From the IMG/VR virus record IMGVR_UViG_3300020171_000028, positions 1 through 62,374 of that record: a DNA stretch of 62,374 nucleotides. The stretch is one strand, 5' to 3'. This document shows positions 1 through 62,374 of this stretch, piece after piece (positions within the stretch are counted from its first letter, which is position 1; every line of letters begins with the position of its first letter). Under the pieces are notes generated by a model. It ran no database searches. It was given only the letters and a program-made list of their open reading frames with translations, and was not told the DNA's origin. The stretch is from a virus. The translations under genes were made by a program, and so were the position numbers.

Positions 1-429
1 ACCGAGGAAGAGGAAGAAGAAGAGAAGGAAAAACCAGCTCGCAAAAGAAAACCAGCTCCTACTCCTGAGCCGGAAGAGGAAGAGGAAGAGGAAGAGGAAG
101 AGGAAGAGGAAGAGGAAGAGGAAGAGGAAGAGGAAGAGGAAGAGGAAGAGGAAGAAGATGAGAAGGAAAAACCAGCTCGCAAAAGAAAACCAGCTCCTAC
201 TCCTGAGCCGGAAGAGGAAGAGGAAGAGGAAGAGGAAGAGGAAGAGGAAGCTCCTAAACCAGTTCGCAAAAAGAAAACAGCTTTCCCACCTGCCCCTGAG
301 CCTGAGAAAAAATCTTCAAAAAATAAATGTCCTCACGGATTTAAATTCGGGGTAGACACCGAGATGTATGATGAATGTGATTCCTGTGCCGTATGGGATG
401 CTTGCGATGATGAAAATGCAAAAAAATAA
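1..429 (+). CDS. ssDNA-binding protein, C-terminal tail (partial, continues from 62374)
   Basis: This reading frame is open from base 1 to a TAA at 427-429. It starts with a Thr codon and long runs of Glu codons, broken twice by a basic Pro-rich unit containing KPARKRKPAPTPEPE. It ends in a Cys-containing segment (CPHG, then CDSC and DAC) that could bind zinc. The same acidic/basic unit ends the gene that runs off the other end of the window at 62374, so this is most likely the C-terminal part of that SSB. Acidic C-terminal tails are typical of SSBs, where they recruit replication proteins. The Glu repeat length may not be assembled correctly. The link is inferred from repeat identity and a compatible reading frame. 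Confidence 0.8.
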   Translation, partial: TEEEEEEEKEKPARKRKPAPTPEPEEEEEEEEEEEEEEEEEEEEEEEEEEEEDEKEKPARKRKPAPTPEPEEEEEEEEEEEEEAPKPVRKKKTAFPPAPEPEKKSSKNKCPHGFKFGVDTEMYDECDSCAVWDACDDENAKK

Positions 430-436
430 AATAACC

Positions 437-793
437 ATGCGATTTTTTAGAAGTAAAACAAAAACAGACGAAGAACAACAGCAAACAAATTTCGTAGGGG
501 CTCAATGCCCTTACGGAATTGTTTCTTACCTTGCTCTGTATGGAATGATTGAAGGTATTAGTAAATCTTACTTAATTCGAGAAGCCTTGGCGCGTCAAGT
601 GCGTTTGTTAGAGAAAGACTTACCATTGATTCGATTAAAAGAAAAAGCAATTGTTCAAATCCGTGCCGGATGGAAAGAAAAAGATTCCAGCTCCATCATT
701 GAATACAATAATTTCAAAACTTTTGTTATGAAAGAAATGGAAGGTAAAGGAGTATCAAAAGAAGTAATAGAGCAAATTTTCTCAGAATTATGA
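437..793 (+). CDS. hypothetical protein, 118 aa
   Basis: Small soluble protein of unknown function, mostly helical by appearance, with a CPYGIVSYLALYGMIEG segment in the first third and a charged second half. I chose the ATG at 437 (MRFFRSK) because the longer frame from 368 would overlap the SSB tail gene. It overlaps the recA-like gene by four bases (ATGA at 790), so the two are probably translationally coupled. Its place between SSB and RecA suggests a recombination accessory role, but that is inference from position only. Confidence 0.7.
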   Translation: MRFFRSKTKTDEEQQQTNFVGAQCPYGIVSYLALYGMIEGISKSYLIREALARQVRLLEKDLPLIRLKEKAIVQIRAGWKEKDSSSIIEYNNFKTFVMKEMEGKGVSKEVIEQIFSEL

Positions 794-1845
794 TAAGAAA
801 AGAAAAGTCATTAACCTCCCAGATTAAGAAAAGAGTATCTGCAGTAGTTCCGAAATCAGAAATGAAGTATGCTGGGACCACAGAAACAATGATAAGTACA
901 GGGTCCACCTTATTAGATTTAGCTATTTCTGGAGGCCGTATTAGAGGAGGAGGCTTACCTGCTGGAATTCTTGTAGAAATCTTCGGTCCTAGCGGTAGTG
1001 GGAAAACTGTTCTTCTTAGCGAAATAGCCGGGGCAATCCAAAGACAACAAGGACGTATTATGTTTCACGACCCAGAAAGTAGATTGAATAAACAATTCGC
1101 ACAACTATTTGGATTTGATTTAGAAAAAGAAAGTTACTCTCGCCCTGATACGGTACCGGAAGTATTCAAAGCTATTCGAGAATGGGAACCAGAAATAAAA
1201 AACAAAACTGCAATCAATGCTATTTTCGCAGATAGTTTAGCTGCTTTGTCTACAAATCTTGAAATGACCAATGATGATGGGGATAAGATGGGAATGAGGA
1301 GAGCTAAAGAATTCAGTGAAGAATTGAGAAAAACTGCCCGTATCCTAACCCAAAAAAATTATTTATTAGTTTGTAGCAATCAAGTACGAGTTAATGTAGA
1401 TGCTGGCCCTTACGGACAAAAATATGTTAGTCCTGGTGGGGAATCTATAGGGTTTTATTCCAGTTTACGTCTTCGGGTCAGTTCCCCTTCAAAAATCAAA
1501 GAAAAGAAAAAAGTAGCTGGGAAAGAGATTAGTCGAGTAGTTGGAATTGAAGTTATTGTGGAAGTATATAAAAGTTCCATTTGGAAGCCTTACCGGACAG
1601 CTCCTTTAACTATTAAGTTTGACTACGGAATAGATGACATCCGCGAAAACCTCCAATTCATCAAAGACTATTCTAAAAATACTACATACACTGTAGGCGG
1701 GGAATCCTTCGGCGTTAGTAAGGACGATGCCGTGAAAGCAGTGGAAGAGCAAGGGCTTGAAAAAGTATTGAGAGAAGAAGTAATTGATTTGTGGGAAGAT
1801 ATAGAATCCAGATTCGAAACTCCTAGGAAAAGTAAAGAGCGATAG
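790..1845 (+). CDS. RecA-like recombinase (UvsX/RecA family)
   Basis: 351 residues, close to bacterial RecA length. Walker A GPSGSGKT lies at about residues 66-73, preceded by the RecA-type phrase STGSTLLDLAISGG. A Walker B-like strand (AIFADSLAAL) is near residue 145, and the L2-region equivalent CSNQVRVNV is followed by YVSPGGE. RecA proteins form ATP-dependent filaments on ssDNA and exchange strands. Here it probably drives recombination-dependent replication with the neighbouring SSB, RuvC-like resolvase and SbcCD-like nuclease. It starts in a four-base overlap with the gene before it. It could also be called a UvsX-type phage recombinase; the family assignment is firm, the subfamily is not. 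Confidence 0.93.
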   Translation: MIRKEKSLTSQIKKRVSAVVPKSEMKYAGTTETMISTGSTLLDLAISGGRIRGGGLPAGILVEIFGPSGSGKTVLLSEIAGAIQRQQGRIMFHDPESRLNKQFAQLFGFDLEKESYSRPDTVPEVFKAIREWEPEIKNKTAINAIFADSLAALSTNLEMTNDDGDKMGMRRAKEFSEELRKTARILTQKNYLLVCSNQVRVNVDAGPYGQKYVSPGGESIGFYSSLRLRVSSPSKIKEKKKVAGKEISRVVGIEVIVEVYKSSIWKPYRTAPLTIKFDYGIDDIRENLQFIKDYSKNTTYTVGGESFGVSKDDAVKAVEEQGLEKVLREEVIDLWEDIESRFETPRKSKER

Positions 1846-1852
1846 ATACTTT

Positions 1853-2074
1853 ATGAATAAACATAAATTGAAAGAAAACGTAAACCGGCAACAAAATGCT
1901 GAAGCTATTGAAAAATTAGTTTTAAGTGATGTAGATATGGATACGCAGATTCTACAAGATTTAAGTCAAATCGCCATAAACAACAATCTTAAAGCTGGTA
2001 AATTTGAAGCAGCAGAAAAAATCATTACTTTTTTTGAAGACATCAAAGAATGGAAACGTAAAAGAAAGAATTAA
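1853..2074 (+). CDS. hypothetical protein, 73 aa
   Basis: Short, charged, helical protein (MNKHKLKENV...) seven bases after the recA-like stop. No recognised motif; the sequence ends in a basic KEWKRKRKN tail. It lies between recombinase and resolvase genes, so it is presumably co-transcribed with them. Function unknown. Confidence 0.6.
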   Translation: MNKHKLKENVNRQQNAEAIEKLVLSDVDMDTQILQDLSQIAINNNLKAGKFEAAEKIITFFEDIKEWKRKRKN

Positions 2075-2132
2075 AAATAAATACATCCAAGATAGACAAT
2101 GGAGCGAACTAGAAATAAATACATCCAAGATA
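2075..2132 (+). repeat. 20-bp direct repeat pair around the resolvase start
   Basis: The 20-mer AAATAAATACATCCAAGATA occurs at 2075-2094 and again at 2113-2132, 38 bp apart. The first copy lies just upstream of the RuvC-like ATG (2099) and the second encodes its residues 6-11 (NKYIQD region). It looks like a small tandem duplication that may have moved or rebuilt the gene start. Confidence 0.8.
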
Positions 2133-2626
2133 AACTTTACATAGGTATAGATAATGGAGTTAGCGGCACTATTGCTGTTATTTACAACAATGAGGTTGAA
2201 TTCTTTCTCACTCCTATTAAATCAGAACAAAACTACACTAAGAAAAAAGGGAATATTTCTAGAGTAGATTTCTTGCTTCTTGATACTTTAATGAAGGATA
2301 TGATTAGAAAATACCATCCTCAGTCAATTTTCTGTTTAATAGAACGCCCAATGGTCAACCCAGGTAGGTTTGCTGCTACTATTTCTGCTTTGCGAGCCTT
2401 AGAAGCCACTTTGATTGTTATAGAAAGAAATGGAGTTCCTTATCAATATTTAGATAGTAAAGAATGGCAAAAAATACTCTTACCTAACGGAAGCAAAGGC
2501 GAGCAATTGAAAAAAGATAGTTGTGATATCGGCTGTCGTTTATTCCCCCAATTTACAGAAGAAATCCGAAAACACAAAGATGCAGATGGATTGTTGATTG
2601 CTGAGTATTGTCGCCGATATTTTTAA
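2099..2626 (+). CDS. RuvC-like Holliday junction resolvase
   Basis: 175 residues with an RNase H-fold pattern: YIGIDNGVSGTIAV at the N-terminus (D18), IERPM in the middle (E82), and a C-terminal HKDADGLLIAEY (D161/D163). This is the acidic set expected for a RuvC-family metal-dependent nuclease, which cuts four-way junctions before DNA packaging. It follows the recA-like gene and precedes the SbcCD-like genes, which fits a recombination module. Length matches RuvC. The start may have been reshaped by the duplication at 2075-2132; the catalytic core starts at about residue 13, so an internal start cannot be excluded. Confidence 0.8.
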   Translation: MERTRNKYIQDKLYIGIDNGVSGTIAVIYNNEVEFFLTPIKSEQNYTKKKGNISRVDFLLLDTLMKDMIRKYHPQSIFCLIERPMVNPGRFAATISALRALEATLIVIERNGVPYQYLDSKEWQKILLPNGSKGEQLKKDSCDIGCRLFPQFTEEIRKHKDADGLLIAEYCRRYF

Positions 2627-2644
2627 ATTTTTGTATAATAAAAG
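2626..2644 (+). promoter_or_regulatory. TTGTATAAT start-leader motif, copy 1
   Basis: Sequence AATTTTTGTATAATAAAAG directly after the resolvase stop and 6 nt before the next ATG. Four more copies precede the genes at 46327, 50231, 51394 and 59513. It is probably a phage promoter or a translation leader; which one is not decided by the sequence. Confidence 0.55.
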
Positions 2645-2650
2645 AAAAAG

Positions 2651-2839
2651 ATGAAAAAAATAGTATTGATTAGTAAAGAATTATTTTTGGGAATAGTAGG
2701 GGTAGGTGTCATTATTCTTATTTCTACTTTTTTAGGAGAAAATACAGGATATGTAAAGGAAGCTAATTTAGTGACTTTACTTACTAACATAGCATGGTCT
2801 TGTTATATAGGATTACGAATCGCTTCCCATATAGATTAA
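2651..2839 (+). CDS. small membrane protein, 62 aa
   Basis: Contains one clear hydrophobic segment (ELFLGIVGVGVIILISTF) and a second weaker one near the C-terminus (LLTNIAWSCYIGLRIA), so it likely spans the membrane once or twice. No family recognised. It has its own copy of the TTGTATAAT leader, unlike most neighbours, suggesting separate expression. Confidence 0.6.
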   Translation: MKKIVLISKELFLGIVGVGVIILISTFLGENTGYVKEANLVTLLTNIAWSCYIGLRIASHID

Positions 2840-2851
2840 CCTTAAAAAAAC

Positions 2852-3931
2852 ATGATACAATCTATCGAAATAAAAAATTTCCAGTCCCACAAAAATACTA
2901 AATTGCAATTCTCACCAGGAGTAAATGTAATTGTAGGGACAAGTGATTCAGGAAAAACAGCAATACTGAGAGCCCTTAAATGGGCTGCCACCAATAAACC
3001 TTCCGGAGATGCTTTTTGTTCTACTTGGGGAGGGGTAACTGAAGTGACGTTGAAAACGAACAAAGCTACTGTTGTCCGTAAGAAAGAAGGGAGTAAAAAT
3101 CAATATAGTTTGATAAATGGGTTAAACGGAGCGTCTCCTATAGTTTTTGAGGCATTCGGTACCAATATACCAGAAGAAATAGATAATGCGTTAAATCTAA
3201 AGGAAACCAACTTACAACAGCAATTAGATGCTCCTTTCCTTTTATCGGAAACGTCAGGGACTGTTGCTTCTCATTTCAATCGAATTGCAAACTTAGAAGT
3301 AATCGATAAAGCTTCTCAAAAAATAGACAAAGCAATCCGGGAAATCAAATCCAATACTACTTTTAAAGAAAATGCAGAAATAACCCAAAGAACCCTACTA
3401 AGTAAATTTGAATACTTAGATAAGTTTGAAGTTGATTTAGAGGTATTGGAAGATATGGAAAAAGATATGGTTCGGCAATTCAATGAAGTCCGCGCAGTCA
3501 CAATACTTCTTAATTCTTTAGATGAGATTAGTAGAAAAATCAATTCTTATTCCTATTTACTAGCATACGAAAAGGAAGTAAATTCTATCCTTTCATTGAT
3601 GCAAACAGAACAAGAAATCTATAAGAGAATAGAAAGAATAGAAACTTTCATCGCTTCTTTAGAATACAAAGAGGAACAATTGCTTGAAGCCAAAGAAATT
3701 CTAAAATATGAAAAGGAAGTAAATTCTATCCTTTTATTACTCCCTGCCAAGGATTCTTATAAGAAAGAAATCAAAGAATTGGATTTATTTCTGTATAATC
3801 TAGAAAGAACGGAAGAAAAATTTGAAAAACAAAAAAGCAAATTAAATAGGATGCAAAAACAATTCACTCAAAATATGCCTAGCACCTGTCCTTTATGTGG
3901 AACCAAATTAAAAAACAATGCAAAGAACTAA
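2852..3931 (+). CDS. SbcC/Rad50-like ATPase, N-terminal half with zinc hook
   Basis: 359 residues. The N-terminus reads as an SMC/Rad50 nucleotide-binding lobe: SIEIKNFQSHKNT, then Walker A GTSDSGKT at about 29-36. A coiled-coil-rich stretch follows, and the protein ends in CPLCGTKL, a CxxC zinc hook. No ABC signature or Walker B follows; those sit in the separate gene at 5040-5645. Rad50/SbcC and T4 gp46 normally carry both lobes on one chain, so this is a split version with the chain broken just after the hook. It should pair with the Mre11-like gene that overlaps its end to form a DNA end-processing nuclease. Confidence 0.85.
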   Translation: MIQSIEIKNFQSHKNTKLQFSPGVNVIVGTSDSGKTAILRALKWAATNKPSGDAFCSTWGGVTEVTLKTNKATVVRKKEGSKNQYSLINGLNGASPIVFEAFGTNIPEEIDNALNLKETNLQQQLDAPFLLSETSGTVASHFNRIANLEVIDKASQKIDKAIREIKSNTTFKENAEITQRTLLSKFEYLDKFEVDLEVLEDMEKDMVRQFNEVRAVTILLNSLDEISRKINSYSYLLAYEKEVNSILSLMQTEQEIYKRIERIETFIASLEYKEEQLLEAKEILKYEKEVNSILLLLPAKDSYKKEIKELDLFLYNLERTEEKFEKQKSKLNRMQKQFTQNMPSTCPLCGTKLKNNAKN

Positions 3932-4799
3932 TCTGATGAAAGAAGAAACTCCAGATGCTATCTTAACAGCAGATTGGCATCTGAGGGAAACCCAACCGGT
4001 TTGTCGGTTAGATGACTTCTGGGAAGCCCAGTGGAAAGCTGTTGGTTTCGTATCCACATTACAAAAGAAATATGATTGTGACGTTTGGCATGGAGGGGAT
4101 TTATTCCATCATTGGAAACCTAGTCCAAATCTATTATCAGTTACTATCAAAAACCTCCCAAAGAAATTCCGTTCTATATATGGCAACCATGACCTTCCAC
4201 AACATTCAATGGAATTAGTAGAAAAATCCGGTATGTATAATCTATATGTAGCCGGGGTACTTGCTATTCTAAAAGGAGGACACTGCGATACTATATTAGA
4301 AGAAGTTAGTTTTGAAATAAAAGGAAGAAAGGTTGCTGTTTGGCACATTATGAATTACCAAGGAAAAGAACCTTGGCCGGGATGTACTTCCCCTAAGGCT
4401 TCTACTTTATTGAGAAAATACCCTCAATTTGATTTAATTCTTACCGGAGACAACCACCAAAGCTTTGTAGAGGAACATGAAGGAAAGTTGCTGGTCAATC
4501 CCGGAAGCCTAACAAGGCAGTCGGCAAAACAAATAGATTTCCAACCAAGTATTTACTTATACTATGCAAGAACCAATACAGTTAAACAAGTATTCATCCC
4601 TATTGAAGGAGAAGTTATAAGCCGGGAACATATAGAAGAAATTGAAAAAAGAGATGCAAGGATTGATGCTTTCATCTCTACTTTAGATAAAGATTGGAAA
4701 ATTGGGTTTGACTTCAAAGAGAATCTAAAAGTATTTGAACAAACCAATACAGTTAAGAAAAGTATTATGGATATAATTTACAATGCAATAGAATCATGA
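3918..4799 (+). CDS. SbcD/Mre11-like metallophosphoesterase
   Basis: 293 residues with the calcineurin-like phosphoesterase motifs in order: LTADWHLRE near residue 19, HGGDLFHHW, YGNHDLPQHS and LTGDNHQSF. These ligate two metals and give Mre11/SbcD/gp47 their exo- and endonuclease activity. It overlaps the N-terminal Rad50-like gene by 14 bases and the coiled-coil gene after it by four, and lies between the two halves of the ATPase, so all four products probably form one complex. Start at 3918 is the first ATG; an ATG at 3936 is an alternative. Confidence 0.9.
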   Translation: MQRTNLMKEETPDAILTADWHLRETQPVCRLDDFWEAQWKAVGFVSTLQKKYDCDVWHGGDLFHHWKPSPNLLSVTIKNLPKKFRSIYGNHDLPQHSMELVEKSGMYNLYVAGVLAILKGGHCDTILEEVSFEIKGRKVAVWHIMNYQGKEPWPGCTSPKASTLLRKYPQFDLILTGDNHQSFVEEHEGKLLVNPGSLTRQSAKQIDFQPSIYLYYARTNTVKQVFIPIEGEVISREHIEEIEKRDARIDAFISTLDKDWKIGFDFKENLKVFEQTNTVKKSIMDIIYNAIES

Positions 4800-5038
4800 C
4801 AGAACAAGATTTATTACAATTGAAACAAGAAATCGATGAGGCAAAAACTGAGATTTCTAAATTAGAAGGAGCTAAGCAAACATTGATGCAACAAGCTAAA
4901 GAAAAATGGAATTGCTCTTCCGCGGCTGAATTAGAAACCTTACTTTCTAAATGGAAAGAAGAAGCATCTACTTTAAATACCCAAATAGTAAATCGCTTGA
5001 AAGATTTAGAAGAGCAAATGGAAGAAAACATGAATTAA
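4796..5038 (+). CDS. small coiled-coil protein of the SbcC-like complex
   Basis: 80 residues, almost entirely heptad-like and charged (LKQEIDEAKTEISKLEGAK; LNTQIVNRLKDLEEQMEE). It lies between the Mre11-like gene and the C-terminal ATPase half, overlapping the former by four bases. It may supply part of the coiled coil that a normal single-chain Rad50 carries after its zinc hook. That role is inferred from position and composition. Confidence 0.65.
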   Translation: MTEQDLLQLKQEIDEAKTEISKLEGAKQTLMQQAKEKWNCSSAAELETLLSKWKEEASTLNTQIVNRLKDLEEQMEENMN

Positions 5039-5039
5039 T

Positions 5040-5645
5040 ATGGCAAGTTTACAAAATCTTCGGAATAGGTTCGAGCAACAAAAAGGACGCAAACTTCAAA
5101 TAGAAAATACAGCGGATACTTTGGCAGCAGATATTCGTTTACTAAAACGAGATTTGAGGCAACATGAAAGGGCTCGAGAAATAGTTAAGGAAGTAGGATT
5201 GAAAACACAACAACAACTATCCTTCCATATTTCTGATATTACTAGCCTTGCGTTAGAAGCTGTATTCAATGACCCGTATAAATTAGTGGTTGATTTTGTA
5301 GAGCGAAGAAACAAAACAGAATGCGATTTGTATTTTGAAAGAGAAGGAAACAAAACAGACCCTTTTTCTGCCGCCGGAGGAGGAGCAGTTGATGTAGCTG
5401 CTTTCGCTCTCCGAATTGCTAGCTGGAGCATGGAATACCCTAGAACAGATAATGTCATTGTATTAGATGAGCCGATGAGATTTCTTTCTGTCGACAATCA
5501 AGAAAAAGCTAGTTTGATGATAAAAGAAGTAAGCGAGAAACTAAACATACAATTCATTATCATCACCCATGAACCCACTTTAGCTGTATACGCGGACAAA
5601 ACTTTTGAAGTTTCCATAAAAAAAGGAATCAGTAAAATTCAATAA
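5040..5645 (+). CDS. SbcC/Rad50-like ATPase, C-terminal half
   Basis: 201 residues. A coiled coil occupies about the first 70. An ABC-type signature stretch follows (FSAAGGGAVDVAAFALRIA), then Walker B with the catalytic acidic residue (VIVLDEPMRFLS) and a switch-like TH (IIITHEP). These are exactly the elements missing from the gene at 2852-3931. The start one base after the preceding stop suggests tight coupling. No Walker A is present, so it cannot work alone. Together the two halves would make one Rad50-type head; the break replaces the chain between the hook and the second lobe. Confidence 0.85.
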   Translation: MASLQNLRNRFEQQKGRKLQIENTADTLAADIRLLKRDLRQHERAREIVKEVGLKTQQQLSFHISDITSLALEAVFNDPYKLVVDFVERRNKTECDLYFEREGNKTDPFSAAGGGAVDVAAFALRIASWSMEYPRTDNVIVLDEPMRFLSVDNQEKASLMIKEVSEKLNIQFIIITHEPTLAVYADKTFEVSIKKGISKIQ

Positions 5646-5646
5646 A

Positions 5647-6165
5647 ATGGAGAAATGTTTAGTAACTATCGACGTAATACAAGTTCCGAAGAAAGCTGCA
5701 GTGCCTCTTTCCCCTAAGATTATGGGGTGGACCCGAATATCAAAGAAAAGATGGCTTCCTGATTTCCTCTATCCTAAAGAATTAAAACGTATCAATTACA
5801 ATCTTTATGATATATTAGTGCTTTACAAAAACCCAAACTACACGTACACTCAAACAAATGTAGATTCTTTGTACGACATTATTAAAGAAAAGTTTGATGT
5901 GTCTTTAGAACAAATAAAAGGCCCAAGAGGAAAAGATAACATTGTATTTGCTAGGCAACTGTTTCATTATGCATATGTAAAACTAAACCTTGGTAGCAAA
6001 AGTGCAGCAGGAAGAGAAACTAATAACAATCATTGTTCCGTTCTCCACAGTATAAAAACTGTAGAAAACGCGAAACAAATAGATAAAGGATGGCGAAAAG
6101 ATTGGATTAAGAAAATTGATGATGCCTTGATTAAAATAACAAAACAAAACATTAAATCATCTTAA
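5647..6165 (+). CDS. hypothetical protein, 172 aa
   Basis: Basic soluble protein without a motif I recognise. It starts one base after the ATPase half and ends one base before the next gene, so it belongs to the same operon. No membrane segment; several Tyr/Asn-rich stretches. Function unknown; position suggests a link to recombination or replication. Confidence 0.65.
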   Translation: MEKCLVTIDVIQVPKKAAVPLSPKIMGWTRISKKRWLPDFLYPKELKRINYNLYDILVLYKNPNYTYTQTNVDSLYDIIKEKFDVSLEQIKGPRGKDNIVFARQLFHYAYVKLNLGSKSAAGRETNNNHCSVLHSIKTVENAKQIDKGWRKDWIKKIDDALIKITKQNIKSS

Positions 6166-6166
6166 T

Positions 6167-6397
6167 ATGAAAACAGTATTAATATTATTAATTATTCTTT
6201 GTGTGATTATCTTTATTGCAGTTATTCTTGAAATAAGAAAAGCCCCGGAAGTACCAGATTCTTTCTGGAGGTATAGCGCAAAAAAGAAAAGGATTGAAAT
6301 CCTTCATGGAGCAAAAGAAACGTATGTTCCTATGGATAGTTTTTTAGAGGCTGTTGAATATATGAAAAACAGCCCAGCCATCTACATAGGAGATTAA
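6167..6397 (+). CDS. small single-pass membrane protein, 76 aa
   Basis: N-terminal hydrophobic helix (VLILLIILCVIIFIAVIL) followed by a charged soluble part of about 50 residues. Last gene of the left plus-strand operon; its stop overlaps the stop of the convergent lysis-region gene at 6394. No family recognised. Confidence 0.6.
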   Translation: MKTVLILLIILCVIIFIAVILEIRKAPEVPDSFWRYSAKKKRIEILHGAKETYVPMDSFLEAVEYMKNSPAIYIGD

Positions 6398-6951
6398 CGA
6401 ATTTTGTAAAACACTCCTAATTCGTAGTAATTTTGAAATGGATTGAAAGCGGCTTTGTAAGCCGTTTTTTTATTGTTTAAATATAAGATACCAAAACTAA
6501 AAGAAAGTTCGTTAAAACGGCTTATTTGCCCTCCTAGATATATATGTCCGGTAGTAGGAGAAGCAATAGTTATAGTTTTAGTAATGTAAGTAGGAAAATA
6601 ATGTATGGAAGGTTGTCGATATATTATCTTGTTCTCAGAAATAGAATCTTGCAAAGCTACAAATACATGTTCATTGTTTATTAACGTGTCGTGGTAAAAA
6701 TACTTAGCAAAATAATCAATCAAGATTGCTCCTGTATCAATTTTTTGAGTTTTCCATTTCGTGCTTCCTGTATCTCGGTAAAAAGGTACAGGCTTATATT
6801 TTACTACCGGATATGGAATAGAATCTCCTTTGATAGTATCATATCTAATTTCTATATCCGGTTGAGTAGTACGGATTGTATAATCTCTAACAAATATCAA
6901 AGACCCAATCCATAATACTAATACCAATACGGTTATTATTTTTGTTTTCAT
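6394..6951 (-). CDS. single-pass membrane protein, possible spanin-like (185 aa)
   Basis: Starts MKTKIITVLVLVLWIGSLIFV, a signal-anchor type helix, followed by a long extracytoplasmic region with Tyr/Ile-rich beta-like sequence. I use the ATG at 6951, which overlaps the amidase stop (ATGA); the longer frame would run into the amidase gene. It is the most distal gene of the late operon, next to the endolysin, so a role in lysis (spanin-like) is possible, but there is no sequence proof. A DUF6808-like phage family is another possibility from memory. Confidence 0.55.
   Translation of the reverse strand: MKTKIITVLVLVLWIGSLIFVRDYTIRTTQPDIEIRYDTIKGDSIPYPVVKYKPVPFYRDTGSTKWKTQKIDTGAILIDYFAKYFYHDTLINNEHVFVALQDSISENKIIYRQPSIHYFPTYITKTITIASPTTGHIYLGGQISRFNELSFSFGILYLNNKKTAYKAAFNPFQNYYELGVFYKIR
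6450..6471 (+). terminator. rho-independent terminator of the left plus-strand operon
   Basis: Stem CGGCTT (6450-6455), loop TGT, stem AAGCCG (6459-6464), then a run of seven T. It lies 53 bases past the last plus-strand stop, inside the 3' end of the convergent minus-strand gene. The T-run is on the plus strand only, so it should stop left-operon transcripts before they enter the late genes. Confidence 0.8.
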
Positions 6952-7520
6952 GGGAACATCTTTTGTAAGGCATTTATATGGATTTCCGCAATTGTTTTTC
7001 TTCCTTCCTCTGACATAATGAAACGGCAATCTTTCTCAGTATCCATGAAAAGATTTTCTGTTAGTACCGCTGGGCAAATAGTGTTTTTCAAAATATAGAA
7101 ATCACTTTCTTTGTCAAAGTCCCCATCCACTATATCTTTCCTAATCGGAAATAAATCTTTCAATTTTTTGATAGCTTCTATATACAGTAAAGTAGCAATA
7201 GCATCACTTTTTGTTTCTCCGATAGAAGTAAAAGCCTCCCAGCCGGTACCCCTTCCTGCATTTGCATGAATAGAAATTAATATAGCTTTTTCTTTTTTTG
7301 CAATCGTATTTACTCGTTTAACTCGTTCCACTAAGGAAATATCATACAATTCAGGAACAAGAAATACTGAATCTATTCCTTTTGCAGCCAATCCGAAATG
7401 TACTCGAGACACGATATCCCTATTGAATTCAAATTCAAATAATTGAGTTCCGTCCCTCCATACCGGACTTCTTTTACCTGCAGTATTGTTTCCGTGCCCA
7501 TTATCAAGTAATATCTTCAT
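6948..7520 (-). CDS. N-acetylmuramoyl-L-alanine amidase (endolysin, Amidase_3-like)
   Basis: 190 residues. Begins MKILLDNGHG (H9), has acidic residues in FEFEFNRD, SIHANAG with H85, and LTENLFM with E155: the His-Glu-His-Glu zinc pattern of Amidase_3 enzymes. It cuts the bond between muramic acid and the stem peptide at host lysis. There is no signal peptide, so it should need a holin or similar. It overlaps the preceding membrane protein gene by 17 bases and the following one by four, giving a compact lysis cassette. Confidence 0.9.
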   Translation of the reverse strand: MKILLDNGHGNNTAGKRSPVWRDGTQLFEFEFNRDIVSRVHFGLAAKGIDSVFLVPELYDISLVERVKRVNTIAKKEKAILISIHANAGRGTGWEAFTSIGETKSDAIATLLYIEAIKKLKDLFPIRKDIVDGDFDKESDFYILKNTICPAVLTENLFMDTEKDCRFIMSEEGRKTIAEIHINALQKMFP

Positions 7521-7758
7521 CTTCTTTTTCTTTTTTATCTGAAATTTGATTATCTACTATTGGAGGAACTCCTTTTGGAGAATTGAAATATGCGTCGAAA
7601 AATTGTTTTCCTAATATCAATCCTACAATAAATGGAATTGAAAATGTCATTAATGCAGCATCTTTTAACAAGTAAACTGCAATAAGAAGAAGAAGGGCCA
7701 TTACCTTGCTAAAAGTAATAACAAATCTAAATTTAATATCAAAAGAAACTTTCTTCAT
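7504..7758 (-). CDS. two-helix membrane protein, holin candidate (84 aa)
   Basis: Two hydrophobic segments (about 10-30 and 34-50), a short turn, and a highly charged C-terminal tail (DKKEKEDEDIT). Small size, topology and position directly before the endolysin with overlapping genes fit a holin. No family match that I can name; the gene at 7760 is a rival candidate. Confidence 0.5.
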   Translation of the reverse strand: MKKVSFDIKFRFVITFSKVMALLLLIAVYLLKDAALMTFSIPFIVGLILGKQFFDAYFNSPKGVPPIVDNQISDKKEKEDEDIT

Positions 7759-7759
7759 A

Positions 7760-8080
7760 TCAACCCCCTAAAGAAAGAAACCAAGTCATTAAAACTCCTC
7801 CGGCGCAAGTAGCAAGTAAATCCAACTTATCAAATTTTCGTCCTTGTATTTTATCTAAAACTTCTTTTTGTATACCTAAAAATACAGCAAAACTTAATCC
7901 AAACACCAAAGAAACTCCGTAACAAGGGATTCCTGCTAGTCCTAAAACTAACTGAGAATACAAGAATCCTAAAAAAGCAGCCACTCCCCCGATAACAAAA
8001 TGAAATACTTTATCATGTGCTAGTAAATAAGCATAGATAATCCCCCACAATTCAATTAACTTTTCTTTTAACTTTTTCAT
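7760..8080 (-). CDS. multi-pass membrane protein, possible holin or VanZ/YfiM-like (106 aa)
   Basis: Three or so hydrophobic segments after a short charged N-terminus. It carries HDKVFHFVIGG, then KEVLDKIQG and FDKLDLLAT, a pattern seen in small VanZ/YfiM-like phage proteins where a conserved DKxxHF and KExxD face the membrane. It sits one base from the next lysis-region gene. Holin function is possible but not shown. Confidence 0.5.
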   Translation of the reverse strand: MKKLKEKLIELWGIIYAYLLAHDKVFHFVIGGVAAFLGFLYSQLVLGLAGIPCYGVSLVFGLSFAVFLGIQKEVLDKIQGRKFDKLDLLATCAGGVLMTWFLSLGG

Positions 8081-8093
8081 TTTTCTTTATTTT

Positions 8094-8477
8094 TTAGTTT
8101 AACAATTTATCTAACCCCAAAATCAAAGTCATCAGACTACTTAGAATTGCAACAATCCAAACAATCCTTTCCTTCCATTTACGAGGAGCATCTGCTGCGG
8201 AAAGTAATTTTTGTTGCTTTATTATTCTAACCACTTCTAATTCCTCTTTTTCTTTTCTTTTTAATCGTTCGTTCTCTAAGAATTCATTCATACTTACCTT
8301 ATCTCTAGGGCATTCTTGGTCTCGTAAAGCTTCCAAATCTTTAGAAATTACAACGATTTCTCTTTGTAATTTACTTATGTTTTCATTAGTATAACGAGAT
8401 AATCGGTCTAATCCTGTTGCCATCCTTTGGGAATCCGCAACTAGATTGTCTAGTAAACTCTGAATTTCAATCTGCAT
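8094..8477 (-). CDS. coiled-coil protein with C-terminal membrane anchor (127 aa)
   Basis: Residues 1-60 form a coiled-coil-like helix, a charged linker follows, and the C-terminus is a hydrophobic helix (IVWIVAILSSLMTLILGL). It overlaps the PAS-domain gene by 11 bases. Tail-anchored coiled coils occur in phage lysis regions; its exact role is unknown. Confidence 0.55.
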   Translation of the reverse strand: MQIEIQSLLDNLVADSQRMATGLDRLSRYTNENISKLQREIVVISKDLEALRDQECPRDKVSMNEFLENERLKRKEKEELEVVRIIKQQKLLSAADAPRKWKERIVWIVAILSSLMTLILGLDKLLN

Positions 8478-8928
8478 CTTTTTTAAGTATTACTGAAAAC
8501 CCCAGAATTCCTAGTACCTCTCCTTTTTCATTCTTTATAGGAAATTTGTCAGTTCTCAAAGTTATGTTAGTGTCAAATAGTTTTTCAATTCTACCTAATA
8601 AAGGTTCCCCTTTTAAAAAGACTTTCAAATCATTTTGGGCATACTTACTTGCTTGTATTTTATTTTCCATCAACTCCAATACATTCTTTCCTTGAAAGTC
8701 ATTTTTTTCTCCTCCTAAAACATCACAGAAATATTGATTGACCCTTATAATGTTATTTTCCTTATCTTTGAAAAACAATAGAGCTTCTATGTTATCCCAT
8801 ACAGTTTCTAATAAAGTAACATAGGAAGAGTACGACTGAATACTCCTCCTTGTCTTTGCTAAAGACTGTTGAATAGAATGAATCTCATCTCTTAAATCAC
8901 ATACTTCAAAGTCTTCTTTTCCCATCAC
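8467..8928 (-). CDS. PAS-domain protein (153 aa)
   Basis: About 45 residues of coiled coil are followed by a PAS-like domain: ALLFFKDKENNIIRVNQ, FQGKNVLEL, and a closing beta pair FPIKNEKGEVLGILGFSV. PAS domains bind small ligands or sense redox or light and usually sit on kinases; none is attached here. The gene lies among lysis genes and overlaps a membrane-anchored coiled-coil gene, so the two might form a sensor/anchor pair. AAGGAG lies about eight bases before the ATG. Confidence 0.7.
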   Translation of the reverse strand: MMGKEDFEVCDLRDEIHSIQQSLAKTRRSIQSYSSYVTLLETVWDNIEALLFFKDKENNIIRVNQYFCDVLGGEKNDFQGKNVLELMENKIQASKYAQNDLKVFLKGEPLLGRIEKLFDTNITLRTDKFPIKNEKGEVLGILGFSVILKKDAD

Positions 8929-8930
8929 TT

Positions 8931-9431
8931 TTACTCCTTTATCTTAAAAAACTTAAGAGCTATTTCCATTTGCTCCACTGTAATATCCTTAGGAAACTGC
9001 TTTTCTGAAATCTCTTGCAACTTCAAAGTGGATTCCTCTTGAAGTGCTTCCTGATATTTCTTTTCTTTTTCTTTTTGCTCCTCGATTAAAGCCTTGTGTT
9101 TTTTCTCAAGTTTAGCAATCTCTTTTTTCCTTTCATCCTCCTTTTCAGGGTCAAGGTCAAAAAATTGCAATTGTTGTCCGTCTTTGTAATTAATGGTTTT
9201 AACTTTAGCATCTCCGTTTTCGTCCTTTAAAGAAAACTTCTTATTTACCTCACGGGCTTCCGTCTGGTATTCTTCAAATTCTTTAGAGATTTTTACCATT
9301 TCTTCCAAAACTTCCTGCTCTTGCTTCAAAAGAGCTTTTCCTTTTGCTATTCCTAAAACAAAAGAAAATCCGGACAATCCATTTAGTTTAGCTGCATCTT
9401 GTAGCAGCGCTTGTGCTTCAATGTTTTTCAT
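8931..9431 (-). CDS. coiled-coil protein, 166 aa
   Basis: Glu/Lys-rich helical protein with long heptad stretches (residues 30-60 and 95-145) and a C-terminal KFFKIKE. Begins MKNIEAQALLQDAAKLNG. No family recognised. It starts the lysis-proximal group of the late operon. Confidence 0.6.
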   Translation of the reverse strand: MKNIEAQALLQDAAKLNGLSGFSFVLGIAKGKALLKQEQEVLEEMVKISKEFEEYQTEAREVNKKFSLKDENGDAKVKTINYKDGQQLQFFDLDPEKEDERKKEIAKLEKKHKALIEEQKEKEKKYQEALQEESTLKLQEISEKQFPKDITVEQMEIALKFFKIKE

Positions 9432-9453
9432 CTTTGATTAGATTTTTTAAAAT

Positions 9454-9612
9454 TTATACTCTGTTTTTCAAGTCCTTTTTTCCATTTGAACCGCTGCCTG
9501 TTGTTCCAGAACTAGTCCCTTTCTTTTCTACTTTTTTCTTACTTTTCATATAGAGAACAACTCCTGTTCCTATAATGAATCCAATTACTAAAATTCCAAA
9601 TAATGTTTTCAT
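9454..9612 (-). CDS. small single-pass membrane protein, 52 aa
   Basis: Read directly from the minus strand: MKTLFGILVIGFIIGTGVVL, then a basic YMKSKKKVEKKG and a Ser/Gly-rich tail ending KNRV. One transmembrane helix with a basic cytoplasmic side. A purine-rich AAAGGAA lies about ten bases before the ATG. Function unknown; could be a minor lysis or anchor protein. Confidence 0.6.
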   Translation of the reverse strand: MKTLFGILVIGFIIGTGVVLYMKSKKKVEKKGTSSGTTGSGSNGKKDLKNRV

Positions 9613-9628
9613 AATGTTTTTCCTTTCT

Positions 9629-10705
9629 TTATACCGGATTTGCCATTTGTGTTATTGTTATTACTACTGGGGTTGCTTCCCCCCAAGTATCTGTTATTGT
9701 TACTTTACAGCTTCTTGGAAGCCCTGTTGTGTTCTCTGATGATGCTTGAACCGTAAGCGTATAATCGCCTGTTGCTGTTGCTCCAGCAATTACTGTTATA
9801 AAAATACCATCACCCGTATCGCCTGCCACAGATGTAGTAGCCATAGCATCCGGAGTCACATTAACAGTTATACTTCCTTGAGATTTCCATTCCCAACTGA
9901 TATTGATTGTTGTTGAACTAGGAACAATAGATAAATTATTATTAAAAGTCCCTTTATTCAAACCGCTTATTCCTGTTGATTGTGCTGGTGTGATGATAAT
10001 CACTTCACCTGTGTGTGCTGCTTGAGCCGCAGATAACGTTTGCCATCTTTCCGCTTCTCCATTTGTTATCTCTTGCGAACTTATAAAGGCAGTCCAGCGA
10101 TAATCTCCAGTATAAGATGAACTAAACGGTGTTATATGATAATCAAATGGAATAGCAACCGCCCCACTAGCCAATGTGGATGCTACAGTCTGTACATATT
10201 TGTTCTCCCACGAAGCCCCCCACTCGATAAGTATTCCAAAGTAATAAGTTGAAATACCCATATCGGAAACAGTTATCCCTGCACTTGCTGTATTGATAAT
10301 TTGATTCCATGCCTGACTACCTAAACCTCTTATATTTCCCGAAGGATACGTATTTACATTTATAGTTGGGACGGAAGTGTGTTCATACCCCCTAAAATCC
10401 CCTAACCTGAAACCTTCTAACGGATAAGTCCCATAATCACCTCTAGGTCTTAAATAAGTCCAGAAACTATCTGCTGTATATGCTAAATCATCTAATCCAT
10501 TCGTCAATGGAGAAGTAAGAATACTATACAATACATTTGCCGCAGTATATTCCCACCAATTAGGACTGCCGTGCTGCCGTACAGGCTTCTTCTTACTCCA
10601 TTGATTTATACTAGAGGCAGTACATAATACCCCTACATTACGACTGGCACTTCCAATCGCTGTTCCTACCGAAGCAGTTGTGATATTTGTTTCTGGGAGA
10701 GCCAT
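9629..10705 (-). CDS. tail surface protein with C-terminal BACON-like domain (358 aa)
   Basis: The first about 260 residues are Ser/Thr/Gly-rich virion-like sequence. The last about 90 read like a BACON immunoglobulin-like domain: SWEWKSQGSITVNVTPDA, CKVTITDTWGE and the closing VVITITQMANP. BACON domains are common in Bacteroidota surface proteins and their phages and are thought to bind glycans or mucin. It is grouped with the S74 fibre and other tail genes, so it is probably an exposed tail or fibre component. No signal peptide is seen. Confidence 0.65.
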   Translation of the reverse strand: MALPETNITTASVGTAIGSASRNVGVLCTASSINQWSKKKPVRQHGSPNWWEYTAANVLYSILTSPLTNGLDDLAYTADSFWTYLRPRGDYGTYPLEGFRLGDFRGYEHTSVPTINVNTYPSGNIRGLGSQAWNQIINTASAGITVSDMGISTYYFGILIEWGASWENKYVQTVASTLASGAVAIPFDYHITPFSSSYTGDYRWTAFISSQEITNGEAERWQTLSAAQAAHTGEVIIITPAQSTGISGLNKGTFNNNLSIVPSSTTINISWEWKSQGSITVNVTPDAMATTSVAGDTGDGIFITVIAGATATGDYTLTVQASSENTTGLPRSCKVTITDTWGEATPVVITITQMANPV

Positions 10706-10712
10706 TTACTCT

Positions 10713-11033
10713 TTATTTCAACACCCAATCACTGTTTTCAAACTTCGTTCTCGGAAGGTTTTTATAATTCTCTTTTAGCAAAGCTACTACCACTTGCTCA
10801 AGAATAGCTTGAAGTTTTTCTTTCAAAGTCAACCCTCCTAAATCCACAACGCCTTCTTGAGCATCAGTGTATTTAGTTCCAACATACATACTAAGCCTAT
10901 CAGGTTCTGTTTCTGGCATAGGAGTAGCTACATGTTTTGCCATTATAGCAGCACTTTCGAAAATTTCTACGGATACATGTCCGTTACTTTCTGACTTAGG
11001 AACTAATACGTTCCCTTTTGCATTTACAATCAT
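10713..11033 (-). CDS. hypothetical tail-region protein, 106 aa
   Basis: Soluble protein starting MIVNAKGNVLVPKSESNGHV. Located between the BACON protein and the S74 fibre, so probably a fibre-associated or adaptor protein. No motif recognised. Confidence 0.6.
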   Translation of the reverse strand: MIVNAKGNVLVPKSESNGHVSVEIFESAAIMAKHVATPMPETEPDRLSMYVGTKYTDAQEGVVDLGGLTLKEKLQAILEQVVVALLKENYKNLPRTKFENSDWVLK

Positions 11034-11037
11034 AATT

Positions 11038-11865
11038 TCACTTTTTTAAATTAAACAATTCATTTTCTAATTCAATTACTCTTTTCTTTAATGTTTCTAC
11101 TTCGCTATCTAATTCATTTATAGCTGCGGTATGTATTGGTATCATTTGTTTATAATCCAACGCCAAATAATTTCCGTAAATAGAATGCACTAATTCAGGA
11201 TTGGTTTCTGATATTTCTTGAGCTATGTTTCCGTAATTTATTCTATCATCTTTAATCCCATTTAATTCCTTTGCCTTGTAATTCCAATTGAAAGTGATAG
11301 GATTAAATTTTCTATTCAATTCTAGTCCATTTATTAATGGTTTGATATTTTCTTTCAATCTTATATCGGAAGATGAATAAGCTGTTATTTCATTTGTCGC
11401 TAAAATATTCCCTGCCACTTTCATATTTCCTTGAAATGAATGCGTATCCACTCCACCTGCAAAATTAATTGAATACGCCATACCTAATCCTTGTCCATCT
11501 ATATCCCCGAAAGAAATATCTCCTGTTTCTGCTGTTGGGTTCCCTTGTACTTTTATAATAGCTCCATTTGTATTACTTACAGAAAACAAATTAGTAGCAC
11601 TATTTCCTACCACATTTAAATTACCTGTAAATTGTAAAAGATTTGCAACAGGACTGCTCCATGTAAAATTATCTAAAACTTGTAAAATCGACCGTTGCAA
11701 TGTATCTACATATAATCTATCTTCTACAGACCCTTCTGAAACCATATCGGTATTCAAAGAAGGTAATACAAATGCCTCTCCTCCAAAGCTACTACTAGGA
11801 TTCCTCAAAGAAGAATAGTAATTCTTATTTCGATATCTTTCTGTTATAGTTACGGTTACGCTCAT
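11038..11865 (-). CDS. tail fibre with peptidase S74 chaperone domain (275 aa)
   Basis: The C-terminal about 110 residues are a typical intramolecular chaperone of S74 type: SSDIRLKENIKPL, then NYGNIAQEI, LDYKQMIPI and a C-terminal heptad coiled coil. This domain trimerises fibre ends and in many members cuts itself off. The N-terminal part is beta-rich fibre sequence. The gene overlaps the large tail protein gene by four bases. It is likely part of host recognition at the tail tip. Confidence 0.85.
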   Translation of the reverse strand: MSVTVTITERYRNKNYYSSLRNPSSSFGGEAFVLPSLNTDMVSEGSVEDRLYVDTLQRSILQVLDNFTWSSPVANLLQFTGNLNVVGNSATNLFSVSNTNGAIIKVQGNPTAETGDISFGDIDGQGLGMAYSINFAGGVDTHSFQGNMKVAGNILATNEITAYSSSDIRLKENIKPLINGLELNRKFNPITFNWNYKAKELNGIKDDRINYGNIAQEISETNPELVHSIYGNYLALDYKQMIPIHTAAINELDSEVETLKKRVIELENELFNLKK

Positions 11866-13838
11866 GCTATTACAATTACTGTATCTGTATCAAATTCATA
11901 TAAATCCAACTCGTACTCATCTTCCAAAGGAGAATAAGAATAGCCGGTTAAAACAAATTTCTTATTACTTTGTTTACTGTCTTGGAATAAATCAAACAAT
12001 TCTAAAGTAAGGACATCAAAAACATCAGCAGAAATCCGCTGCCTACTTACATTGTGCATTCTAAACTTATCTATTAATAAAAGGTACATCAAAGAAAAAG
12101 GAGTAGATTCTTGACCTGTCCAAAGAGAAGTTCTTGTCCCTAATGAAGCTCCTCCTAGAATTCCATTAACATAATTAATATTTGCTACATCTGCAATATC
12201 TATATCAATTTCTTTTTTATTCAAAAACAATGTATTGATATTCCCGATTATTTCGTTGTTTTCTAAAGTATCGGTTACAGTAAGTAAGAAATCCCCGAAA
12301 TAAGAAGCTGTAATTTCGTCCTCTTCCCCAGCAGTTACTCTATCTATTCCCGGTTGTCCTACTCCTAAAATAAATGTTTTCTCTCCCAAAGAAGAACCGG
12401 CTATTTCTCCTACTGGTAAAGTTGCTTTGAAGGTAGTAGTCTTTTCTTCTGTATTGAACGCTGAAGAAAGAACTTCAAAAGAATTATAGCCTGTAGAAGT
12501 AGTAGCAGCTACCCATTCATACGCCTCTAATGAATCATTCCATATTAAGAAATTACTTGTCCCAGCTTCTCTTAAATACCAATGTAAAGTAAAATTCCAA
12601 ACATTGTAAGACGCTGCAAAAGAAAAATTGGCATCACAACCGTACTTAAACTCAATCCCTAATTTTGTATCTTCAGCAACTAAAATTCTAAATTTAGTAT
12701 ACAATCCTCTATGAAAATGTTCGCTTGTTACAAACGCTGCTATAACTGGATTGTTTGTTAAATCTAAAATAGGAGAGACTTTCAAAACATTTACAATAGA
12801 ACCAAAGGAACTAGGTTGAGTCCAAGTAATGTCGCTATCCTTTTCCCATACCCTGATATCCGGGTCAGGCAAAACTCCCGCAGTGGAATCATTTGCTATG
12901 TTTGCTAGAACCAAAGAATTTGCTAAATTCAACAACAAATGAGATTCAGAATCTAGATTTATTTGAATTGTCTTGTATCCGGGTTCTATGTATAAGGTTT
13001 GAGATTGCCTCAAGAAAACTAAATCATGCACATCGGTTACAGTACGAGTAATAGGGACTACTGCACCGGTACTTGCCTCAGTATAAGTAACGCCTGTAGT
13101 ATACTCTACATAAGTAACTGATTCATCCCATATATCTGTAAATCTTTCTATATACCAATACCCATCTTTCCAATAGATATAACAATTAAAAGAGGTTAAT
13201 ATCATACGAAGAATTTCTAGATTATTCTTTCTTTTAACATTGTCCTCCCAAAATACTTCTGTATTTATTCCATTCTTGTTAAATAAGGTTTGCCCGCTAG
13301 TCAGCCCTCCTCCATCATGTAAAGAACAATTTACTCGAATATTGTAACTTCCTATGGAAGAAAGAATACTATCTATCAAATTAATGAAATAAACGTCTTG
13401 CAGCGTCTCAACCATGCTAGCGGTATAATTATCCAACTTAGACAAGTAAGTGCTTGCTACGAGCGTTATCGACTGCTTATTCAGGTATCTTTGACTGGTT
13501 GAACCTAAATTTAAGTATCCTTGGAATAAAGTTTGTATTTTAGAGGAAGGGGCAATTACTTCTACTCTAACTCTGTACTCTCTTTCTGTTGCCGTTAGTA
13601 AAGGAAGAATTTCAAAGAAATCAGTAAAATGATTTACCAAAGTAAACGACAATGTTTTTCCTAAAATAGGAGATTCCCAATCTGTCCAATTTTGTTCTAT
13701 ACGTAAATCATCTCCCCCGCTATGTTTCAAAATAAGGTCAGTAACAGCTCCGGAATACCCTTCCAAATCTATGTATAAATACCCTTGTAGCCCTTTTCTA
13801 GAACTCCAACCTGCCTTATATTTTACTCCATATGCCAT
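11862..13838 (-). CDS. large tail protein, probable tail-tip or baseplate component (658 aa)
   Basis: Long beta-rich protein (MAYGVKYKAGWSSRKG) without a named motif that I can identify. It follows the tape measure gene by two bases and precedes the fibre gene, the place normally taken by distal-tail or tail-tip proteins in siphoviruses. Functional name is by gene order only. Confidence 0.65.
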   Translation of the reverse strand: MAYGVKYKAGWSSRKGLQGYLYIDLEGYSGAVTDLILKHSGGDDLRIEQNWTDWESPILGKTLSFTLVNHFTDFFEILPLLTATEREYRVRVEVIAPSSKIQTLFQGYLNLGSTSQRYLNKQSITLVASTYLSKLDNYTASMVETLQDVYFINLIDSILSSIGSYNIRVNCSLHDGGGLTSGQTLFNKNGINTEVFWEDNVKRKNNLEILRMILTSFNCYIYWKDGYWYIERFTDIWDESVTYVEYTTGVTYTEASTGAVVPITRTVTDVHDLVFLRQSQTLYIEPGYKTIQINLDSESHLLLNLANSLVLANIANDSTAGVLPDPDIRVWEKDSDITWTQPSSFGSIVNVLKVSPILDLTNNPVIAAFVTSEHFHRGLYTKFRILVAEDTKLGIEFKYGCDANFSFAASYNVWNFTLHWYLREAGTSNFLIWNDSLEAYEWVAATTSTGYNSFEVLSSAFNTEEKTTTFKATLPVGEIAGSSLGEKTFILGVGQPGIDRVTAGEEDEITASYFGDFLLTVTDTLENNEIIGNINTLFLNKKEIDIDIADVANINYVNGILGGASLGTRTSLWTGQESTPFSLMYLLLIDKFRMHNVSRQRISADVFDVLTLELFDLFQDSKQSNKKFVLTGYSYSPLEDEYELDLYEFDTDTVIVIA

Positions 13839-13840
13839 AG

Positions 13841-16588
13841 TTAATAACTATTTCCGTATTTATCTTGTTCATCCATTATAGCTTCCAAAGTCCTTCCTTT
13901 GATTTGGAATACTACTTTCCGTTCTTTCACTTCTCCTTTCCCCATCATTTCCCCTAACCTATCCAATGGAATTACTGCTTCCTGAGAACTTAGTTTAGCA
14001 TTGAATGTGTCGTTTGGATACCCTGGAGGAATGATACCTCCATCAGCCAAACGAGCTGCGGAATCTGCTTGTTTCTTCGATTGCTGGAACATGGCCATTA
14101 ACGCTCCTACACCTATGGCAGCTGCAGTAAGTCCAAGTAATCCTTTTGTAGCGCCATGCAAGAATAAAGCGGTAAATGCTTCTTTCAACATAGCCCCAAT
14201 CACTTGTTGAGCGGTTCCTAAAATAATTTCAGCAAAACTTTGTGCAGCATCTCCTGCTCCTGCCATCGCTCCTCCGATAGCAAATGCCATATCAGTCGCG
14301 GCATTACTTAAACTATTGAAAACCATTTGCTGCTCTTGCAGTTTTTTTAACTCTTCGGAAGAGGTTGCAATCTCTCCATTCAATTCTTTTATCTTGTTAG
14401 TTACGAAATCATAAGCACTATCCTTAGGCCGGAGCCCTTCATCAAACAGCCTCTTCCACTCAGCAGTCCAAACTGACAATTGCGCGGAAGTAGAATCAAA
14501 AGAATCTCCTAACACTGAATTCTGTTGTGCTATCCAAGCAAGTTGGGAAGTTATATTTTCTGCATCTAAATCGCCTGCGATATTTCCAAACGCTCCACGA
14601 AGTAGATTTGCTGATTGTACCGCAGTCCTGGTGGATTCTCCAATTAAAGATAATTTAGAAGATAATTGGTCAGCTTCTTTCATTATAGGAATACCTCCTC
14701 CACCTCCTGTATCAAGTCCCCCCATAGTCTTTGCCATGGTATTTAATTGATTTAGGTATGTTTGGTAATTCTTTAGGTTGGTTTGATTCTTTTCTAATTC
14801 TGCATCTATTTCTCCTTGTCTTTGGTAAGCTTGTAAAGTAGCTTTACCATTTAACAATTCTTGCTGTTCCCGAAGTAAATTAGAAGTATATTGTTTCTCA
14901 AGGGATAATTGCTCATTCACTCTATCTTTAACCGCATTTACTTGAGCGAGATTCATTGTTTTTACATTCTTCATTGCGGCACCTATGGTTTCTGCTTGTG
15001 CAGCAAAATCAGGAGCTGTAGGAGTAGGTGCTTCCATTGCCGCTTTTAAAAATGCTTGGTTTTTAGTAATTTCTGACATCGAAGCAGCAAACTCTCTAGT
15101 TTGTTTGGTAGCTCCTAAAATAGCATTCCCGCCAGAAGTAAACGTATCCCATAAAACACTTCCAAAACTTTGCTGGGCATTGGCGGATTCCATTATTAAT
15201 TTAATCCGGTCCTTCTCCAAAGCAACATACATTTCTTCCGCTGCCTGCGCCCTTGCTTTCTGCTCTAAACTCTTGATGTACAAATCAATTGCTTTCTGAG
15301 CTATACCAGTTCTAACTGCATCCTCATCTATAAATCCCAGATAAGCGGGAGAAATACGGTTTAGGTCTTCTATTGCTAATTTTTTCTTTTCCTTTGAGGC
15401 AGTATCATCATTAACCGTTGCAATTAACTTCTCAATATTTCTTTTTTCCTCTACCATAGATTGAGAGACTTTGATAGAAAGATCATTTGCTAGTTTTTGA
15501 GTAGCTGTCAATTTACCCATACTATTGTATACCCCGTAAGCAGCTGCTCCAACAGCAATAAGAGCCATCGCAAGTACTCCCATTGGGTTGGCTATTATAA
15601 CGGCATTTAAAGCAGTAAACATAGCTACTAACTTTCCTCCTGCAAGAATTATTCCCGGAATTACGGTACTTGTGAGAAATCCTATTGCCATCGCCAACGG
15701 TCCTATTGCCGCTGCAACTAAAGCAATTCCAACTATCCAAGTTCTTTGCCTTTCCGTCATCCTACCAATAGCTTGCATGATTTCGTTTATCTTTGCAAGT
15801 ACAGGAGTTAATACAGGAAGTAAAATTTGCCCAAAAGTAGCACCTACCTCTTTCAAAGATTCTTGGAATATTCTCATCTGGTTTGCAGCTCCGTCTGAAG
15901 TTCTCGCGAAGTCTCCTTGAGAATTCTTAGTAACATTCAAGATGTAATTGTATCTAAGCATAACTTTCTCAGATTGGCTCATATCATTTACCTTCTGCTT
16001 AATTCCCTGCGAAAATGCATATTCTTGCAGATTAACTTCTGTTAATACAATACCGAGTTTCTTCAAAGATTCAGTTTCCCCAGTAAAAATACCTGCCAAT
16101 GCAGTTTGCGCTGTTTCTATTTGAATGTTTTTAAAGGAAGCCAAATCCCCTGCCAATCCTACTAAACTTTTTGACATATCCGCAGCCCTTGCAGTACTTA
16201 ATCCCATACTGGTCCCCATATCTCCAAATAAAGAAGCCATTTCCAAAGCACTACTTTGTGCTATACCAAAAGAAGTTAAAGTAGTTTTACTCCATTCTTT
16301 TATATTTTCAGCATTCTCCTTAAACGCTACATCTGTTTTATTTATATTCTCTTCCAAATCAGATGCCATTTTAAAAGCAACTCCAGCAACAGCAAGTAAT
16401 GGTAAAGTAACATACGTAGAAGCTACTTTTCCAAACTGAGAAATTTTCTTTCCTGTATCCTCTAATTTAGAGTTAATCTTAGATATAGATTTATTCATGG
16501 AAGCTTCTGTCTGTTGCATTCTTTGCACAGCCTTATCTAACCCGCTGGTATCTACTCCTAATGTCGCTGTAAGTGCTCCTATATTCAT
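13841..16588 (-). CDS. tail tape measure protein (915 aa)
   Basis: Longest gene of the late operon. Starts MNIGALTATLGVDTSGLDKA, the usual opening of tape measure proteins, followed by coiled coil, a conserved TP901-type middle, several hydrophobic stretches (about 285-355 and 755-800) and a C-terminal IPLDRLGEMMG segment also seen in this family. It sets tail length and is ejected ahead of DNA. It overlaps the frameshifted tail chaperone gene by four bases, the standard arrangement. Confidence 0.92.
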   Translation of the reverse strand: MNIGALTATLGVDTSGLDKAVQRMQQTEASMNKSISKINSKLEDTGKKISQFGKVASTYVTLPLLAVAGVAFKMASDLEENINKTDVAFKENAENIKEWSKTTLTSFGIAQSSALEMASLFGDMGTSMGLSTARAADMSKSLVGLAGDLASFKNIQIETAQTALAGIFTGETESLKKLGIVLTEVNLQEYAFSQGIKQKVNDMSQSEKVMLRYNYILNVTKNSQGDFARTSDGAANQMRIFQESLKEVGATFGQILLPVLTPVLAKINEIMQAIGRMTERQRTWIVGIALVAAAIGPLAMAIGFLTSTVIPGIILAGGKLVAMFTALNAVIIANPMGVLAMALIAVGAAAYGVYNSMGKLTATQKLANDLSIKVSQSMVEEKRNIEKLIATVNDDTASKEKKKLAIEDLNRISPAYLGFIDEDAVRTGIAQKAIDLYIKSLEQKARAQAAEEMYVALEKDRIKLIMESANAQQSFGSVLWDTFTSGGNAILGATKQTREFAASMSEITKNQAFLKAAMEAPTPTAPDFAAQAETIGAAMKNVKTMNLAQVNAVKDRVNEQLSLEKQYTSNLLREQQELLNGKATLQAYQRQGEIDAELEKNQTNLKNYQTYLNQLNTMAKTMGGLDTGGGGGIPIMKEADQLSSKLSLIGESTRTAVQSANLLRGAFGNIAGDLDAENITSQLAWIAQQNSVLGDSFDSTSAQLSVWTAEWKRLFDEGLRPKDSAYDFVTNKIKELNGEIATSSEELKKLQEQQMVFNSLSNAATDMAFAIGGAMAGAGDAAQSFAEIILGTAQQVIGAMLKEAFTALFLHGATKGLLGLTAAAIGVGALMAMFQQSKKQADSAARLADGGIIPPGYPNDTFNAKLSSQEAVIPLDRLGEMMGKGEVKERKVVFQIKGRTLEAIMDEQDKYGNSY

Positions 16589-16965
16589 GTTTCCTTTTGT
16601 TTTCTAACCATTTTCTTTGGCTTGTACCCTCTTGCAAGATTCAATAAAATTTCTTTCATTTCCTCCGGCGTTTGTTCTTTACTCTTTCTCCTAGCTTCTT
16701 CATCCCAAATCAACATAAAATCACTAACCTCTGTTAACTTAGCTTCTTTCTTTCCGTATTGACGAAGAGCTATATTTGTAATCAAAGAACTTATAAATGC
16801 TAATCGGTAATCCTCTCTCCAACTTCCTATTGGGTCCAACTTATCGTATGCCAACCATTCACTTATTTGTTTAGAAGTTAAATCCGCTAACAAATAATCC
16901 GGATGGGCATACCCTAACTCTTTACAGAGTCGGAAGTAGAATTGCCGCTCGGGGCGGCTTCTGAG
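16585..16965 (-). CDS. tail assembly chaperone gpT-type extension (made by -1 frameshift)
   Basis: The -1 frame relative to the gpG-like gene is open from the slippery site at 16965-16971 through to 16585. It reads ERQFYFRLCKELG, AHPDYLLADLTSKQ, then SEWLAYDKLDP, strongly like the T part of gpG-T fusions. There is no ATG at its beginning, only a TTG at 16893 in the middle of the conserved stretch, so expression as a fusion with gpG is more likely than independent start. The fusion would be about 249 residues and help load tail tube protein on the tape measure. Confidence 0.85.
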   Translation of the reverse strand, partial: LRSRPERQFYFRLCKELGYAHPDYLLADLTSKQISEWLAYDKLDPIGSWREDYRLAFISSLITNIALRQYGKKEAKLTEVSDFMLIWDEEARRKSKEQTPEEMKEILLNLARGYKPKKMVRKQKET

Positions 16966-17333
16966 TTTTTTACCAACTCCTCCTTATCCTGTTCTGAAAT
17001 ATTATTCAAAGCCTGTGCAGCATTTACAATTTTCTCTAAACGTGCCGCACTCATACTTGTACTCAATACTTCTATATCAGTCGGACGAAGTAATAAACTG
17101 CCTGTTTCATCACATACAGTACATACTACTAATTTTGCCCTAAAATCTTCTAAACTACGTTTGTATTCTACTGCCCCTTTTGCTCCTTTTTCTTCCTTGA
17201 TTAAAGATTGTTCAAAACGGTCTCTTTCTCTTCCGGTCATCTGACGGACAAATACAAATTCATCCTTTCCTAATTCTACTTTCTGAACGGATAAATCTTC
17301 TTTCTTTAATAAACTATTTCTATCTAATAACAT
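16914..17333 (-). CDS. tail assembly chaperone gpG-like (139 aa)
   Basis: Charged helical protein starting MLLDRNSLLKKED, with FVFVRQMTGRERD, LVVCTVCDETG and a C-terminal Gly/Ser linker, a layout typical of gpG-like chaperones between tail tube and tape measure genes. The linker contains the frameshift signal, so most ribosomes end here and a fraction continue into the T part. Confidence 0.8.
   Translation of the reverse strand: MLLDRNSLLKKEDLSVQKVELGKDEFVFVRQMTGRERDRFEQSLIKEEKGAKGAVEYKRSLEDFRAKLVVCTVCDETGSLLLRPTDIEVLSTSMSAARLEKIVNAAQALNNISEQDKEELVKNSEAAPSGNSTSDSVKS
16944..16971 (-). promoter_or_regulatory. programmed -1 ribosomal frameshift signal
   Basis: On the minus strand the slippery heptamer A_AAA_AAC (16971-16965) is in the gpG reading frame (GTA AAA AAC). 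Six bases later a perfect five-pair GC hairpin follows: GCCGC, loop CCCGA, GCGGC (16958-16944). Slippery heptamer, short spacer and stem-loop are the known elements of -1 frameshifting in tail chaperone genes. After the slip the frame stays open to 16585. Confidence 0.85.
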
Positions 17334-17394
17334 CTGATTAATTTTTTTGTTTTTTTTTTTGTAATTAAAAATCTTGATTAGATTTTCTTTCTAC

Positions 17395-17826
17395 TTATAC
17401 TGGGGATTCACTTCCTCCAGACCCAATGCTCAAGGCACTAGTAATCTTGATAGTAGTTTCTAATCCAATCGCATCTCCTACTGCTACAGACAACGGCATC
17501 TCAGTTACTAAGCCTTCAAACTCAATTGAAGTGGCTACAGAATCTGATAATACTATTTGGTAGTTTTGAAGATCATCACTTTCAAAATCTGCCAACATTG
17601 CATTGTATCCAGCTCGAGTGTAATTCATGGAAAGAGCCACTGTTCCGGCATCTCTGAACCCGGCAATGAATTCCTTGTAGCCACTTGTGGAGTCTAAAGA
17701 AGTAACATCTATTGTGTCCCTTGACATACTAGGACCTGATATACTCTTTATCTCCGCGATAGCAACCCAAGCAGAACCATTCCATCGTTCAAAAGTTGTT
17801 CCAACTCCATTTACGGCATTGCTCAT
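17395..17826 (-). CDS. major tail tube protein (143 aa)
   Basis: Starts MSNAVNGVGTTFERWNG and contains IKSISGPSMSRDTIDVTSL and YKEFIAGFRDAG, the signature of lambda-like/TP901-like tail tube proteins. It forms stacked hexamers around the tape measure. AAAGGAGG lies six bases before the ATG, one of the strongest ribosome sites in the window, matching the high copy number. The 60-base gap after it holds only an AT-rich stretch with a T-run (seen as A-run on this strand). Confidence 0.9.
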   Translation of the reverse strand: MSNAVNGVGTTFERWNGSAWVAIAEIKSISGPSMSRDTIDVTSLDSTSGYKEFIAGFRDAGTVALSMNYTRAGYNAMLADFESDDLQNYQIVLSDSVATSIEFEGLVTEMPLSVAVGDAIGLETTIKITSALSIGSGGSESPV

Positions 17827-17829
17827 TTT

Positions 17830-18222
17830 TTACCTCCTTTGGATATTAAAGTTTACAATAATATGTACCCTATTGTTTTGGTCCCAGTTTAGCATCGCTG
17901 GTCCACTGGAAACATAGATAATAGAATACAACGTACCATTCCACGTTTCTTGTGCCCTTCCGTGTAATGCGTTTGTGATTGATTGAATAAATTCCCAACC
18001 ACTAGTGTACGAGCTATTTCTAACTCTTATCTGGATTGAAGGCCTCTCAAAAGAAAGAGCATCCAATGTCAGTTCAGGATTCGCTCCTATAGTATCAAAT
18101 ATAGTTACGACGTTTGAAGGTTCTGCGGGCTCTCTTCCTATGAATAAGGTAGTACCAAATTCTAAGGCAAGAGCACTTTCAGCCACCAACATATCTTTTA
18201 TATCTTCCGAACAAGCATTCAT
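17830..18222 (-). CDS. tail terminator / completion protein (130 aa)
   Basis: Small protein before the tail tube gene, resembling phage minor tail proteins that cap the tail (DUF3168-like by appearance): LEFGTTLFIGREPAEP, IQIRVRNSSYTSGWEFI, and a beta-strand end HIIVNFNIQRR. It starts within the usual order connector, gp10-like, terminator, tube. Confidence 0.7.
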   Translation of the reverse strand: MNACSEDIKDMLVAESALALEFGTTLFIGREPAEPSNVVTIFDTIGANPELTLDALSFERPSIQIRVRNSSYTSGWEFIQSITNALHGRAQETWNGTLYSIIYVSSGPAMLNWDQNNRVHIIVNFNIQRR

Positions 18223-18223
18223 C

Positions 18224-18607
18224 TTAATCTAACTTTACATTTTCTTGAATAATTTTCAATACTTTCTTGGAATTTCTTTTAATGGAAGCTTCAAAGAATT
18301 TAGGACCTGAGCCCGGTCTATTCCAATTAACTGCCATCATATTTTCATGCACAAATACAGCATAGTTAGCAGTGAAGCCTATTAAAACCGCAGGTCCGTG
18401 TTGGTCATACATAGTCACCACCGTCCAACTTCCTCTAAGATTTCCGACATCAACCGGAATCAAAGGAGGAGTGATATCCATATCTCTACGAATAACAATT
18501 GCACTTTTTATCAAACCAGCCATTGTTACTCCTTTTATCTTAGCAATCTGTTTGTTTAAATTACTAACAACATTATCAAATCCTTCTATTTTTGCTCCGC
18601 CTTCCAT
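18224..18607 (-). CDS. HK97 gp10-like neck/tail protein (127 aa)
   Basis: Contains MEGGAKIEGFDNVVSNLNK, VDVGNLRGSW and NYAVFVHENM, motifs of HK97 gp10-family neck proteins; the VDxGxLRxSW phrase is diagnostic. It works at the head-tail joint. One-base overlap with the gene before and one-base gap to the next. Confidence 0.85.
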   Translation of the reverse strand: MEGGAKIEGFDNVVSNLNKQIAKIKGVTMAGLIKSAIVIRRDMDITPPLIPVDVGNLRGSWTVVTMYDQHGPAVLIGFTANYAVFVHENMMAVNWNRPGSGPKFFEASIKRNSKKVLKIIQENVKLD

Positions 18608-19020
18608 TACACAAATACTGTTCTTACAAATTCTGTAGTTGATTTAATCATTGGCACTTTCTTTACCGAGATAATTTCCTTCGCCCCTTCTATATTTTGA
18701 GGAAGAATATTTTCTCCATCACTTTCATAATACTGCTCTAAATCCATTAAATAACCTAAGTAAAGGAATCCTTGTAAATCTAAATCCTCAAGTACTAAGA
18801 TTTCCGCGCTCGCTTGCAATTCTTTTCCTGTTTGGGTTACTCCTTGTTGATTAATTAAGGAAACTTTATCTGTCCACCTACATTTGATTTCAACCGGGTC
18901 TGCGTAAGACATAGTCCCATATCCATCCTTAACCGGGCTTCCCCAATACACTGCAGTTTGAACACACACTTTCGATATAAATTTACTTATTCCCATTTCT
19001 TTCTTTATAATATAATCCAA
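18607..19020 (-). CDS. head closure / head-tail stopper protein (137 aa)
   Basis: Beta-rich small protein (MDYIIKKEMGISKFISK). Its place immediately before the gp10-like gene, together with its size, suggests the stopper protein that closes the portal. No clear motif. Its start overlaps the end of the fibre-like gene by 16 bases. Confidence 0.6.
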   Translation of the reverse strand: MDYIIKKEMGISKFISKVCVQTAVYWGSPVKDGYGTMSYADPVEIKCRWTDKVSLINQQGVTQTGKELQASAEILVLEDLDLQGFLYLGYLMDLEQYYESDGENILPQNIEGAKEIISVKKVPMIKSTTEFVRTVFV

Positions 19021-21416
19021 TTTGTCCCATTGGATTGAATTTGTATATTATCCCATTGATTCAATGTTTGAGTTAACGCGCTATCAATTGTTTCTGTTCC
19101 AGAAGCATCTACTGTAATTACTCCTGTGCCGGTATTCTTAATATTGTAAATCCTTCCAACTATTCCGATAGCTGTCGGGAGGTAAATTGTAAAAGTATTT
19201 GCGGTACATTCCACTGTAAAATCAGAAGAAGTTAATGTGTATTGCGCAGTTTTTTGTACATAAGAAGTAGAAAACGAACCGGCAGTATGTAGTAAACTAT
19301 TCGGACTCGTCGTCCCGATGCCGACGTTGCCTGCGTTTGAAATAGTGATAGCTTCAATATTACTGCCTCCATTATTTATTCCAAATTTCAAAGAATTATC
19401 TACAGGAAATTCAATATATGACCTATCATTTCCTAAATATTGAGAAATAATTTTATTAGTTCTTTCTATTCCAATATTTCCTGTAACTTCCAGCTTTTCG
19501 TTAGGGCTCGTCGTCCCGATGCCGACGTTGCCAGTTACATACAAATCGCCTCTTGGAACATTAACTGCTTCTTGTCCATAAGGGTCTGTTTGTGTAGAGG
19601 TAATATAAACGCCCGCCCCCCAGAATATTTGTGAATAATTATTACCAGAAAAATCTTGTGTAAAACCTTTTGTTGTACTTCCACTTCTTCCTAGCCTAAC
19701 TCCCCCACCATTGCCTAATATTGAATAAGAACCGTCAATGATTATATTACCGCCAGCAACTTCCAACTTCGCCCCCGGACTCGTCGTCCCTATGCCGAGC
19801 CTACCATTTACTTCATCATAAGCACTAGCACTTCCAAAGAATATCTTTCCTTTTGTTGTATGTGCTGTTGAGCCTAGTGTTAGATTCTCGCTTGCTGCAT
19901 TTCCTCCATAGGCTGTTTGTCCTGTTGCTCTACCTGCTAGTAATAAATATGCTGTTAAATCTGGTGCTCCTGTAAAGTTAGCGTAATCTAAATAATAAGA
20001 ACCGTGTTGTCCATCTAATAAATCAGCGTTAAGATTAGCATTTAGAGTCGTTGATGTTGCAGAATAAGGAGCTGTTCCTGTGGCTACATTGGAGATAAAT
20101 CTACTTCCTCTTGCTATCGCCGAGCCTGCCTCTCCTAAGTAAACATCTGTTACACTCGTATTTCCTAATGTAGCTGTATTACTTCCATTTCCGATAGCCG
20201 AGCGACCGATTACGATTTGGTTTGATTCTCCATTAGCGTTTGACCTTGCGCCTGATCCTATCAAAATTGAATCTGTTACATTAGTTAAGCTACTCCCTAC
20301 TCTATTTTGAATCCCAGCAGCTTTTCCAATGAAAATACTATTTGTCCCGGTTGTTATTGAATTTGCTGCCGATACTCCGATGCTTACTATACCTCCAGTA
20401 TTAACATTCACAAAAAGTGAGTATTTCCCAATAGCAATATTATCTCTATAATTATAATCATCAACCGCCCCAGCTCCTTCTCCTATAAAAACGCTATTAC
20501 CAGTATTCAATACACTTAATCTACCTCTTAAAATAACTGCCCCTTTGACGGAATGAGAAGTTGATAAAAGTTCTAAGTTTTCAGAGGCTCCTGTACCTCC
20601 ATAGATAACCTGCCCTCCAGAACGTCCTGCTAACAAAGCATACTGGGTATGATCATCATTAGTTAAATTAGTTAATCCACTATGGGGTCTTGTGGTTATA
20701 TCTGCTAAAGAAGAAGTCGTCTTATCTATCTGTGCCCAAGTATAATCATTTGCCACGGCTGCTACTGCCCCTGTTCTTCCAAATACACTCAATACAGTAT
20801 CTGTAGGGGTTAATAATTCAGACCAATCTGTCATATCCCCTACACTACCTCCATTTTGAATATAGCTCTTACTTAAATCAGTTCGTATTGCTACATCTCC
20901 TTCCTGTGCAGTTAATGCTAATTGAGCTACTTCCGAGGCTACTACAAATGTTTCTGTAATAGCCAATGCAGGAAGCTGAGCTGTAGGAACTTTTCCATTA
21001 GCATCTAATTCCGCCAATCCACTTACAGCTCCTTTTAGATTTATAAAAGTTTGCACATTTGTAGTTAGGTTTGAAAGATATCCTAATTCAGCAGCAGATA
21101 CTGCAGATACAGCGACCTTACCGTTAACATCCGAAACTAAGGCTTTGCTAGCAGTCAAATCAGAACTCAATATAGATGTGGCAGCGCCGGTAATTGCTGC
21201 CTGCTTGGCGTCCCAACTACTTATTTGGGTATCAGACACAAATCGATTAGTTTCCGTATCGTTAATGTTATCGGTAGTGATTGTAATGTTCCCATCCACT
21301 TGTTCTATTTCATTTACAGAAACCGGCAATCCAGGAATCCCTTGCTCTCCCTGTGGACCCGGTACATATACAGCCACTTGCTGCGGCGTTTGTTCTATTA
21401 CTTGTACTACTGTCAT
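19005..21416 (-). CDS. fibre-like protein with collagen-like start and GIGTTSP repeats (803 aa)
   Basis: N-terminus has a short collagen-like GPQGEQGIPGLP. The middle is fibre-like with repeated AGR.(G/T)GQ..YGG motifs, and the C-terminal third has at least four NVGIGTTSPN-type repeats, common in Bacteroidota phage tail or head fibres. It ends in a beta-rich cap (NIQIQSNGTNWIIL). It lies between head-tail connector genes rather than with the other tail fibres, so it may be a head or neck fibre. The repeat codons are unusually GC-rich for this genome. Confidence 0.75.
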   Translation of the reverse strand: MTVVQVIEQTPQQVAVYVPGPQGEQGIPGLPVSVNEIEQVDGNITITTDNINDTETNRFVSDTQISSWDAKQAAITGAATSILSSDLTASKALVSDVNGKVAVSAVSAAELGYLSNLTTNVQTFINLKGAVSGLAELDANGKVPTAQLPALAITETFVVASEVAQLALTAQEGDVAIRTDLSKSYIQNGGSVGDMTDWSELLTPTDTVLSVFGRTGAVAAVANDYTWAQIDKTTSSLADITTRPHSGLTNLTNDDHTQYALLAGRSGGQVIYGGTGASENLELLSTSHSVKGAVILRGRLSVLNTGNSVFIGEGAGAVDDYNYRDNIAIGKYSLFVNVNTGGIVSIGVSAANSITTGTNSIFIGKAAGIQNRVGSSLTNVTDSILIGSGARSNANGESNQIVIGRSAIGNGSNTATLGNTSVTDVYLGEAGSAIARGSRFISNVATGTAPYSATSTTLNANLNADLLDGQHGSYYLDYANFTGAPDLTAYLLLAGRATGQTAYGGNAASENLTLGSTAHTTKGKIFFGSASAYDEVNGRLGIGTTSPGAKLEVAGGNIIIDGSYSILGNGGGVRLGRSGSTTKGFTQDFSGNNYSQIFWGAGVYITSTQTDPYGQEAVNVPRGDLYVTGNVGIGTTSPNEKLEVTGNIGIERTNKIISQYLGNDRSYIEFPVDNSLKFGINNGGSNIEAITISNAGNVGIGTTSPNSLLHTAGSFSTSYVQKTAQYTLTSSDFTVECTANTFTIYLPTAIGIVGRIYNIKNTGTGVITVDASGTETIDSALTQTLNQWDNIQIQSNGTNWIIL
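19306..19800 (-). repeat. GC-rich repeats encoding GIGTTSP in the fibre gene
   Basis: The plus-strand word CGTCGTCCCGATGCCGACG occurs at about 19308 and 19508, with a diverged copy near 19783 (TCGTCGTCCCTATGCCGA). They encode NVGIGTTSPN/GRLGIGTTSPG on the minus strand. Identical DNA with higher GC than its surroundings could favour recombination between fibre copies. Confidence 0.8.
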
Positions 21417-21805
21417 ATCAATTGTGTTAATTGTGGTACAACTTCCATATCCCCTTCAATGATAGTGGTTATATCTTCTACATCAGAATCATCTGTAAAC
21501 ATAACCACTGTAAAATAATATAACAAAATCGGACGCACGCCTACTGATAAAATAGGAATATTAGCCATTTCATCTGCTGTTTTATAGAAACGAACAGTGG
21601 TTAATGTTGTGCTCACTATTGTTTTCTGAATGGAATTATCGTCTTCTGAGAAAGTTAAAACAGGTTCAGAATCTTTATCCTTCCTTACTTGACATCTCAA
21701 TGTTTTCCCAGTTAAATCTATCCCTGAAATCTGAAAAGTAACGTCGAACAAATCTCCAACGAAAACATTTCTGAACCTTAACCTTCCTACTTCTATTGCT
21801 GGCAT
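21413..21805 (-). CDS. virion-associated beta-sandwich protein (130 aa)
   Basis: Starts MPAIEVGRLRFRNVFVGDLFDVTFQ and continues with LTGKTLRCQVRKDKDS, resembling the N-terminal adaptor of phage baseplate or fibre proteins that begin with a description of a physical quantity and a carrier for fibres. It overlaps the fibre gene by four bases, so it may attach that fibre to the virion. AAGGAGG precedes the start. Name is tentative. Confidence 0.55.
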   Translation of the reverse strand: MPAIEVGRLRFRNVFVGDLFDVTFQISGIDLTGKTLRCQVRKDKDSEPVLTFSEDDNSIQKTIVSTTLTTVRFYKTADEMANIPILSVGVRPILLYYFTVVMFTDDSDVEDITTIIEGDMEVVPQLTQLI

Positions 21806-21822
21806 ATTTAATTCCTCCTTTT

Positions 21823-22197
21823 TTACCTATCATATCCTTTTATAGCTTGGATGCTAACCGTTTTTCCTCCTAAGGCAGCTAATTTCCCGGTGGTATCCAT
21901 TGTAACTGCCATCTGTCCATAGGAACTAGCACTCAACCCCATTCCATAAGTTCCGGTGTATTCAATGGACGCTCCTCCTGCTCCTTCTTTACTTGCCATC
22001 CTTTCTCTTGTGACCGAAATTAAATGTGCCGCTACATATCTTTCTAATTCTTTATGTAAGGCAGCAGAAATAGTAGCCGTGCCTAAAGCAGAAGTTACCA
22101 TAGCAGAGGCTCCTGTTATGAAAGATGTAATAACTACGTCGGATAACGATGAATCATCTAAAATTGATTTAACTTCATCTACTGTTACAAGTGCCAT
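21823..22197 (-). CDS. head-tail connector protein (124 aa)
   Basis: Starts MALVTVDEVKSILDDSSLSD with IITSFITGASAMV, ELERYVAAHLI and SVTRERMASKEGAG: the small helical head-tail connector family (gp6/DUF4054-like). It forms the ring below the portal. A strong AGGAGG site precedes the ATG. It marks the start of the connector genes after the modification block. Confidence 0.75.
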   Translation of the reverse strand: MALVTVDEVKSILDDSSLSDVVITSFITGASAMVTSALGTATISAALHKELERYVAAHLISVTRERMASKEGAGGASIEYTGTYGMGLSASSYGQMAVTMDTTGKLAALGGKTVSIQAIKGYDR

Positions 22198-22199
22198 AT

Positions 22200-22862
22200 C
22201 TAATTCCTCCTACTTTTCTTTAACAAAGGTTCCATAATATTTGGTATCTCTGGATTCCATTCCAACCCTAACCATTCTAATGTTTCGTGTATTTGAAGGT
22301 AGTCCCCGGTTACCATTCTTTCCGGCCATACGGTTTTACAATTAACGCCTTGGGTAATCATACTTACCCAAGCTTCTTCGTATTTATGAATCCACCACAA
22401 CCAAGCCTCCTCCTCAGTTTTGGTTTCAATTAATTTTCTATTTGATTCTTGCTTAAACAAAGTCATGTACGCTGTTTTTACACAAGAATTTACAATATCT
22501 GCAGAACGTCTCCTTACAATTATCCAGCGAGCATCCGGAAAAGCTTCATTCCAAGTCTGCCACATCTGAGTAAGCCAAGCGCCTTTTATCATCCACTGCC
22601 GTTCAATTGCTTCTCCATTGAAAGAGGTTAATACTTTTTCTTTCCAATCTTGGTTTACTTGAGAAAAAGAAGGGAAAGGAAAAGATTCAGAATGTTTCCG
22701 TATGTAATGGAATGTCAACTCTTGTATTTTCCTATGCTCATACATAGTATTGATGGCTCCTGTAGAAACATTGCTTGCTTCTAATATCCGAGCAATCAAA
22801 GCGCTTCCAGAACGGTCTGCACCAGTTACTAATATAGGACTATTTATCTTACTCGTCTTCAT
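22200..22862 (-). CDS. sulfotransferase-like protein (220 aa)
   Basis: Opens with ILVTGADRSGSALIARIL, the 5'-phosphosulfate loop of PAPS-dependent sulfotransferases (usual pattern: P.hG..RSGTS.l...L), and has DARWIIVRRRSADIVNSC, which matches the 3'-phosphate motif (R...d...S). A Trp-rich helix follows, as in carbohydrate sulfotransferases. Such enzymes transfer sulfate from PAPS to a glycan or protein. Its stop codon is adjacent to the connector gene and it overlaps the glycosyltransferase gene by 14 bases, so it probably works on the same glycan. Target unknown. Confidence 0.75.
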   Translation of the reverse strand: MKTSKINSPILVTGADRSGSALIARILEASNVSTGAINTMYEHRKIQELTFHYIRKHSESFPFPSFSQVNQDWKEKVLTSFNGEAIERQWMIKGAWLTQMWQTWNEAFPDARWIIVRRRSADIVNSCVKTAYMTLFKQESNRKLIETKTEEEAWLWWIHKYEEAWVSMITQGVNCKTVWPERMVTGDYLQIHETLEWLGLEWNPEIPNIMEPLLKKSRRN

Positions 22863-23550
22863 CGATACTATATTTTACATACTCATATATCCAACTAATG
22901 TTGGAAGCTGCTTCATAGATACTAGGCTTTCCGTGAAAGCAAATTATAGATTTATCTTCCGGTTTCGTTAACAAAGGTTTCTTCTTTGGTTGAGGTTTGA
23001 AACTACCTATCAAACTAGTATAACTTTGAAAGAATGTTTTCTTGTTTAATGTGGCATCAATGAAATCCTGGTCTCCTCTATAGATTTTCATCCAAGACTC
23101 GGGATTAACTATCCAATTTTGCCATAAATACTCTAATTCGTCTGTGTCTGGAATCCACATCATTCCGGAAGCCATATTCAACGGACGATAAAAGTCATGC
23201 AAACAAATAAATTCGTTCCTTTGTGCTTTCTTTGGAATTATTTTACTGTAATCGCCTAAAATAACCGTATCTAAATCTAAGTAAAGGAAGGGTTTCAAAG
23301 AAGAAATAGCAAAAGAAGGATCGAAAAGATTCATCTTAGACCACCATCCCGGCCATTTGAAATACTCCATAGGTAAGAAATTAATATCAAACAATCTCAA
23401 GGCTAATTTCATTTCATTGTAAAGACAGTATATCTCTACATCCAGATTGCCCTTCCACTTATTCAAATGGTAGGCAAGCAACCGAACATCTTTAATAGAA
23501 TATCTTCCTCCGGATTGTAATACTAACACTATGTTTAATTTCTCTTTCAT
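22849..23550 (-). CDS. glycosyltransferase, GT8-like (233 aa)
   Basis: Starts MKEKLNIVLVLQSGGRYSIKD. Contains KPFLYLDLDTVILGD with a DxD metal-sugar motif, then SGMMWIPDTDE and a GDQDFIDATL stretch, as in GT8-like nucleotide-sugar transferases, and ends with an SIICFHGKP motif, also typical. It overlaps both neighbours (sulfotransferase and GT2-like) and is therefore part of a translationally coupled group. Confidence 0.75.
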   Translation of the reverse strand: MKEKLNIVLVLQSGGRYSIKDVRLLAYHLNKWKGNLDVEIYCLYNEMKLALRLFDINFLPMEYFKWPGWWSKMNLFDPSFAISSLKPFLYLDLDTVILGDYSKIIPKKAQRNEFICLHDFYRPLNMASGMMWIPDTDELEYLWQNWIVNPESWMKIYRGDQDFIDATLNKKTFFQSYTSLIGSFKPQPKKKPLLTKPEDKSIICFHGKPSIYEAASNISWIYEYVKYSIDEDE

Positions 23551-24194
23551 ACCTTCATTTTATAATAGGCCCTTTTCTCCAACTCCATTCTTCCTTTTAA
23601 ATCTATCTTAGAAGTAGTGCCGGCAAACGCTGTTTCAATCTCAACCCCTTTAAAAGTATAAGCATTCCACTTCTCATACAATATCATATCCCCAAACCAA
23701 ACCTTGATGTCTTTTGGAATGTATGTTTTCAAAAAAGTAGTTTTAGTAAGAATTAGGAATGTCCCGTACCCGTGATTCATTTTAGGAGTTTTCCCTGCCT
23801 CAATAACAATATCTCCTTCATACAACCCTTTACTTCTATAACAATTCGCAGAAGGTCCAAATACTTTTCCTTCTAATCCAACTTCATTTATTTTCACTAA
23901 CAATTCTTCCAAATCTCCTTTTATAAGGATATCATCATTAGCTAAAATGATATTTTCTGTATCTGCAAGGGATGCGCCGAGTCTCCAGCTAGGATTCACG
24001 TATAGATTAATGCCTAACCCGATTTTCCTTAGTTTTAACGAACTCAAATTGTTTTCTGGTATCTTATTATTGTTTACTAATAAAATTTCGTAAATCAAAG
24101 GATTTGCCGTATATACATCAAGCATCCTCTGTAACTTTTCATTGTGAAAGTACATGGTCGGTATTATGACAGTATATTGGACTGCTTTTCTCAT
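23547..24194 (-). CDS. glycosyltransferase, GT2-like (215 aa)
   Basis: N-terminus YTVIIPTMYFHNEKLQRML, then EILLVNNN and ENIILANDDILI with the acidic cluster NDD, i.e. the GT-A/GT2 fold (IPTxN, vNN, NDD). The second half has HGYGTFLILTK and VWFGDMILY, which match the acceptor part of this family. Four-base overlaps with both neighbours. Probably adds a sugar to a virion protein; substrate unknown. Confidence 0.75.
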   Translation of the reverse strand: MRKAVQYTVIIPTMYFHNEKLQRMLDVYTANPLIYEILLVNNNKIPENNLSSLKLRKIGLGINLYVNPSWRLGASLADTENIILANDDILIKGDLEELLVKINEVGLEGKVFGPSANCYRSKGLYEGDIVIEAGKTPKMNHGYGTFLILTKTTFLKTYIPKDIKVWFGDMILYEKWNAYTFKGVEIETAFAGTTSKIDLKGRMELEKRAYYKMKV

Positions 24195-24703
24195 TTCTTT
24201 ATTCCATAAAACTGTAAATCTGTTCCTACTACTTGTAATCTATAATCTTTAAACAAATGCCCCGGCAACTGTCTGTTAAATTCTTTCAAATAAATATTTT
24301 TGTAATATCCTAAAGTTCCTGGAGAAGATTCTGGTTCCTTTTCATGTGTGCCGTGTTCTTTTCTTCCTTTAGTTGCACATGTGATTAACATCAACCCTCC
24401 TTCCCTAAGTAAATCGTACATTGCTTTTAAACTTGCTTTCCAATACTTATCGTGCTCAAGCATTTCTGTACTAACTACGACATCTACTTGCCTAATAGGA
24501 ATGTATTCATGAACTGGAATAACTATATCTACATTCTTTCCTTTCAAAACATCTATTCCTATATACTCACAATCCTCAAACAAATACCGATTAGTTCCGT
24601 TGATATCTAAACTTCCCACGTCGAGGACTTTAGTACCTTTGAAATATTCAGGAAAACATTTCTTCACTTCCTGACAGAATTGTATCTGTTCTTTATGTGC
24701 CAT
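24191..24703 (-). CDS. SAM-dependent methyltransferase (170 aa)
   Basis: Class I methyltransferase core: VLDVGSLDINGTNRYLF as motif I, YIGIDVLKGKNVD as motif II, VDVVVSTEMLEHD as motif IV and LLREGGLMLITCAT as motif VI. Size and motifs match Methyltransf_11-type sugar or small-molecule enzymes; no DNA-target domain or NPPY motif is present, so DNA methylation is unlikely. Overlaps both neighbours in the modification block. Confidence 0.8.
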   Translation of the reverse strand: MAHKEQIQFCQEVKKCFPEYFKGTKVLDVGSLDINGTNRYLFEDCEYIGIDVLKGKNVDIVIPVHEYIPIRQVDVVVSTEMLEHDKYWKASLKAMYDLLREGGLMLITCATKGRKEHGTHEKEPESSPGTLGYYKNIYLKEFNRQLPGHLFKDYRLQVVGTDLQFYGIKK

Positions 24704-25409
24704 AAGATAAAGCTTCTTTAAGATTCATTTTTGGAAAATTTTCTATTTTACTTTCTGGATTTACATTTATTATTTCAATTCCTCGAACAATAGCATCTTC
24801 TTTTATTTGAGAAAATCCTCTTATATGCATAGAGAAAGGACCTCCGGCCTTTTCTGTTCTTCTATTCTTTACATTGTCTTTCTTTGGTGCGTAGGCATTG
24901 TGCCAATGCTGTCGATTACTTTCATCCAACTGCATATCGAATCCAAGAAGAAATATTTTCTTTGCTCCGGCATTGGCTGCTACTGAAATTGCGGCAGCAC
25001 CACTATTTAGATTCCAACTAACCATTCCGGGTTCTGAAGAAATTCCAGACGCCTTTTTTCCGTCCTTTTTCAAATACTTGCACCAATCGTATTTAGCTAC
25101 CATTGGATTACAAGAAACCCTGATTCCTCGAAACTGCAATAACTCTTGTTTGAATTTTAGAAAAAATCCATTGTCTCCAAAAAAAGCAATATCTACCCAA
25201 TCCCCTAACATAAAGGCAACATTTACTCCTATTATATGTTTACTATGAAGAGGTTTCATGTATTCAGAATAAGAAGAAAAAGGCATAGTCCCTTGCCTAA
25301 CCGCAAAAACAATTTCTTCCGGGATGTTGAATTGTTTAGTAAGGGAAGGGCCGCCTCCTATTATCCAAACAGAACCTCCACTCCATATACTAGGGACCTG
25401 CCAATTCAT
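24693..25409 (-). CDS. DUF115/MptE-like protein (238 aa)
   Basis: Contains VWIIGGGPSLTK, VNVAFMLGDWVD, a central NSGAAAISVAANAGAKKI and FLLGFDMQLD, features of the DUF115/MptE-like group seen in phages and glycosylation islands (relatives take part in flagellin glycosylation or pterin phosphorylation). It starts the five-gene modification block just after the gene at 25412. Biochemical activity cannot be told from the sequence. Confidence 0.65.
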   Translation of the reverse strand: MNWQVPSIWSGGSVWIIGGGPSLTKQFNIPEEIVFAVRQGTMPFSSYSEYMKPLHSKHIIGVNVAFMLGDWVDIAFFGDNGFFLKFKQELLQFRGIRVSCNPMVAKYDWCKYLKKDGKKASGISSEPGMVSWNLNSGAAAISVAANAGAKKIFLLGFDMQLDESNRQHWHNAYAPKKDNVKNRRTEKAGGPFSMHIRGFSQIKEDAIVRGIEIINVNPESKIENFPKMNLKEALSYGT

Positions 25410-25411
25410 TT

Positions 25412-25765
25412 CTATAAAACTTTAATAGTTTCTTCTGCTTCTTTCTTTGTCATTGGAGTTTCGTTGATTACTTTTCCTTTTTCATCTACGATATCCCATA
25501 AATACGCTCCGGTTGGGGATTTCTTTTCCTCATTCTTTTGTAAAGAATATTGAACAGGAATTATCTCCTCTACAGCTTCTTCTATTTCAAAAATTTCTCC
25601 TTTTGAGGAAAGGCAGACAATACAATCTTTGAAATTATTAGGAATTTCTTCTGCCCGAGCTTCAAATACTTCATTAGGTTTTATGATTCTTCCCCCAAAA
25701 CGTAAAGAACCTCCACCTTCTTTTCTCCATTTCAATACTCCGGTTTCTTTTTCTACTCTTTTCAT
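25412..25765 (-). CDS. hypothetical protein, 117 aa
   Basis: Begins MKRVEKETGVLKWRKEGGG and has an SLRFGGRIIKPNEVFEA segment resembling short phage head-region proteins with a beta-barrel. C-terminal part charged. Position between capsid and modification block. Function unknown. Confidence 0.6.
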   Translation of the reverse strand: MKRVEKETGVLKWRKEGGGSLRFGGRIIKPNEVFEARAEEIPNNFKDCIVCLSSKGEIFEIEEAVEEIIPVQYSLQKNEEKKSPTGAYLWDIVDEKGKVINETPMTKKEAEETIKVL

Positions 25766-25816
25766 AACATCTTTTATTTCTTGATTAAAAAATTCACTTG
25801 ATTAGTGAATCATTAG

Positions 25817-26917
25817 TTACATAGCCAGATGCGTTACGCCGGAATTGCCATCCTGGTCAGAACGAATCTGAGGTACTTGGATGGTGATTACTTTGTATTT
25901 GTTAATGAACTGACCTTCAGTTTGCCACTGAACGTTTTGAATTCCCATACCTTGTATCAAACGAACAACATCAGAAGTCATTTGAACAAATACGACGTTA
26001 TTGGCAGGAAGAGTGTCGATAACCTTTACTCCTTTAATACCGGCAATCTTGAGAATACGTTCTCTGATTGTGGTTCCGGGAGTGGTAGTATCGTAATCTT
26101 CATCCAAAACAGTTTCGTAAGCGGTAGGAATATAAAGCATCCAAGGACCGTAGTGTTTCGCGTCAATCGAAGTTTGTTTCAAACTCAATACTTCTGCTAA
26201 AATCTGAGCAGCAGTTTTTGCGCTGTCATCCCAAGCAACAGTCATCGTAACTTGATTTCTGTCCGGATGATTTACATAGGAGTAAATAGAATTACGAGAA
26301 CGACTATCTACTGCACCAAAACTATAAGTAGTATTGGTGAATAGCATGTTTTCAAGTTTTTCATTTACTTTTCTTGCAGCTCTTTCAGCTAAAGTGGTAT
26401 CTAACGGATTACCTAAACTACGACTAGCAGCCAATACCCTTGCGTTGATTTCATAATCGGCATGGATAATTGGAATAGGTAAATAATTGTGTTGGAATTT
26501 AGGACGGTCATTCTGTCCTCTTGTCACACCGTCCATTGTAAGGTCAGCGCTCAAAGCATCAGAAACGTCATGCCATTCAAGAACGGTAGTTCCCATTGCA
26601 TTACCTAACTGGTAGGTTAATCCATTGGCAAGTAAGTCAGCAATACCGTTTAAACGGGTTTCTGAAATTTTCAGAATCGCATCATCCAACGTTTTCCATT
26701 CGTCTCTTCTCAAAGTAGCATTGGCTACCATAGAGACTACATAATTCGCGGGGACAGCAGGGTCGCCTCCTTTAAATGTGGAAATAAAAGCTTTTCCAGT
26801 ACCTAAGTCAATGAAGGGTTTCATTGCGCCAATACTAAGAGCTCCATTCGCATTCAAGTGCTCAGCTACTATACCTTGTGATTCTCCGCGTCCAATCAAA
26901 TCTACATTTGCATTCAT
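25817..26917 (-). CDS. major capsid protein (HK97-fold, encapsulin-like) 366 aa
   Basis: Starts MNANVDLIGRGESQGIV. Contains LPIPIIHADYEINARVLAAS, AERAARKVNEKLENMLF and GPWMLYIPTAYETVL, characteristic of the encapsulin-like group of HK97-fold major capsid proteins. It follows the decoration protein and protease genes in the usual order. AAGGAG precedes the start. No N-terminal delta domain is obvious, so scaffolding is probably in the protease gene at 27405. Confidence 0.85.
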   Translation of the reverse strand: MNANVDLIGRGESQGIVAEHLNANGALSIGAMKPFIDLGTGKAFISTFKGGDPAVPANYVVSMVANATLRRDEWKTLDDAILKISETRLNGIADLLANGLTYQLGNAMGTTVLEWHDVSDALSADLTMDGVTRGQNDRPKFQHNYLPIPIIHADYEINARVLAASRSLGNPLDTTLAERAARKVNEKLENMLFTNTTYSFGAVDSRSRNSIYSYVNHPDRNQVTMTVAWDDSAKTAAQILAEVLSLKQTSIDAKHYGPWMLYIPTAYETVLDEDYDTTTPGTTIRERILKIAGIKGVKVIDTLPANNVVFVQMTSDVVRLIQGMGIQNVQWQTEGQFINKYKVITIQVPQIRSDQDGNSGVTHLAM

Positions 26918-26938
26918 TTGTTTTTCTCCTTTCTTTCT

Positions 26939-27388
26939 TTAGATTATCTTAACTCGGATTTTGGTATCTACAGCACCTGAACCTGATAAATCAACTGCAG
27001 CCATTGCAATACCTACAATCACATTGGGATAATAAATCCCAGTAGAATCTGCCCCGTGGGCTCGTAATTTACCAGCACCGTTGCTTTCTAGGAAATCTCC
27101 GATACTTACATTTTGTCCTGCAGCCAAAATAGCATTCACTTCTTCTCCTCTTTGAGGAACCCAAACTTGAATCTTTGCACTTGCTGCGTAATTGTCAGCG
27201 ATGCCGTTACCTTGTAGTTCATCCTCAAGGGCAAACATAGGTAAAACGTTTCCACCGGCAGTTGCATGAGCCTTAACAGCTCCTGTACTAGTTACCTCCA
27301 ATAACATTCCGGGAGTAATTACAGCAGCAGTTGCGGTATATTCTTCCAGTAAGTCGAGGTACTTTTTCAATTTAATTGTATTTGCCAT
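26939..27388 (-). CDS. head decoration / fibre protein (149 aa)
   Basis: Starts MANTIKLKKYLDLLEEY and continues with beta-rich, Ala/Gly-rich sequence (GMLLEVTSTGAVKAHAT, SIGDFLESNGAGKL), like the small decoration proteins (DUF2190-like) next to capsid genes. A strong AGGAGG site precedes the start. Name by gene order and composition. Confidence 0.7.
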   Translation of the reverse strand: MANTIKLKKYLDLLEEYTATAAVITPGMLLEVTSTGAVKAHATAGGNVLPMFALEDELQGNGIADNYAASAKIQVWVPQRGEEVNAILAAGQNVSIGDFLESNGAGKLRAHGADSTGIYYPNVIVGIAMAAVDLSGSGAVDTKIRVKII

Positions 27389-27404
27389 AACTTAATCCTC
27401 CTTT

Positions 27405-28907
27405 CTAAGATTGTTTTAAAGTTACTCCTGGTAAAGGCATTGGGGCAACTGTTGGGGTATTCTCAACCTTCGGAGGAGTAAATCTTCCAAATACTGAATA
27501 ATCCACTACAGATTCGTCCACAGTAACTGATTTTGCTAATTTCTGAAGAGTCTCGAAATTCATTGTTCCCAATTCTTCTTTCGACCAAACTCCTTCTTTA
27601 GTGTTCGCCACCACGCTGTCAATTAACTTGGCACGCTGGGCGTTGTAGATATTCAAACCAAATTGCATTTGCTCTTCGAACTCTTTTGGATTTTTAATTC
27701 CAAGTGTTGCAAAAGCTTGCTCTTTAGTTATCGGTTTAGGCTCCACTGTATTAACAGCAGGAGCAGGAGTCTTTGGAACCAATTTATCTAATTGGGCTTC
27801 TTCCAGTGACTCCAACCATTCGCGATCTTCCTCTTGTAAAGCAACTGAAGTATTTGCTATCAAAGCATCTACTTTCTTCTTTACGCAAGGAGTGCATTTG
27901 TTGTCTTCCATAACTAGAATCTCCTTTTTGTTTGTTTTCGTTCTTTTCAAATCTTCCTGAGCAACCGGCACAGGTCGGTATGTAATATTCTGAACTACTT
28001 GCATAGGGGCACCTACCCAAATAATAGAGCCATCATCAGCAACTTGATACGCTTGCTTCCACATGGTTCCTTCGCCATCCATTTTTCGAAGGCGTTTCCG
28101 ATATATTACAGTATCTTCAAATAATTCTACTACATAGCAACTAACCTCTTCGGTATCCATTGCATTTATAGCAGAATACAATCTATCCACTAATTTAGTT
28201 AGACTCTCATCCACTACTAATCTGGAAATATTTATTCCTTGTTTGTTCAACACCTCTAAGTCTTCCGGAGAGATATTGAAATTTTCTCCATTGATTACAA
28301 TCGCTTTCTTCATTTCATTATTTTCTCCTTTCTTTTCGTTTACTCTTATTCCACAACCATCAGCTACAGAGCAAGCTCCTTCCCCAGCAGGGAGTAAAGC
28401 TAAATGGTCTGGTTTCAGGTTGTAAGCAATAGCATTGTATTCTTCCCCTTCCCAAGTTCCTGTCTCTTCTGTGGCTTCCGTAAATGCTCCAATACTCACT
28501 TCAATGATTGTGGAAGTATTGATAGCCTCGTATGCCAATGGAGATACTGCTTGCAATTTTAGAGAATCCAACCAAGCCTCCGCTACTAATTTCTTTGCTT
28601 TCATATGGGTGTTAAACACATACCCAACTGCATTCTGCTCCAATACTTGAGGAGAATTAGCTGATATATAGGTTCCGTTCGTGTCCGTTGGATGATTTAT
28701 AACTACAGGACGCCCGTTCCAGGCATCTGGAATCTTTCCTAATTCTTCTTTGCTATGGAATAAAGCCCCTTTGGAACCTCTATGAACTCCTTCCACCATC
28801 ATCACCACCGGGACTACTATGTATTCCTTTCCTTCAAATGTCTCAACCCTTTTTTCGTAGGTTGGCATCTGGAGGAAATATACATGTATGTCTTTTGTTT
28901 TCATCAT
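27405..28907 (-). CDS. prohead protease with scaffold-like C-terminus (DUF2213-like, 500 aa)
   Basis: N-terminal about 190 residues: EGVHRGSKGALFHSKEEL, GRPVVINHPTD, SIGAFTEATEE and KPDHLALLPAGEGACS, the pattern of DUF2213/prohead-protease-like proteins with conserved H, S and DH. The remaining about 300 residues are helical and charged, with a CxxC (CTPCVKKK), and probably act as the internal scaffold removed on maturation. It lies directly before decoration and capsid genes. Confidence 0.8.
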   Translation of the reverse strand: MMKTKDIHVYFLQMPTYEKRVETFEGKEYIVVPVVMMVEGVHRGSKGALFHSKEELGKIPDAWNGRPVVINHPTDTNGTYISANSPQVLEQNAVGYVFNTHMKAKKLVAEAWLDSLKLQAVSPLAYEAINTSTIIEVSIGAFTEATEETGTWEGEEYNAIAYNLKPDHLALLPAGEGACSVADGCGIRVNEKKGENNEMKKAIVINGENFNISPEDLEVLNKQGINISRLVVDESLTKLVDRLYSAINAMDTEEVSCYVVELFEDTVIYRKRLRKMDGEGTMWKQAYQVADDGSIIWVGAPMQVVQNITYRPVPVAQEDLKRTKTNKKEILVMEDNKCTPCVKKKVDALIANTSVALQEEDREWLESLEEAQLDKLVPKTPAPAVNTVEPKPITKEQAFATLGIKNPKEFEEQMQFGLNIYNAQRAKLIDSVVANTKEGVWSKEELGTMNFETLQKLAKSVTVDESVVDYSVFGRFTPPKVENTPTVAPMPLPGVTLKQS

Positions 28908-29113
28908 TACAAAAATTTACCGTTTACTTTTACTTTGTAATACCTTTCTTCCCCCATGGCTTCAGCTTCTTTTACTTTACCTTCTCTCATTAATCGAGCG
29001 TAACGAAATCCATCTCCGGAAATTCCATCCGCAGCCATGTTGTATACCGGTTCACCATTAACTATGGTGACTGGTTCAATTGGTATTCTTTCTATTTTTA
29101 TTTTCTTTTTCAT
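28907..29113 (-). CDS. hypothetical protein, 68 aa
   Basis: Small basic protein (MKKKIKIERIPIEPV) with NMAADGISGDGFRYARLMRE. It overlaps the minor head protein gene by four bases and the protease gene by one, so it is coupled to head assembly. Function unknown. Confidence 0.6.
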   Translation of the reverse strand: MKKKIKIERIPIEPVTIVNGEPVYNMAADGISGDGFRYARLMREGKVKEAEAMGEERYYKVKVNGKFL

Positions 29114-31005
29114 CGAATTGTCAATTTTCCGTAATCAAAAAGTAAAGTCCTGCCATCTTTCAATACTATCTCTACATATAAACTACTTAACTTATATTTT
29201 TTACCTACATACCCTTTAACCACATATTCCGTCTCCCCTGCCATCCCAGTACGAAATATTCCTGACCAAAATTCTTTTGGAGTAATTATATCCGACAAAG
29301 GAACTTTAGAGCGCATTATTAATTTAGCAGAAGTCATATCTTCATAAAGCTCTTTAACAAACGCCTTAGAAAAATCATCCGCACTAATAAAATTATCCGC
29401 ATACCCTACAAGCGCTTTATCTGTAATTAGATGATTTCTTTGTAATGCATTCTCCCCATGTTTTTTATAAGCATTCAAAATATCATTTACTACTTTTCCC
29501 CCAGCGTTGCCCCCCATACCTCTAAACAATTCCATAGATTGTTTATCATATAAAGTATTCATCATACTTTGATTAAATGCTCTCCAATGGGTATAATTGT
29601 TTTTCAACTTATCGAGGCCTTTTTCTGCAATATATCGCAAAACTTCTTCTTCTTGAGCGGTTCCTACTTTGAACACCATTTCAGGAAGTCCTTTTTCTAC
29701 CGAACGGGCAACAGCTTTGAAAACTTGCGGGTTTAACTTCTGGGTTGAGGACATCCACTCGTAAGCCGCATCATCTATAAGAAAAAACTCTCCTTTATAA
29801 TTTTCTTGAACCCAAAGTTTAAGTTTATTTGAAATAGGGTCATCCCATATCCTAGACCCTGGTTCATTAGAAAGTTTACGAATAATTTCTTTCAAATCAT
29901 CCGGCATCTCTGCAAATACCGCATCATATTCTTTCCTTAATTTCAAATACTCAGCAGCTTCTTTTTCTGAATAGAATTGACTAGCTACCGGGTCAGCTTC
30001 TATTTGTTGCTGTAGTTCTGTTTTTTCTTCTGCTTCCTCTCCTGGCAGTATAGGAATTGTAAAACATCGACATTGTGGGTGAACCGGAATTTTGTTCTCT
30101 ATCTCATCCAAAGTCCATATAGTTCCTTGCAAACTTGCACATTGACTACAAACCCTATCGTCTCCGGCAGTCCTGAATTCAGCTTGCACATCTACTCCTT
30201 CGACTCCCCAGTTTCTATATTCTTGGATAGTTGCTTTGTGGTGTGCTCTTATTATCTCAGTTCTTGCCATTATTTCCGCCCGCCGTTTAGCCGGTATAAA
30301 CCGTCCTAAAGTGTCGGTGATACCTAAGGTACCAGCTCCGCTTCCATCTATTGCAGAGACGAGCTTTCGAGCCAGCAAACGCGGATTATCCCCATCAGCT
30401 ATTCCTTGAGAAAGAATTCTACTGATTTGAGTATCCATTGCGGTAGTGATTCCTTTTAATTCGCTATAAGCTCTACTGTATAACAATCCTAATCGGTCAG
30501 CATGTAAAGGAGTAGCCATCGACATTCCAATTCCTCCTGTGGCATCCATACCCGGAACTCCGAATCCTCTTTTCTGCAATTCATATCTTGCCCGGATAAC
30601 TCCTTTCTTGTAAGAATCCTCTATATAGATGTTTGCCCAAGAACTTTCGATTGCTTTACCTACTTGTTGTTGTGTACTGGTTTGTAATATACCAGCATCT
30701 ACTCTTCCTTGCAACCACTTGCTAAACAAATTGACTTTTTCTGCACTGGAAGCAAACTGGAATGCTTTAGGACCGGGGGAAGCATAAGTACTTAATGTCT
30801 GGTATGTAGTTATAGGCTTCTGTAAATCAAATACATCGTCGGTCAATACAGCTTGGATGATGTCTCCTTTTAGTTGATTGAATCTTTTGTTGAGAGCTTG
30901 TACAAAGGCATTCCGTATCGACAAAGTCCTAGTAGGGTCGTATGCATTTGCATTTACTACCAACTTCTTTGTGCTAACTACTATGTCTTGACAAACTTCA
31001 CACAT
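29110..31005 (-). CDS. minor head protein (SPP1 gp7/Mu F-like) with C-terminal ART-like domain (631 aa)
   Basis: The N-terminal part has the head morphogenesis motif with conserved Cys/His: RTEIIRAHHKATIQEY, DDRVCSQCASLQG and VHPQCRCFTIPIL. From about residue 490 a second domain follows: MELFRGMGG with R495, VGYADNFISADDF, KVPLSDIITP and GETEYVVKG with an ExE at 591-593. This order resembles R-S-E class ADP-ribosyltransferases fused to phage head proteins. The middle S-T-S element is not clean. If active, the domain might be injected and modify host proteins. Confidence 0.75.
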   Translation of the reverse strand: MCEVCQDIVVSTKKLVVNANAYDPTRTLSIRNAFVQALNKRFNQLKGDIIQAVLTDDVFDLQKPITTYQTLSTYASPGPKAFQFASSAEKVNLFSKWLQGRVDAGILQTSTQQQVGKAIESSWANIYIEDSYKKGVIRARYELQKRGFGVPGMDATGGIGMSMATPLHADRLGLLYSRAYSELKGITTAMDTQISRILSQGIADGDNPRLLARKLVSAIDGSGAGTLGITDTLGRFIPAKRRAEIMARTEIIRAHHKATIQEYRNWGVEGVDVQAEFRTAGDDRVCSQCASLQGTIWTLDEIENKIPVHPQCRCFTIPILPGEEAEEKTELQQQIEADPVASQFYSEKEAAEYLKLRKEYDAVFAEMPDDLKEIIRKLSNEPGSRIWDDPISNKLKLWVQENYKGEFFLIDDAAYEWMSSTQKLNPQVFKAVARSVEKGLPEMVFKVGTAQEEEVLRYIAEKGLDKLKNNYTHWRAFNQSMMNTLYDKQSMELFRGMGGNAGGKVVNDILNAYKKHGENALQRNHLITDKALVGYADNFISADDFSKAFVKELYEDMTSAKLIMRSKVPLSDIITPKEFWSGIFRTGMAGETEYVVKGYVGKKYKLSSLYVEIVLKDGRTLLFDYGKLTIR

Positions 31006-31012
31006 CTTCTTT

Positions 31013-32875
31013 CTAATTATCGTCTATCATCCCTTTTATCCAAGTAGAAGGGACAGAATCAAAAATCTGAACCCCTTGCTTACTTATCTCTACTATTCCG
31101 TCATTCTTCCAGCTTTTCGGAACATTGAATACAAAAACATCCCCTGCTTTAAATCCTTCTTTTACCCCAGCAGTATATATTGCAGATGTATTTGCCCAAA
31201 CGCTTCCAGATATCTCAGCATCCAATCCTTTTTTTCCTATAGAAGCAATATTCTTTGCATTAGTTTCATGAAAATAAGTAACTCCACCTCCTTCTGGCCC
31301 TACATAATTGGGATTCTTGTAATAAGGCATAGTTTTTCCTCCTATATTAATAGAAGATTGCTCCCACCCTTCCGGGCCTCTTCCAGCACCACCTCCCCCA
31401 GGACGAATAGTCCTATGTCCTTTTATTCCACTACCTTTACCTCCTAACACTTCAACCATAGAAGCAACTTCTAATAAATCCTCTTCTTCCGGTTCTATTT
31501 CTTCCTCTTCTTCCGGTTCTATTCTAGGCTCTTCTAAAATAGCTTGCTCTCTCATCTCTTCAATGATACTTATCTGGTCAGGAGTCAATCCTACAAAGTA
31601 TTCAAGGAACGCAGCCGGTGGAATAGTGGCTTCCGCCATAGGAGAATCGGCATACGCTTTCAACGCCTCTGTACGAGTTTTACCAATATCCACCCTTTCT
31701 TTTTCTGACATCGCAAATAAATCAGCCCATTTGATTGAATACTCTTCTTTAGGTGCCGGAAGCACTTTCATTTCGACGCATTTATCTACAAAAGGCCTGA
31801 TGATGGTCAATTCTGCGTATTCCTCTCTTCTTGATTGTATATATGTTTTCCACTCGTCTGAATCTTGAGAACTGGATAATTCTCCTCTTTCACTCCCTAT
31901 CAAAATTCTTTTAGGAATTCCAGTTGCTGCGGATATCATTTGTATTTGAATATCTACGTGGTTTAAGGGGTCTGCTACCTGTTGTGCCAAAGACTCAAAA
32001 GAAACTCCTTGATTGACTAACATCCGGCGTAGGTTGTGCTCGTATTCATCTATTTGATTACGTAACTCCTCTTCTCCTACAGTATCGATATTGTAATCCT
32101 TGTCTACTTTACCTACGTACCCCGGACGAGCCCCTTTCCAAAACATTTCGGCATCCCCACCTACTATCTTTTCTAAATCCATCAAGCGATTGAATACGTT
32201 TTTCAACCTCGGGGTACCTATTACTTCGTTCTCCAACATGTCTTCTACTATATGAAGAACCCTTGAATAATGCACTTGGATGGATTTAGTTGCTCCTTTA
32301 TCAGATTCCTCTACTTCTAACCGGTACATAAAAGGAAGCCCGTATCTTTTATTGGTAGTGTCACTAACATAACTTTCTATTTGCGCAGATTTTTCACTCA
32401 AAGGCTTCAAATACATTAGTTTTGCGCCTACAGAAAGAGGATTCTTCCATTCCTCTTCCGTTTTTACATCAGACATTCCAAACAACAGTACTCCGTATTG
32501 GCCTATTCCAGTAAGCTTATCTAAACGAGAAAAAACGGATTTCAATTTAAGATTCTTTTGTAAAAGACTCCATGCCTTCTCCAAAGGAGTTTCCATGTCA
32601 TCGTCTGCCTCTACAACATCTAAAGGTCCTTGCCAAGTAGCCTTGACCGGTCTATCTATAAGAGCTTTTGCAATGTCTTGCCGGTCGTATCTAACAAAAT
32701 AATCATCAAAGGTTAATTCCAATGGATAACCTAATGCTTCGTATATATGTCTATCTCCGTCAAAACTTTGCTGATTTAAGCGGGATGCCAAACCAGCCCG
32801 GTTGGCTATGGTTGATAAGACAAGTAATCTTTTCTCCAAAGCCTCTATACTGGAAGATGTTTTCGTTCTTTCCAT
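31013..32875 (-). CDS. portal protein with C-terminal ART-like extension (620 aa)
   Basis: Residues 1 to about 460 are a portal (DUF1073-like): FDDYFVRYDRQDIAKALID, TGIGQYGVLLFGMSD and AATGIPKRILIGSERGELSS. After an acidic region a linker GGKGSGIKGHRTIRPGG starts at 478, like the Gly-rich linkers that join enzymatic domains to phage head proteins. The last about 90 residues contain TYFHETNAKNIASIGKKGL (H536) and DVFVFNVPKSW, resembling an ADP-ribosyltransferase-like fold. The portal part is firm; the extension is tentative. Confidence 0.8.
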   Translation of the reverse strand: MERTKTSSSIEALEKRLLVLSTIANRAGLASRLNQQSFDGDRHIYEALGYPLELTFDDYFVRYDRQDIAKALIDRPVKATWQGPLDVVEADDDMETPLEKAWSLLQKNLKLKSVFSRLDKLTGIGQYGVLLFGMSDVKTEEEWKNPLSVGAKLMYLKPLSEKSAQIESYVSDTTNKRYGLPFMYRLEVEESDKGATKSIQVHYSRVLHIVEDMLENEVIGTPRLKNVFNRLMDLEKIVGGDAEMFWKGARPGYVGKVDKDYNIDTVGEEELRNQIDEYEHNLRRMLVNQGVSFESLAQQVADPLNHVDIQIQMISAATGIPKRILIGSERGELSSSQDSDEWKTYIQSRREEYAELTIIRPFVDKCVEMKVLPAPKEEYSIKWADLFAMSEKERVDIGKTRTEALKAYADSPMAEATIPPAAFLEYFVGLTPDQISIIEEMREQAILEEPRIEPEEEEEIEPEEEDLLEVASMVEVLGGKGSGIKGHRTIRPGGGGAGRGPEGWEQSSINIGGKTMPYYKNPNYVGPEGGGVTYFHETNAKNIASIGKKGLDAEISGSVWANTSAIYTAGVKEGFKAGDVFVFNVPKSWKNDGIVEISKQGVQIFDSVPSTWIKGMIDDN

Positions 32876-33079
32876 TTATTCTTGTATTTCTTTATCTAAA
32901 ACAAACATAGGTATTACTTTTGCTCCAAAACATACATTACAGGGAACCAACCCAGCTTTAATAGAACCGCCTGTATTTTCTCCAAAGTATTTCTGAACAA
33001 ATACTTCCCCATCCCCATTGCACTTTGGGCACAATTGATATGGAATAGCTTTTACTATTTTTACTTCTATTGCTTCCAT
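32876..33079 (-). CDS. small zinc-finger protein (DnaJ-type CxxCxGxG, 67 aa)
   Basis: Has CPKCNGDGE and CNVCFGAK, a pair of CxxCxG motifs as in the zinc centre of DnaJ. I chose the ATG at 33079, six bases after the end of TerL; the longer frame overlaps the terminase gene. It sits between TerL and portal, so may help head assembly or packaging. Confidence 0.7.
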   Translation of the reverse strand: MEAIEVKIVKAIPYQLCPKCNGDGEVFVQKYFGENTGGSIKAGLVPCNVCFGAKVIPMFVLDKEIQE

Positions 33080-33084
33080 GGCTT

Positions 33085-34626
33085 CTATGTAATTCGTTTC
33101 ACCATTCTTTTGTTCATCAAATAATTGAATCCTGCGGCACAACTATCCACTATATCTTTGTAGGTACCAAATGGAAAATATCTGAATTCTTCTATCAAAT
33201 CGTGGTTCCATTCCCCTTGCATCAGTAAAACATTGCCGTTGTTCACTTGTACTGATAGAGGGTCGGCCCTAAACACCTTGTCTCCGGTAGGTCTATCTGC
33301 CAATACTACATATCCTGCTAGATTCCTTATTGTATTTTCCGCACTTTCTTTTCCTCCACTCCCAGGCTCCTGCTCAACTATAACAGTAACATTCCGACCA
33401 TCTATCTCTGCAGTTTCTTTTATTATCCGTTCTCTTTCCTCACTCGACCACTGTCCTCGCTTTACATCCTCAATTACTATTTTGTTTGTATTTAAACGAG
33501 ATATTTTGGTACCTGTGGTATACGCACCTCCTCCGGCAGTACCAGCCTTGTCCCAATATCTAACCGTCTGAACATAGTTTACAGGATTGAGTATTGTACG
33601 AAGCATTTGAAAGTGGTCTACCTTAAACATACCACCGCCAGGAGGTGTTGGATTCTGTCCTACTTGTCCTGCATAACCATACTGTCCTAAATCCGCTTCT
33701 AATTCCTCTAATACTGCCCAATTCATTCTGTTGGGGTCCAAAAGGCCGTCCTTGTAATACTTTACCATTTCAGGAGGCTGTACTTTGTCCTCGTAATTGC
33801 GAATTTCTCCCGGAAGACATATATGCCTAACTTTTGCTTTCTTCTTTGCTAAGATATGCCCGGAAGGGTCATCCTGGTGGAGTCTTTGCATAATACCAAT
33901 GGTAACTGATATTCTTTTGTCAGTCTTTCGGGTACTCAATGTAAGGTCCACCCAATTGTTTGCTGTTTCCCTTTCTTTATCAGATACTGCCTGCTTAGGA
34001 TTCAAAGGGTCGTCCCAGATATTGATGTCTCCATGGAATCCTGTTAAGGTTCCTCCTACGGATGTACTATACCTGTTTCCTCCATTTATATTGGCAGGCA
34101 GCTTGTTCATCGCGTGTCTCCAAACTTTTTTTATCACCTGGTAATTCCCTTTACTATCCTTGTCTTCCTTGATGTCTAGGTCCGGGTACACTTTCTTAAA
34201 CCTGTCGGACCGTATTAAGTCTCTACTATACTCAGCAGACTGTAAACTAAGGCTAGAGGAATAGGAACCTGTAATGAACCTCATCCAATGCCATTTAGTC
34301 CAGCACCATACTGGAAATACTATGCTACATATGATAGTCTTTGTCATTCCGGGGGGAATGTTTATGATAAGGTCGTATGCTTTTTCTTCTCTGTTTGCTA
34401 CTCTATATGCTACTTTCTCTAATTCTTCGCAAAGGAATTCTATATGCCAATTTGATTCGAATGGTAAGGAACTTACTTCGTCCCAAGCCCAAGTTAAGAA
34501 ATGATACAAGCTTCTATTGTTCAATTCCCTTGTTATCATATAAGGGTTTCTTACAGCCTCCTTCATCCTTTGTAACTTAGGAGCAATTGTTCTTGTCATT
34601 TCTAAAGAATCAATTTCTGTTGTCAT
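33085..34626 (-). CDS. terminase large subunit (513 aa)
   Basis: Walker A IINIPPGMTKT at about 87-97, Walker B INIWDDPLN, then nuclease motifs RYWDKAGTAGG, VIVEQEPGSGGK and a late acidic YKDIVDSCAAGFN. It is the packaging motor that pumps DNA into the prohead and cuts it. It overlaps TerS by 17 bases. The family corresponds to Terminase_6-type TerL. Which packaging mode applies (headful or cos) is not evident from the sequence. Confidence 0.95.
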   Translation of the reverse strand: MTTEIDSLEMTRTIAPKLQRMKEAVRNPYMITRELNNRSLYHFLTWAWDEVSSLPFESNWHIEFLCEELEKVAYRVANREEKAYDLIINIPPGMTKTIICSIVFPVWCWTKWHWMRFITGSYSSSLSLQSAEYSRDLIRSDRFKKVYPDLDIKEDKDSKGNYQVIKKVWRHAMNKLPANINGGNRYSTSVGGTLTGFHGDINIWDDPLNPKQAVSDKERETANNWVDLTLSTRKTDKRISVTIGIMQRLHQDDPSGHILAKKKAKVRHICLPGEIRNYEDKVQPPEMVKYYKDGLLDPNRMNWAVLEELEADLGQYGYAGQVGQNPTPPGGGMFKVDHFQMLRTILNPVNYVQTVRYWDKAGTAGGGAYTTGTKISRLNTNKIVIEDVKRGQWSSEERERIIKETAEIDGRNVTVIVEQEPGSGGKESAENTIRNLAGYVVLADRPTGDKVFRADPLSVQVNNGNVLLMQGEWNHDLIEEFRYFPFGTYKDIVDSCAAGFNYLMNKRMVKRIT

Positions 34627-35176
34627 TGGATAGTAGGGATTGTGTTTGTATTGCTAACTGACGCATTCCTATTTTTTCCATTAGTTTCAATTCTTCGTCG
34701 TTTATTCCTCTTAGGTCTACGCTTAGTTTTATATTGTTGATTGAATTGAATTCGTGTTTGTATACATCCATCCATTTGTCGCCGTGGCGGACTTTTAGTA
34801 AGTATATGCCTGCTGTGGTGCTTGGTTGGATGTGTTTCTTGACTATCTTTCTTGCTCTTACTTTTTCATTGCCTTCTTTGTCGATGTAAGTATCTGTGGT
34901 TACTTCTTCTACTTCGTATCCCATCGCTTGTTTGTATAGGCTTGCAACTACATTTAAACTAGCTAAAAGGCGTCCTTTTTCCATAGCCATATCGAATTCC
35001 GGATATAGTTGTCGGTATTTGTCGAAAGTAGATTCGTGTATATTGTAAAACTCACAGATTTCAAGATTTGTATGTCCAAATCGGGCTAATTTGAAGACTT
35101 CTTTTATCATCGAGTCTTGAAATTTTCCTTTAGGACCACGCTTTTTCTCTTTTTTATGTATTTTTGTACGTACCAT
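34610..35176 (-). CDS. terminase small subunit (188 aa)
   Basis: Starts MVRTKIHKKEKKRGPKG (ATG 35176; a TTG ten codons earlier extends the frame but lies in the promoter). A helix-turn-helix segment (LARFGHTNLEICEFYNIHES) is followed by helices typical of TerS (AMEKGRLLASLNVVASLYKQA). It recognises phage DNA and loads TerL. First gene of the late minus-strand operon. Confidence 0.85.
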   Translation of the reverse strand: MVRTKIHKKEKKRGPKGKFQDSMIKEVFKLARFGHTNLEICEFYNIHESTFDKYRQLYPEFDMAMEKGRLLASLNVVASLYKQAMGYEVEEVTTDTYIDKEGNEKVRARKIVKKHIQPSTTAGIYLLKVRHGDKWMDVYKHEFNSINNIKLSVDLRGINDEELKLMEKIGMRQLAIQTQSLLSNDNRN

Positions 35177-35184
35177 CTTAGGAA

Positions 35185-35215
35185 TAAATATAAGGTAGGA
35201 TTTCAAGAAATCAAA
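35185..35215 (-). promoter_or_regulatory. Bacteroidota-type promoter of the late operon
   Basis: On the minus strand TTTG (35215-35212), 19 bases, then TATATTTA (35192-35185), matching the Bacteroidota pattern TTTG-N19/21-TAnnTTTG in all but the last base. It ends eight bases before the TerS ATG, so the transcript would be almost leaderless. It is the only plausible promoter I see between 35176 and the divergent gene. Confidence 0.65.
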
Positions 35216-35385
35216 ATAAAAAAAATAATAAATTTTTTTTGCCTTGTAATTAATTGAAAATCAATGTGGTTAATTAGGAGGGGAAAAATATTTTTAAAAA
35301 TTTTTTAAAATAATTGTTTAAAAATTAGGTTTTGAATATTTATTATATTAATTTTACCGAGTAATTATTTAAAAACCTTACAAAA
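35216..35385. promoter_or_regulatory. divergent intergenic region with 32-bp element (35325-35356) and leader
   Basis: A very AT-rich gap between late (minus) and early (plus) genes. It contains a 32-bp element, TTAGGTTTTGAATATTT..., at 35325-35356 that recurs with two mismatches at 49029-49060, 44 bases before another gene. At 35368-35385 lies TTTAAAAACCTTACAAAA, leader motif of the following gene. The element probably drives the rightward operon and may bind a phage regulator. No ORF is seen here. Confidence 0.6.
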
Positions 35386-35922
35386 ATGAAAACATTAGAG
35401 AAAAGACAAACAGCAAAAGTAGGAGTAGCAGGCTCTTTCTTCAACCAGTTAATGGCAAACAATGCTACAATCCCCCAAGTAGGAAAAGGCGCTACTGAAT
35501 TACTTTACACAGACCGTAGATGTTATGAAGTAATTGAAGTAAGCGAAGACGGGAAAACAGCAAGGCTTCAATTTTTAGAAGCTGAGTGGGATAAAAAATT
35601 AGGAGGAGGACAAGGACATCAAAATTGGATTCTAAAGCCTATTGAAAGATATCTTACAGTAACTTGGAGACAAGGAGCTTGGAGAATGGTAGGAAAAGAA
35701 ATTAGTTTCACAAAGGAATTTCTAAAAGAGTGTGAAAGTAATGGTATTAACTTTATTGGGCAATGGATGAGAAAAAACAATCCAGAATTAGCTGATAAAA
35801 TTTGGGCGGGGGATATTCGTCCGCAGAATGTTGTTGAAGGATATACAAAAGAAAGAATTGTATATGAAAAAATCAAATTAATATTCGGAGTGAAAGAGTA
35901 TTATTACGATTGGGAATTCTAA
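35386..35922 (+). CDS. hypothetical protein, 178 aa
   Basis: First gene of the rightward operon after the divergent control region. Basic, Trp-rich protein (MKTLEKRQTAKVGVAGS) with a middle LQFLEAEWDKKLGGGQGHQN. No family recognised. Its leader, AAAAACCTTACAA next to the ATG, is shared with five other genes. Confidence 0.65.
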   Translation: MKTLEKRQTAKVGVAGSFFNQLMANNATIPQVGKGATELLYTDRRCYEVIEVSEDGKTARLQFLEAEWDKKLGGGQGHQNWILKPIERYLTVTWRQGAWRMVGKEISFTKEFLKECESNGINFIGQWMRKNNPELADKIWAGDIRPQNVVEGYTKERIVYEKIKLIFGVKEYYYDWEF

Positions 35923-35941
35923 TTGTAGTTTTTATAAACTT

Positions 35942-35974
35942 AGCCCGGCAGTCTTTTATAGATGCCGGGTTTTT
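35942..35974 (+). terminator. rho-independent terminator after the 178-aa gene
   Basis: Stem CCCGGCA (35944-35950), 12-base loop, TGCCGGG (35963-35969), extended by two weaker pairs, then a T-rich run. It lies 20 bases after the stop. The sequence GGTGAAAACAATTTAAAAAC follows and leads into the next gene, an arrangement repeated at 49923-49984. Confidence 0.8.
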
Positions 35975-35986
35975 CGGTGAAAACAA

Positions 35987-36004
35987 TTTAAAAACCTTAC
36001 AACA
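35987..36004 (+). promoter_or_regulatory. AAAAACCTTACAA gene-start leader (copy 2 of 6)
   Basis: TTTAAAAACCTTACAACA directly before the ATG at 36005. Copies also precede ATGs at 35386, 38309, 49105, 49463 and 49985 with the motif always 0-4 bases from the start. It is not a Shine-Dalgarno sequence; most likely a transcript 5' end or a phage-specific translation leader. Confidence 0.6.
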
Positions 36005-36430
36005 ATGGAATATTATCAAATCTCAAGCAAAACGCTCCTCCCGGTTATTACTAGGGAGAAGAACAATTCCGGAGCAAACTTCACTATCAAAAGCAAAGTT
36101 ACCGGAAAAGAATACACTTTCCAAATCAACCGTTCTTTATTCAAGGGGAACTGGTATACTTTTGTTAAAGTAGAAATAAACTACTTAGATTTCCTTTACT
36201 TAGGAATGTACAAAAATGGAAAAGTTATATTGAAAGGACAAGAAGTGGAATCTCCTTCCGCCAAAGCCATTGCCTATATCTTACGTAAAGTAGAGAATCA
36301 GCAATTTGATTTGTTGGATTCCCAAATAGAACTACTCCATACAGGACATTGTTTAGTTTGCGGAAGAGAATTAACCGATTCAGATAGCATTAAAGCAGGT
36401 ATGGGTCCTGTTTGTAGAGGGGAGGAGTAA
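36005..36430 (+). CDS. DUF6011-like zinc-binding protein (141 aa)
   Basis: C-terminus has HCLVCGRELTDSDSIKAG then MGPVCRGEE: the CxxCGRxLTDxxSxxxGxGPxC pattern typical of DUF6011-type zinc domains in phages. The N-terminal 90 residues are beta-rich. It lies one base before the SNF2 helicase gene, so may assist it. Function unknown. Confidence 0.75.
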   Translation: MEYYQISSKTLLPVITREKNNSGANFTIKSKVTGKEYTFQINRSLFKGNWYTFVKVEINYLDFLYLGMYKNGKVILKGQEVESPSAKAIAYILRKVENQQFDLLDSQIELLHTGHCLVCGRELTDSDSIKAGMGPVCRGEE

Positions 36431-36431
36431 G

Positions 36432-38114
36432 ATGATTTTACGATACGCAAATATTATCACACAAAAAGACGGGAAGCGGATTATCAAGGTCCAATTCCCT
36501 TACTCTTTTGAAGACCTAGCATTCATTAAAACTTTCTCTAACCGTAAATGGCTAGGGGAAGAGAAGCGTTGGTTGATTCCTATTTCTTTAGAAAACACTC
36601 TTGCTTTACTAAGCAAGCAATTCCAAATAGGCCCACAGTTGTCTGAATATCTCAAAATATCTAAACAAAGAAGGGAGGAAGCTGAGTCTGTTCCTATGCC
36701 TACTTTTAAAGAAGGGTTGAGTTTACGACCATACCAAGTGGAGGGGATTAGGTTTATCGAAAAAAGCAATGGGAGAGCTTTGATTGCAGATGAAATGGGT
36801 TTAGGAAAAACCATAGAAGCTATTGGCTGGTGTTGCTTACATCCTGAATTAAAGAAAGTTCTTGTATGCGTTCCTTCCTCGTTGAAAATTAAATGGAGTA
36901 GGGAATGTTTGAAGTGGATGGATAGGCCGTCAGTACAAATCTTACAAGGCCAAACTCCTTTTGAAGTAACCGGGGATGTGGTTATCATCAATCACGACAT
37001 ACTTTCTTATTGGCAATCGGCCTTACGGAAACTAGCATTTGATGTTCTTATAGTAGACGAAATACACCATTTCAAAAATCCTACCGCCCAAAGAACCAAA
37101 GCCCTAAATAAAGTAGCAAAGGGCATACAGCATATAATAGGCATCAGTGGAACTCCTATACAAAATCGACCTGTGGAGATATACAATGTCGGCAAACTAA
37201 TTAACTCAACTGCCTTACCTAATTACATAGAGTTTACTACTAAATTCTGCAATAGGTACCACAATGGATTTGGATGGGATGTAAGTGGTAGTTCTAATAT
37301 TCCTGAACTATTTCAATTGCTTTCCAATACTTTTATGATTCGTAGGTTGAAGAAAGATGTTACAAAAGAGTTGCCGGATAAACAATTCACTTTTGTTCCT
37401 TTTGAAATTGATAACAGAAAGGAATATCAACAAGCTGAGGATGATTTTTTGACTTATATTGGAAACAAGATAGATAAAGAGACAGAAAACACCTTGTCTG
37501 CCTATGAAAGAGCACGTTTAAAGCTCGATAAAATAAAAAAGGTATCTAATGCCCAGACCTTAGTAAAAGTCGGAGAATTAAAGCAATTGGCTGTTAAAGG
37601 GAAAATGGTGGGTGTTATTGAATGGTTGGAGGATTTTCTAAACAGCGGAGAAAAATTGATTGTTTTTGTTAGTCATATTTTTGTTAGTGATATGCTTAGA
37701 AAAGCATTTCCAGATGCTATAAAAATAGATGGCTCTATAACCGGACAAAAAAGACAAGATGTTGTAGATGCTTTCCAAAACGACCCAAAGGTAAAACTTC
37801 TGATAGGAAATCACAAAGCAGCCGGGGAAGGTTTAGATTTAACTGCGGCTTCCAATGTAGCTATTTTAGAATTCCCTTGGACTCCCGGTGCCGTTGACCA
37901 GGATATTGATAGAGTACATAGAATCGGACAAAAAGCCGACAAGGTAAATGTTTACTACCTTGTCGGAGTAGATACAATAGAAGAGCAGTTAGCTAAATTA
38001 ATAGACAAGAAAAGAAAAATTGTTCAAGGAACATTAGACGGTACAGCCGTACCTCAAGATTCTTTATTAAATGAATTGTTGAATACTTATAAAAATCAAA
38101 GCAATGAAATTTAG
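36432..38114 (+). CDS. SNF2-family DNA helicase (560 aa)
   Basis: DEMGLGKTIEA (motif I) at about 120-130, DEIHHFKNP (motif II), GISGTPIQNRP (motif III), HKAAGEGLDLTAAS and DRVHRIGQ (motifs V-VI): a complete two-lobed SNF2/superfamily 2 helicase. In phages these remodel protein-DNA complexes in replication or recombination. It ends in an 11-base overlap with the next gene. Length is normal for compact phage SNF2 proteins. Confidence 0.92.
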   Translation: MILRYANIITQKDGKRIIKVQFPYSFEDLAFIKTFSNRKWLGEEKRWLIPISLENTLALLSKQFQIGPQLSEYLKISKQRREEAESVPMPTFKEGLSLRPYQVEGIRFIEKSNGRALIADEMGLGKTIEAIGWCCLHPELKKVLVCVPSSLKIKWSRECLKWMDRPSVQILQGQTPFEVTGDVVIINHDILSYWQSALRKLAFDVLIVDEIHHFKNPTAQRTKALNKVAKGIQHIIGISGTPIQNRPVEIYNVGKLINSTALPNYIEFTTKFCNRYHNGFGWDVSGSSNIPELFQLLSNTFMIRRLKKDVTKELPDKQFTFVPFEIDNRKEYQQAEDDFLTYIGNKIDKETENTLSAYERARLKLDKIKKVSNAQTLVKVGELKQLAVKGKMVGVIEWLEDFLNSGEKLIVFVSHIFVSDMLRKAFPDAIKIDGSITGQKRQDVVDAFQNDPKVKLLIGNHKAAGEGLDLTAASNVAILEFPWTPGAVDQDIDRVHRIGQKADKVNVYYLVGVDTIEEQLAKLIDKKRKIVQGTLDGTAVPQDSLLNELLNTYKNQSNEI

Positions 38115-38322
38115 ACCAAGAAAAACTCCATTGAAAGAAATTGACGGAAACAGAGTAGGCCACACTAAAAACATCCACGACAAAGCTTTAGAATTAAAAG
38201 CAAAGCACGATGCTTATATGAAAGGCAAAAAGACCATTTTAGTAAAACATCCCACTGCCTTACGCTGTTGGATTGAAAAAATTGTACCTACCAAAACCTT
38301 ACAAAAAAATGAAAAGGACTAA
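38104..38322 (+). CDS. small basic protein, 72 aa
   Basis: MKFRPRKTPLKEIDGNRVGH..., strongly basic with a C-terminal KIVPTKTLQKNEKD. It overlaps the helicase gene by 11 bases and the sigma-like gene by 14. No family recognised; composition suits nucleic acid binding. Confidence 0.6.
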   Translation: MKFRPRKTPLKEIDGNRVGHTKNIHDKALELKAKHDAYMKGKKTILVKHPTALRCWIEKIVPTKTLQKNEKD

Positions 38323-38782
38323 TTATAGACATATCAAACATAACATCGGGCTTATCAAAAAAATAGCCACTTCCTTCCATGTCACTACTAGAATAGAATT
38401 AGATGATTTAATTTCAGAAGGATATTTGACTTATTTAGAAACTATAGAAAATTGGAATCCTAGTAGAGGTAAAATATCTACCTACATGTGGTATTGTTTA
38501 CATTCTAATTTAACTAACTATTGCGTAAAAGAAAAAAAATGCGTTCCTACTATTCCTTTAGAAGACATGGATTTCATATCTAAAACTTCTTCTCCTTTCT
38601 TTGAAAGATTAAATGAAGAGGCTTACGTTATTGCAAAAATAATTTTGAACTCTCCGGAAGAATTCATTTCTTTTTCAAAGAAAGCGGTACAAGAAAAATT
38701 AAAAAAAATCTTGTATAATAAAGGATGGACGGAAGAAAGAATCAATTCTGGGTTCGTTTGTTTACAATCTGTATTTAGTTAG
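38309..38782 (+). CDS. sigma-70 region 2-like protein (157 aa)
   Basis: Contains LDDLISEGYLTYLETIENWN followed by SRGKISTYMWYCLHSNLTNY, the core-binding and -10 recognition helices of sigma-70 family region 2 (DLxQEgxLgLxxAxxxFDpxxG.kFsTYaxwwIrxxI). The second half is helical without a clear region 4. It may direct RNA polymerase to phage promoters such as the repeated leaders in this window. Start 38309 is the ATG that follows the AAAACCTTACAA leader; the frame from 38273 lies within the previous gene. Confidence 0.75.
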   Translation: MKRTNYRHIKHNIGLIKKIATSFHVTTRIELDDLISEGYLTYLETIENWNPSRGKISTYMWYCLHSNLTNYCVKEKKCVPTIPLEDMDFISKTSSPFFERLNEEAYVIAKIILNSPEEFISFSKKAVQEKLKKILYNKGWTEERINSGFVCLQSVFS

Positions 38783-38785
38783 GAT

Positions 38786-38938
38786 ATGAAAAAGATATTA
38801 AGTATAGAAAAAACAATTTGTATGGCTCCTCCTGAAAATTTCACGGATTGGATGGAATATATTAGAAAAGAAATGAAAAGTGTATATAAAGTAAAACGAA
38901 ATATAAATGGACGTCGTATCTTTGTATCAAGACTTTAG
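38786..38938 (+). CDS. hypothetical protein, 50 aa
   Basis: Reads MKKILSIEKTICMAPPENF and ends NINGRRIFVSRL. It starts three bases after the sigma-like stop and overlaps the primase gene by 32 bases, so is part of the same operon. No function recognised. Confidence 0.55.
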   Translation: MKKILSIEKTICMAPPENFTDWMEYIRKEMKSVYKVKRNINGRRIFVSRL

Positions 38939-39812
38939 TATTCCTTACAAAACAGAAGGACATAAACACTGTCGGGAAGGGTGGGTAAATACTCAATGCC
39001 CCTTCTGTACAGGAAATTATGGATGGCATCTTAGTTATAACATTCAGGATAACTACTACGCCTGTTGGAGGTGTGGAGGTAAGTCTACTGTTATGGTAGT
39101 TTCTAAGCTTTTGAAAATTACTATTCCTTCCGCTTACTCTATTATCAAGAAATACGGCATGGTTTCCTATATGACCAAACCGACCAATACAAAAATAAAG
39201 CTTAGAAAGAAATCTTTCCGGTTGCCTTCCAACACAGATTCTTTATCTCAAATACATAAGAATTATTTAGAGGAGAGAGGGTTTGAAGTTGAAAAATTAG
39301 AAAAAGAATGGAATCTGTTAGGAACCGGTGTTTTCAGTAAATTAGAAGACATCTCCTACAAAAATAGAATCATCATTCCTTTTGAATGGAATGGAGAAAT
39401 GGTTAGTTTCGATTCAAGAGACATCACCAACAAAGCAACTAATAAGTATATGGCTTGCCCTAAAGATAGAGAAATTATAGAACATAAAACTATACTATAC
39501 GGCAACCAAAAGAAATGGAGTGATGTGGGTATATGTGTAGAAGGACCTACGGATGTTTGGAGGTTGGGTCCTTCTGCTTTTGCTCTCTCCGGAATAAAGT
39601 ATACTAGAAAACAAGTCAGAGAAATTAGAAAAGCATTTAAACGAGTGATTATCTTATTTGATGATGACCCTCAAGCAATCATTCAATCACATAAACTTAT
39701 GGTGGATTTACAATTAACTGGGGTGGAAGCCTCCGAAATAAATATCAAAGGAGACCCTGGAAGTATGTCTCAAGAAGAAGCAAATTACTTAGTAAAACAA
39801 ATAATTAGATAA
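38907..39812 (+). CDS. DNA primase with zinc ribbon and TOPRIM domain (301 aa)
   Basis: N-terminal zinc ribbon CPFC followed by CWRCG, as in bacterial and T7-type primases. The TOPRIM part has GICVEGPTDVWRLG (catalytic Glu) and VIILFDDDPQAI (DxD). No helicase domain is attached; the DnaB-like helicase is a separate gene at 47422. It makes RNA primers for phage replication. It lies directly before the DUF6291-like replication gene. Confidence 0.9.
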   Translation: MDVVSLYQDFSIPYKTEGHKHCREGWVNTQCPFCTGNYGWHLSYNIQDNYYACWRCGGKSTVMVVSKLLKITIPSAYSIIKKYGMVSYMTKPTNTKIKLRKKSFRLPSNTDSLSQIHKNYLEERGFEVEKLEKEWNLLGTGVFSKLEDISYKNRIIIPFEWNGEMVSFDSRDITNKATNKYMACPKDREIIEHKTILYGNQKKWSDVGICVEGPTDVWRLGPSAFALSGIKYTRKQVREIRKAFKRVIILFDDDPQAIIQSHKLMVDLQLTGVEASEINIKGDPGSMSQEEANYLVKQIIR

Positions 39813-39815
39813 GCT

Positions 39816-40613
39816 ATGGCTGAAGGGAAAAAATCTTTCTTACTTTATACAGATTTACTTTACACAGTAGAACAACTTCCAGATGATATGGCAGGGAAAC
39901 TTTTTAAACATATTTTAGAATACGTTAATGACAAGAATCCCGAAACTGATGATTTAGTACTTAAAGTATCTTTCGAACCTATTAAACAACAATTGAAAAG
40001 GGATTTGAAAAAATTTGAAAACATCTGTGAGCAAAGAAGTGATTCAGGGACATTAGGAAATCTTAAACGGTGGAATGAGGATTTGTTTACTCAAGTAACG
40101 AAAAAACAAATATCACTCAAAGAAGCCTTAGAAATCGCAAACAATCGCAAAAATCGCAAACGCGATAAAATTATCGCAAAAATCGCTGATAATGATAATG
40201 ATAATGATAATGATATAATAAAAAAAAATAAACAAAAAAAAGTGATTGGGATATCTTTAGAGGATAAGAATAAAGAATATTTTCCATTAGCTAAACAACT
40301 ATCCAAAATTGTAAAAGAAAATAAAAACATATCTATCCAGTTACATGTAGTCAAGAATTGGAGCAATGATATTCGATTACTAACAGAAACTTCCAACATA
40401 GATATTCCTAGGATAGAAAAGGTCTTAGATTGGTATTCCAAAAATATAGGGAAAGAATACATCCCAATCATTCTATCTGGTAATGCCTTACGGACAAAAT
40501 TCTTAGCTTTGGAAAGTGCGATGGAAAGGAATGAAAAGAAAACAACTCCAGTGTCTCCTGTAAGATTTAAAAGTAGAACCCAAAGTTATAGAGACCCAGA
40601 TGAAATAATTTAA
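39816..40613 (+). CDS. DUF6291-like replication initiation protein (265 aa)
   Basis: Residues 1-70 read FLLYTDLLYTVEQLPDDMAGKL then FKHILEYVNDKNPETDD, like DUF6291, a domain of phage replication organiser proteins. A low-complexity NDNDNDNDI linker (encoded by a GATAAT repeat) divides this from a C-terminal part with ALRTKFLALESAMER. It sits directly after the primase and at the left edge of the cassette array. Activity not shown. Confidence 0.65.
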   Translation: MAEGKKSFLLYTDLLYTVEQLPDDMAGKLFKHILEYVNDKNPETDDLVLKVSFEPIKQQLKRDLKKFENICEQRSDSGTLGNLKRWNEDLFTQVTKKQISLKEALEIANNRKNRKRDKIIAKIADNDNDNDNDIIKKNKQKKVIGISLEDKNKEYFPLAKQLSKIVKENKNISIQLHVVKNWSNDIRLLTETSNIDIPRIEKVLDWYSKNIGKEYIPIILSGNALRTKFLALESAMERNEKKTTPVSPVRFKSRTQSYRDPDEII

Positions 40614-40630
40614 ATTAAAAAATACGAATA

Positions 40631-41179
40631 ATGAAAACAAATTACAGAAAAATCGAGTTTGGAGCTGGTGATAGTATTGAAAGAGCAATGAATGATTTAG
40701 CACGTTTTAAAGAACGTGGCGAATTGGTTTATGGTGAGTTTAACGAGCAAAAATTATACTCAGACATTGACGACATTGATTCAGCTTATCAGAAAATTAC
40801 AGGCAAAACAAAGGCTGAATTTGACGAAGCAAGGCAAAAAGAACATGAAGAATATGAAGCTGAAAAGAAAAGGCACGAACAAGCTATTCCCGAATTAACA
40901 AAACAATGGATCGAAAAAGGGAACTTAATACTTGATGAAAAACATCACGAATTATGGGCTAAAATAGTTCCTGTTAGGCTTAAAGATTTATACAAAGGCT
41001 TTGAATTAGGGGCTTGCCTTGACATAGTGAGAGAGCTTAATGCAGGGTGTGTGTTTGAAAAAGTGAAAACTACAATTGAAGGACAAGGGCACTCTGGAAT
41101 GTCTTTCGCTTTAGTTTGCTCAATGGTAAAATCGTTCTGTGATAGAGGTGCTGAATTTGTAAATTACGCACGTTCTTAG
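40631..41179 (+). CDS. cassette 1: hypothetical protein, 182 aa
   Basis: Starts MKTNYRKIEFGAGDSIERAMND. Central part is a charged coiled coil (residues 60-90), C-terminal part helical with two Cys. No family recognised. Its stop is seven bases before the first palindrome, but no GTT box is seen on its left, so it is either the array-edge cassette with a lost border or a phage gene next to the array. Confidence 0.65.
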   Translation: MKTNYRKIEFGAGDSIERAMNDLARFKERGELVYGEFNEQKLYSDIDDIDSAYQKITGKTKAEFDEARQKEHEEYEAEKKRHEQAIPELTKQWIEKGNLILDEKHHELWAKIVPVRLKDLYKGFELGACLDIVRELNAGCVFEKVKTTIEGQGHSGMSFALVCSMVKSFCDRGAEFVNYARS

Positions 41180-41185
41180 TATGAA

Positions 41186-41317
41186 CGCTAACGGACGGCA
41201 ATATGAAAAGTGCTGGATTACGAAGCACGGAATTGTCAAACTGCTGCGAACTTTGAAACGAGAACAAATATTTAATAACAGCACGAAACCCAGCATGTTT
41301 TATATTGCGTGTTGTGC
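41186..41317 (+). repeat. attC-like site 1
   Basis: Left box CGCTAAC (41186-41192), right box GTTGTGC (41311-41317). Arms pair as GGCAATAT / ATATTGC and CTGG / CCAG. The right box sequence GTTGTGCGTA is matched by TACGCACAAC at the end of cassette 2. Confidence 0.8.
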
Positions 41318-41340
41318 GTAGTGCTTTAATAATCAAAACA

Positions 41341-41751
41341 ATGACAAAAGAAGAAAAATTATCATTTTATTTGCCTTACAATATTAAAGGGCAATACAGA
41401 TTAGGTGATGTTGTTGAAAATGCACCTAACCCTGATGAAATTAGAGAAAAAACACTAACCACAGAAAATGCAGATTTTTTCTTTAAATTTTGTAAACCGA
41501 TATTAAGACCGATTGAAGATGCAATGACATTGAAAATTGATTTTGATGGAGAAGAAGATTTTTTTCACAATAATTTTTTTGGCTTTACAAATTTTAAAGC
41601 ATATTGGAAGGAATACGAAAGTTATGGAATGGCATATTGGCACAATAGAGCACCTTTTGTTGTTACTAAAAGATTACTTGAATATCATTTTGATGTTTTT
41701 GATATGATTAGATATGGATTGGCAACTTCAATGCACGATGCTGTCTCTTAG
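41341..41751 (+). CDS. cassette 2: hypothetical protein, 136 aa
   Basis: Starts MTKEEKLSFYLPYNIKGQY at an ATG 24 bases beyond the left box. Acidic protein with aromatic residues (FDGEEDFFHNNFFGFTN). The TAG stop lies seven bases before the right box. The bases after the left GTT (GTGCGTAGTGC) match the complement of those before the right AAC in 13 of 14 positions. Function unknown. The frame from 41305 runs into the palindrome and is not preferred. Confidence 0.75.
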   Translation: MTKEEKLSFYLPYNIKGQYRLGDVVENAPNPDEIREKTLTTENADFFFKFCKPILRPIEDAMTLKIDFDGEEDFFHNNFFGFTNFKAYWKEYESYGMAYWHNRAPFVVTKRLLEYHFDVFDMIRYGLATSMHDAVS

Positions 41752-41757
41752 CATTAC

Positions 41758-41886
41758 GCACAACGTCCGCAGGTATGTTGTCGTTGCGTGAATTTAGTAT
41801 AAACTTAAAAATAGAACAAATGAAAAATTTAGTAAGAAACTTATTTAGAGGTAGGAAGCAGCAATGCAATATATCTGATGTTAGCG
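41758..41886 (+). repeat. attC-like site 2 (contains a start codon)
   Basis: Left box GCACAAC (41758-41764), right box GTTAGCG (41880-41886). The arms are weaker than elsewhere but alignable (AGGTATGTTG against the complement of CAATATATCT). The ATG at 41820 lies in the loop and reads in frame through the right arm into cassette 3. Confidence 0.65.
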
Positions 41887-42035
41887 GTTCGTTGACACCT
41901 TTCGGAGAATCAATAAAACTGTTAAGAGATTTAGCTGACTTACAAAATGGCGCACCACTTGAACAGCATAGACAAGAGTGGGAAGAAACAATGGAACAGG
42001 TTTATGACTTCCTTAATAGGTGGGAAAGTCAATGA
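41820..42035 (+). CDS. cassette 3 ORF with start in the preceding attC loop (71 aa)
   Basis: The first 20 codons (MKNLVRNLFRGRKQQC...) come from site 2; the GTT of the right box is codon 21. Cassette-encoded part: GSLTPFGESIKLLRDLADL and a charged C-terminus. After the box there is no in-frame ATG until near the C-terminus, so either the loop ATG is used or a TTG just after the box. TGA ends right at the next left box. Function unknown. Confidence 0.6.
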   Translation: MKNLVRNLFRGRKQQCNISDVSGSLTPFGESIKLLRDLADLQNGAPLEQHRQEWEETMEQVYDFLNRWESQ

Positions 42036-42036
42036 C

Positions 42037-42133
42037 CGCTAACGGTGGCGATTGGCGAAGTAAAAGCCCTGCACTACCGTTTATGTTTAGCACTACACTT
42101 AATGGCTTTTATTTTGCCAATTGCGTGTTAGCG
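42037..42133 (+). repeat. attC-like site 3 (short, best-paired)
   Basis: Left box CGCTAAC (42037-42043), right box GTTAGCG (42127-42133), an exact complement. Arms: GGTGGCGATTGGCGAAG then TAAAAGCC pair with GGCTTTTA and TTTTGCCAATTGCGT, with two extra bases on the left. 97 bases long. Confidence 0.9.
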
Positions 42134-42178
42134 GATGCCCTTTTTCGAATTATTAATTAACAATTTAAAATAACAAAA

Positions 42179-42646
42179 ATGATACAAAAATTTAAAAAGA
42201 AACCTGTTGAGATTGAAGCAATACAATACACAGGTAAAAATGATTTTGAAATTGGTAAATGGTCAAATGATTTAGTTTACCCAAGCCCCGTTTTAGAGCC
42301 AAGTGAAAACAACCCAAGCGGTAGTTATTTGCAGATTAAAACACTTGAAGGCGTAATGACTGCAATAGTTGGCGATTGGATTATAAAAGGTGTTAAAGGC
42401 GAGTTTTACCCTTGCAAAAACGATATATTCTTAATGACTTATGATGTTGTAATTCCAAAAGATGTATTGGATGCTCAAAAATTCATACAAGAATGTGGTC
42501 GAGATATGGGATTTATGGGTTCACCTGAATATGACAGACAAAAGAAAATTGTTGATGCTTATTTTGAGCCTATTAAACAGAAAGAAAAAGAAGATTTAGA
42601 AATGGCTGAATACCTAAAACTCAAATCGAAGTACGAGGGTTCTTAG
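42179..42646 (+). CDS. cassette 4: PGDYG-like domain protein (155 aa)
   Basis: Starts MIQKFKKKPVEIEAIQYTG and has MTAIVGDWIIKGVKGEFYP followed by CKNDIFLMTY, as in PGDYG-domain proteins that are common in phages (GDwii.g..GE.yp...d.F). Ends beside the next left box; the left border GTTAGCGGATGCCC and right border GGGTTTCCGCTAAC are complementary in most bases. Function unknown. Confidence 0.75.
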   Translation: MIQKFKKKPVEIEAIQYTGKNDFEIGKWSNDLVYPSPVLEPSENNPSGSYLQIKTLEGVMTAIVGDWIIKGVKGEFYPCKNDIFLMTYDVVIPKDVLDAQKFIQECGRDMGFMGSPEYDRQKKIVDAYFEPIKQKEKEDLEMAEYLKLKSKYEGS

Positions 42647-42652
42647 GGTTTC

Positions 42653-42783
42653 CGCTAACGTTAAAATGTATGGTGTCGTGGCTGCCATAAACAAAGCCAC
42701 ATAGTTTAAAAACTTAATAATTTTAAATATGAAAAACGAACTTTCAAAAAACGAGCAGCCATGCACTATACATAGTGTTATAG
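42653..42783 (+). repeat. attC-like site 4 (contains a start codon)
   Basis: Left box CGCTAAC (42653-42659), right box GTTATAG (42777-42783). Arms: TGTATGGTGTCGTGGCTGCC against the complement of GCAGCCATGCACTATACA. ATG 42729 in the loop, 48 bases before the box, reads in frame into cassette 5. Confidence 0.85.
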
Positions 42784-42947
42784 CCCGTTTATTAGTTTTA
42801 TTCTTTGCATTGCTAATGTTTACAATGTTTAGAACAGTATTGGACACTGGATGGGCTATTTATTGGGATGCTTTATGTGCAATTGGATGGGCTGGAAACT
42901 TATTGTGGATAAAGCCATTGTCGAAGTCTTTTTTTAATGGGCTATAA
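42729..42947 (+). CDS. cassette 5: two-helix membrane protein with attC-loop start (72 aa)
   Basis: Codons 1-16 (MKNELSKNEQPCTIHS) come from site 4, the box GTT is codon 17. It continues with a hydrophobic helix (LLVLFFALLMFTMF) and a second one (YWDALCAIGWAGNLLWI). Without the loop ATG the first possible ATG is inside the first membrane helix, so the upstream start is much more plausible. The stop TAA overlaps the next left box (CTATAAC). Function unknown. Confidence 0.65.
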   Translation: MKNELSKNEQPCTIHSVIARLLVLFFALLMFTMFRTVLDTGWAIYWDALCAIGWAGNLLWIKPLSKSFFNGL

Positions 42948-43073
42948 CGTTCAAGTATTGCCGAAGGTGGGGCGTAAAAGTGCTACCGCTTTACCTAAGC
43001 ACAAAAGTTTAATAGTAGCACTAATGTTGAATTTGGGATGGTCTGCCCCACTTTTGGCAATACATTGTTAGCA
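42942..43073 (+). repeat. attC-like site 5 (contains a start codon)
   Basis: Left box CTATAAC (42942-42948), right box GTTAGCA (43067-43073). Arms: GTATTGCCGAAGGTGGGGC against the complement of GCCCCACTTTTGGCAATAC, very strong pairing. ATG 43038 in the right arm reads in frame into cassette 6. Confidence 0.9.
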
Positions 43074-43091
43074 GCCGTTTTTTATCACGAT

Positions 43092-43478
43092 ATGGAAAAT
43101 TTAAAAGAATACATTAAAAACTGGATTGCTATTGATGGACAAAAACCTTGTAATGAGGATTTGTTTGTCAATGAGTTTATTGATTTGATTACAAAAATTG
43201 ATGATGAAAGAGATATTTCATTTGATGGCGAAGGCTCTTATTTTGGCAAACAAATAACGCTTCATTTGAATAGTGGCGTTTGGATTGGTGACCCGTTAAT
43301 TCATTTTGAAATTGCTTATAGCCAAAATCAAATTAGGGTTTACACAGCAAATCATCACGGGTTTTGGTATCCTGAATATTTATCAATGTCAAATAAACAT
43401 CCAAGATTTGAAGAAGTAAAAAAGCCACTATTTAAACTGCTTTACAAGGTTTTTGGTCTGCCCGAAAATGGCTGCTAA
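43092..43478 (+). CDS. cassette 6: hypothetical protein, 128 aa
   Basis: Starts MENLKEYIKNWIAIDGQKP at an ATG 18 bases past the box; an in-frame ATG at 43038 inside site 5 would add 18 residues. Acidic protein with FDGEGSYFGKQITLHLNSG and aromatic C-terminal half. The TAA stop lies within the next left box (TGCTAAC). Borders GTTAGCAGCCGTT and AATGGCTGCTAAC complement. Function unknown. Confidence 0.7.
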   Translation: MENLKEYIKNWIAIDGQKPCNEDLFVNEFIDLITKIDDERDISFDGEGSYFGKQITLHLNSGVWIGDPLIHFEIAYSQNQIRVYTANHHGFWYPEYLSMSNKHPRFEEVKKPLFKLLYKVFGLPENGC

Positions 43479-43601
43479 CGGTGGCAATAAGAAACGAAAG
43501 GGATTTGAAACCGCTTCTTTATCTACCGTTACAAGCCTTGCAAATAGCTACCACGCTCGAATTACAGATAATACCCTTTTGTTTTTTATTGCGTGTTATA
43601 A
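43473..43601 (+). repeat. attC-like site 6
   Basis: Left box TGCTAAC (43473-43479), right box GTTATAA (43595-43601). Arms: GGTGGCAATAAGAAACGAAA and CCC-type end against the complement of CCCTTTTGTTTTTTATTGCG; two extra bases on the left. Nearly perfect stem. Confidence 0.9.
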
Positions 43602-43622
43602 AACGTTAATATTTAAATAATT

Positions 43623-43901
43623 ATGATAAAACATGAACAAATTACAGAAGTAAAAACAATATCAAAAAGGTATTGTGATGATTGCGGAAAAGAAACACCA
43701 TATAGGCGAACTTGTAACTGCTGCGGAAAAGATATGTGTAATGATTGTGTAGGACATGAAGAAAATGATGGTGGTGATTATTCAGATTACTATTGCTTAA
43801 AATGTTGGCACTTAGGAGAACCGTATCGAGATAAAATAAATGAGTTAGAAGTTCAGATAGCAGAACTAAGTGGCGAATGGATGTCGAAGTGTCGTTCTTA
43901 A
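43623..43901 (+). CDS. cassette 7: zinc-binding protein (92 aa)
   Basis: Starts MIKHEQITEVKTISKRYCDD. Cys pairs CDDC, CNCC, CNDC and a later CLKC give a double zinc-finger pattern (B-box/treble-clef-like). ATG lies 21 bases after the box with A-rich sequence before it. Left GTTATAAAACGTT and right AATGTTTTATAAC are complementary. Function unknown. Confidence 0.75.
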   Translation: MIKHEQITEVKTISKRYCDDCGKETPYRRTCNCCGKDMCNDCVGHEENDGGDYSDYYCLKCWHLGEPYRDKINELEVQIAELSGEWMSKCRS

Positions 43902-43905
43902 TGTT

Positions 43906-44037
43906 TTATAACGTACTGCAGCCTTACGCAGTGGGGGCTTTTAACCACTGCACTAACTTAAAAGCACAAAATTATGAGTAACGAAAAATTGTCCAACGAA
44001 GCACAGAACCCCCCATTGAGTAAGGGTGTTGTTATGC
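43906..44037 (+). repeat. attC-like site 7 (contains a start codon)
   Basis: Left box TTATAAC (43906-43912), right box GTTATGC (44031-44037). Arms: CCTTACGCAGTGGGGG against the complement of CCCCCATTGAGTAAGG. ATG 43974 reads in frame into cassette 8, and a further ATG is in the box itself (44034). Confidence 0.85.
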
Positions 44038-44180
44038 CCCGTTTATTTGCTATTACAGCACAAGAAGGGTGGAATGAAATGTTTTGGGATAAAGAAAAAG
44101 CCCAACACAAAATTGATACACAATACAAAAAAGATTTTCCGAATGATGAATTTTGGGTTGAAGAAGTTAATGTCTCTTAA
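43974..44180 (+). CDS. cassette 8 ORF, attC-loop start or box ATG (68 or 48 aa)
   Basis: From 43974 the protein begins MSNEKLSNEAQNPPLSKG, encoded in the loop and right arm of site 7; alternatively translation starts at the ATG inside the box (44034), giving MPRLFAITAQEGWNEM. The cassette part is acidic and aromatic. Its borders do not match (left GTTATGCCCCG, right GCACCCTAAC), unlike the other cassettes. Function unknown. Confidence 0.6.
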   Translation: MSNEKLSNEAQNPPLSKGVVMPRLFAITAQEGWNEMFWDKEKAQHKIDTQYKKDFPNDEFWVEEVNVS

Positions 44181-44185
44181 ATGCA

Positions 44186-44319
44186 CCCTAACGGTCAGGC
44201 GGTTGGCGTTCGTTGCCGACTTTGGAACACGAAATTGTAAATTTAAAAATATAGTAAATATGAAATACGAAAGTTTGATACCAGAAAGACTCGGCAATGA
44301 CGCTAACCGCTTGTTATGT
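44186..44319 (+). repeat. attC-like site 8 (contains a start codon)
   Basis: Left box CCCTAAC (44186-44192), right box GTTATGT (44313-44319). Arms: GGCGGTTGGCGTTCGTTGCC against the complement of GGCAATGACGCTAACCGC, strong. ATG 44260 in the loop reads in frame into cassette 9. Confidence 0.9.
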
Positions 44320-44478
44320 GCAGGGCTTTGTCTGAATTGTAAACATCAGAGTTATAAAAGCGATAAGAACTTTGAAAAGACAGGTATTTGCATAGTGAAA
44401 TTTTGGAAAGACAAGAGATGTAAATTATCACCGAATAAGCCAGTTTTGAAATGTGCGGACTTTGAGCCTTGCACATAA
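44260..44478 (+). CDS. cassette 9: Cys-rich protein with attC-loop start (72 aa)
   Basis: Codons 1-17 (MKYESLIPERLGNDANR) come from site 8. Then LLCAGLCLNCKHQSY and further Cys at TGICIV, KRCKL, LKCADFEPC, giving seven Cys that could bind metal. No other in-frame ATG exists in the cassette, so the loop start is the only good one. The stop TAA overlaps the next left box. Function unknown. Confidence 0.65.
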   Translation: MKYESLIPERLGNDANRLLCAGLCLNCKHQSYKSDKNFEKTGICIVKFWKDKRCKLSPNKPVLKCADFEPCT

Positions 44479-44567
44479 CGGCTGCAAACATGAGCAGGCG
44501 GGCAATGCTCAATAAACCCGCACATACGCAACTGTGTCAGCCCGCTTGCTTATGTTTGTTGTTAAAG
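44473..44567 (+). repeat. attC-like site 9 (short)
   Basis: Left box ACATAAC (44473-44479), right box GTTAAAG (44561-44567). Arms: CAAACATGAGCAGGCGGGC against the complement of GCCCGCTTGCTTATGTTTG; four extra bases on the left. 95 bases long. Confidence 0.9.
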
Positions 44568-44589
44568 GCTGGCGTTAATACTTTGTAAA

Positions 44590-44829
44590 ATGATACACGC
44601 AAGAGCAGATTATGACAGAATCCAAGACCCAAAAGGGAAAATTGGAGAAGATGAACCCGTTTTTTTGCTGAGAGCCAAAGACAGTTTAGCTCCTGGAATT
44701 TTGATGAAGTGGGCAACTGAGTTAATTAACAGAGGTGGCGACAAAAAAATGGCGAAAATGGTAACAGACCACGCTGTTAAAATGGTAGAGTGGCAAGAAA
44801 AAAACGGGTGCAAACTTCCAGATTTGTAG
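44590..44829 (+). CDS. cassette 10: conserved phage-type hypothetical protein (79 aa)
   Basis: Starts MIHARADYDRIQDPKGKIG and has DEPVFLLRAKDSLAPGILM and ends NGCKLPDL, matching from memory a small family common in phages and prophages. ATG is 23 bases after the box. Between its stop and the next box lies a hairpin (AGCGTA / TACGCT at 44843-44863). Borders complement (GTTAAAGGCTGGCG / CGCTTGCCTTTAAC). Function unknown. Confidence 0.75.
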   Translation: MIHARADYDRIQDPKGKIGEDEPVFLLRAKDSLAPGILMKWATELINRGGDKKMAKMVTDHAVKMVEWQEKNGCKLPDL

Positions 44830-44866
44830 AATGTTTCAGGTGAGCGTAGGGCTTTCTTACGCTTGC

Positions 44867-44995
44867 CTTTAACGGTTTGGCTAAGAATAGGCAGGGAAAA
44901 GAGCTTTACCCTTTCAGCCTACACGAATGATAAAACAAAACTCACAGGCTTAATTTGCAGACTTCGCCCCTGCTTATTATTAGCCTTTGTTATAG
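44867..44995 (+). repeat. attC-like site 10
   Basis: Left box CTTTAAC (44867-44873), right box GTTATAG (44989-44995). Arms: TTTGGCTAAGAATAGGCAGG against the complement of CCTGCTTATTATTAGCCT. Extra bases on the left. Confidence 0.9.
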
Positions 44996-45015
44996 GGCGT
45001 TTATAATTTAAGATT

Positions 45016-45441
45016 ATGAATACGGAATTTAAAAGAAAAGTATCTGAATTATTTCTAAAAAGGATTGACACGACTTATTTAAAAGGGTCTTGTGGAGAAC
45101 TTGGCGAATCTGTTAAAACTATTGATTATGATTATTTAAACGACCTTGTTAATGAAATAAGTGAGATTGTTAGCGATAATTTTGAACCAAAAAAATGTAT
45201 GCCTGATGGAATTAATTCTAAAGAGGAACACGATGAATATTTAAAAGCTATTGGGTATGAAAAATACGTGAAGGAATTAGAACACTTCAAAGATAGTCAC
45301 ATTGGACTTTATGTAATTGATAAAATGATTGATGACATCTTTACAGACACTCCATTAGAAAAAGACTGTAAAACAGTTGTCGAAGCTTATTTGGTTCAAC
45401 AATTTAAGCGATTAAAGTCTTTAATGTGGCGGATTTCTTAA
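45016..45441 (+). CDS. cassette 11: hypothetical protein, 141 aa
   Basis: Starts MNTEFKRKVSELFLKRIDT 21 bases after the box. Acidic helical protein; contains YLNDLVNEISEIVSDNFEP and ends LKSLMWRIS. Borders GTTATAGGGCGTTT and AAATGCCCTATAAC complement. Last cassette before the recombinase. Function unknown. Confidence 0.7.
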   Translation: MNTEFKRKVSELFLKRIDTTYLKGSCGELGESVKTIDYDYLNDLVNEISEIVSDNFEPKKCMPDGINSKEEHDEYLKAIGYEKYVKELEHFKDSHIGLYVIDKMIDDIFTDTPLEKDCKTVVEAYLVQQFKRLKSLMWRIS

Positions 45442-45446
45442 ATGCC

Positions 45447-45489
45447 CTATAACATATAAATATATTTAACTTACTTTAACCTATTGATT
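45447..45489. promoter_or_regulatory. attI-like junction with repeated AAC boxes before the recombinase
   Basis: CTATAAC (45447-45453) is cassette 11's end box, but no second arm follows. Instead ATTTAAC (ends 45470) and CTTTAAC (ends 45480) follow within 27 bases. On the minus strand this reads as GTTAAAG, GTTAAAT (a perfect GTTRRRY) and GTTATAG, like the core plus direct repeats of an integron attI. If so, the array is attached here and the recombinase gene points away from it. Confidence 0.55.
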
Positions 45490-46296
45490 ATGAATAAAGA
45501 TTATGGTAAAATTTTAAACATTTGCATTCAAAAGTTTAAATATTTAAATTACTCAGAAAACACTAGCAATATTTATGCTCATTATATCAAAGAATTCTTA
45601 GTAAAAACAGATAAATATATAGAGCATATAGTTTCAAATGACATGAATGCGTATTTAACAATGTATCGATTTTCCTCTATTTCTCAACAAAATCAAATTA
45701 TTAGTGCTTTAGCTTTTCTTTATAAGAAAGTATTAAATAAAAAATACGATAAAGTAGAATTCACAAGACCCATACGAGAAAAGAAACTTCCTAAAATAAT
45801 AGATAAAACGTACTTAATTAATAAAATATTGCGCATAAAGAATCTTAAACATAAAGCAATTTTAGCATTAGCATATTCTACAGGATTAAGAGTATCTGAA
45901 GTCATTAATTTAAAAATAAACGATATAGATTCAAAAAGAATGATAGTAAAAATAAATCAATCAAAAGGAAATAAAGATAGAATAGTACCATTAACAAACG
46001 ATTTGCTTAAAATACTTCGAGAATATTATTTAGAACATAAACCAAAAGAATTTTTATTTAATGGGCAGAAATCTTTAAAATATTCAGCAGGAAGTTGTAA
46101 TCAGTTAGTTAAGAGACATATAGGAAGCGAGTATCATTTTCATTTACTTAGACATTCTTGTTTCACTCATTTGACTGATCAAGGGGTTGATATTCGAGTT
46201 ATACAGAAACTAGCTGGGCATTCAAATCCTAATACGACTGCGATTTATGCTCAAGTAAGTACTAGTATTTTACATAGATTACCATTAGGAATTTAA
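45490..46296 (+). CDS. tyrosine recombinase (268 aa)
   Basis: Catalytic residues of the family are all present: R134 in TGLRVSEV, K159 in NQSKGNKDR, H218 and R221 in FHLLRHSC, H244 in LAGHSNPNT and Y253 in TAIYAQ. A SAM-like N-terminal domain spans about residues 1-80. The gene follows the cassette array. There is no insertion of the IntI type between the K and HxxR motifs, so by sequence it is closer to XerC/D or phage integrases than to integron integrases. It may move the cassettes, integrate the phage, or both. ATG 45490 is preferred over a TTG at 45484. Confidence 0.9.
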   Translation: MNKDYGKILNICIQKFKYLNYSENTSNIYAHYIKEFLVKTDKYIEHIVSNDMNAYLTMYRFSSISQQNQIISALAFLYKKVLNKKYDKVEFTRPIREKKLPKIIDKTYLINKILRIKNLKHKAILALAYSTGLRVSEVINLKINDIDSKRMIVKINQSKGNKDRIVPLTNDLLKILREYYLEHKPKEFLFNGQKSLKYSAGSCNQLVKRHIGSEYHFHLLRHSCFTHLTDQGVDIRVIQKLAGHSNPNTTAIYAQVSTSILHRLPLGI

Positions 46297-46313
46297 TTTT
46301 TTTGTATAATAAG
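46295..46313 (+). promoter_or_regulatory. TTGTATAAT start-leader motif, copy 2
   Basis: AATTTTTTTGTATAATAAG overlaps the recombinase stop and lies 14 bases before the ATG at 46327. Same motif as at 2626, 50202, 51366 and 59481. The poly-T length varies but GTATAAT is invariant. Confidence 0.55.
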
Positions 46314-46326
46314 AAAAAATAAAAAC

Positions 46327-46596
46327 ATGAAAAACAACAACAGAAAAATCACTCGAGGAAGACCTCGCCATTACCAAAGTTTCGATGATGGGACTACTTT
46401 CCTTCATATTACTGAAACAGAAACCCAAAGAATAACCCAGGAAGGTATGCGAAAAAGAATGGAATCTATGAAGCCTCTAAGAGAAGCTTCTAAAGCAACT
46501 AAAGATAAAAAAATACAAAAATTCAGAGGGACTTTAGTTTGGAATTCTTCCAAGGACGGGACCTTTTATGGAAATGTAAAAAGAGATTTGTTTTAA
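46327..46596 (+). CDS. hypothetical protein, 89 aa
   Basis: Basic N-terminus MKNNNRKITRGRPRH, then YQSFDDGTTFLHITETE and a charged helical middle. First gene after the array and the first of the replication part; has the TTGTATAAT leader. No family recognised. Confidence 0.6.
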   Translation: MKNNNRKITRGRPRHYQSFDDGTTFLHITETETQRITQEGMRKRMESMKPLREASKATKDKKIQKFRGTLVWNSSKDGTFYGNVKRDLF

Positions 46597-46613
46597 CTTA
46601 AAAGAAAAAAGCG

Positions 46614-46916
46614 ATGGAATTTATTGTTATTATGTTAATCAGTTTAATCGGATTAATGATTGTCTATGTACAGTACTTAGAATTACGACAAAAACATTTT
46701 GTTAAAACAGTAAAAAGAGGAGACCCTTGTCTATTTTATTTGAATGGTAAGGTACGAGAAGGAATTGTTTTGATGTATGTGAAAGAAAACATTTACTCTC
46801 ATGTACAAGATAATTATGGAAATATCCATAGAGTATTTACTGAGGATATCACTCCTCCAAAATTATGGAAATGCGAAAAGAAGAAATCTGGAGGAAAAGG
46901 ATTCTCCCAAAACTAA
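46614..46916 (+). CDS. membrane-anchored small protein, 100 aa
   Basis: N-terminal hydrophobic helix (FIVIMLISLIGLMIVYVQYL) followed by a soluble beta-rich part with GDPCLFYLNGKVREGIVLM, which resembles a small barrel. Overlaps the DnaC-like gene by 52 bases. Function unknown; could anchor the replisome. Confidence 0.6.
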   Translation: MEFIVIMLISLIGLMIVYVQYLELRQKHFVKTVKRGDPCLFYLNGKVREGIVLMYVKENIYSHVQDNYGNIHRVFTEDITPPKLWKCEKKKSGGKGFSQN

Positions 46917-47425
46917 TAAAAAGATTTACTCCTCGAATACAACAAGACTTACTTAAAATTGAATGGCCTGCAAATTTACCAAATGAAATTTCCAATCTGT
47001 ATCTATACGGGGAAACAGAGGTTGGAAAAACTATTTATGCGGCATTTCTTTGCTTACATGCTAGTAAATTAAAGTATTTAACAGAAGATATTTCCGGAAA
47101 AGATTTTCTTTTTGTTTCTTTTCCGGAATTGTTTATGGAGATAAAAGAAACTTTTGAAGATAAAACAAAATCTGAAGTAACTGTTTTAAACAAATACCGA
47201 GAAGTGGATTTACTTGTATTAGATGATTTCGGGGTTAAGAATAGTAGCGATTGGTTTATAGAAGTGCTTTATGTTATTATCAATTATCGATATGAGCAAC
47301 AAAAAACCACCGTATTCACTAGCAATTATTCTTTACAAGAAATGGCTTCCTTGTTAGGGGATGATAGAATTTCCTCTAGGATTGAACGGATGTGTCGAAT
47401 TATGTTAAAGAAAACTTGGAAATGA
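46865..47425 (+). CDS. DnaC-like helicase loader ATPase (186 aa)
   Basis: AAA+ protein with Walker A GETEVGKT and Walker B VDLLVLDDFGVK, sensor-like TSNYSLQEM, and arginine finger region ISSRIERMCR, as in DnaC/IstB-type loaders. It overlaps the replicative helicase gene by four bases (ATGA), fitting its role in loading the helicase on ssDNA. Start 46865; a second ATG at 46871 would remove two residues. Confidence 0.85.
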   Translation: MEMRKEEIWRKRILPKLIKRFTPRIQQDLLKIEWPANLPNEISNLYLYGETEVGKTIYAAFLCLHASKLKYLTEDISGKDFLFVSFPELFMEIKETFEDKTKSEVTVLNKYREVDLLVLDDFGVKNSSDWFIEVLYVIINYRYEQQKTTVFTSNYSLQEMASLLGDDRISSRIERMCRIMLKKTWK

Positions 47426-48963
47426 TAGAACGAAAAATACTTATTTCACTTATCACATCAACTGAATTTTGCAGGCAAATTAAGCCTCACTGGAATCCAC
47501 ATTACTTAGAAAGTACTATTGGAAAACATATAGCCGCTTGGTGCTGGGAGTATTACGATAAATACAAGGAAGCTCCTGGAAGGAATATTGAAGGAATATA
47601 CATCCAGAAAATAAAAGAAGGCCTTGCCGAGGATATAGCAGAAGAAATTGAGGAGGATATTTTACCGGATTTAAGTGAAGAATTTGTAGAAGGAGAATGG
47701 AACCTCCAATTTCAAATCGACCAAACTCTTCAATTCTTTCAAGAAAGACGACTTGTAATTTTAGCCAATCAAATAAAAGGGTTAGTAGAAGATAATAAGA
47801 TAGAAGATGCTGAAAATTTAGCTAAGGCTCATAGAACCGTTTTAAACGCCTCTTCTAATGATCTTGATATAAGTATCCGGAAAGAGGTTTATCGGCGCTT
47901 AAAACTAGCCTTTGACGCCTTACACGAGAATTTAATCTATTACCCAGGTGCGTTAGGCAGTTTTTGGAATGCCCAACTAGTAAGAGGTGGTTTTGTTGCT
48001 TTAATGGCAAGTGAGAAACGGGGCAAGACTTTCATGTTGATAGATATGGCGTTAAGAGCTGCCAAACAAGGAAGGAAAGTAGCCTTTTTTCAGGCCGGGG
48101 ATATGACAGAAGCGCAACAATTACGCCGTATTTGCATTTACTTAGCAAAGAAATCAGACCAAGAACGTTACTTAGGAGAAATGTATGAACCTGTAAAAGA
48201 TTGTATTTTTAATCAATTAGATACTTGCACATTGCCGGAAAGAGAATGTGATTATGGCGTATTTGAAGACAAAGCAGAAATTCAGATAAGAAAAGAAATT
48301 ACTAAGCAAGATTTAATAGAAGCGTTTGAAGATAATAAAGAATACAAACCTTGTTACAATTGCAAGAAATATTACGCAGATAAGTTAGGAGTCCCTTGGA
48401 TAAAGAAAGTAAATGTAGGAAACTCTCCTTTGGAATTAAATGAAGCAAAAAGACTAATTCATCGTTTCTTCATAAAACATTCCAGAGTATTTAAACTCAG
48501 TTCTCATGCCAACGGAACTTTATCTATCCGCAAAGTAGAAGAAATTTTAGAAGGATGGAAAGAAAAGGATGGATTTGTTCCGGATGTCATTGTTACTGAT
48601 TACGCTGATTTGTTTTCAGAAGAAACAAAAGAATTCCGACATAAACAAAATGAAATATGGAAAGGGCATAGAGCCCTAAGCCAAACGTACAATGCATTAG
48701 TTATTACAGCAACACAAGCGGATGCGGATAGTTATGAAAAACACACATTGTCTTTGAAAAATTTCTCTGAAGATAAAAGAAAGTACGGTCATGTTACTTC
48801 ATTCTATGCATTGAATCAGGATAAAGAAGGGAGAGAGAAGGCAATTGGGCTTCTGCGGATTAATGAAATACTAATCCGGGAAGGGGAAAATAATGCAATT
48901 GTTACAGTTTTGCAGAATTTAAAGAGAGGAAGACCTTTTTTAGGTAGTTTTTTAGGAAAGTAA
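47422..48963 (+). CDS. DnaB-like replicative helicase (513 aa)
   Basis: Residues 190-260 have RGGFVALMASEKRGKTFM (Walker A ASEKRGKT) and FFQAGDMTEAQQLRRI. Later are VIVTDYADLF (Walker B-like), ITATQADADS and a C-terminal VTVLQNLKRGRPFLG. A loop with Cys residues (CTLPEREC, CYNCKKYY) in the middle is unusual. The sequence is diverged from bacterial DnaB but matches phage RecA-fold replicative helicases, and it follows the loader. ATG 47422 is chosen because it overlaps the loader stop. Confidence 0.85.
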   Translation: MIERKILISLITSTEFCRQIKPHWNPHYLESTIGKHIAAWCWEYYDKYKEAPGRNIEGIYIQKIKEGLAEDIAEEIEEDILPDLSEEFVEGEWNLQFQIDQTLQFFQERRLVILANQIKGLVEDNKIEDAENLAKAHRTVLNASSNDLDISIRKEVYRRLKLAFDALHENLIYYPGALGSFWNAQLVRGGFVALMASEKRGKTFMLIDMALRAAKQGRKVAFFQAGDMTEAQQLRRICIYLAKKSDQERYLGEMYEPVKDCIFNQLDTCTLPERECDYGVFEDKAEIQIRKEITKQDLIEAFEDNKEYKPCYNCKKYYADKLGVPWIKKVNVGNSPLELNEAKRLIHRFFIKHSRVFKLSSHANGTLSIRKVEEILEGWKEKDGFVPDVIVTDYADLFSEETKEFRHKQNEIWKGHRALSQTYNALVITATQADADSYEKHTLSLKNFSEDKRKYGHVTSFYALNQDKEGREKAIGLLRINEILIREGENNAIVTVLQNLKRGRPFLGSFLGK

Positions 48964-49028
48964 AAACTCAATGATAGCAAAGGTTCTAAAGGTATTTTAA
49001 AAATAATTTAAAAATAATCTTAAAAAAA

Positions 49029-49104
49029 TTAGGTTTTGAATATTTTTCATATTAATTTTAGGGTGTTGGAAGGCAATAAAGCCTCAGCATAAAAACCTTA
49101 CAAA
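49029..49104 (+). promoter_or_regulatory. 32-bp AT-rich element (49029-49060) and AAAAACCTTACAA leader (49090-49104)
   Basis: TTAGGTTTTGAATATTT... repeats the element at 35325-35356 with two mismatches, followed by a small hairpin (AGGC / GCCT) and then TAAAAACCTTACAAA directly before ATG 49105. The preceding 65 bases after the helicase stop are AT-rich without an ORF. Probably a promoter region shared in design with the early operon. Confidence 0.6.
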
Positions 49105-49440
49105 ATGGAAACAACAAATAATATCACTCCAACAAAAGAAAGCCCAGTATTCGTTGCCTACAACGATTATTTAGGTAGAATTGAAAGAAGCCTATATAAA
49201 GAATGGGAAATTAAAGAAAAAGATTGTTGGTCTTGCGGAACCACATTTGCATTAAGATTTACAGATGCGATTGTTGAGTTGCATAAATGGATTCAAGACA
49301 ATGAAGCTTTTATCAACGAATATCCTAAAAGCAATTTCTATATAGAGGTCGTTAATGGAAGTATAGATAAAAAAGGTAATGTAGTTCATACTAAAGTATA
49401 TTCCATCACTGCCAAGAAAGCAAAACAATATTTATTTTAA
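49105..49440 (+). CDS. hypothetical protein, 111 aa
   Basis: Starts METTNNITPTKESPVFVAY, contains KDCWSCGTTFALRF and a C-terminal TKVYSITAKKAKQYLF. One CxxC pair could bind a metal with others. Shares its leader with five other genes. Function unknown. Confidence 0.6.
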   Translation: METTNNITPTKESPVFVAYNDYLGRIERSLYKEWEIKEKDCWSCGTTFALRFTDAIVELHKWIQDNEAFINEYPKSNFYIEVVNGSIDKKGNVVHTKVYSITAKKAKQYLF

Positions 49441-49444
49441 TCAT

Positions 49445-49462
49445 TTTAAAAACCTTACAATC
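49445..49462 (+). promoter_or_regulatory. AAAAACCTTACAA gene-start leader (copy 5 of 6)
   Basis: TTTAAAAACCTTACAATC directly before ATG 49463. Same motif as at 35368, 35987, 38291, 49090 and 49967. Confidence 0.55.
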
Positions 49463-49894
49463 ATGAAAACATTAACAGAAAAACAAAAAACTCATTTAAT
49501 TGAAAGTATCGGACAAGAATTTAACTGGCAGTTGAATGCTGCTCAAAAAAATCTAAAAGATGCTACGGATAGATTAGTAGAAGACCCATCCTATTCATTT
49601 ACTTGGGTGGCGGAAGACATCATCAAATATTCTTATTTGAAAAACACTTACTCCCGTCTAATCTACATTGTAGGCGAAGAATTAAAAAAGGAGGCGGATA
49701 TCCTAGAAGCTGTAGATATATTGGTTAAGCAAGAAAGAAGAAACAAAAACGAAATGTTTAGAATGGTTAGAAGCTCCAACCCATTCAATTTATTACAACA
49801 AAACCTCGAGATGGAAGCTCGTTGTATATTTTTAGAGGAAATGGATAGGCTTATACCTGGTTGCGTAAGAGCAGCAGAAAAAGAAGCTAGTTAG
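49463..49894 (+). CDS. hypothetical protein, 143 aa
   Basis: Helical, mostly alpha by appearance (MKTLTEKQKTHLIESIGQE...). Second half has LFRMVRSSNPFNLL-like stretch and a C-terminal LIPGCVRAAEKEAS. No family recognised. Ends at a hairpin-rich stretch with terminators. Confidence 0.6.
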   Translation: MKTLTEKQKTHLIESIGQEFNWQLNAAQKNLKDATDRLVEDPSYSFTWVAEDIIKYSYLKNTYSRLIYIVGEELKKEADILEAVDILVKQERRNKNEMFRMVRSSNPFNLLQQNLEMEARCIFLEEMDRLIPGCVRAAEKEAS

Positions 49895-49952
49895 TTTAGT
49901 AAGGTTTTCTAAACTAGCCTCGGCCCGCCTCCTTAATTGGTTGCGGGCTTTT
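49892..49952 (+). terminator. tandem hairpins and terminator after the 143-aa gene
   Basis: A first stem TAGTTTAG (49892-49899) pairs with CTAAACTA (49909-49916); a second stem GCCCGC (49923-49928) pairs with GCGGGC (49943-49948) and is followed by TTTT. After it comes GGTGAAAAACAATTTAAAAA, as after the terminator at 35942, then the leader of the next gene. Confidence 0.7.
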
Positions 49953-49966
49953 GAGGTGAAAAACAA

Positions 49967-49984
49967 TTTAAAAACCTTATAACA
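49967..49984 (+). promoter_or_regulatory. AAAAACCTTA gene-start leader (copy 6 of 6)
   Basis: TTTAAAAACCTTATAACA directly before ATG 49985, with one change (TAT for TAC) relative to the others. The 15 bases before it are shared with 35976-35990. Confidence 0.55.
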
Positions 49985-50197
49985 ATGGAAACAGGATTAA
50001 CAGTTACTACAAGCAGCCCAGCAGACGATGCTAAGTTAAAACAAATCATTGAACAAAGTGATTTCTACGCAATTTACAATGAAATAGAAAGGTATTTTTT
50101 CTTCCCAGAAGAACCAGGAACTTATGATTCATTGGAACAGGCACTGGAAGAAATCTTAACCATGTATGATATCTATGCTTGCATAGAAAGTATTTAA
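49985..50197 (+). CDS. hypothetical protein, 70 aa
   Basis: Acidic (METGLTVTTSSPADDAKLK), with a C-terminal EILTMYDIYACIESI. No family recognised. Between the terminator and the queD gene. Confidence 0.55.
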   Translation: METGLTVTTSSPADDAKLKQIIEQSDFYAIYNEIERYFFFPEEPGTYDSLEQALEEILTMYDIYACIESI

Positions 50198-50201
50198 TAA
50201 A

Positions 50202-50220
50202 AATTTTTGTATAATTAAAG
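50202..50220 (+). promoter_or_regulatory. TTGTATAAT start-leader motif, copy 3 (before queD)
   Basis: AAATTTTTGTATAATTAAAG-type element 11 bases before the queD ATG. It opens the deazaguanine operon. Confidence 0.55.
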
Positions 50221-50230
50221 AAAAAACAAC

Positions 50231-50587
50231 ATGTACACAATTTCAAAAGAATTTGCTTTCAGCAGTTCACATCAGTTACCTCACTTGCCGGAAACCCATC
50301 CTTGCGCAAGAATTCACGGACACAATTACATAGTTAAAGTAGAATTGAAAGCCCGAGAATTAAACAAAGACCAATTCATTTTGGATTATCGTCAATTAGA
50401 TAATATTAAGATTTACTTAGACAGTTTTCTTGACCACAGGCATCTAAATGATGTTTTACCTATTTTACCTACCGCAGAAAATATGGCGAAGTACTTGTAT
50501 GAAAAATTCAAAAGTACTGTCCCTTGTCTTTCTGCTGTGGAAGTGTCTGAAACCCCTAAAACCAATGCAAGGTATGAAGTCGGTTAA
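50231..50587 (+). CDS. queD: 6-carboxytetrahydropterin synthase-like QueD (118 aa)
   Basis: T-fold enzyme with SSHQLPHLPE (H14), then HPCARIHGHNY (C25, H29, H31), the zinc triad and catalytic Cys, LDYRQLDNIK and LDHRHLND later, and VEVSETPKTNARYEV with the substrate Glu near the end. It converts dihydroneopterin triphosphate to carboxytetrahydropterin in the preQ0 pathway. Next to QueE and close to FolE, it shows a full first half of 7-deazaguanine synthesis. Its end overlaps queE by 14 bases. Confidence 0.92.
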   Translation: MYTISKEFAFSSSHQLPHLPETHPCARIHGHNYIVKVELKARELNKDQFILDYRQLDNIKIYLDSFLDHRHLNDVLPILPTAENMAKYLYEKFKSTVPCLSAVEVSETPKTNARYEVG

Positions 50588-51359
50588 ACAATTAATAGAA
50601 GCATATAAGAACACCGCTCCGGTTTTTGAAATAAAGGAAGGCGCCCCTTTTTTAAGTATTTCAGAATTCTTCATAGACACCATCCAAGGAGAAAATTTTG
50701 TAGGATGGCCTTCTGCCTTTATGCGCTTGCAGCATTGTACTTTAAATTGCGTTTATTGTGACAGCAGGGAAGTATGGAGAACAGGGCGTAAATACGGGTT
50801 CCCGGAAATACATCGATTACTAAATAAAGTAGACTCTTCCAATCGTTCATTGATTGATAAGTTTAAGGAAGGGCAACATCTAGTTCTTACCGGAGGTAGT
50901 CCTTTAAAACAGCAAAAGGAATTGATACTATTCTTGGATGAGTTCAAAGCAAAATATGGCTTCCTGCCTTATATCGAAGTAGAGAATGAATGTACTATTA
51001 TTCCAGCCACAAAATTGATTGAATATGTGAGTTGTTGGAATAATTCTCCTAAACTTGCAAGCAGTTTAAATCCAAGAGAAGTTCGGTACCGTCCGGAAAT
51101 CATTTTGATGTTATCCAATCTAAAAAACAGTTGGTTTAAGTTTGTGATAGGCAATAAAGGCGATTGGAAAGAAATCGAAAATGATTTTTTAAAACAAGGA
51201 CTAGTTGAACGTTCTCAGATAGTACTAATGCCGATGGGGCAAACTAGAGAACAATTAGAAAAAACAAAAGAATTGACAGTAGAATTAGCTATTGAAAACA
51301 ATGTCCGGTATACGTCCAGGGAACATATTGTTCTTTGGGATATGAAAACCGGAGTGTAA
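50574..51359 (+). CDS. queE: 7-carboxy-7-deazaguanine synthase QueE (radical SAM, 261 aa)
   Basis: Radical SAM cluster motif C55xxxC59xxC62 in LQHCTLNCVYCDS. Before it FIDTIQGENFVGWPSAFMR and after it LVLTGGSPLKQQKELILF, as in QueE. Typical QueE length is about 210-250 residues. It makes 7-carboxy-7-deazaguanine (CDG). ATG 50574 is preferred; an in-frame ATG at 50565 adds three residues. Translation is coupled to queD. Confidence 0.92.
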   Translation: MKSVKQLIEAYKNTAPVFEIKEGAPFLSISEFFIDTIQGENFVGWPSAFMRLQHCTLNCVYCDSREVWRTGRKYGFPEIHRLLNKVDSSNRSLIDKFKEGQHLVLTGGSPLKQQKELILFLDEFKAKYGFLPYIEVENECTIIPATKLIEYVSCWNNSPKLASSLNPREVRYRPEIILMLSNLKNSWFKFVIGNKGDWKEIENDFLKQGLVERSQIVLMPMGQTREQLEKTKELTVELAIENNVRYTSREHIVLWDMKTGV

Positions 51360-51365
51360 AAAATA

Positions 51366-51382
51366 AATTTGTATAATAAAAG
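51366..51382 (+). promoter_or_regulatory. TTGTATAAT start-leader motif, copy 4
   Basis: AATTTGTATAATAAAAG within TAAATTTG TATAAT, 12 bases before ATG 51394. It starts a second transcription or translation unit within the deazaguanine region. Confidence 0.55.
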
Positions 51383-51393
51383 AAAGTAAAAAG

Positions 51394-52179
51394 ATGAAAA
51401 CATTAGAAAAACAAGACTTAATCAAAGTCGCAAAAGAATTAAACGAGGTCTTAGGGCTTGAACCTGCCATTAATTTGAAAGCAGATGAAGAAACATTGAA
51501 AAATAAGCTAGAGGAAGCTTTTGAATTGATTGACCCAAAAGAAGATGAATTTACAGAATTTACTCAACAAGTAATAGACCAATTCAACACTTCCGGGGAG
51601 ATACTTACAGAAGAAGTGAAAGAAGAAGTGAAAGAAGAAGTGAAAGAAGAAGTGAAAGAAGAAGTTGTATTTGCATCTAAAGAAGCAAAAAGAGTTTTTC
51701 TTTTTAAGGAAATAAAGAAAGCAACTAATATGATGCCTATCCCTGCTGTAAATCATTTAAAAATACTTGTAACAACATATGAAGAATTTGAATCTCTACT
51801 ACCTAATCTTACAGGTAAATTTAATGTTACTACAATGATAGAAGACATGTACCGTGCACTCGGTAGTGAGGACAAAATTGTAGAAAAGCCTGCAAAGAAA
51901 GAAAAGTTTGCAAAGAAAGAAAAGAAAGAAAAGTTTGCAAAGAAAGAAAAGAAAGAAAAGAAAGTAGGTATTGTTGCTACTATTGTAGAATGCGTAGAAA
52001 ATGCAGATAAAAAAGAAGGCGTATCAAAAGAGGAAGTTTTAACTGTTTTAAAACAAAGATTTCCTGAACGCAACGAAACTTCAATGTGGAGTACAGTAAA
52101 ACTACATATCCCATATTTAATAACTAAAGAACGTTGGGAAGTTAAAAAATTAGAAAACGGTAATTTTTGTAAAGCATAG
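51394..52179 (+). CDS. Glu/Lys-repeat protein with winged-helix-like C-terminus (261 aa)
   Basis: Residues 60-95 are EEVKEEVKEE-type repeats (four copies of a 12-base unit) and 165-195 are KKEKFAKKEKKEK-type repeats. The C-terminal about 65 residues (VATIVECVENADKKEGVSKE...TMWSTVKLHIPYLIT) look like a small winged-helix. It may bind DNA, with the acidic and basic repeats as linkers. It sits between QueE and FolE; not a known deazaguanine enzyme. Function unknown. Confidence 0.6.
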   Translation: MKTLEKQDLIKVAKELNEVLGLEPAINLKADEETLKNKLEEAFELIDPKEDEFTEFTQQVIDQFNTSGEILTEEVKEEVKEEVKEEVKEEVVFASKEAKRVFLFKEIKKATNMMPIPAVNHLKILVTTYEEFESLLPNLTGKFNVTTMIEDMYRALGSEDKIVEKPAKKEKFAKKEKKEKFAKKEKKEKKVGIVATIVECVENADKKEGVSKEEVLTVLKQRFPERNETSMWSTVKLHIPYLITKERWEVKKLENGNFCKA

Positions 52180-52184
52180 AATAA

Positions 52185-52754
52185 ATGAAGAAAAAAACCA
52201 TTCATGCTGAAATAGAAACAGCTTTATTTAAACAATTAGAATACATTGGGGAAGATACTACCCGAGAAGGCTTACAAGATACTCCTTACAGAGTAGTGAA
52301 GTCTTGGCAGGAGATTTTCAAAGGATATACACAACAGCCGGAAGACATTATGACTGTATTTGATGCCGAAGGATACGACCAAATCATTATTTTGAAAGAT
52401 ATCGAAGTCTATTCCATGTGCGAACACCATATGTTACCTTTTATTGGAAAGGCTCATGTAGCCTATATTCCAGATAAGAAAATTGTTGGTATTTCTAAAC
52501 TTGCCCGCCTTGTAGACATATATGCTCGTAGGCTACAAATACAAGAACGGTTAGGAGAACAAGTAACTTCTGCTTTAATGGAAATCCTTTCTCCGAAAGG
52601 GGCTGCTTGTATTATAGAAGCATCCCATCTTTGTATGCGAATGAGAGGTGTTTCTAAACAAAATTCTATTATGATTACGTCTTCTTTGAAAGGCGCATTT
52701 ATAAGAGATGCTAGTGCAAAGGAAGAATTAATAAAATTAGTAAAAGGACAATAG
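52185..52754 (+). CDS. folE: GTP cyclohydrolase I FolE (189 aa)
   Basis: Contains [36 protein letters not shown] (C79, H82 zinc ligands), [18 protein letters not shown] and [10 protein letters not shown] (C150): the standard FolE-I motifs. It makes dihydroneopterin triphosphate, the substrate of QueD. Five bases after the preceding stop and one base before the glycosyltransferase start. Length matches bacterial FolE. Confidence 0.95.
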
Positions 52755-52755
52755 T

Positions 52756-53892
52756 ATGAGAAAATTATTTTATTTACCTTTAGAACCTTTACCGGAACGA
52801 TATACAACACAATTAGCAGCTGCAAAAAAAGGTTGGTTGGAAAGTTATTGGATAAAACAAGGTGTATCTTATGTACGAATAGAAGGAGAAAAATTAACAG
52901 ACGAAATAAAAACAGGTTCTGTATTAGATGCTAATGGAAGAGGATATTGGGCGATCAGTCAAATTCAAAAAATACTCTCTTTATTAGACCGTAACGAAAT
53001 CTCAAACGAAGATGTTATTTACTTCGATGATTTTTGGCACCCAGGTATTTCTGCATTACCTTACAGTTTCCATTTAACAGGAGTAAGACCAAAGATGTAT
53101 GCAATGCTTTATGCACAATCGGTAGACCCTTTTGATTTTACATATTCTATGAGATATTGGATGCGTGATTTTGAGAAAGGAATAAGTAAGATTTTAGATG
53201 GTATTTTTGTTACTAGTACTTGTTTACGTGATTCTTTGATATACGCAGGAATAGGAACAAAAGAATCAATTCATGTAACAGGGTTGATATTTAACAGTAA
53301 AGAAGTTGAAACATACTTCCCTCCAACGTTACCTAAAAAGAAGAAACAAGTTATCTTTAGTAGTCGTTGGGATATGGAAAAAAGACCAACGACTTTTTTA
53401 GCTATTGTAGATGCTGTTCTTAAAGTAAGAAAAGATATTACATTTGTTATTACAACAAGTGCGAAAAAACTTAGAAGTAACAATCCTGCATTATTACAAG
53501 TATTAAAGTACTATTTACATAAATATCCTGATAATGTATTCTTACGAGAAAATCAAACAAAGAAACAATATTACGCTTCTTTATTAGAATCTAAAATTCA
53601 AATAAATACAGCCGACCAAGATTTCGTTAGTTTTACTTTATTAGAAGCAACTACTTGTGGTTGTATTCCTTTGTATCCTTATTTTTTAAGTTTTCCAGAA
53701 GCATTAGAATATAAACATTCTTACATGTACCAAAAAGAAGATGTACAAGATGCAGTGACGAAAATATTGAAATTTATAGATTCAACGGAAACAGTTAATT
53801 TAACGTGGGTTTATGAAAAATACAATAAATCTGTAGAAAGAATGTTAAATGTAATGAAAGGAGAAAAATATGAAGCGTTGTATTGTAATTAA
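52756..53892 (+). CDS. glycosyltransferase, GT4/GT-B-like (378 aa)
   Basis: Likely GT-B fold: an N-terminal half with YFDDFWHPGISALPY, and a C-terminal half with KQVIFSSRWDMEKRPTTFL (the start of the second Rossmann domain), FVSFTLLEATTCGCIPL (the E-x7-E type sugar nucleotide region) and a typical helix end. It begins two bases after folE and is followed by the DpdA-like gene, so it may put sugar on the modified deazaguanine. Otherwise it could act on a cell-wall or virion glycan; that is undecided. Confidence 0.7.
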   Translation: MRKLFYLPLEPLPERYTTQLAAAKKGWLESYWIKQGVSYVRIEGEKLTDEIKTGSVLDANGRGYWAISQIQKILSLLDRNEISNEDVIYFDDFWHPGISALPYSFHLTGVRPKMYAMLYAQSVDPFDFTYSMRYWMRDFEKGISKILDGIFVTSTCLRDSLIYAGIGTKESIHVTGLIFNSKEVETYFPPTLPKKKKQVIFSSRWDMEKRPTTFLAIVDAVLKVRKDITFVITTSAKKLRSNNPALLQVLKYYLHKYPDNVFLRENQTKKQYYASLLESKIQINTADQDFVSFTLLEATTCGCIPLYPYFLSFPEALEYKHSYMYQKEDVQDAVTKILKFIDSTETVNLTWVYEKYNKSVERMLNVMKGEKYEALYCN

Positions 53893-54202
53893 AACTAATT
53901 TTTCTGCGGTACATCATTGGCCGGATTGTCCTATCAAAGAAGTTGCGTATTTAACAATGCCACACCGACATTTGTTTTATGTTACTTTTAAATTTTCTGT
54001 AAATCATAACGATAGAGATATTGAATTTATAAGTAAAAAAATAGAAATAGAAAGATACTTAAATGATGAATTTGCAAATAAATTTATCTCTGCGATGTCT
54101 TGTGAACAAATAGCAGAACAATTATTAATTCATTTCAACGCAGATTTTGTTTCTGTATTCGAAGATAATGAAAATGGAGCGGAGGTATATAATGATAACT
54201 GA
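53870..54202 (+). CDS. small protein with QueD-like flavour (110 aa)
   Basis: Contains VHHWPDCPIKEVAYLTMPHRHLFYV and FSVNHNDRDIEF. Phrases like HRHxF and xHNDRxxEF resemble small partners found with DpdA-like enzymes or T-fold proteins, but no catalytic set is complete. It overlaps the glycosyltransferase by 23 bases and the dpdA-like gene by 11. AAAGGAG lies six bases before its ATG. Function unknown. Confidence 0.55.
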   Translation: MKRCIVIKTNFSAVHHWPDCPIKEVAYLTMPHRHLFYVTFKFSVNHNDRDIEFISKKIEIERYLNDEFANKFISAMSCEQIAEQLLIHFNADFVSVFEDNENGAEVYNDN

Positions 54203-55148
54203 TTTCAAAAATCCACTTTTCATTGATTCAGGTGCGCACGGCTTATACAACGAATATATGGTTCGAAAAGAATTTAAAGCAGGGTATTCTTTTTATGAAA
54301 CTCCTGCTTTTTTACAATACATAGATGAATACGCTGCCTTTATTAAACAAAATAAATCAAAAATAGATGTATTTGCAAATGTAGACGTAATTTTCAATCC
54401 TATGTTAACTTGGAAAGCACAATCCTACTTAGAAAAAACACATAACATAACACCTTTACCAGTTATTCATTACGGAACAGATTTGAAATGGTTAAAAAGG
54501 TACCTTGCAAAAGGCTATGATTATATTGCTTTAGGAGGACTAGGACAAGATGCAACAATGGCTATGTATAAGAATTGGGCAGACCAGGCTTTTGATATAA
54601 TTTGCGACCAACCTAGTAGATTGCCTAAAGTAAAAGTACATGGATTCGCTGTTACATCTTTTGGATTGATGTCTAGATACCCTTGGTATTCTGTTGATTC
54701 TACAAGTTGGTTGAAATATGCTGCATACGGAATGATTATCTTACCTGTATTTCATAAAGGAAAGTGGGATTATACAAAGCCTTTTTATATGATAAAAGTT
54801 ACAGCGAGGCAATCACAAAGTACTATATTATCTATCAACGGGAAACGAAAAGTGTTAATAAAAGATGTTGAAAAATATATCACAGAAAAAGGGTTTCAAT
54901 TAGGAGAATCAAACTTTAAAAAAGTAAAAAAAGGGTATGTTTTGAAAGAAAACGAAAGTTGGGCAGGGAATCAAACACGCAAAACAAAAACAACATTAGT
55001 TGAGGAAATCATCACTCCCGGATTATGTAATAGCGATAGGCAACGAGCAATTTTAAATGCATTATATTATTTAGATTTAGTTAATGAATTACCAGAATGG
55101 CCTTGGCCGTTTTTAAAACACGCACAAAAAAAATTAGAATTGTTATGA
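54192..55148 (+). CDS. dpdA: DpdA-like DNA-guanine transglycosylase (318 aa)
   Basis: Resembles the archaeal/bacterial TGT-like phage DpdA: starts ITDFKNPLFIDSGAHGLYNEY, DVFANVDVIFNP (probable catalytic Asp in DVIFN), TPLPVIHYGTDLKWLKRYL, YIALGGLGQDATM and KVHGFAVTSFGLM, then WYSVDSTSWLKYAA. These match the DpdA barrel (substrate Asp, VHGFA..S and SVDS patterns). It would swap guanine in DNA for a 7-deazaguanine base. The C-terminal part carries the predicted DNA-binding region. Start 54192 follows GGAGG at a six-base spacing. Confidence 0.85.
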   Translation: MITDFKNPLFIDSGAHGLYNEYMVRKEFKAGYSFYETPAFLQYIDEYAAFIKQNKSKIDVFANVDVIFNPMLTWKAQSYLEKTHNITPLPVIHYGTDLKWLKRYLAKGYDYIALGGLGQDATMAMYKNWADQAFDIICDQPSRLPKVKVHGFAVTSFGLMSRYPWYSVDSTSWLKYAAYGMIILPVFHKGKWDYTKPFYMIKVTARQSQSTILSINGKRKVLIKDVEKYITEKGFQLGESNFKKVKKGYVLKENESWAGNQTRKTKTTLVEEIITPGLCNSDRQRAILNALYYLDLVNELPEWPWPFLKHAQKKLELL

Positions 55149-55318
55149 TAATATATTTAGCAGGAAAATCTCAAAAATTAGAAAATATAGATGTTATTGT
55201 AAATTCCCCAATAAAGAATTGGGGGTTGTTATGGTCTTATAAAGAACTACAAACAAAGGATAAACAGGGTTCTAAACAATTCAAAGAATTAATGAAACGT
55301 ATTAAAACAAAAAAATAA
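55145..55318 (+). CDS. hypothetical protein, 57 aa
   Basis: MIIYLAGKSQKLENIDVIV... A small basic protein starting in a four-base overlap with the dpdA-like stop (ATGA). No family recognised. Likely coupled to deazaguanine insertion. Confidence 0.55.
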   Translation: MIIYLAGKSQKLENIDVIVNSPIKNWGLLWSYKELQTKDKQGSKQFKELMKRIKTKK

Positions 55319-55319
55319 T

Positions 55320-55871
55320 ATGGAACAAACGCGTTTATTTGATAAAATAGCTCCTATAAAAAAAGGAATAAGCCTTCCAGACGCAATCTTACGAGGGTAC
55401 TCTTTAAAAAAAGAATTATCCGCTGTAGGGTACCATCTTTCTAAAATTCAAAAAAATGACATAGGAATAGGAACACTTTTTCACTTGTATTTTAAAAAAG
55501 ATAAAAGAAAGAAAATGAACCTAATTGTTATCAAACGTCCTTTATCGTATACAATGAAAGATTTTGAAAAAAACGTTATATTATATCCTAGGATAAATGT
55601 AAGTGTAAAAGGAAAAGAATTCCAAGAATGGGAACGCTTCACTTATATGATAAATCTTTACAAACAAGAAAATATGCATTTTCTTATCGTCGCCCCTTTC
55701 GTAACTAAAGAACATAGATATTGGGTCGCTTCTTATTCTTCTTTAGAAAAAGAGCATTGGATTAACAAAGAACGAGAAAAAGAAGCCTGGGATAGATTTG
55801 CATACGCAGGGACAAAAGCAAATTATGTTCTTTTACCTAAATTAACAGAATTATTAACTACATTAATCTAA
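55320..55871 (+). CDS. hypothetical protein, 183 aa
   Basis: Starts MEQTRLFDKIAPIKKGISL. Basic, beta- and alpha-mixed; contains RINVSVKGKEFQEWERFTYM and YWVASYSSLEKEHW. No family recognised. It is the last gene of the modification region, one base after the 57-residue gene. Function unknown. Confidence 0.6.
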   Translation: MEQTRLFDKIAPIKKGISLPDAILRGYSLKKELSAVGYHLSKIQKNDIGIGTLFHLYFKKDKRKKMNLIVIKRPLSYTMKDFEKNVILYPRINVSVKGKEFQEWERFTYMINLYKQENMHFLIVAPFVTKEHRYWVASYSSLEKEHWINKEREKEAWDRFAYAGTKANYVLLPKLTELLTTLI

Positions 55872-55875
55872 AAAG

Positions 55876-56883
55876 ATGAAGATAACTAAAATAGAATTAT
55901 TAACTGCCTTAGAAGCTGTAAAGGCTGGATTGGCGAATAAAGAATTAATAGAGCAAACTACTTCTTTTGCTTTTATAAAAGGCAAAGTGATTACTTACAA
56001 CGATGAAATCAGCTTTTCACATCCATTGAAAGGATTAAATATTGAAGGGGCCGTACAAGCAGAACAATTGTATAAGTTACTTGCTAAACTTAAAAAAGAA
56101 GAAATAGACTTTACTTTAACTGAAAACGAAATCTTGATTCAAAATGGAAAGATGACAGCTGGATTAGCTTTACAAAAAGAAATAACTTTACCTTTAAATG
56201 AACTTAAAGAAAAGAAAGATTGGTATCCTATCCCTTCTAAATTGTTAAAGCATATGAAACTTACCGTAGGTGCTTGTTCAAGAGATATGAGCCGTCCTGT
56301 ATTAACTTGTATTAATATAGATAAAAAAGGATATGTACAAGGCTCCGACGGCTTTCGTATCGCACAAGGTGTGTTAGGAGAAGAATCTCCAATAGATACT
56401 TTTCTTTTACCAGCCTCCTCTGCTTTAGAAGTAGAAAAATTAGCTCCTATAGAAATGGCACAAAGTGTCGGATGGGTTCATTTCCGCGCAGCAGAAGGAA
56501 CTATTTTATCTTGCCGTATCTTGACTGATAAATTTCCAGATGTACAACCATACTTAGTTTCGAAAGGAATAGAAATAAAATTTCCTTCTTCTATACTAGA
56601 AATTTTGGAACGTGCTGCTGTTTTTTCTAAAAGAGACCATTTACTTGATGAAGAAATTTATATTACTTTAGAAAATAACCGATTATTACTGGAAAGCAAA
56701 TCCAATACAGGATGGTTCAAAGAAGAAGTAAATTGTAAATTCTCTGAAGAAAAAACACAATTCAAAATCACTCCGTATCTTCTAAAGGATGTTTTAACAG
56801 AAGCAAGGCAATGTCTTATGAATGAAAAAACATTATTATTTCAAGGAGAAGATTGGAGTTACTTAACTATGTTAAGAAAGTAG
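55876..56883 (+). CDS. sliding clamp (DNA polymerase III beta-like, 335 aa)
   Basis: Three-domain clamp pattern with a second domain starting IPSKLLKHMKLTVGACSRD and followed by MSRPVLTCINIDKKGYVQG and DGFRIAQG, as in bacterial beta clamps (the R..L.g..... DG.rla signature). Ends in a clamp-like C-terminus. It gives the phage polymerase processivity. Directly before the polymerase gene (two-base gap). Length slightly below bacterial beta (about 366). Confidence 0.85.
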   Translation: MKITKIELLTALEAVKAGLANKELIEQTTSFAFIKGKVITYNDEISFSHPLKGLNIEGAVQAEQLYKLLAKLKKEEIDFTLTENEILIQNGKMTAGLALQKEITLPLNELKEKKDWYPIPSKLLKHMKLTVGACSRDMSRPVLTCINIDKKGYVQGSDGFRIAQGVLGEESPIDTFLLPASSALEVEKLAPIEMAQSVGWVHFRAAEGTILSCRILTDKFPDVQPYLVSKGIEIKFPSSILEILERAAVFSKRDHLLDEEIYITLENNRLLLESKSNTGWFKEEVNCKFSEEKTQFKITPYLLKDVLTEARQCLMNEKTLLFQGEDWSYLTMLRK

Positions 56884-56885
56884 TT

Positions 56886-59474
56886 ATGGAAGGATTCTTT
56901 ACAAAGAAACAAACAGAATCAAAAACTCGTCCTGATGGAAAAGTACATAGTTGCTTTTCCTGTGGATTACTTACGCTTTGTAAAAGCCCTAAGATGTCTC
57001 CAACAGGAAACTTTAAACTTGGTATTTTAAATATTGGAGAAGCGCCTGATACTACCGATGACCGGTTAGGTCTTCCTTTCCGATCCAAAGCTGGACGATA
57101 CTTACAAAAAATGTATAGACAAGTAGGTATAGATTTAGAAGAAGATTGTTTAAATGTAAATGCCATTAAATGCTCCCCGCAAACTAAGGAAGGAAAAAAC
57201 AGAAAACCTACGAACTATGAAATCGATTGTTGTAGAAAATACGTTTTAGAAGTCATAGAAAAATACAACCCGAAAGTAATTGTATTGTTTGGGGCGTCTC
57301 CTTTGTATAGCGTACTAAAAGGACATTACAGTAAAGATTTAGGAGACATCCATAAATGGCAAGGGTGGACTATCCCTGACCAGAAATACAAGGCTTGGCT
57401 TCTTCCTGTGTATGCTCCTGATTTTATTCTTCACCAAGAAAGTCAAGAATCAGAAGTAGTTTGGTTACAAAGTTTAAAGCAAGTAAAAATAAAAGCAAGA
57501 GAGGAATTTCCTATTTATGAAGAACCTAAAATTGAAATCATAGAAGACTTATCTGTTTTAGAAACTATTAAAAGTTCTGAAATTGCTTTTGACTATGAAA
57601 CTACCGGATTGAAGCCACATGCTCCTGAGCACCGAATTGTTTGTGCGGCAGTAGCTCATTCTGAAAATCACGCCTATGTTTTTCGAATGCCTAGAAAAAA
57701 GTCAGAAAGAACCCCTTTCATAAATTTATTGCAAGACCCTGTAATTAAGAAGATGGCACACAATATGAAATTTGAAGACCATTGGACTAATGTAAAATTA
57801 AAAACAGAAATTACAAATTGGTATTGGGATAGTATGTTAGTTGCTCATGTTTTAGACAATCGACCAGGAATCACTGGATTAAAATTTCAAACCTACATAA
57901 ATTTCGGAATTGCTGACTATGATAGTGAAATCAGTCCTTATCTTAAATCTGAGGGAAATAATGATAATGCAGTAAATAACATATTCAAAGCTATCGAAAA
58001 CGGGTATGAAGAAAAATTACTTAAATACTGCGCCTTAGACGCAATTTATCAGTACCGCTTATATAAGTATCAAGAAAAACAAATAAGGAGCGTACAACGG
58101 CTCTACGATGCTTATATGCTAATGCACAACGGTATTCTTGCTATCGCCAAAGCAGAAAGACAAGGATTTCGTATAGATGTAGAATATATACAAAAGAAAA
58201 AAGAATTCTTATCTCGCAAAATCGAGAAAATCGAAACCCAGTTTAAAGAATCTGATTTGTATAAAGAATGGCAAAAACATTCCAAAGGACAAGTTAATAT
58301 CAATTCTGGAAAACAATTAGGAGATTTCTTGTACGGAATTAAGAAATTGAAACCTACAAAAACCACTACCTCCGGATTAGGTAGCACAGATGAGGAGGCT
58401 TTGTTATCCCTAAATCTTCCGGAATTAACTAGATTACTAGAAACTAAGAAATTAAAGAAAATCCGAGATACTTATTTAGATGCTTTCGACCGAGAGCAAG
58501 TAAATGGAATAATCCATCCTTTTTTCAATCTTCATTTAGTACAAACTTACCGGTCTAGTTCTAACAGCCCTAACTTCCAGAATATTCCTAAACGAGACAA
58601 AGAAGCAATGAAAGCGGTTAGGAAAGCAATTTATCCAAGACCGGGACATCAATTACTCGAAGTAGATTTTAGTGGTATAGAAGTTAGAATTGCTGCTTGC
58701 TACCACAAAGACCCTACTATGTTAAAATATATAAATGACCCTACTACCGACATGCATAGGGATATGGCAGAACAAATTTTCAAAATTAATAATTTTAACA
58801 AAGCTCTTCCAGAGCATTCATATTTAAGAAGCGCAGCGAAAAATGGTTTTGTATTCCCTCAATTCTATGGCGATTATTATAAGAATTGTGCTGAAAATTT
58901 AGCTATTAGATGGGGAGGATTATCTGAAGGGAAATGGAAAGCAGGACAAGGTGTAGTGTTTGAAGGAAAAAATTTAGCAGACCATTTACTTAAACAAGGT
59001 ATTCGTTCTTTAGAACAATTCACTGAGCATATCCGTCTTATAGAAAATGATTTTTGGAGTAACAGATTTCCTAAGTATTCTTGGTGGAAAGATGCTACTT
59101 ATGCAACTTATAAGAAATATGGATACTTTACTTTGAAAACTGGATTCGATTGTAAAGGAATCATGCGTAAAAACGAAGTTATAAACTATCCTGTACAAGG
59201 CGCGGCTTTCCATTGTTTACTGTGGTCATTTACTGAGATGGTAAATGCCTTAGAAAAGAAATGTATGGATTCCAAAGTAATAGGACAAATACATGATTCC
59301 ATTGTTTTAGATGTACATCCAGAAGAATTGGAAGAAGTGAAGAAACTGCTCCGCTACATTACAACAATAGCTTTACCAAAACATTGGGATTGGATTATTG
59401 TGCCGATGGATATTGATGCGGAAATAAGTCCTGTGGATGGTAGTTGGGCGGATAAACAAGATTGTAAGATTTGA
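56886..59474 (+). CDS. DNA polymerase I with N-terminal uracil-DNA glycosylase-like domain (862 aa)
   Basis: Residues about 20-215 resemble family 4-type uracil-DNA glycosylase: SCFSCGLLTLC, NIGEAPDTTDDRLGLPF, NAIKCSPQTKEGKN and VIVLFGASPLY. Then comes a 3'-5' exonuclease (FDYETTGLKP, AHNMKFEDHW, YCALDAIYQYRL). The C-terminal part has the Pol I motifs A (DFSGIEVRIAA), B (AAKNGFVFPQFYG) and C (GQIHDSIVLDV). Such a fusion is also known in SPO1-like phages. The ATG at 56886 is two bases after the clamp stop; an upstream TTG at 56853 would fall within the clamp gene. Confidence 0.9.
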   Translation: MEGFFTKKQTESKTRPDGKVHSCFSCGLLTLCKSPKMSPTGNFKLGILNIGEAPDTTDDRLGLPFRSKAGRYLQKMYRQVGIDLEEDCLNVNAIKCSPQTKEGKNRKPTNYEIDCCRKYVLEVIEKYNPKVIVLFGASPLYSVLKGHYSKDLGDIHKWQGWTIPDQKYKAWLLPVYAPDFILHQESQESEVVWLQSLKQVKIKAREEFPIYEEPKIEIIEDLSVLETIKSSEIAFDYETTGLKPHAPEHRIVCAAVAHSENHAYVFRMPRKKSERTPFINLLQDPVIKKMAHNMKFEDHWTNVKLKTEITNWYWDSMLVAHVLDNRPGITGLKFQTYINFGIADYDSEISPYLKSEGNNDNAVNNIFKAIENGYEEKLLKYCALDAIYQYRLYKYQEKQIRSVQRLYDAYMLMHNGILAIAKAERQGFRIDVEYIQKKKEFLSRKIEKIETQFKESDLYKEWQKHSKGQVNINSGKQLGDFLYGIKKLKPTKTTTSGLGSTDEEALLSLNLPELTRLLETKKLKKIRDTYLDAFDREQVNGIIHPFFNLHLVQTYRSSSNSPNFQNIPKRDKEAMKAVRKAIYPRPGHQLLEVDFSGIEVRIAACYHKDPTMLKYINDPTTDMHRDMAEQIFKINNFNKALPEHSYLRSAAKNGFVFPQFYGDYYKNCAENLAIRWGGLSEGKWKAGQGVVFEGKNLADHLLKQGIRSLEQFTEHIRLIENDFWSNRFPKYSWWKDATYATYKKYGYFTLKTGFDCKGIMRKNEVINYPVQGAAFHCLLWSFTEMVNALEKKCMDSKVIGQIHDSIVLDVHPEELEEVKKLLRYITTIALPKHWDWIIVPMDIDAEISPVDGSWADKQDCKI

Positions 59475-59480
59475 TAAATA

Positions 59481-59500
59481 AATTTTTTGTATAATAAAGG
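59481..59500 (+). promoter_or_regulatory. TTGTATAAT start-leader motif, copy 5
   Basis: AATTTTTTGTATAATAAAGG just after the polymerase stop and 12 bases before the clamp loader ATG at 59513. Confidence 0.55.
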
Positions 59501-59512
59501 AAAAGAAAATAA

Positions 59513-60424
59513 ATGAGTTTATATCACAAATATCGCCCGGAAACATTAGGCAAGGTAAGAGGAAACAAAAAAATCATACCTGTACTGGAAAAGATGTTAC
59601 AAGATAAGACCACCGCTCCACATTCTTTCTTATTTCACGGACCAACAGGTTGCGGAAAAACAACTATAGGAAGAATTGTTGCCCAAGAACTCGGATGCTC
59701 TAAAGAAGATTTCATTGAATTAGATTCCGCTGATTTTAGAGGAATAGATACAGTTAGAGAAATCAGAAAACAAAGTCAATATGCTCCTTTGAACGGAAGT
59801 ATAAGAGTTTGGATGCTGGATGAGATTCATAAAAGTACAAATGATGCTCAAAATGCTTTATTAAAAATCTTAGAAGACCCTCCAGCACATGTATATTTCA
59901 TTCTATGTACTACAGACCCTCAAAAACTACTTCCTACTATAAAAGGAAGATGTAGTCAATTTCAAGTAGAATTGCTATCAGAAATAGATATGCTGCGTTT
60001 GTTAAAAACAGTAGTTAGAGGAGAAGAAGAAACTTTAGAAGAAGAGATATACCAACAAATCACCCAAGATAGTTTAGGCCATCCAAGAAATGCTTTGCAA
60101 ATATTAGAACAAGTACTTTCTTCCGAACCAGAAAAAAGATTACAGATAGCTCAACAAGCAGCATTGGAACAAAGTCAATCTATTGAGCTTTGTCGGGCAT
60201 TGATAGGTGGTAGTGGTTGGAATAAAGTAGCCTCTATTTTACAAGGAGTAAAAGACCAAGACCCGGAAGGGATTAGGCGGCAAGTTATGGGATACGCCCA
60301 AGCAGTTTTATTAAAATCAGACAATCCAACTGCGGGACTTGTTTTAGAATGTTTCTTGGAGCCTTTTTACAATACAGGATTTCCGGGATTAACTTTTGCA
60401 TGTTATCAAGTAGTAAAAAATTAA
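59513..60424 (+). CDS. DNA clamp loader ATPase (DnaX/RFC-like, 303 aa)
   Basis: AAA+ protein: YHKYRPETLGKVRG at the start (as in DnaX/RFC), Walker A GPTGCGKT at 43-50, VWMLDEIHKST as Walker B, SRC-like KGRCSQF and an RFC-type helical end. It loads the clamp at primer ends. One gene only is seen, so it is probably a homo-oligomer or works with host subunits. Confidence 0.9.
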   Translation: MSLYHKYRPETLGKVRGNKKIIPVLEKMLQDKTTAPHSFLFHGPTGCGKTTIGRIVAQELGCSKEDFIELDSADFRGIDTVREIRKQSQYAPLNGSIRVWMLDEIHKSTNDAQNALLKILEDPPAHVYFILCTTDPQKLLPTIKGRCSQFQVELLSEIDMLRLLKTVVRGEEETLEEEIYQQITQDSLGHPRNALQILEQVLSSEPEKRLQIAQQAALEQSQSIELCRALIGGSGWNKVASILQGVKDQDPEGIRRQVMGYAQAVLLKSDNPTAGLVLECFLEPFYNTGFPGLTFACYQVVKN

Positions 60425-60427
60425 GAT

Positions 60428-60601
60428 ATGAAACCAACCGAATTACATAAAGCTATTATGAACAGAGATAATTATTCTTTTGAAGAGGCGGATGAACTAG
60501 TAAAGGAATTACGCCAATCAGTCGCTGATGGAGAAAACCCGGAAGAGGTTCTTTATGACGAAGGATTTGAACCTGATTACATTTTTGATATACTTCCTTA
60601 G
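60428..60601 (+). CDS. hypothetical protein, 57 aa
   Basis: Read directly: MKPTELHKAIMNRDNYSFEE and DGENPEEVLYDEGFEPDYI. Acidic small protein, three bases after the clamp loader stop. No family recognised. Confidence 0.6.
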   Translation: MKPTELHKAIMNRDNYSFEEADELVKELRQSVADGENPEEVLYDEGFEPDYIFDILP

Positions 60602-60602
60602 T

Positions 60603-60821
60603 ATGCACATTATACGAGCAAATGTAGGAACCCATAACTGGAAATTGCAATTCTCAATAAATTTAAGAGGAGCTGTTGTGGATACTTATATTTGTTTACA
60701 ATGTGGAATGGTTGCAAAGAAATACGGAGGTGAACGATATTTCATCGATGAAAAATACGAAATAGAAGAGGTACTTAATTGTGAAAATCAAGAAAAAAAG
60801 AAAATAAGGAGGACAAAATGA
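60603..60821 (+). CDS. hypothetical protein, 72 aa (Cys-containing)
   Basis: MHIIRANVGTHNWKLQFSI... with CLQCGMVAKKYGGERYF and a later C in LNCENQ. Likely a small zinc ribbon. I use ATG 60603 as the frame from 60528 would overlap the gene before. Overlaps the next gene by four bases. Confidence 0.55.
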   Translation: MHIIRANVGTHNWKLQFSINLRGAVVDTYICLQCGMVAKKYGGERYFIDEKYEIEEVLNCENQEKKKIRRTK

Positions 60822-61303
60822 ATTACGAAAAGGATATGAAAATTGACGAAACTAGTTTAGACCTTGAATGGTTAGACCAAACTAGTTTAGCTTTCAGTTA
60901 TGGAAAGCATTGGGCAAGATGTCAAAAAGAATTAGAATTAGCTCAGGAAGAAATCAAATTAGTACGGTCGGAATTGATAAAAGAAGTAACAGAAGACCCT
61001 GACAAATATCTAGGAAGCGGAGTAAAAGCCACAGCACCTGTTATCGAAGCTTACTACCGTAACCATAAAAGGCATATAGAAGTCAAAGACCGAATTGTAG
61101 AATTACAATATGAAGCAAATGTGGCTGAAATTGCTAAAACAGAAATCAGTTTTACTCGCAAAGCAGCACTAGAAAATTTAGTTAGGCTTCACGGACAACA
61201 ATACTTTGCCGGTCCTCAGATTCCTAGAGATATTACTGCGGAAAGAGAACAAAAAACAATGAGAGCAAATTCAACCGTTGCTCGTAAACTAAAAAGAGGG
61301 TAA
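60818..61303 (+). CDS. helical replication-region protein (161 aa)
   Basis: Largely helical, charged: LELAQEEIKLVRSELIKEV, IEAYYRNHKRHIEVKDRIV and RKAALENLVRLHGQQYF. By appearance it may be a UvsY-like or replisome accessory protein, but there is no motif to support this. A strong AAGGAGG precedes ATG 60818, unusual among the plus-strand genes. Followed by SSB two genes on. Confidence 0.6.
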   Translation: MNYEKDMKIDETSLDLEWLDQTSLAFSYGKHWARCQKELELAQEEIKLVRSELIKEVTEDPDKYLGSGVKATAPVIEAYYRNHKRHIEVKDRIVELQYEANVAEIAKTEISFTRKAALENLVRLHGQQYFAGPQIPRDITAEREQKTMRANSTVARKLKRG

Positions 61304-61308
61304 AAGAA

Positions 61309-61491
61309 ATGATAGAATACATGTTAGATAATTGGTTAGCTATTATTTTTATATCTTTGTATGCCTTAGGATGGTTTTACCTGCTTAGTAGAATCACAAT
61401 GACCGGAGCACTGAAAGAATTGAATGATTTCTTAGAAAAAAAAGTAAACGAATACTTAAAAAACAAAGTAAAAAATGAAAAAAAATCGTAA
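61309..61491 (+). CDS. small single-pass membrane protein, 60 aa
   Basis: Hydrophobic helix (WLAIIFISLYALGWFYLL) near the N-terminus then a basic charged tail. Overlaps the SSB gene by 17 bases. Function unknown. Confidence 0.55.
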   Translation: MIEYMLDNWLAIIFISLYALGWFYLLSRITMTGALKELNDFLEKKVNEYLKNKVKNEKKS

Positions 61492-62374
61492 CAAGAAAAG
61501 TAGTTTTATTGGAAAAACGAATCAAGATGCAAAAAGGCAAAAAACTGCCGCGTCATCTTATGGATTTTTAAAACTCCCAAAAGGGGTAAGTGTTTTTTCC
61601 CCTGAACCAGATAGTAGAGTGAAATTAGATTTCATGCCCTACTTAGTAAAGGATGCAAATCATCCAGATAAGAATGCTCAACTAGATATCGCAGTAAAAG
61701 GTAGTTTGTGGTATAAACGTCCATTCAAAATTCACCGAAATGTAGGCACAGGAAATGATGTCGTTGTATGTCCAACCTCTTTCGGACAGAAATGCCCTAT
61801 CTGTGAATACAGAGCAAAACGATTGAAAGAAGGAGCAGACCAGGAAGAAACTAATGAATACAAAACTTCAAGTAGAAATTTGTATTTAGTAATCCCACTA
61901 GATTCAAAACAACATGAAAAGAAAATACATGTATTTGATGTAAGTCAATACTTATTCCAAAACCTCTTAAACGATGAATTAGAAGAGGATGAAGACAACG
62001 GTGTATTCCCAGATTTAGAAGAAGGATTAACTTTAAAAGTACGATTCAATTCTACTACTATTGGGAAAAGTAAACCTTTTGCAGAAGCTAGCCGTATTGA
62101 TTTTCTTGAAAGAGATAAACCGTATGAAGAATCTATCCTAGACTCCATTCCTTGCTTAGATGAAATGCTCACTATATTAACTTATGAGGAATTAAGTGCA
62201 AAATTCTTTGAAATTGAGAATGAAGATTCCGAGGAAGAGGAAGAAGATGAGAAGGAAAAACCAGCTCGCAAAAGAAAACCAGCTCCTACTCCTGAGCCGG
62301 AAGAGGAAGAGGAAGAGGAAGAGGAAGAGGAAGAGGAAGAGGAAGAGGAAGAGGAAGAGGAAGAGGAAGAGGAA
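61475..62374 (+). CDS. single-stranded DNA-binding protein, gp32-like (N-terminal 300 aa, continues at 1)
   Basis: Open from ATG 61475 to the window end with no stop. Starts MKKNRNKKSSFIGKTNQD. The first 240 residues resemble gp32-like ssDNA-binding proteins: CPTSFGQKCPICEYRAKRLK gives a zinc-binding Cys set, followed by basic and aromatic residues, and LVIPLDSKQHEKKIHVFDV. Then the acidic repeat tail begins. The C-terminal remainder is probably the frame at 1-429. T4 gp32-like proteins also have a zinc domain and acidic C-terminus. It would protect ssDNA during replication and recruit recombinase and helicase loaders. Confidence 0.8.
   Translation, partial: MKKNRNKKSSFIGKTNQDAKRQKTAASSYGFLKLPKGVSVFSPEPDSRVKLDFMPYLVKDANHPDKNAQLDIAVKGSLWYKRPFKIHRNVGTGNDVVVCPTSFGQKCPICEYRAKRLKEGADQEETNEYKTSSRNLYLVIPLDSKQHEKKIHVFDVSQYLFQNLLNDELEEDEDNGVFPDLEEGLTLKVRFNSTTIGKSKPFAEASRIDFLERDKPYEESILDSIPCLDEMLTILTYEELSAKFFEIENEDSEEEEEDEKEKPARKRKPAPTPEPEEEEEEEEEEEEEEEEEEEEEEEEE

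What the first reader, a model, noticed from the sequence alone, without database searches (positions are those of the whole stretch)
40631..45483. Phage-borne integron-like gene cassette array
Eleven small ORFs are separated by ten palindromes that have attC organisation: outer YTAAC and GTTA boxes, two pairing arm parts and a few extra bases in one arm. The key evidence is end matching. In nine units the bases after the left GTT are complementary to those before the right AAC of the same unit (e.g. GTTATAAAACGTT/AATGTTTTATAAC), while each palindrome joins two different units. That is the imprint of cassette excision and insertion by recombination, not of ordinary terminators. Integron arrays are known mainly in bacterial chromosomes and plasmids; an array next to phage replication genes would be a new carrier and a way for the phage to gather host genes.
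Basis: partly seen in the sequence, partly recalled or inferred. Interest (0 to 1): 0.95.

Follow-up and report, generated by a model that had tools for sequence, protein, structure and literature searches.

The report
Phage integron with a non-classical integrase
This phage carries a row of swappable gene cassettes and, right beside it, a recombinase that probably moves them; the same arrangement, with different genes, sits in dozens of other phages, so phages of Bacteroidota appear to own a gene-collecting system (an integron) built on a different enzyme from the classical one.

Summary
Ten attC-like hairpins separate eleven small ORFs at 40631-45453. In nine of the ten units between sites, the two ends are complementary (0 of 200,000 permutations do as well). 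A covariance model trained only on other phages finds nine of the ten sites and nothing else in the window. The missed key is a tyrosine recombinase directly downstream (45484-46296). Its relatives in unrelated phages, up to jumbo size, sit at the same end of attC arrays with different cassettes: 51 of 54 loci with enough sequence. A conserved attI-like site, RYYYAAC|TAtnaTATATa, lies between array and recombinase. Near-identical phages (99.98% over 10.85 kb) switch to unrelated arrays at that site, and cassettes are reshuffled at 99.5-99.9% identity. Relatives of the window phage keep the replication operon but lack the insert. The recombinase is XerA-like, lacks the IntI-specific insert and falls outside the IntI clade. 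In phages, ORFs point toward attI, the reverse of classical cassettes. Phage integrons as such were published in 2023 (PMC9892861). A phage-borne class with its own non-IntI integrase is, in the open literature I could search, new.

The parts
40631..41179 (+). ORF1, 182 aa, left end of the array; homologous to ORFs in the arrays of L224 and L227
   Evidence: its 3' box CGCTAAC opens site 1; no matching 5' box
41186..41318 (+). attC-like site 1
   Evidence: R1 hit 41186-41317; DNA fold -17.6/-17.0 kcal top/bottom
41341..41751 (+). cassette ORF2, 136 aa; unit 41311-41764
   Evidence: end match GTTGTGCGTAGTGC/GTTGTGCGTAATGC
41758..41887 (+). attC-like site 2; start codon of ORF3 lies in its loop; related site in L099/L295
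   Evidence: R1 hit E 0.0038
41820..42035 (+). cassette ORF3, 71 aa, starts inside site 2
   Evidence: unit ends 41880/42041 match
42036..42134 (+). attC-like site 3 (short class)
   Evidence: R1 hit E 5.7e-8; fold -20.8/-16.2
42179..42646 (+). cassette ORF4, 155 aa; family also in cassettes of L003/L271 and L220; DNA similarity to Bacillus/Streptococcus phage genes
   Evidence: unit ends 42127/42657 match
42652..42784 (+). attC-like site 4; ORF5 starts in its loop
   Evidence: R1 hit E 1.2e-5
42729..42947 (+). cassette ORF5, 72 aa, starts inside site 4
42941..43074 (+). attC-like site 5
   Evidence: R1 hit E 5.7e-6; fold -24.4/-21.0
43092..43478 (+). cassette ORF6, 128 aa
   Evidence: unit ends 43067/43477 match 11
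43472..43602 (+). attC-like site 6
   Evidence: R1 hit E 3.6e-6
43623..43901 (+). cassette ORF7, 92 aa, cysteine-rich, weak zinc-ribbon match
   Evidence: Pfam PF12674 E 0.0074, below cut-off; unit ends 43595/43910 match
43905..44038 (+). attC-like site 7; related site in L108; ORF8 starts in its loop
   Evidence: fold -18.3/-13.4; not found by R1
43974..44180 (+). cassette ORF8, 68 aa; its unit has non-matching ends (hybrid or degraded)
44185..44320 (+). attC-like site 8; ORF9 starts in its loop
   Evidence: R1 hit E 7.6e-6
44260..44478 (+). cassette ORF9, 72 aa, starts inside site 8
   Evidence: unit ends 44313/44477 match 11
44472..44568 (+). attC-like site 9 (short class)
   Evidence: R1 hit E 4.6e-8; fold -20.1/-16.3
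44590..44829 (+). cassette ORF10, 79 aa
   Evidence: unit ends 44561/44871 match 9
44866..44996 (+). attC-like site 10
   Evidence: R1 hit E 6.1e-4
45016..45441 (+). cassette ORF11, 141 aa, the cassette next to attI
   Evidence: unit ends 44989/45451 match 11
45447..45472 (+). attI-like site: last cassette end CTATAAC then ATATAAATATATT, just 5' of the recombinase
   Evidence: attI-like motif found in 84 of 89 phage loci, tabulated from 74 distinct sequences; arrays of near-identical phages diverge here
45484..46296 (+). XerA-like tyrosine recombinase (about 267-270 aa), proposed integrase; catalytic R133, K158, H217, R220, H243, Y252 conserved
   Evidence: NF040815 159 bits, TIGR02249 138 bits, both below cut-off; alignment A2; clade outside IntI

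Best explanation
The segment 40631-46296 is an integron-like cassette platform inserted in the early replication operon of a phage of Bacteroidota. The XerA-type tyrosine recombinase encoded at its right end acts as the integrase. It recombines an attI site just 5' of its own gene with attC hairpins that travel 5' of each cassette ORF. New cassettes (attC-GTT-ORF-RYYYAA) enter as circles at AA|C beside attI, so the youngest cassette lies next to the recombinase. Excision and re-insertion reshuffle them. The strand that folds is most likely the coding (+) strand. The genes are probably read by transcription that comes through from the phage operon upstream, which would explain why all ORFs point the same way and toward attI. 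Shown by sequence: sites, end pairing, covariation, attI, linkage to the recombinase, cassette turnover at attI, attC moving with the downstream ORF, and absence from related phages. Inferred: catalysis by this recombinase, the single-strand mechanism, strand choice, expression, and cargo function (mostly unknown; some DNA methyltransferases in sister arrays).
For: Window: 9 of 10 unit ends pair, 0 of 200,000 permutations; R1 finds 9 of 10 sites. Family: in 54 non-duplicate phage loci with at least 3 kb upstream, 51 have 1 or more, 47 have 2 or more and 31 have 4 or more sites; site density 6.78 per 10 kb upstream versus 0.44 downstream. Unit ends pair over about 15 bp with a G.T at position 11 in 132 of 182; 65% of own ends versus 9% of mismatched ends. 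Arms have G.T at fixed places and almost never the reverse A.C; 18 of 25 stem pairs show compensatory changes. attI-like motif in 84 of 89 loci. L258/L260 identical over 10.85 kb, L243/L244 over 2.65 kb, then unrelated arrays from TAAC at attI; L272 and L292 share 960 nt and 580 nt cassette stretches at 99.9% and 99.5% in different order, the first cut exactly TAAC to TAAC. 34 homologous cassette pairs: upstream attC score 51, downstream 16, cross 18. 14 relatives of the window phage keep the operon without recombinase or sites.
Against: No recombination was observed; everything is comparative. Unit 8 and ORF1 do not follow the end rule, and site 7 is missed by the model. About a third of consecutive units in the whole set do not match, partly because sites are missed. 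Some family members lack visible arrays, many because the contig stops there. The more distant recombinases of cultured phages Ingeline, Leef and Freya show no clear arrays. Another host recombinase could act in trans.
Confidence: 0.87

Rival explanations
1. The array is a passive CALIN: cassettes are moved by a host integron integrase, and the adjacent recombinase is an ordinary phage integrase or Xer-type resolvase that happens to lie there.
For: IntI1 can recombine a P12002L attC (PMC9892861), and P12002L sites are hit by R1 without a linked recombinase. Bacteroidota chromosomes carry related arrays beside their own XerA-like recombinases.
Against: The recombinase sits at the same end of the array in phages that share little else, at a conserved attI-like site; chance neighbours would not keep that. 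Breakpoints between near-identical phages fall at that site.
Confidence: 0.08
2. The palindromes are terminators or RNA hairpins between small early genes, conserved with gene order.
For: They lie between co-directional genes and can fold as RNA; some hold start codons in the loop.
Against: Pairing of the two ends of the same unit across a whole ORF is not expected of terminators; gene order is not conserved; relatives lack them; no Rfam family matches.
Confidence: 0.02
3. Gene modules exchanged by homologous recombination between repeated palindromes, without site-specific recombinase action.
For: Near-identical attC copies exist within some arrays (48-nt repeats in L292).
Against: In the window and many phages attC sequences differ widely while structure is kept; unit-specific end pairing and cuts at TAAC are not expected from homologous recombination within the palindrome.
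Confidence: 0.03

Closest known systems
Integrons with IntI (mobile and sedentary chromosomal)
   Same: attC hairpins with RYYYAAC/GTTRRRY boxes, attI beside a tyrosine recombinase gene, diverse small cassettes, insertion at attI
   Different: Recombinase lacks the IntI-specific insert and lies outside the IntI clade; in phages ORFs point toward attI with attC 5' of the ORF; paired ends extend to about 15 bp with a fixed G.T; carrier is a phage operon
Phage CALINs and integrons of Qi et al. 2023 (PMC9892861), notably Polaribacter phage P12002L
   Same: Same covariance model finds the P12002L sites; cassettes in a virulent phage, with DNA methyltransferases
   Different: There: CALINs without integrase in virulent phages, and complete integrons only in temperate phages with host-type IntI. 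Here: a linked non-IntI recombinase and attI, in dozens of phages
Treponema chromosomal integrons (PMC3607928)
   Same: Non-standard orientation of integrase relative to cassettes; Bacteroidota chromosomal arrays found here share the integrase-toward-attI layout
   Different: Treponema uses an IntI-family integrase; the phage arrays invert ORFs relative to attI
XerA / XerC-XerD recombinases
   Same: Best structure matches of the recombinase are XerA-like (4a8e, 5hxy)
   Different: Xer acts on a double-stranded dif site (own knowledge); here many folded, covarying sites and a cassette array

Membership tests
Integron (architecture) | attC sites: imperfect palindromes with RYYYAAC / GTTRRRY boxes separating cassettes | tested here: met
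Integron (architecture) | cassette ends derive from one circular unit (own ends pair, junction partners differ) | tested here: met
   9 of 10 units in the window; 65% versus 9% in the family
Integron (architecture) | attI site next to the integrase gene at which cassettes are gained | tested here: met
   attI-like motif in 84/89 loci; arrays differ from that point in near-identical phages
Integron (architecture) | cassettes gained, lost and reordered between close relatives | tested here: met
   L258/L260, L243/L244, L272/L273, L272/L292; not testable for the window itself, no close relative found
IntI-type integron | integrase of the IntI family above the curated cut-off | tested here: not met
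   TIGR02249 138 bits versus cut-off 265
IntI-type integron | IntI-specific insert between the catalytic Lys strand and HxxR | tested here: not met
   about 40 residues absent
IntI-type integron | groups with IntI in a tree | tested here: not met
   IntI clade 100*, phage clade 96*, separate; FastTree, long branches, so placement is rough
IntI-type integron | cassette ORFs read away from attI (attC 3' of ORF) | tested here: not met
   121 of 127 phage units read toward attI; 28 of 30 chromosomal Bacteroidota units read away
IntI-type integron | integrase recombines single-stranded folded attC with attI | not testable with these tools
   needs an assay; strand asymmetry of folding is only indirect support
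CALIN (cluster of attC lacking integrase) | no integrase nearby | tested here: not met
   no IntI, but a consistently linked tyrosine recombinase
Xer/dif or ordinary phage integrase | single short double-stranded core site or attP, no cassette array | tested here: not met
   arrays linked in 51 of 54 loci; no tRNA in the window

The most novel reading that the evidence does not exclude
Bacteroidota and their phages share an integron class run by XerA-type recombinases outside IntI. The same attC type occurs beside such recombinases in chromosomes with classical polarity. Phages carry a version in which ORFs are flipped relative to attC to fit read-through of the early operon, so phages act as self-sufficient gene-capturing platforms with their own cassette pool.
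Probability: 0.75. Interest if true: 0.95.

Novelty: new variant of a known kind. Interest (0 to 1): 0.9.

Why it matters
Integrons are textbook gene-capture systems defined by IntI; in an earlier survey only In0 elements had been detected in Bacteroidetes, and a later one reported a complete integron there in Salinibacter ruber (PMC9024848). A second recombinase lineage doing the same job would show that the integron way of life arose more than once, or on more than one enzyme. It would explain attC clusters seen without IntI and give phages a dedicated device to collect and reshuffle genes, including DNA methyltransferases that may counter host restriction. The fixed G.T code in the hairpins makes strand choice directly testable, and cultured carriers of the chromosomal form (Zobellia uliginosa DSM 2061, Flavobacterium strains) exist.

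Tried and rejected
Rfam scan of the region: no match. Nucleotide search of cultured phages: no record covers most of the region; the best-listed hits are short matches within ORF4 to Bacillus, Streptococcus and Enterococcus phages. Cultured phages have no close relative of the recombinase; best 39%, with no R1 hits around it in Ingeline or Leef and one weak hit in Freya_10. Family searches of window cassettes found no confident function. Promoter-in-loop idea: TTTG-N18..22-TAnnTTTG occurs only 7 times in 296 sites (0.2 expected), mostly one attC subtype, so not general. CM search with filters off gave only local matches for the longer-loop sites, so the default search is quoted. First guess that chromosomal XerA-like relatives lack arrays was wrong: an upstream count gave background, but R1 shows the sites 3' of the integrase on the other strand. 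No structure prediction was run, because sequence already showed the missing insert. Considered from own knowledge and rejected: pdif modules and shufflons, because the sites here are variable, covarying hairpins and not one fixed double-stranded core. Literature search covers open-access papers only.
Full report
OBSERVATION. The window is a whole IMG/VR virus record of 62,374 bases with terminase, portal, primase, DnaB and DnaC-type genes, so it is a tailed phage; the relatives of its recombinase and sites point to Bacteroidota. Between 40631 and 45453 lie eleven small ORFs, all on the + strand, separated by ten imperfect palindromes. Against permuted partners, 0 of 200,000 reach the observed sum. 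The exceptions are unit 8 and the left end of ORF1. A covariance model (R1) built from 33 sites of other phages, with none from the window, finds nine of the ten sites at E 4.6e-8 to 3.8e-3 in a 294-kb search and nothing else in the window.

A tyrosine recombinase gene (45484-46296) starts about 30 bp after the last cassette end. It matches XerA (NF040815, 159 bits) better than integron integrase (TIGR02249, 138 bits; cut-off 265). A first search found one relative, in an unrelated 102-kb phage contig (L003), again directly 3' of an attC-like array with different cassettes. A two-sequence and then a 21-sequence profile found more: 302 confirmed relatives in IMG/VR, 80 kept. In 54 non-duplicate phage loci with at least 3 kb upstream, 51 have one or more sites, 47 two or more, 31 four or more. 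Density is 6.78 per 10 kb upstream versus 0.44 downstream. Neighbouring genes include RNA ligase, Dda-like helicase, DNA polymerase, thymidylate synthase and terminase, so several carriers are large phages.

ANATOMY. Pooled sites show: left arm 2-4 nt longer; AACG...TGTT invariant at the base; 18 of 25 stem pairs with compensatory changes; G.T on the + strand at fixed places (position 15: 154 G/A of about 188 sites; position 10: 74), almost never the reverse. Unit ends pair over about 15 bp with G.T at position 11 in 132 of 182 units; 65% of neighbouring ends versus 9% of mismatched ends have seven or more pairs. On the - strand all these would be A.C mismatches; accordingly the + strand folds more stably in nine of ten window sites. 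Site lengths cluster at 80-89, 109-126 and 183-201. Just 5' of the recombinase, 84 of 89 loci have RYYYAAC followed by an AT-rich TAtnaTATATa motif, the proposed attI; the window has AAC ATATAAATATATT there.

MOBILITY. L258 and L260 are 99.98% identical for 10.85 kb from the TAAC some 60-80 bp 5' of the recombinase, and their arrays differ upstream. L243 and L244 (100% over 2.65 kb), L242/L244 and L272/L273 behave likewise. L272 and L292 share two cassette stretches at 99.9% (960 nt) and 99.5% (580 nt), adjacent in one phage and separated by other cassettes in the other; the 960-nt one is cut exactly from TAAC to TAAC, including its 5' attC. In 34 pairs of homologous cassettes between phages the upstream attC is alike (mean score 51) and the downstream one is at background (16; cross pairs 18). 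So in phages a cassette is attC plus the ORF after it. Contigs of this family often end in the array: 33 of 89 phage loci stop within 2.5 kb 5' of the recombinase, 8 within 2.5 kb 3'. Fourteen relatives of the window phage (DnaB 35-55% identical) keep helicase-primase-loader-DnaB genes in order with no recombinase and no R1 hit in 192 kb: the platform is an insert.

CARGO. In the phage arrays, 452 ORFs fall in 368 clusters, 327 of them singletons. Of 118 scanned, few match Pfam: DNA methyltransferases of four kinds, RNA ligase, exonuclease, phosphoesterase, SmpB, YopX. Window cassettes have no confident family. In 108 of 278 ORFs after a site, the first in-frame ATG lies inside the attC; four window ORFs do this. 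The biological meaning is open.

RECOMBINASE. Catalytic residues are conserved, the IntI insert of about 40 residues is absent, the closest solved structures are XerA (4a8e, 5hxy) before IntI4 (2a3v), and a FastTree tree puts the phage clade (96*) apart from IntI (100*), with long-branch cautions.

BEYOND PHAGES. Bacteroidota chromosomes carry the same attC type. In the Flavobacterium/Crocinitomicaceae/Chitinophaga-type loci the sites lie 3' of the integrase on the opposite strand, the last cassette end 118-149 bp from the integrase stop, with attI RYYYAAC|TTgtTTATATg; 39 of 74 contigs stop within 2.5 kb on that side versus 12 on the other. There, 28 of 30 units have ORFs reading away from attI, the classical polarity and the Treponema-like layout (PMC3607928). 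Zobellia, Maribacter and Flagellimonas have another clade with the array 5'. Phage arrays point ORFs toward attI (121 of 127). The hairpin keeps its orientation to attI in both, so the phage form is an ORF flip, presumably to suit read-through in the early operon (inference). Because the G.T-bearing strand is the non-coding (bottom) strand in the chromosomal form, it matches the classical recombinogenic strand (PMC8946536); this supports, but does not prove, the + strand as substrate in phages.

MECHANISM AND STATUS. Shown by comparison: structure, attI, linkage, turnover, cassette unit, insertion in the operon. Inferred: catalysis by this enzyme, folded single strand as substrate, expression by read-through. 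Prior art: Qi et al. 2023 (PMC9892861) described phage integrons and CALINs and showed that a P12002L attC bottom strand recombines with IntI1/attI1; R1 finds P12002L sites and not the Vibrio sites of phage Va_90-11-286_p16. I found no description of a non-IntI integrase linked to attC arrays, but only open-access papers could be searched. Verdict: a real integron-like platform, new in its integrase, its phage-specific polarity and its wide distribution among phages.

Noticed in passing
L154, L202, L150, L157, L161, L162, L169, L170, L172, L190, L198, L215 (3' of recombinase, - strand): Bacteroidota chromosomes carry attC arrays of the same type beside XerA-like recombinases, with classical ORF polarity and an attI 118-149 bp from the integrase stop.
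   Followed up: partly
L152 146-7900 (Zobellia uliginosa DSM 2061), L159, L171, L176: A separate clade of XerA-like recombinases in Flavobacteriaceae with arrays 5' of the integrase; a cultured host for experiments.
   Followed up: partly
L084 38032-39248 (-) and 30005-30059 (-): The published CALIN of Polaribacter phage P12002L has sites of this family and phage-type polarity, but no linked recombinase.
   Followed up: partly
44031-44192: Unit 8 has a left end and a right end that do not pair; probably a hybrid left by deletion between two cassettes.
   Followed up: no
window sites 2, 4, 7, 8 and 108 of 278 ORFs in related loci: Start codons lie in the attC loop, so the N-terminus is encoded by the right arm of the attC.
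   Followed up: partly
all phage arrays: attC lengths fall in three classes (about 84, 121 and 190 nt); unexplained.
   Followed up: no
L261 8584-8677, L275 878-970, L286 9601-9695, L296 691-785: One attC subtype holds a Bacteroidota-type promoter (TTTG...TAnnTTTG) in its loop, pointing into its own cassette.
   Followed up: partly
L292 6286-9030 and L272, L273, L291: Minimal attC of about 48 nt, nearly identical throughout the array, as VCRs are in Vibrio.
   Followed up: partly
42335-42446: ORF4 cassette DNA resembles genes of SPO1-like Bacillus, Streptococcus and Enterococcus phages, so a widespread phage gene has become a cassette.
   Followed up: no
L304 48072-48203 (Polaribacter phage Freya_10): Freya isolates differ in length in front of their integrase (53 to 4150 bp in the records); one weak R1 hit nearby in the circular genome.
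   Followed up: no
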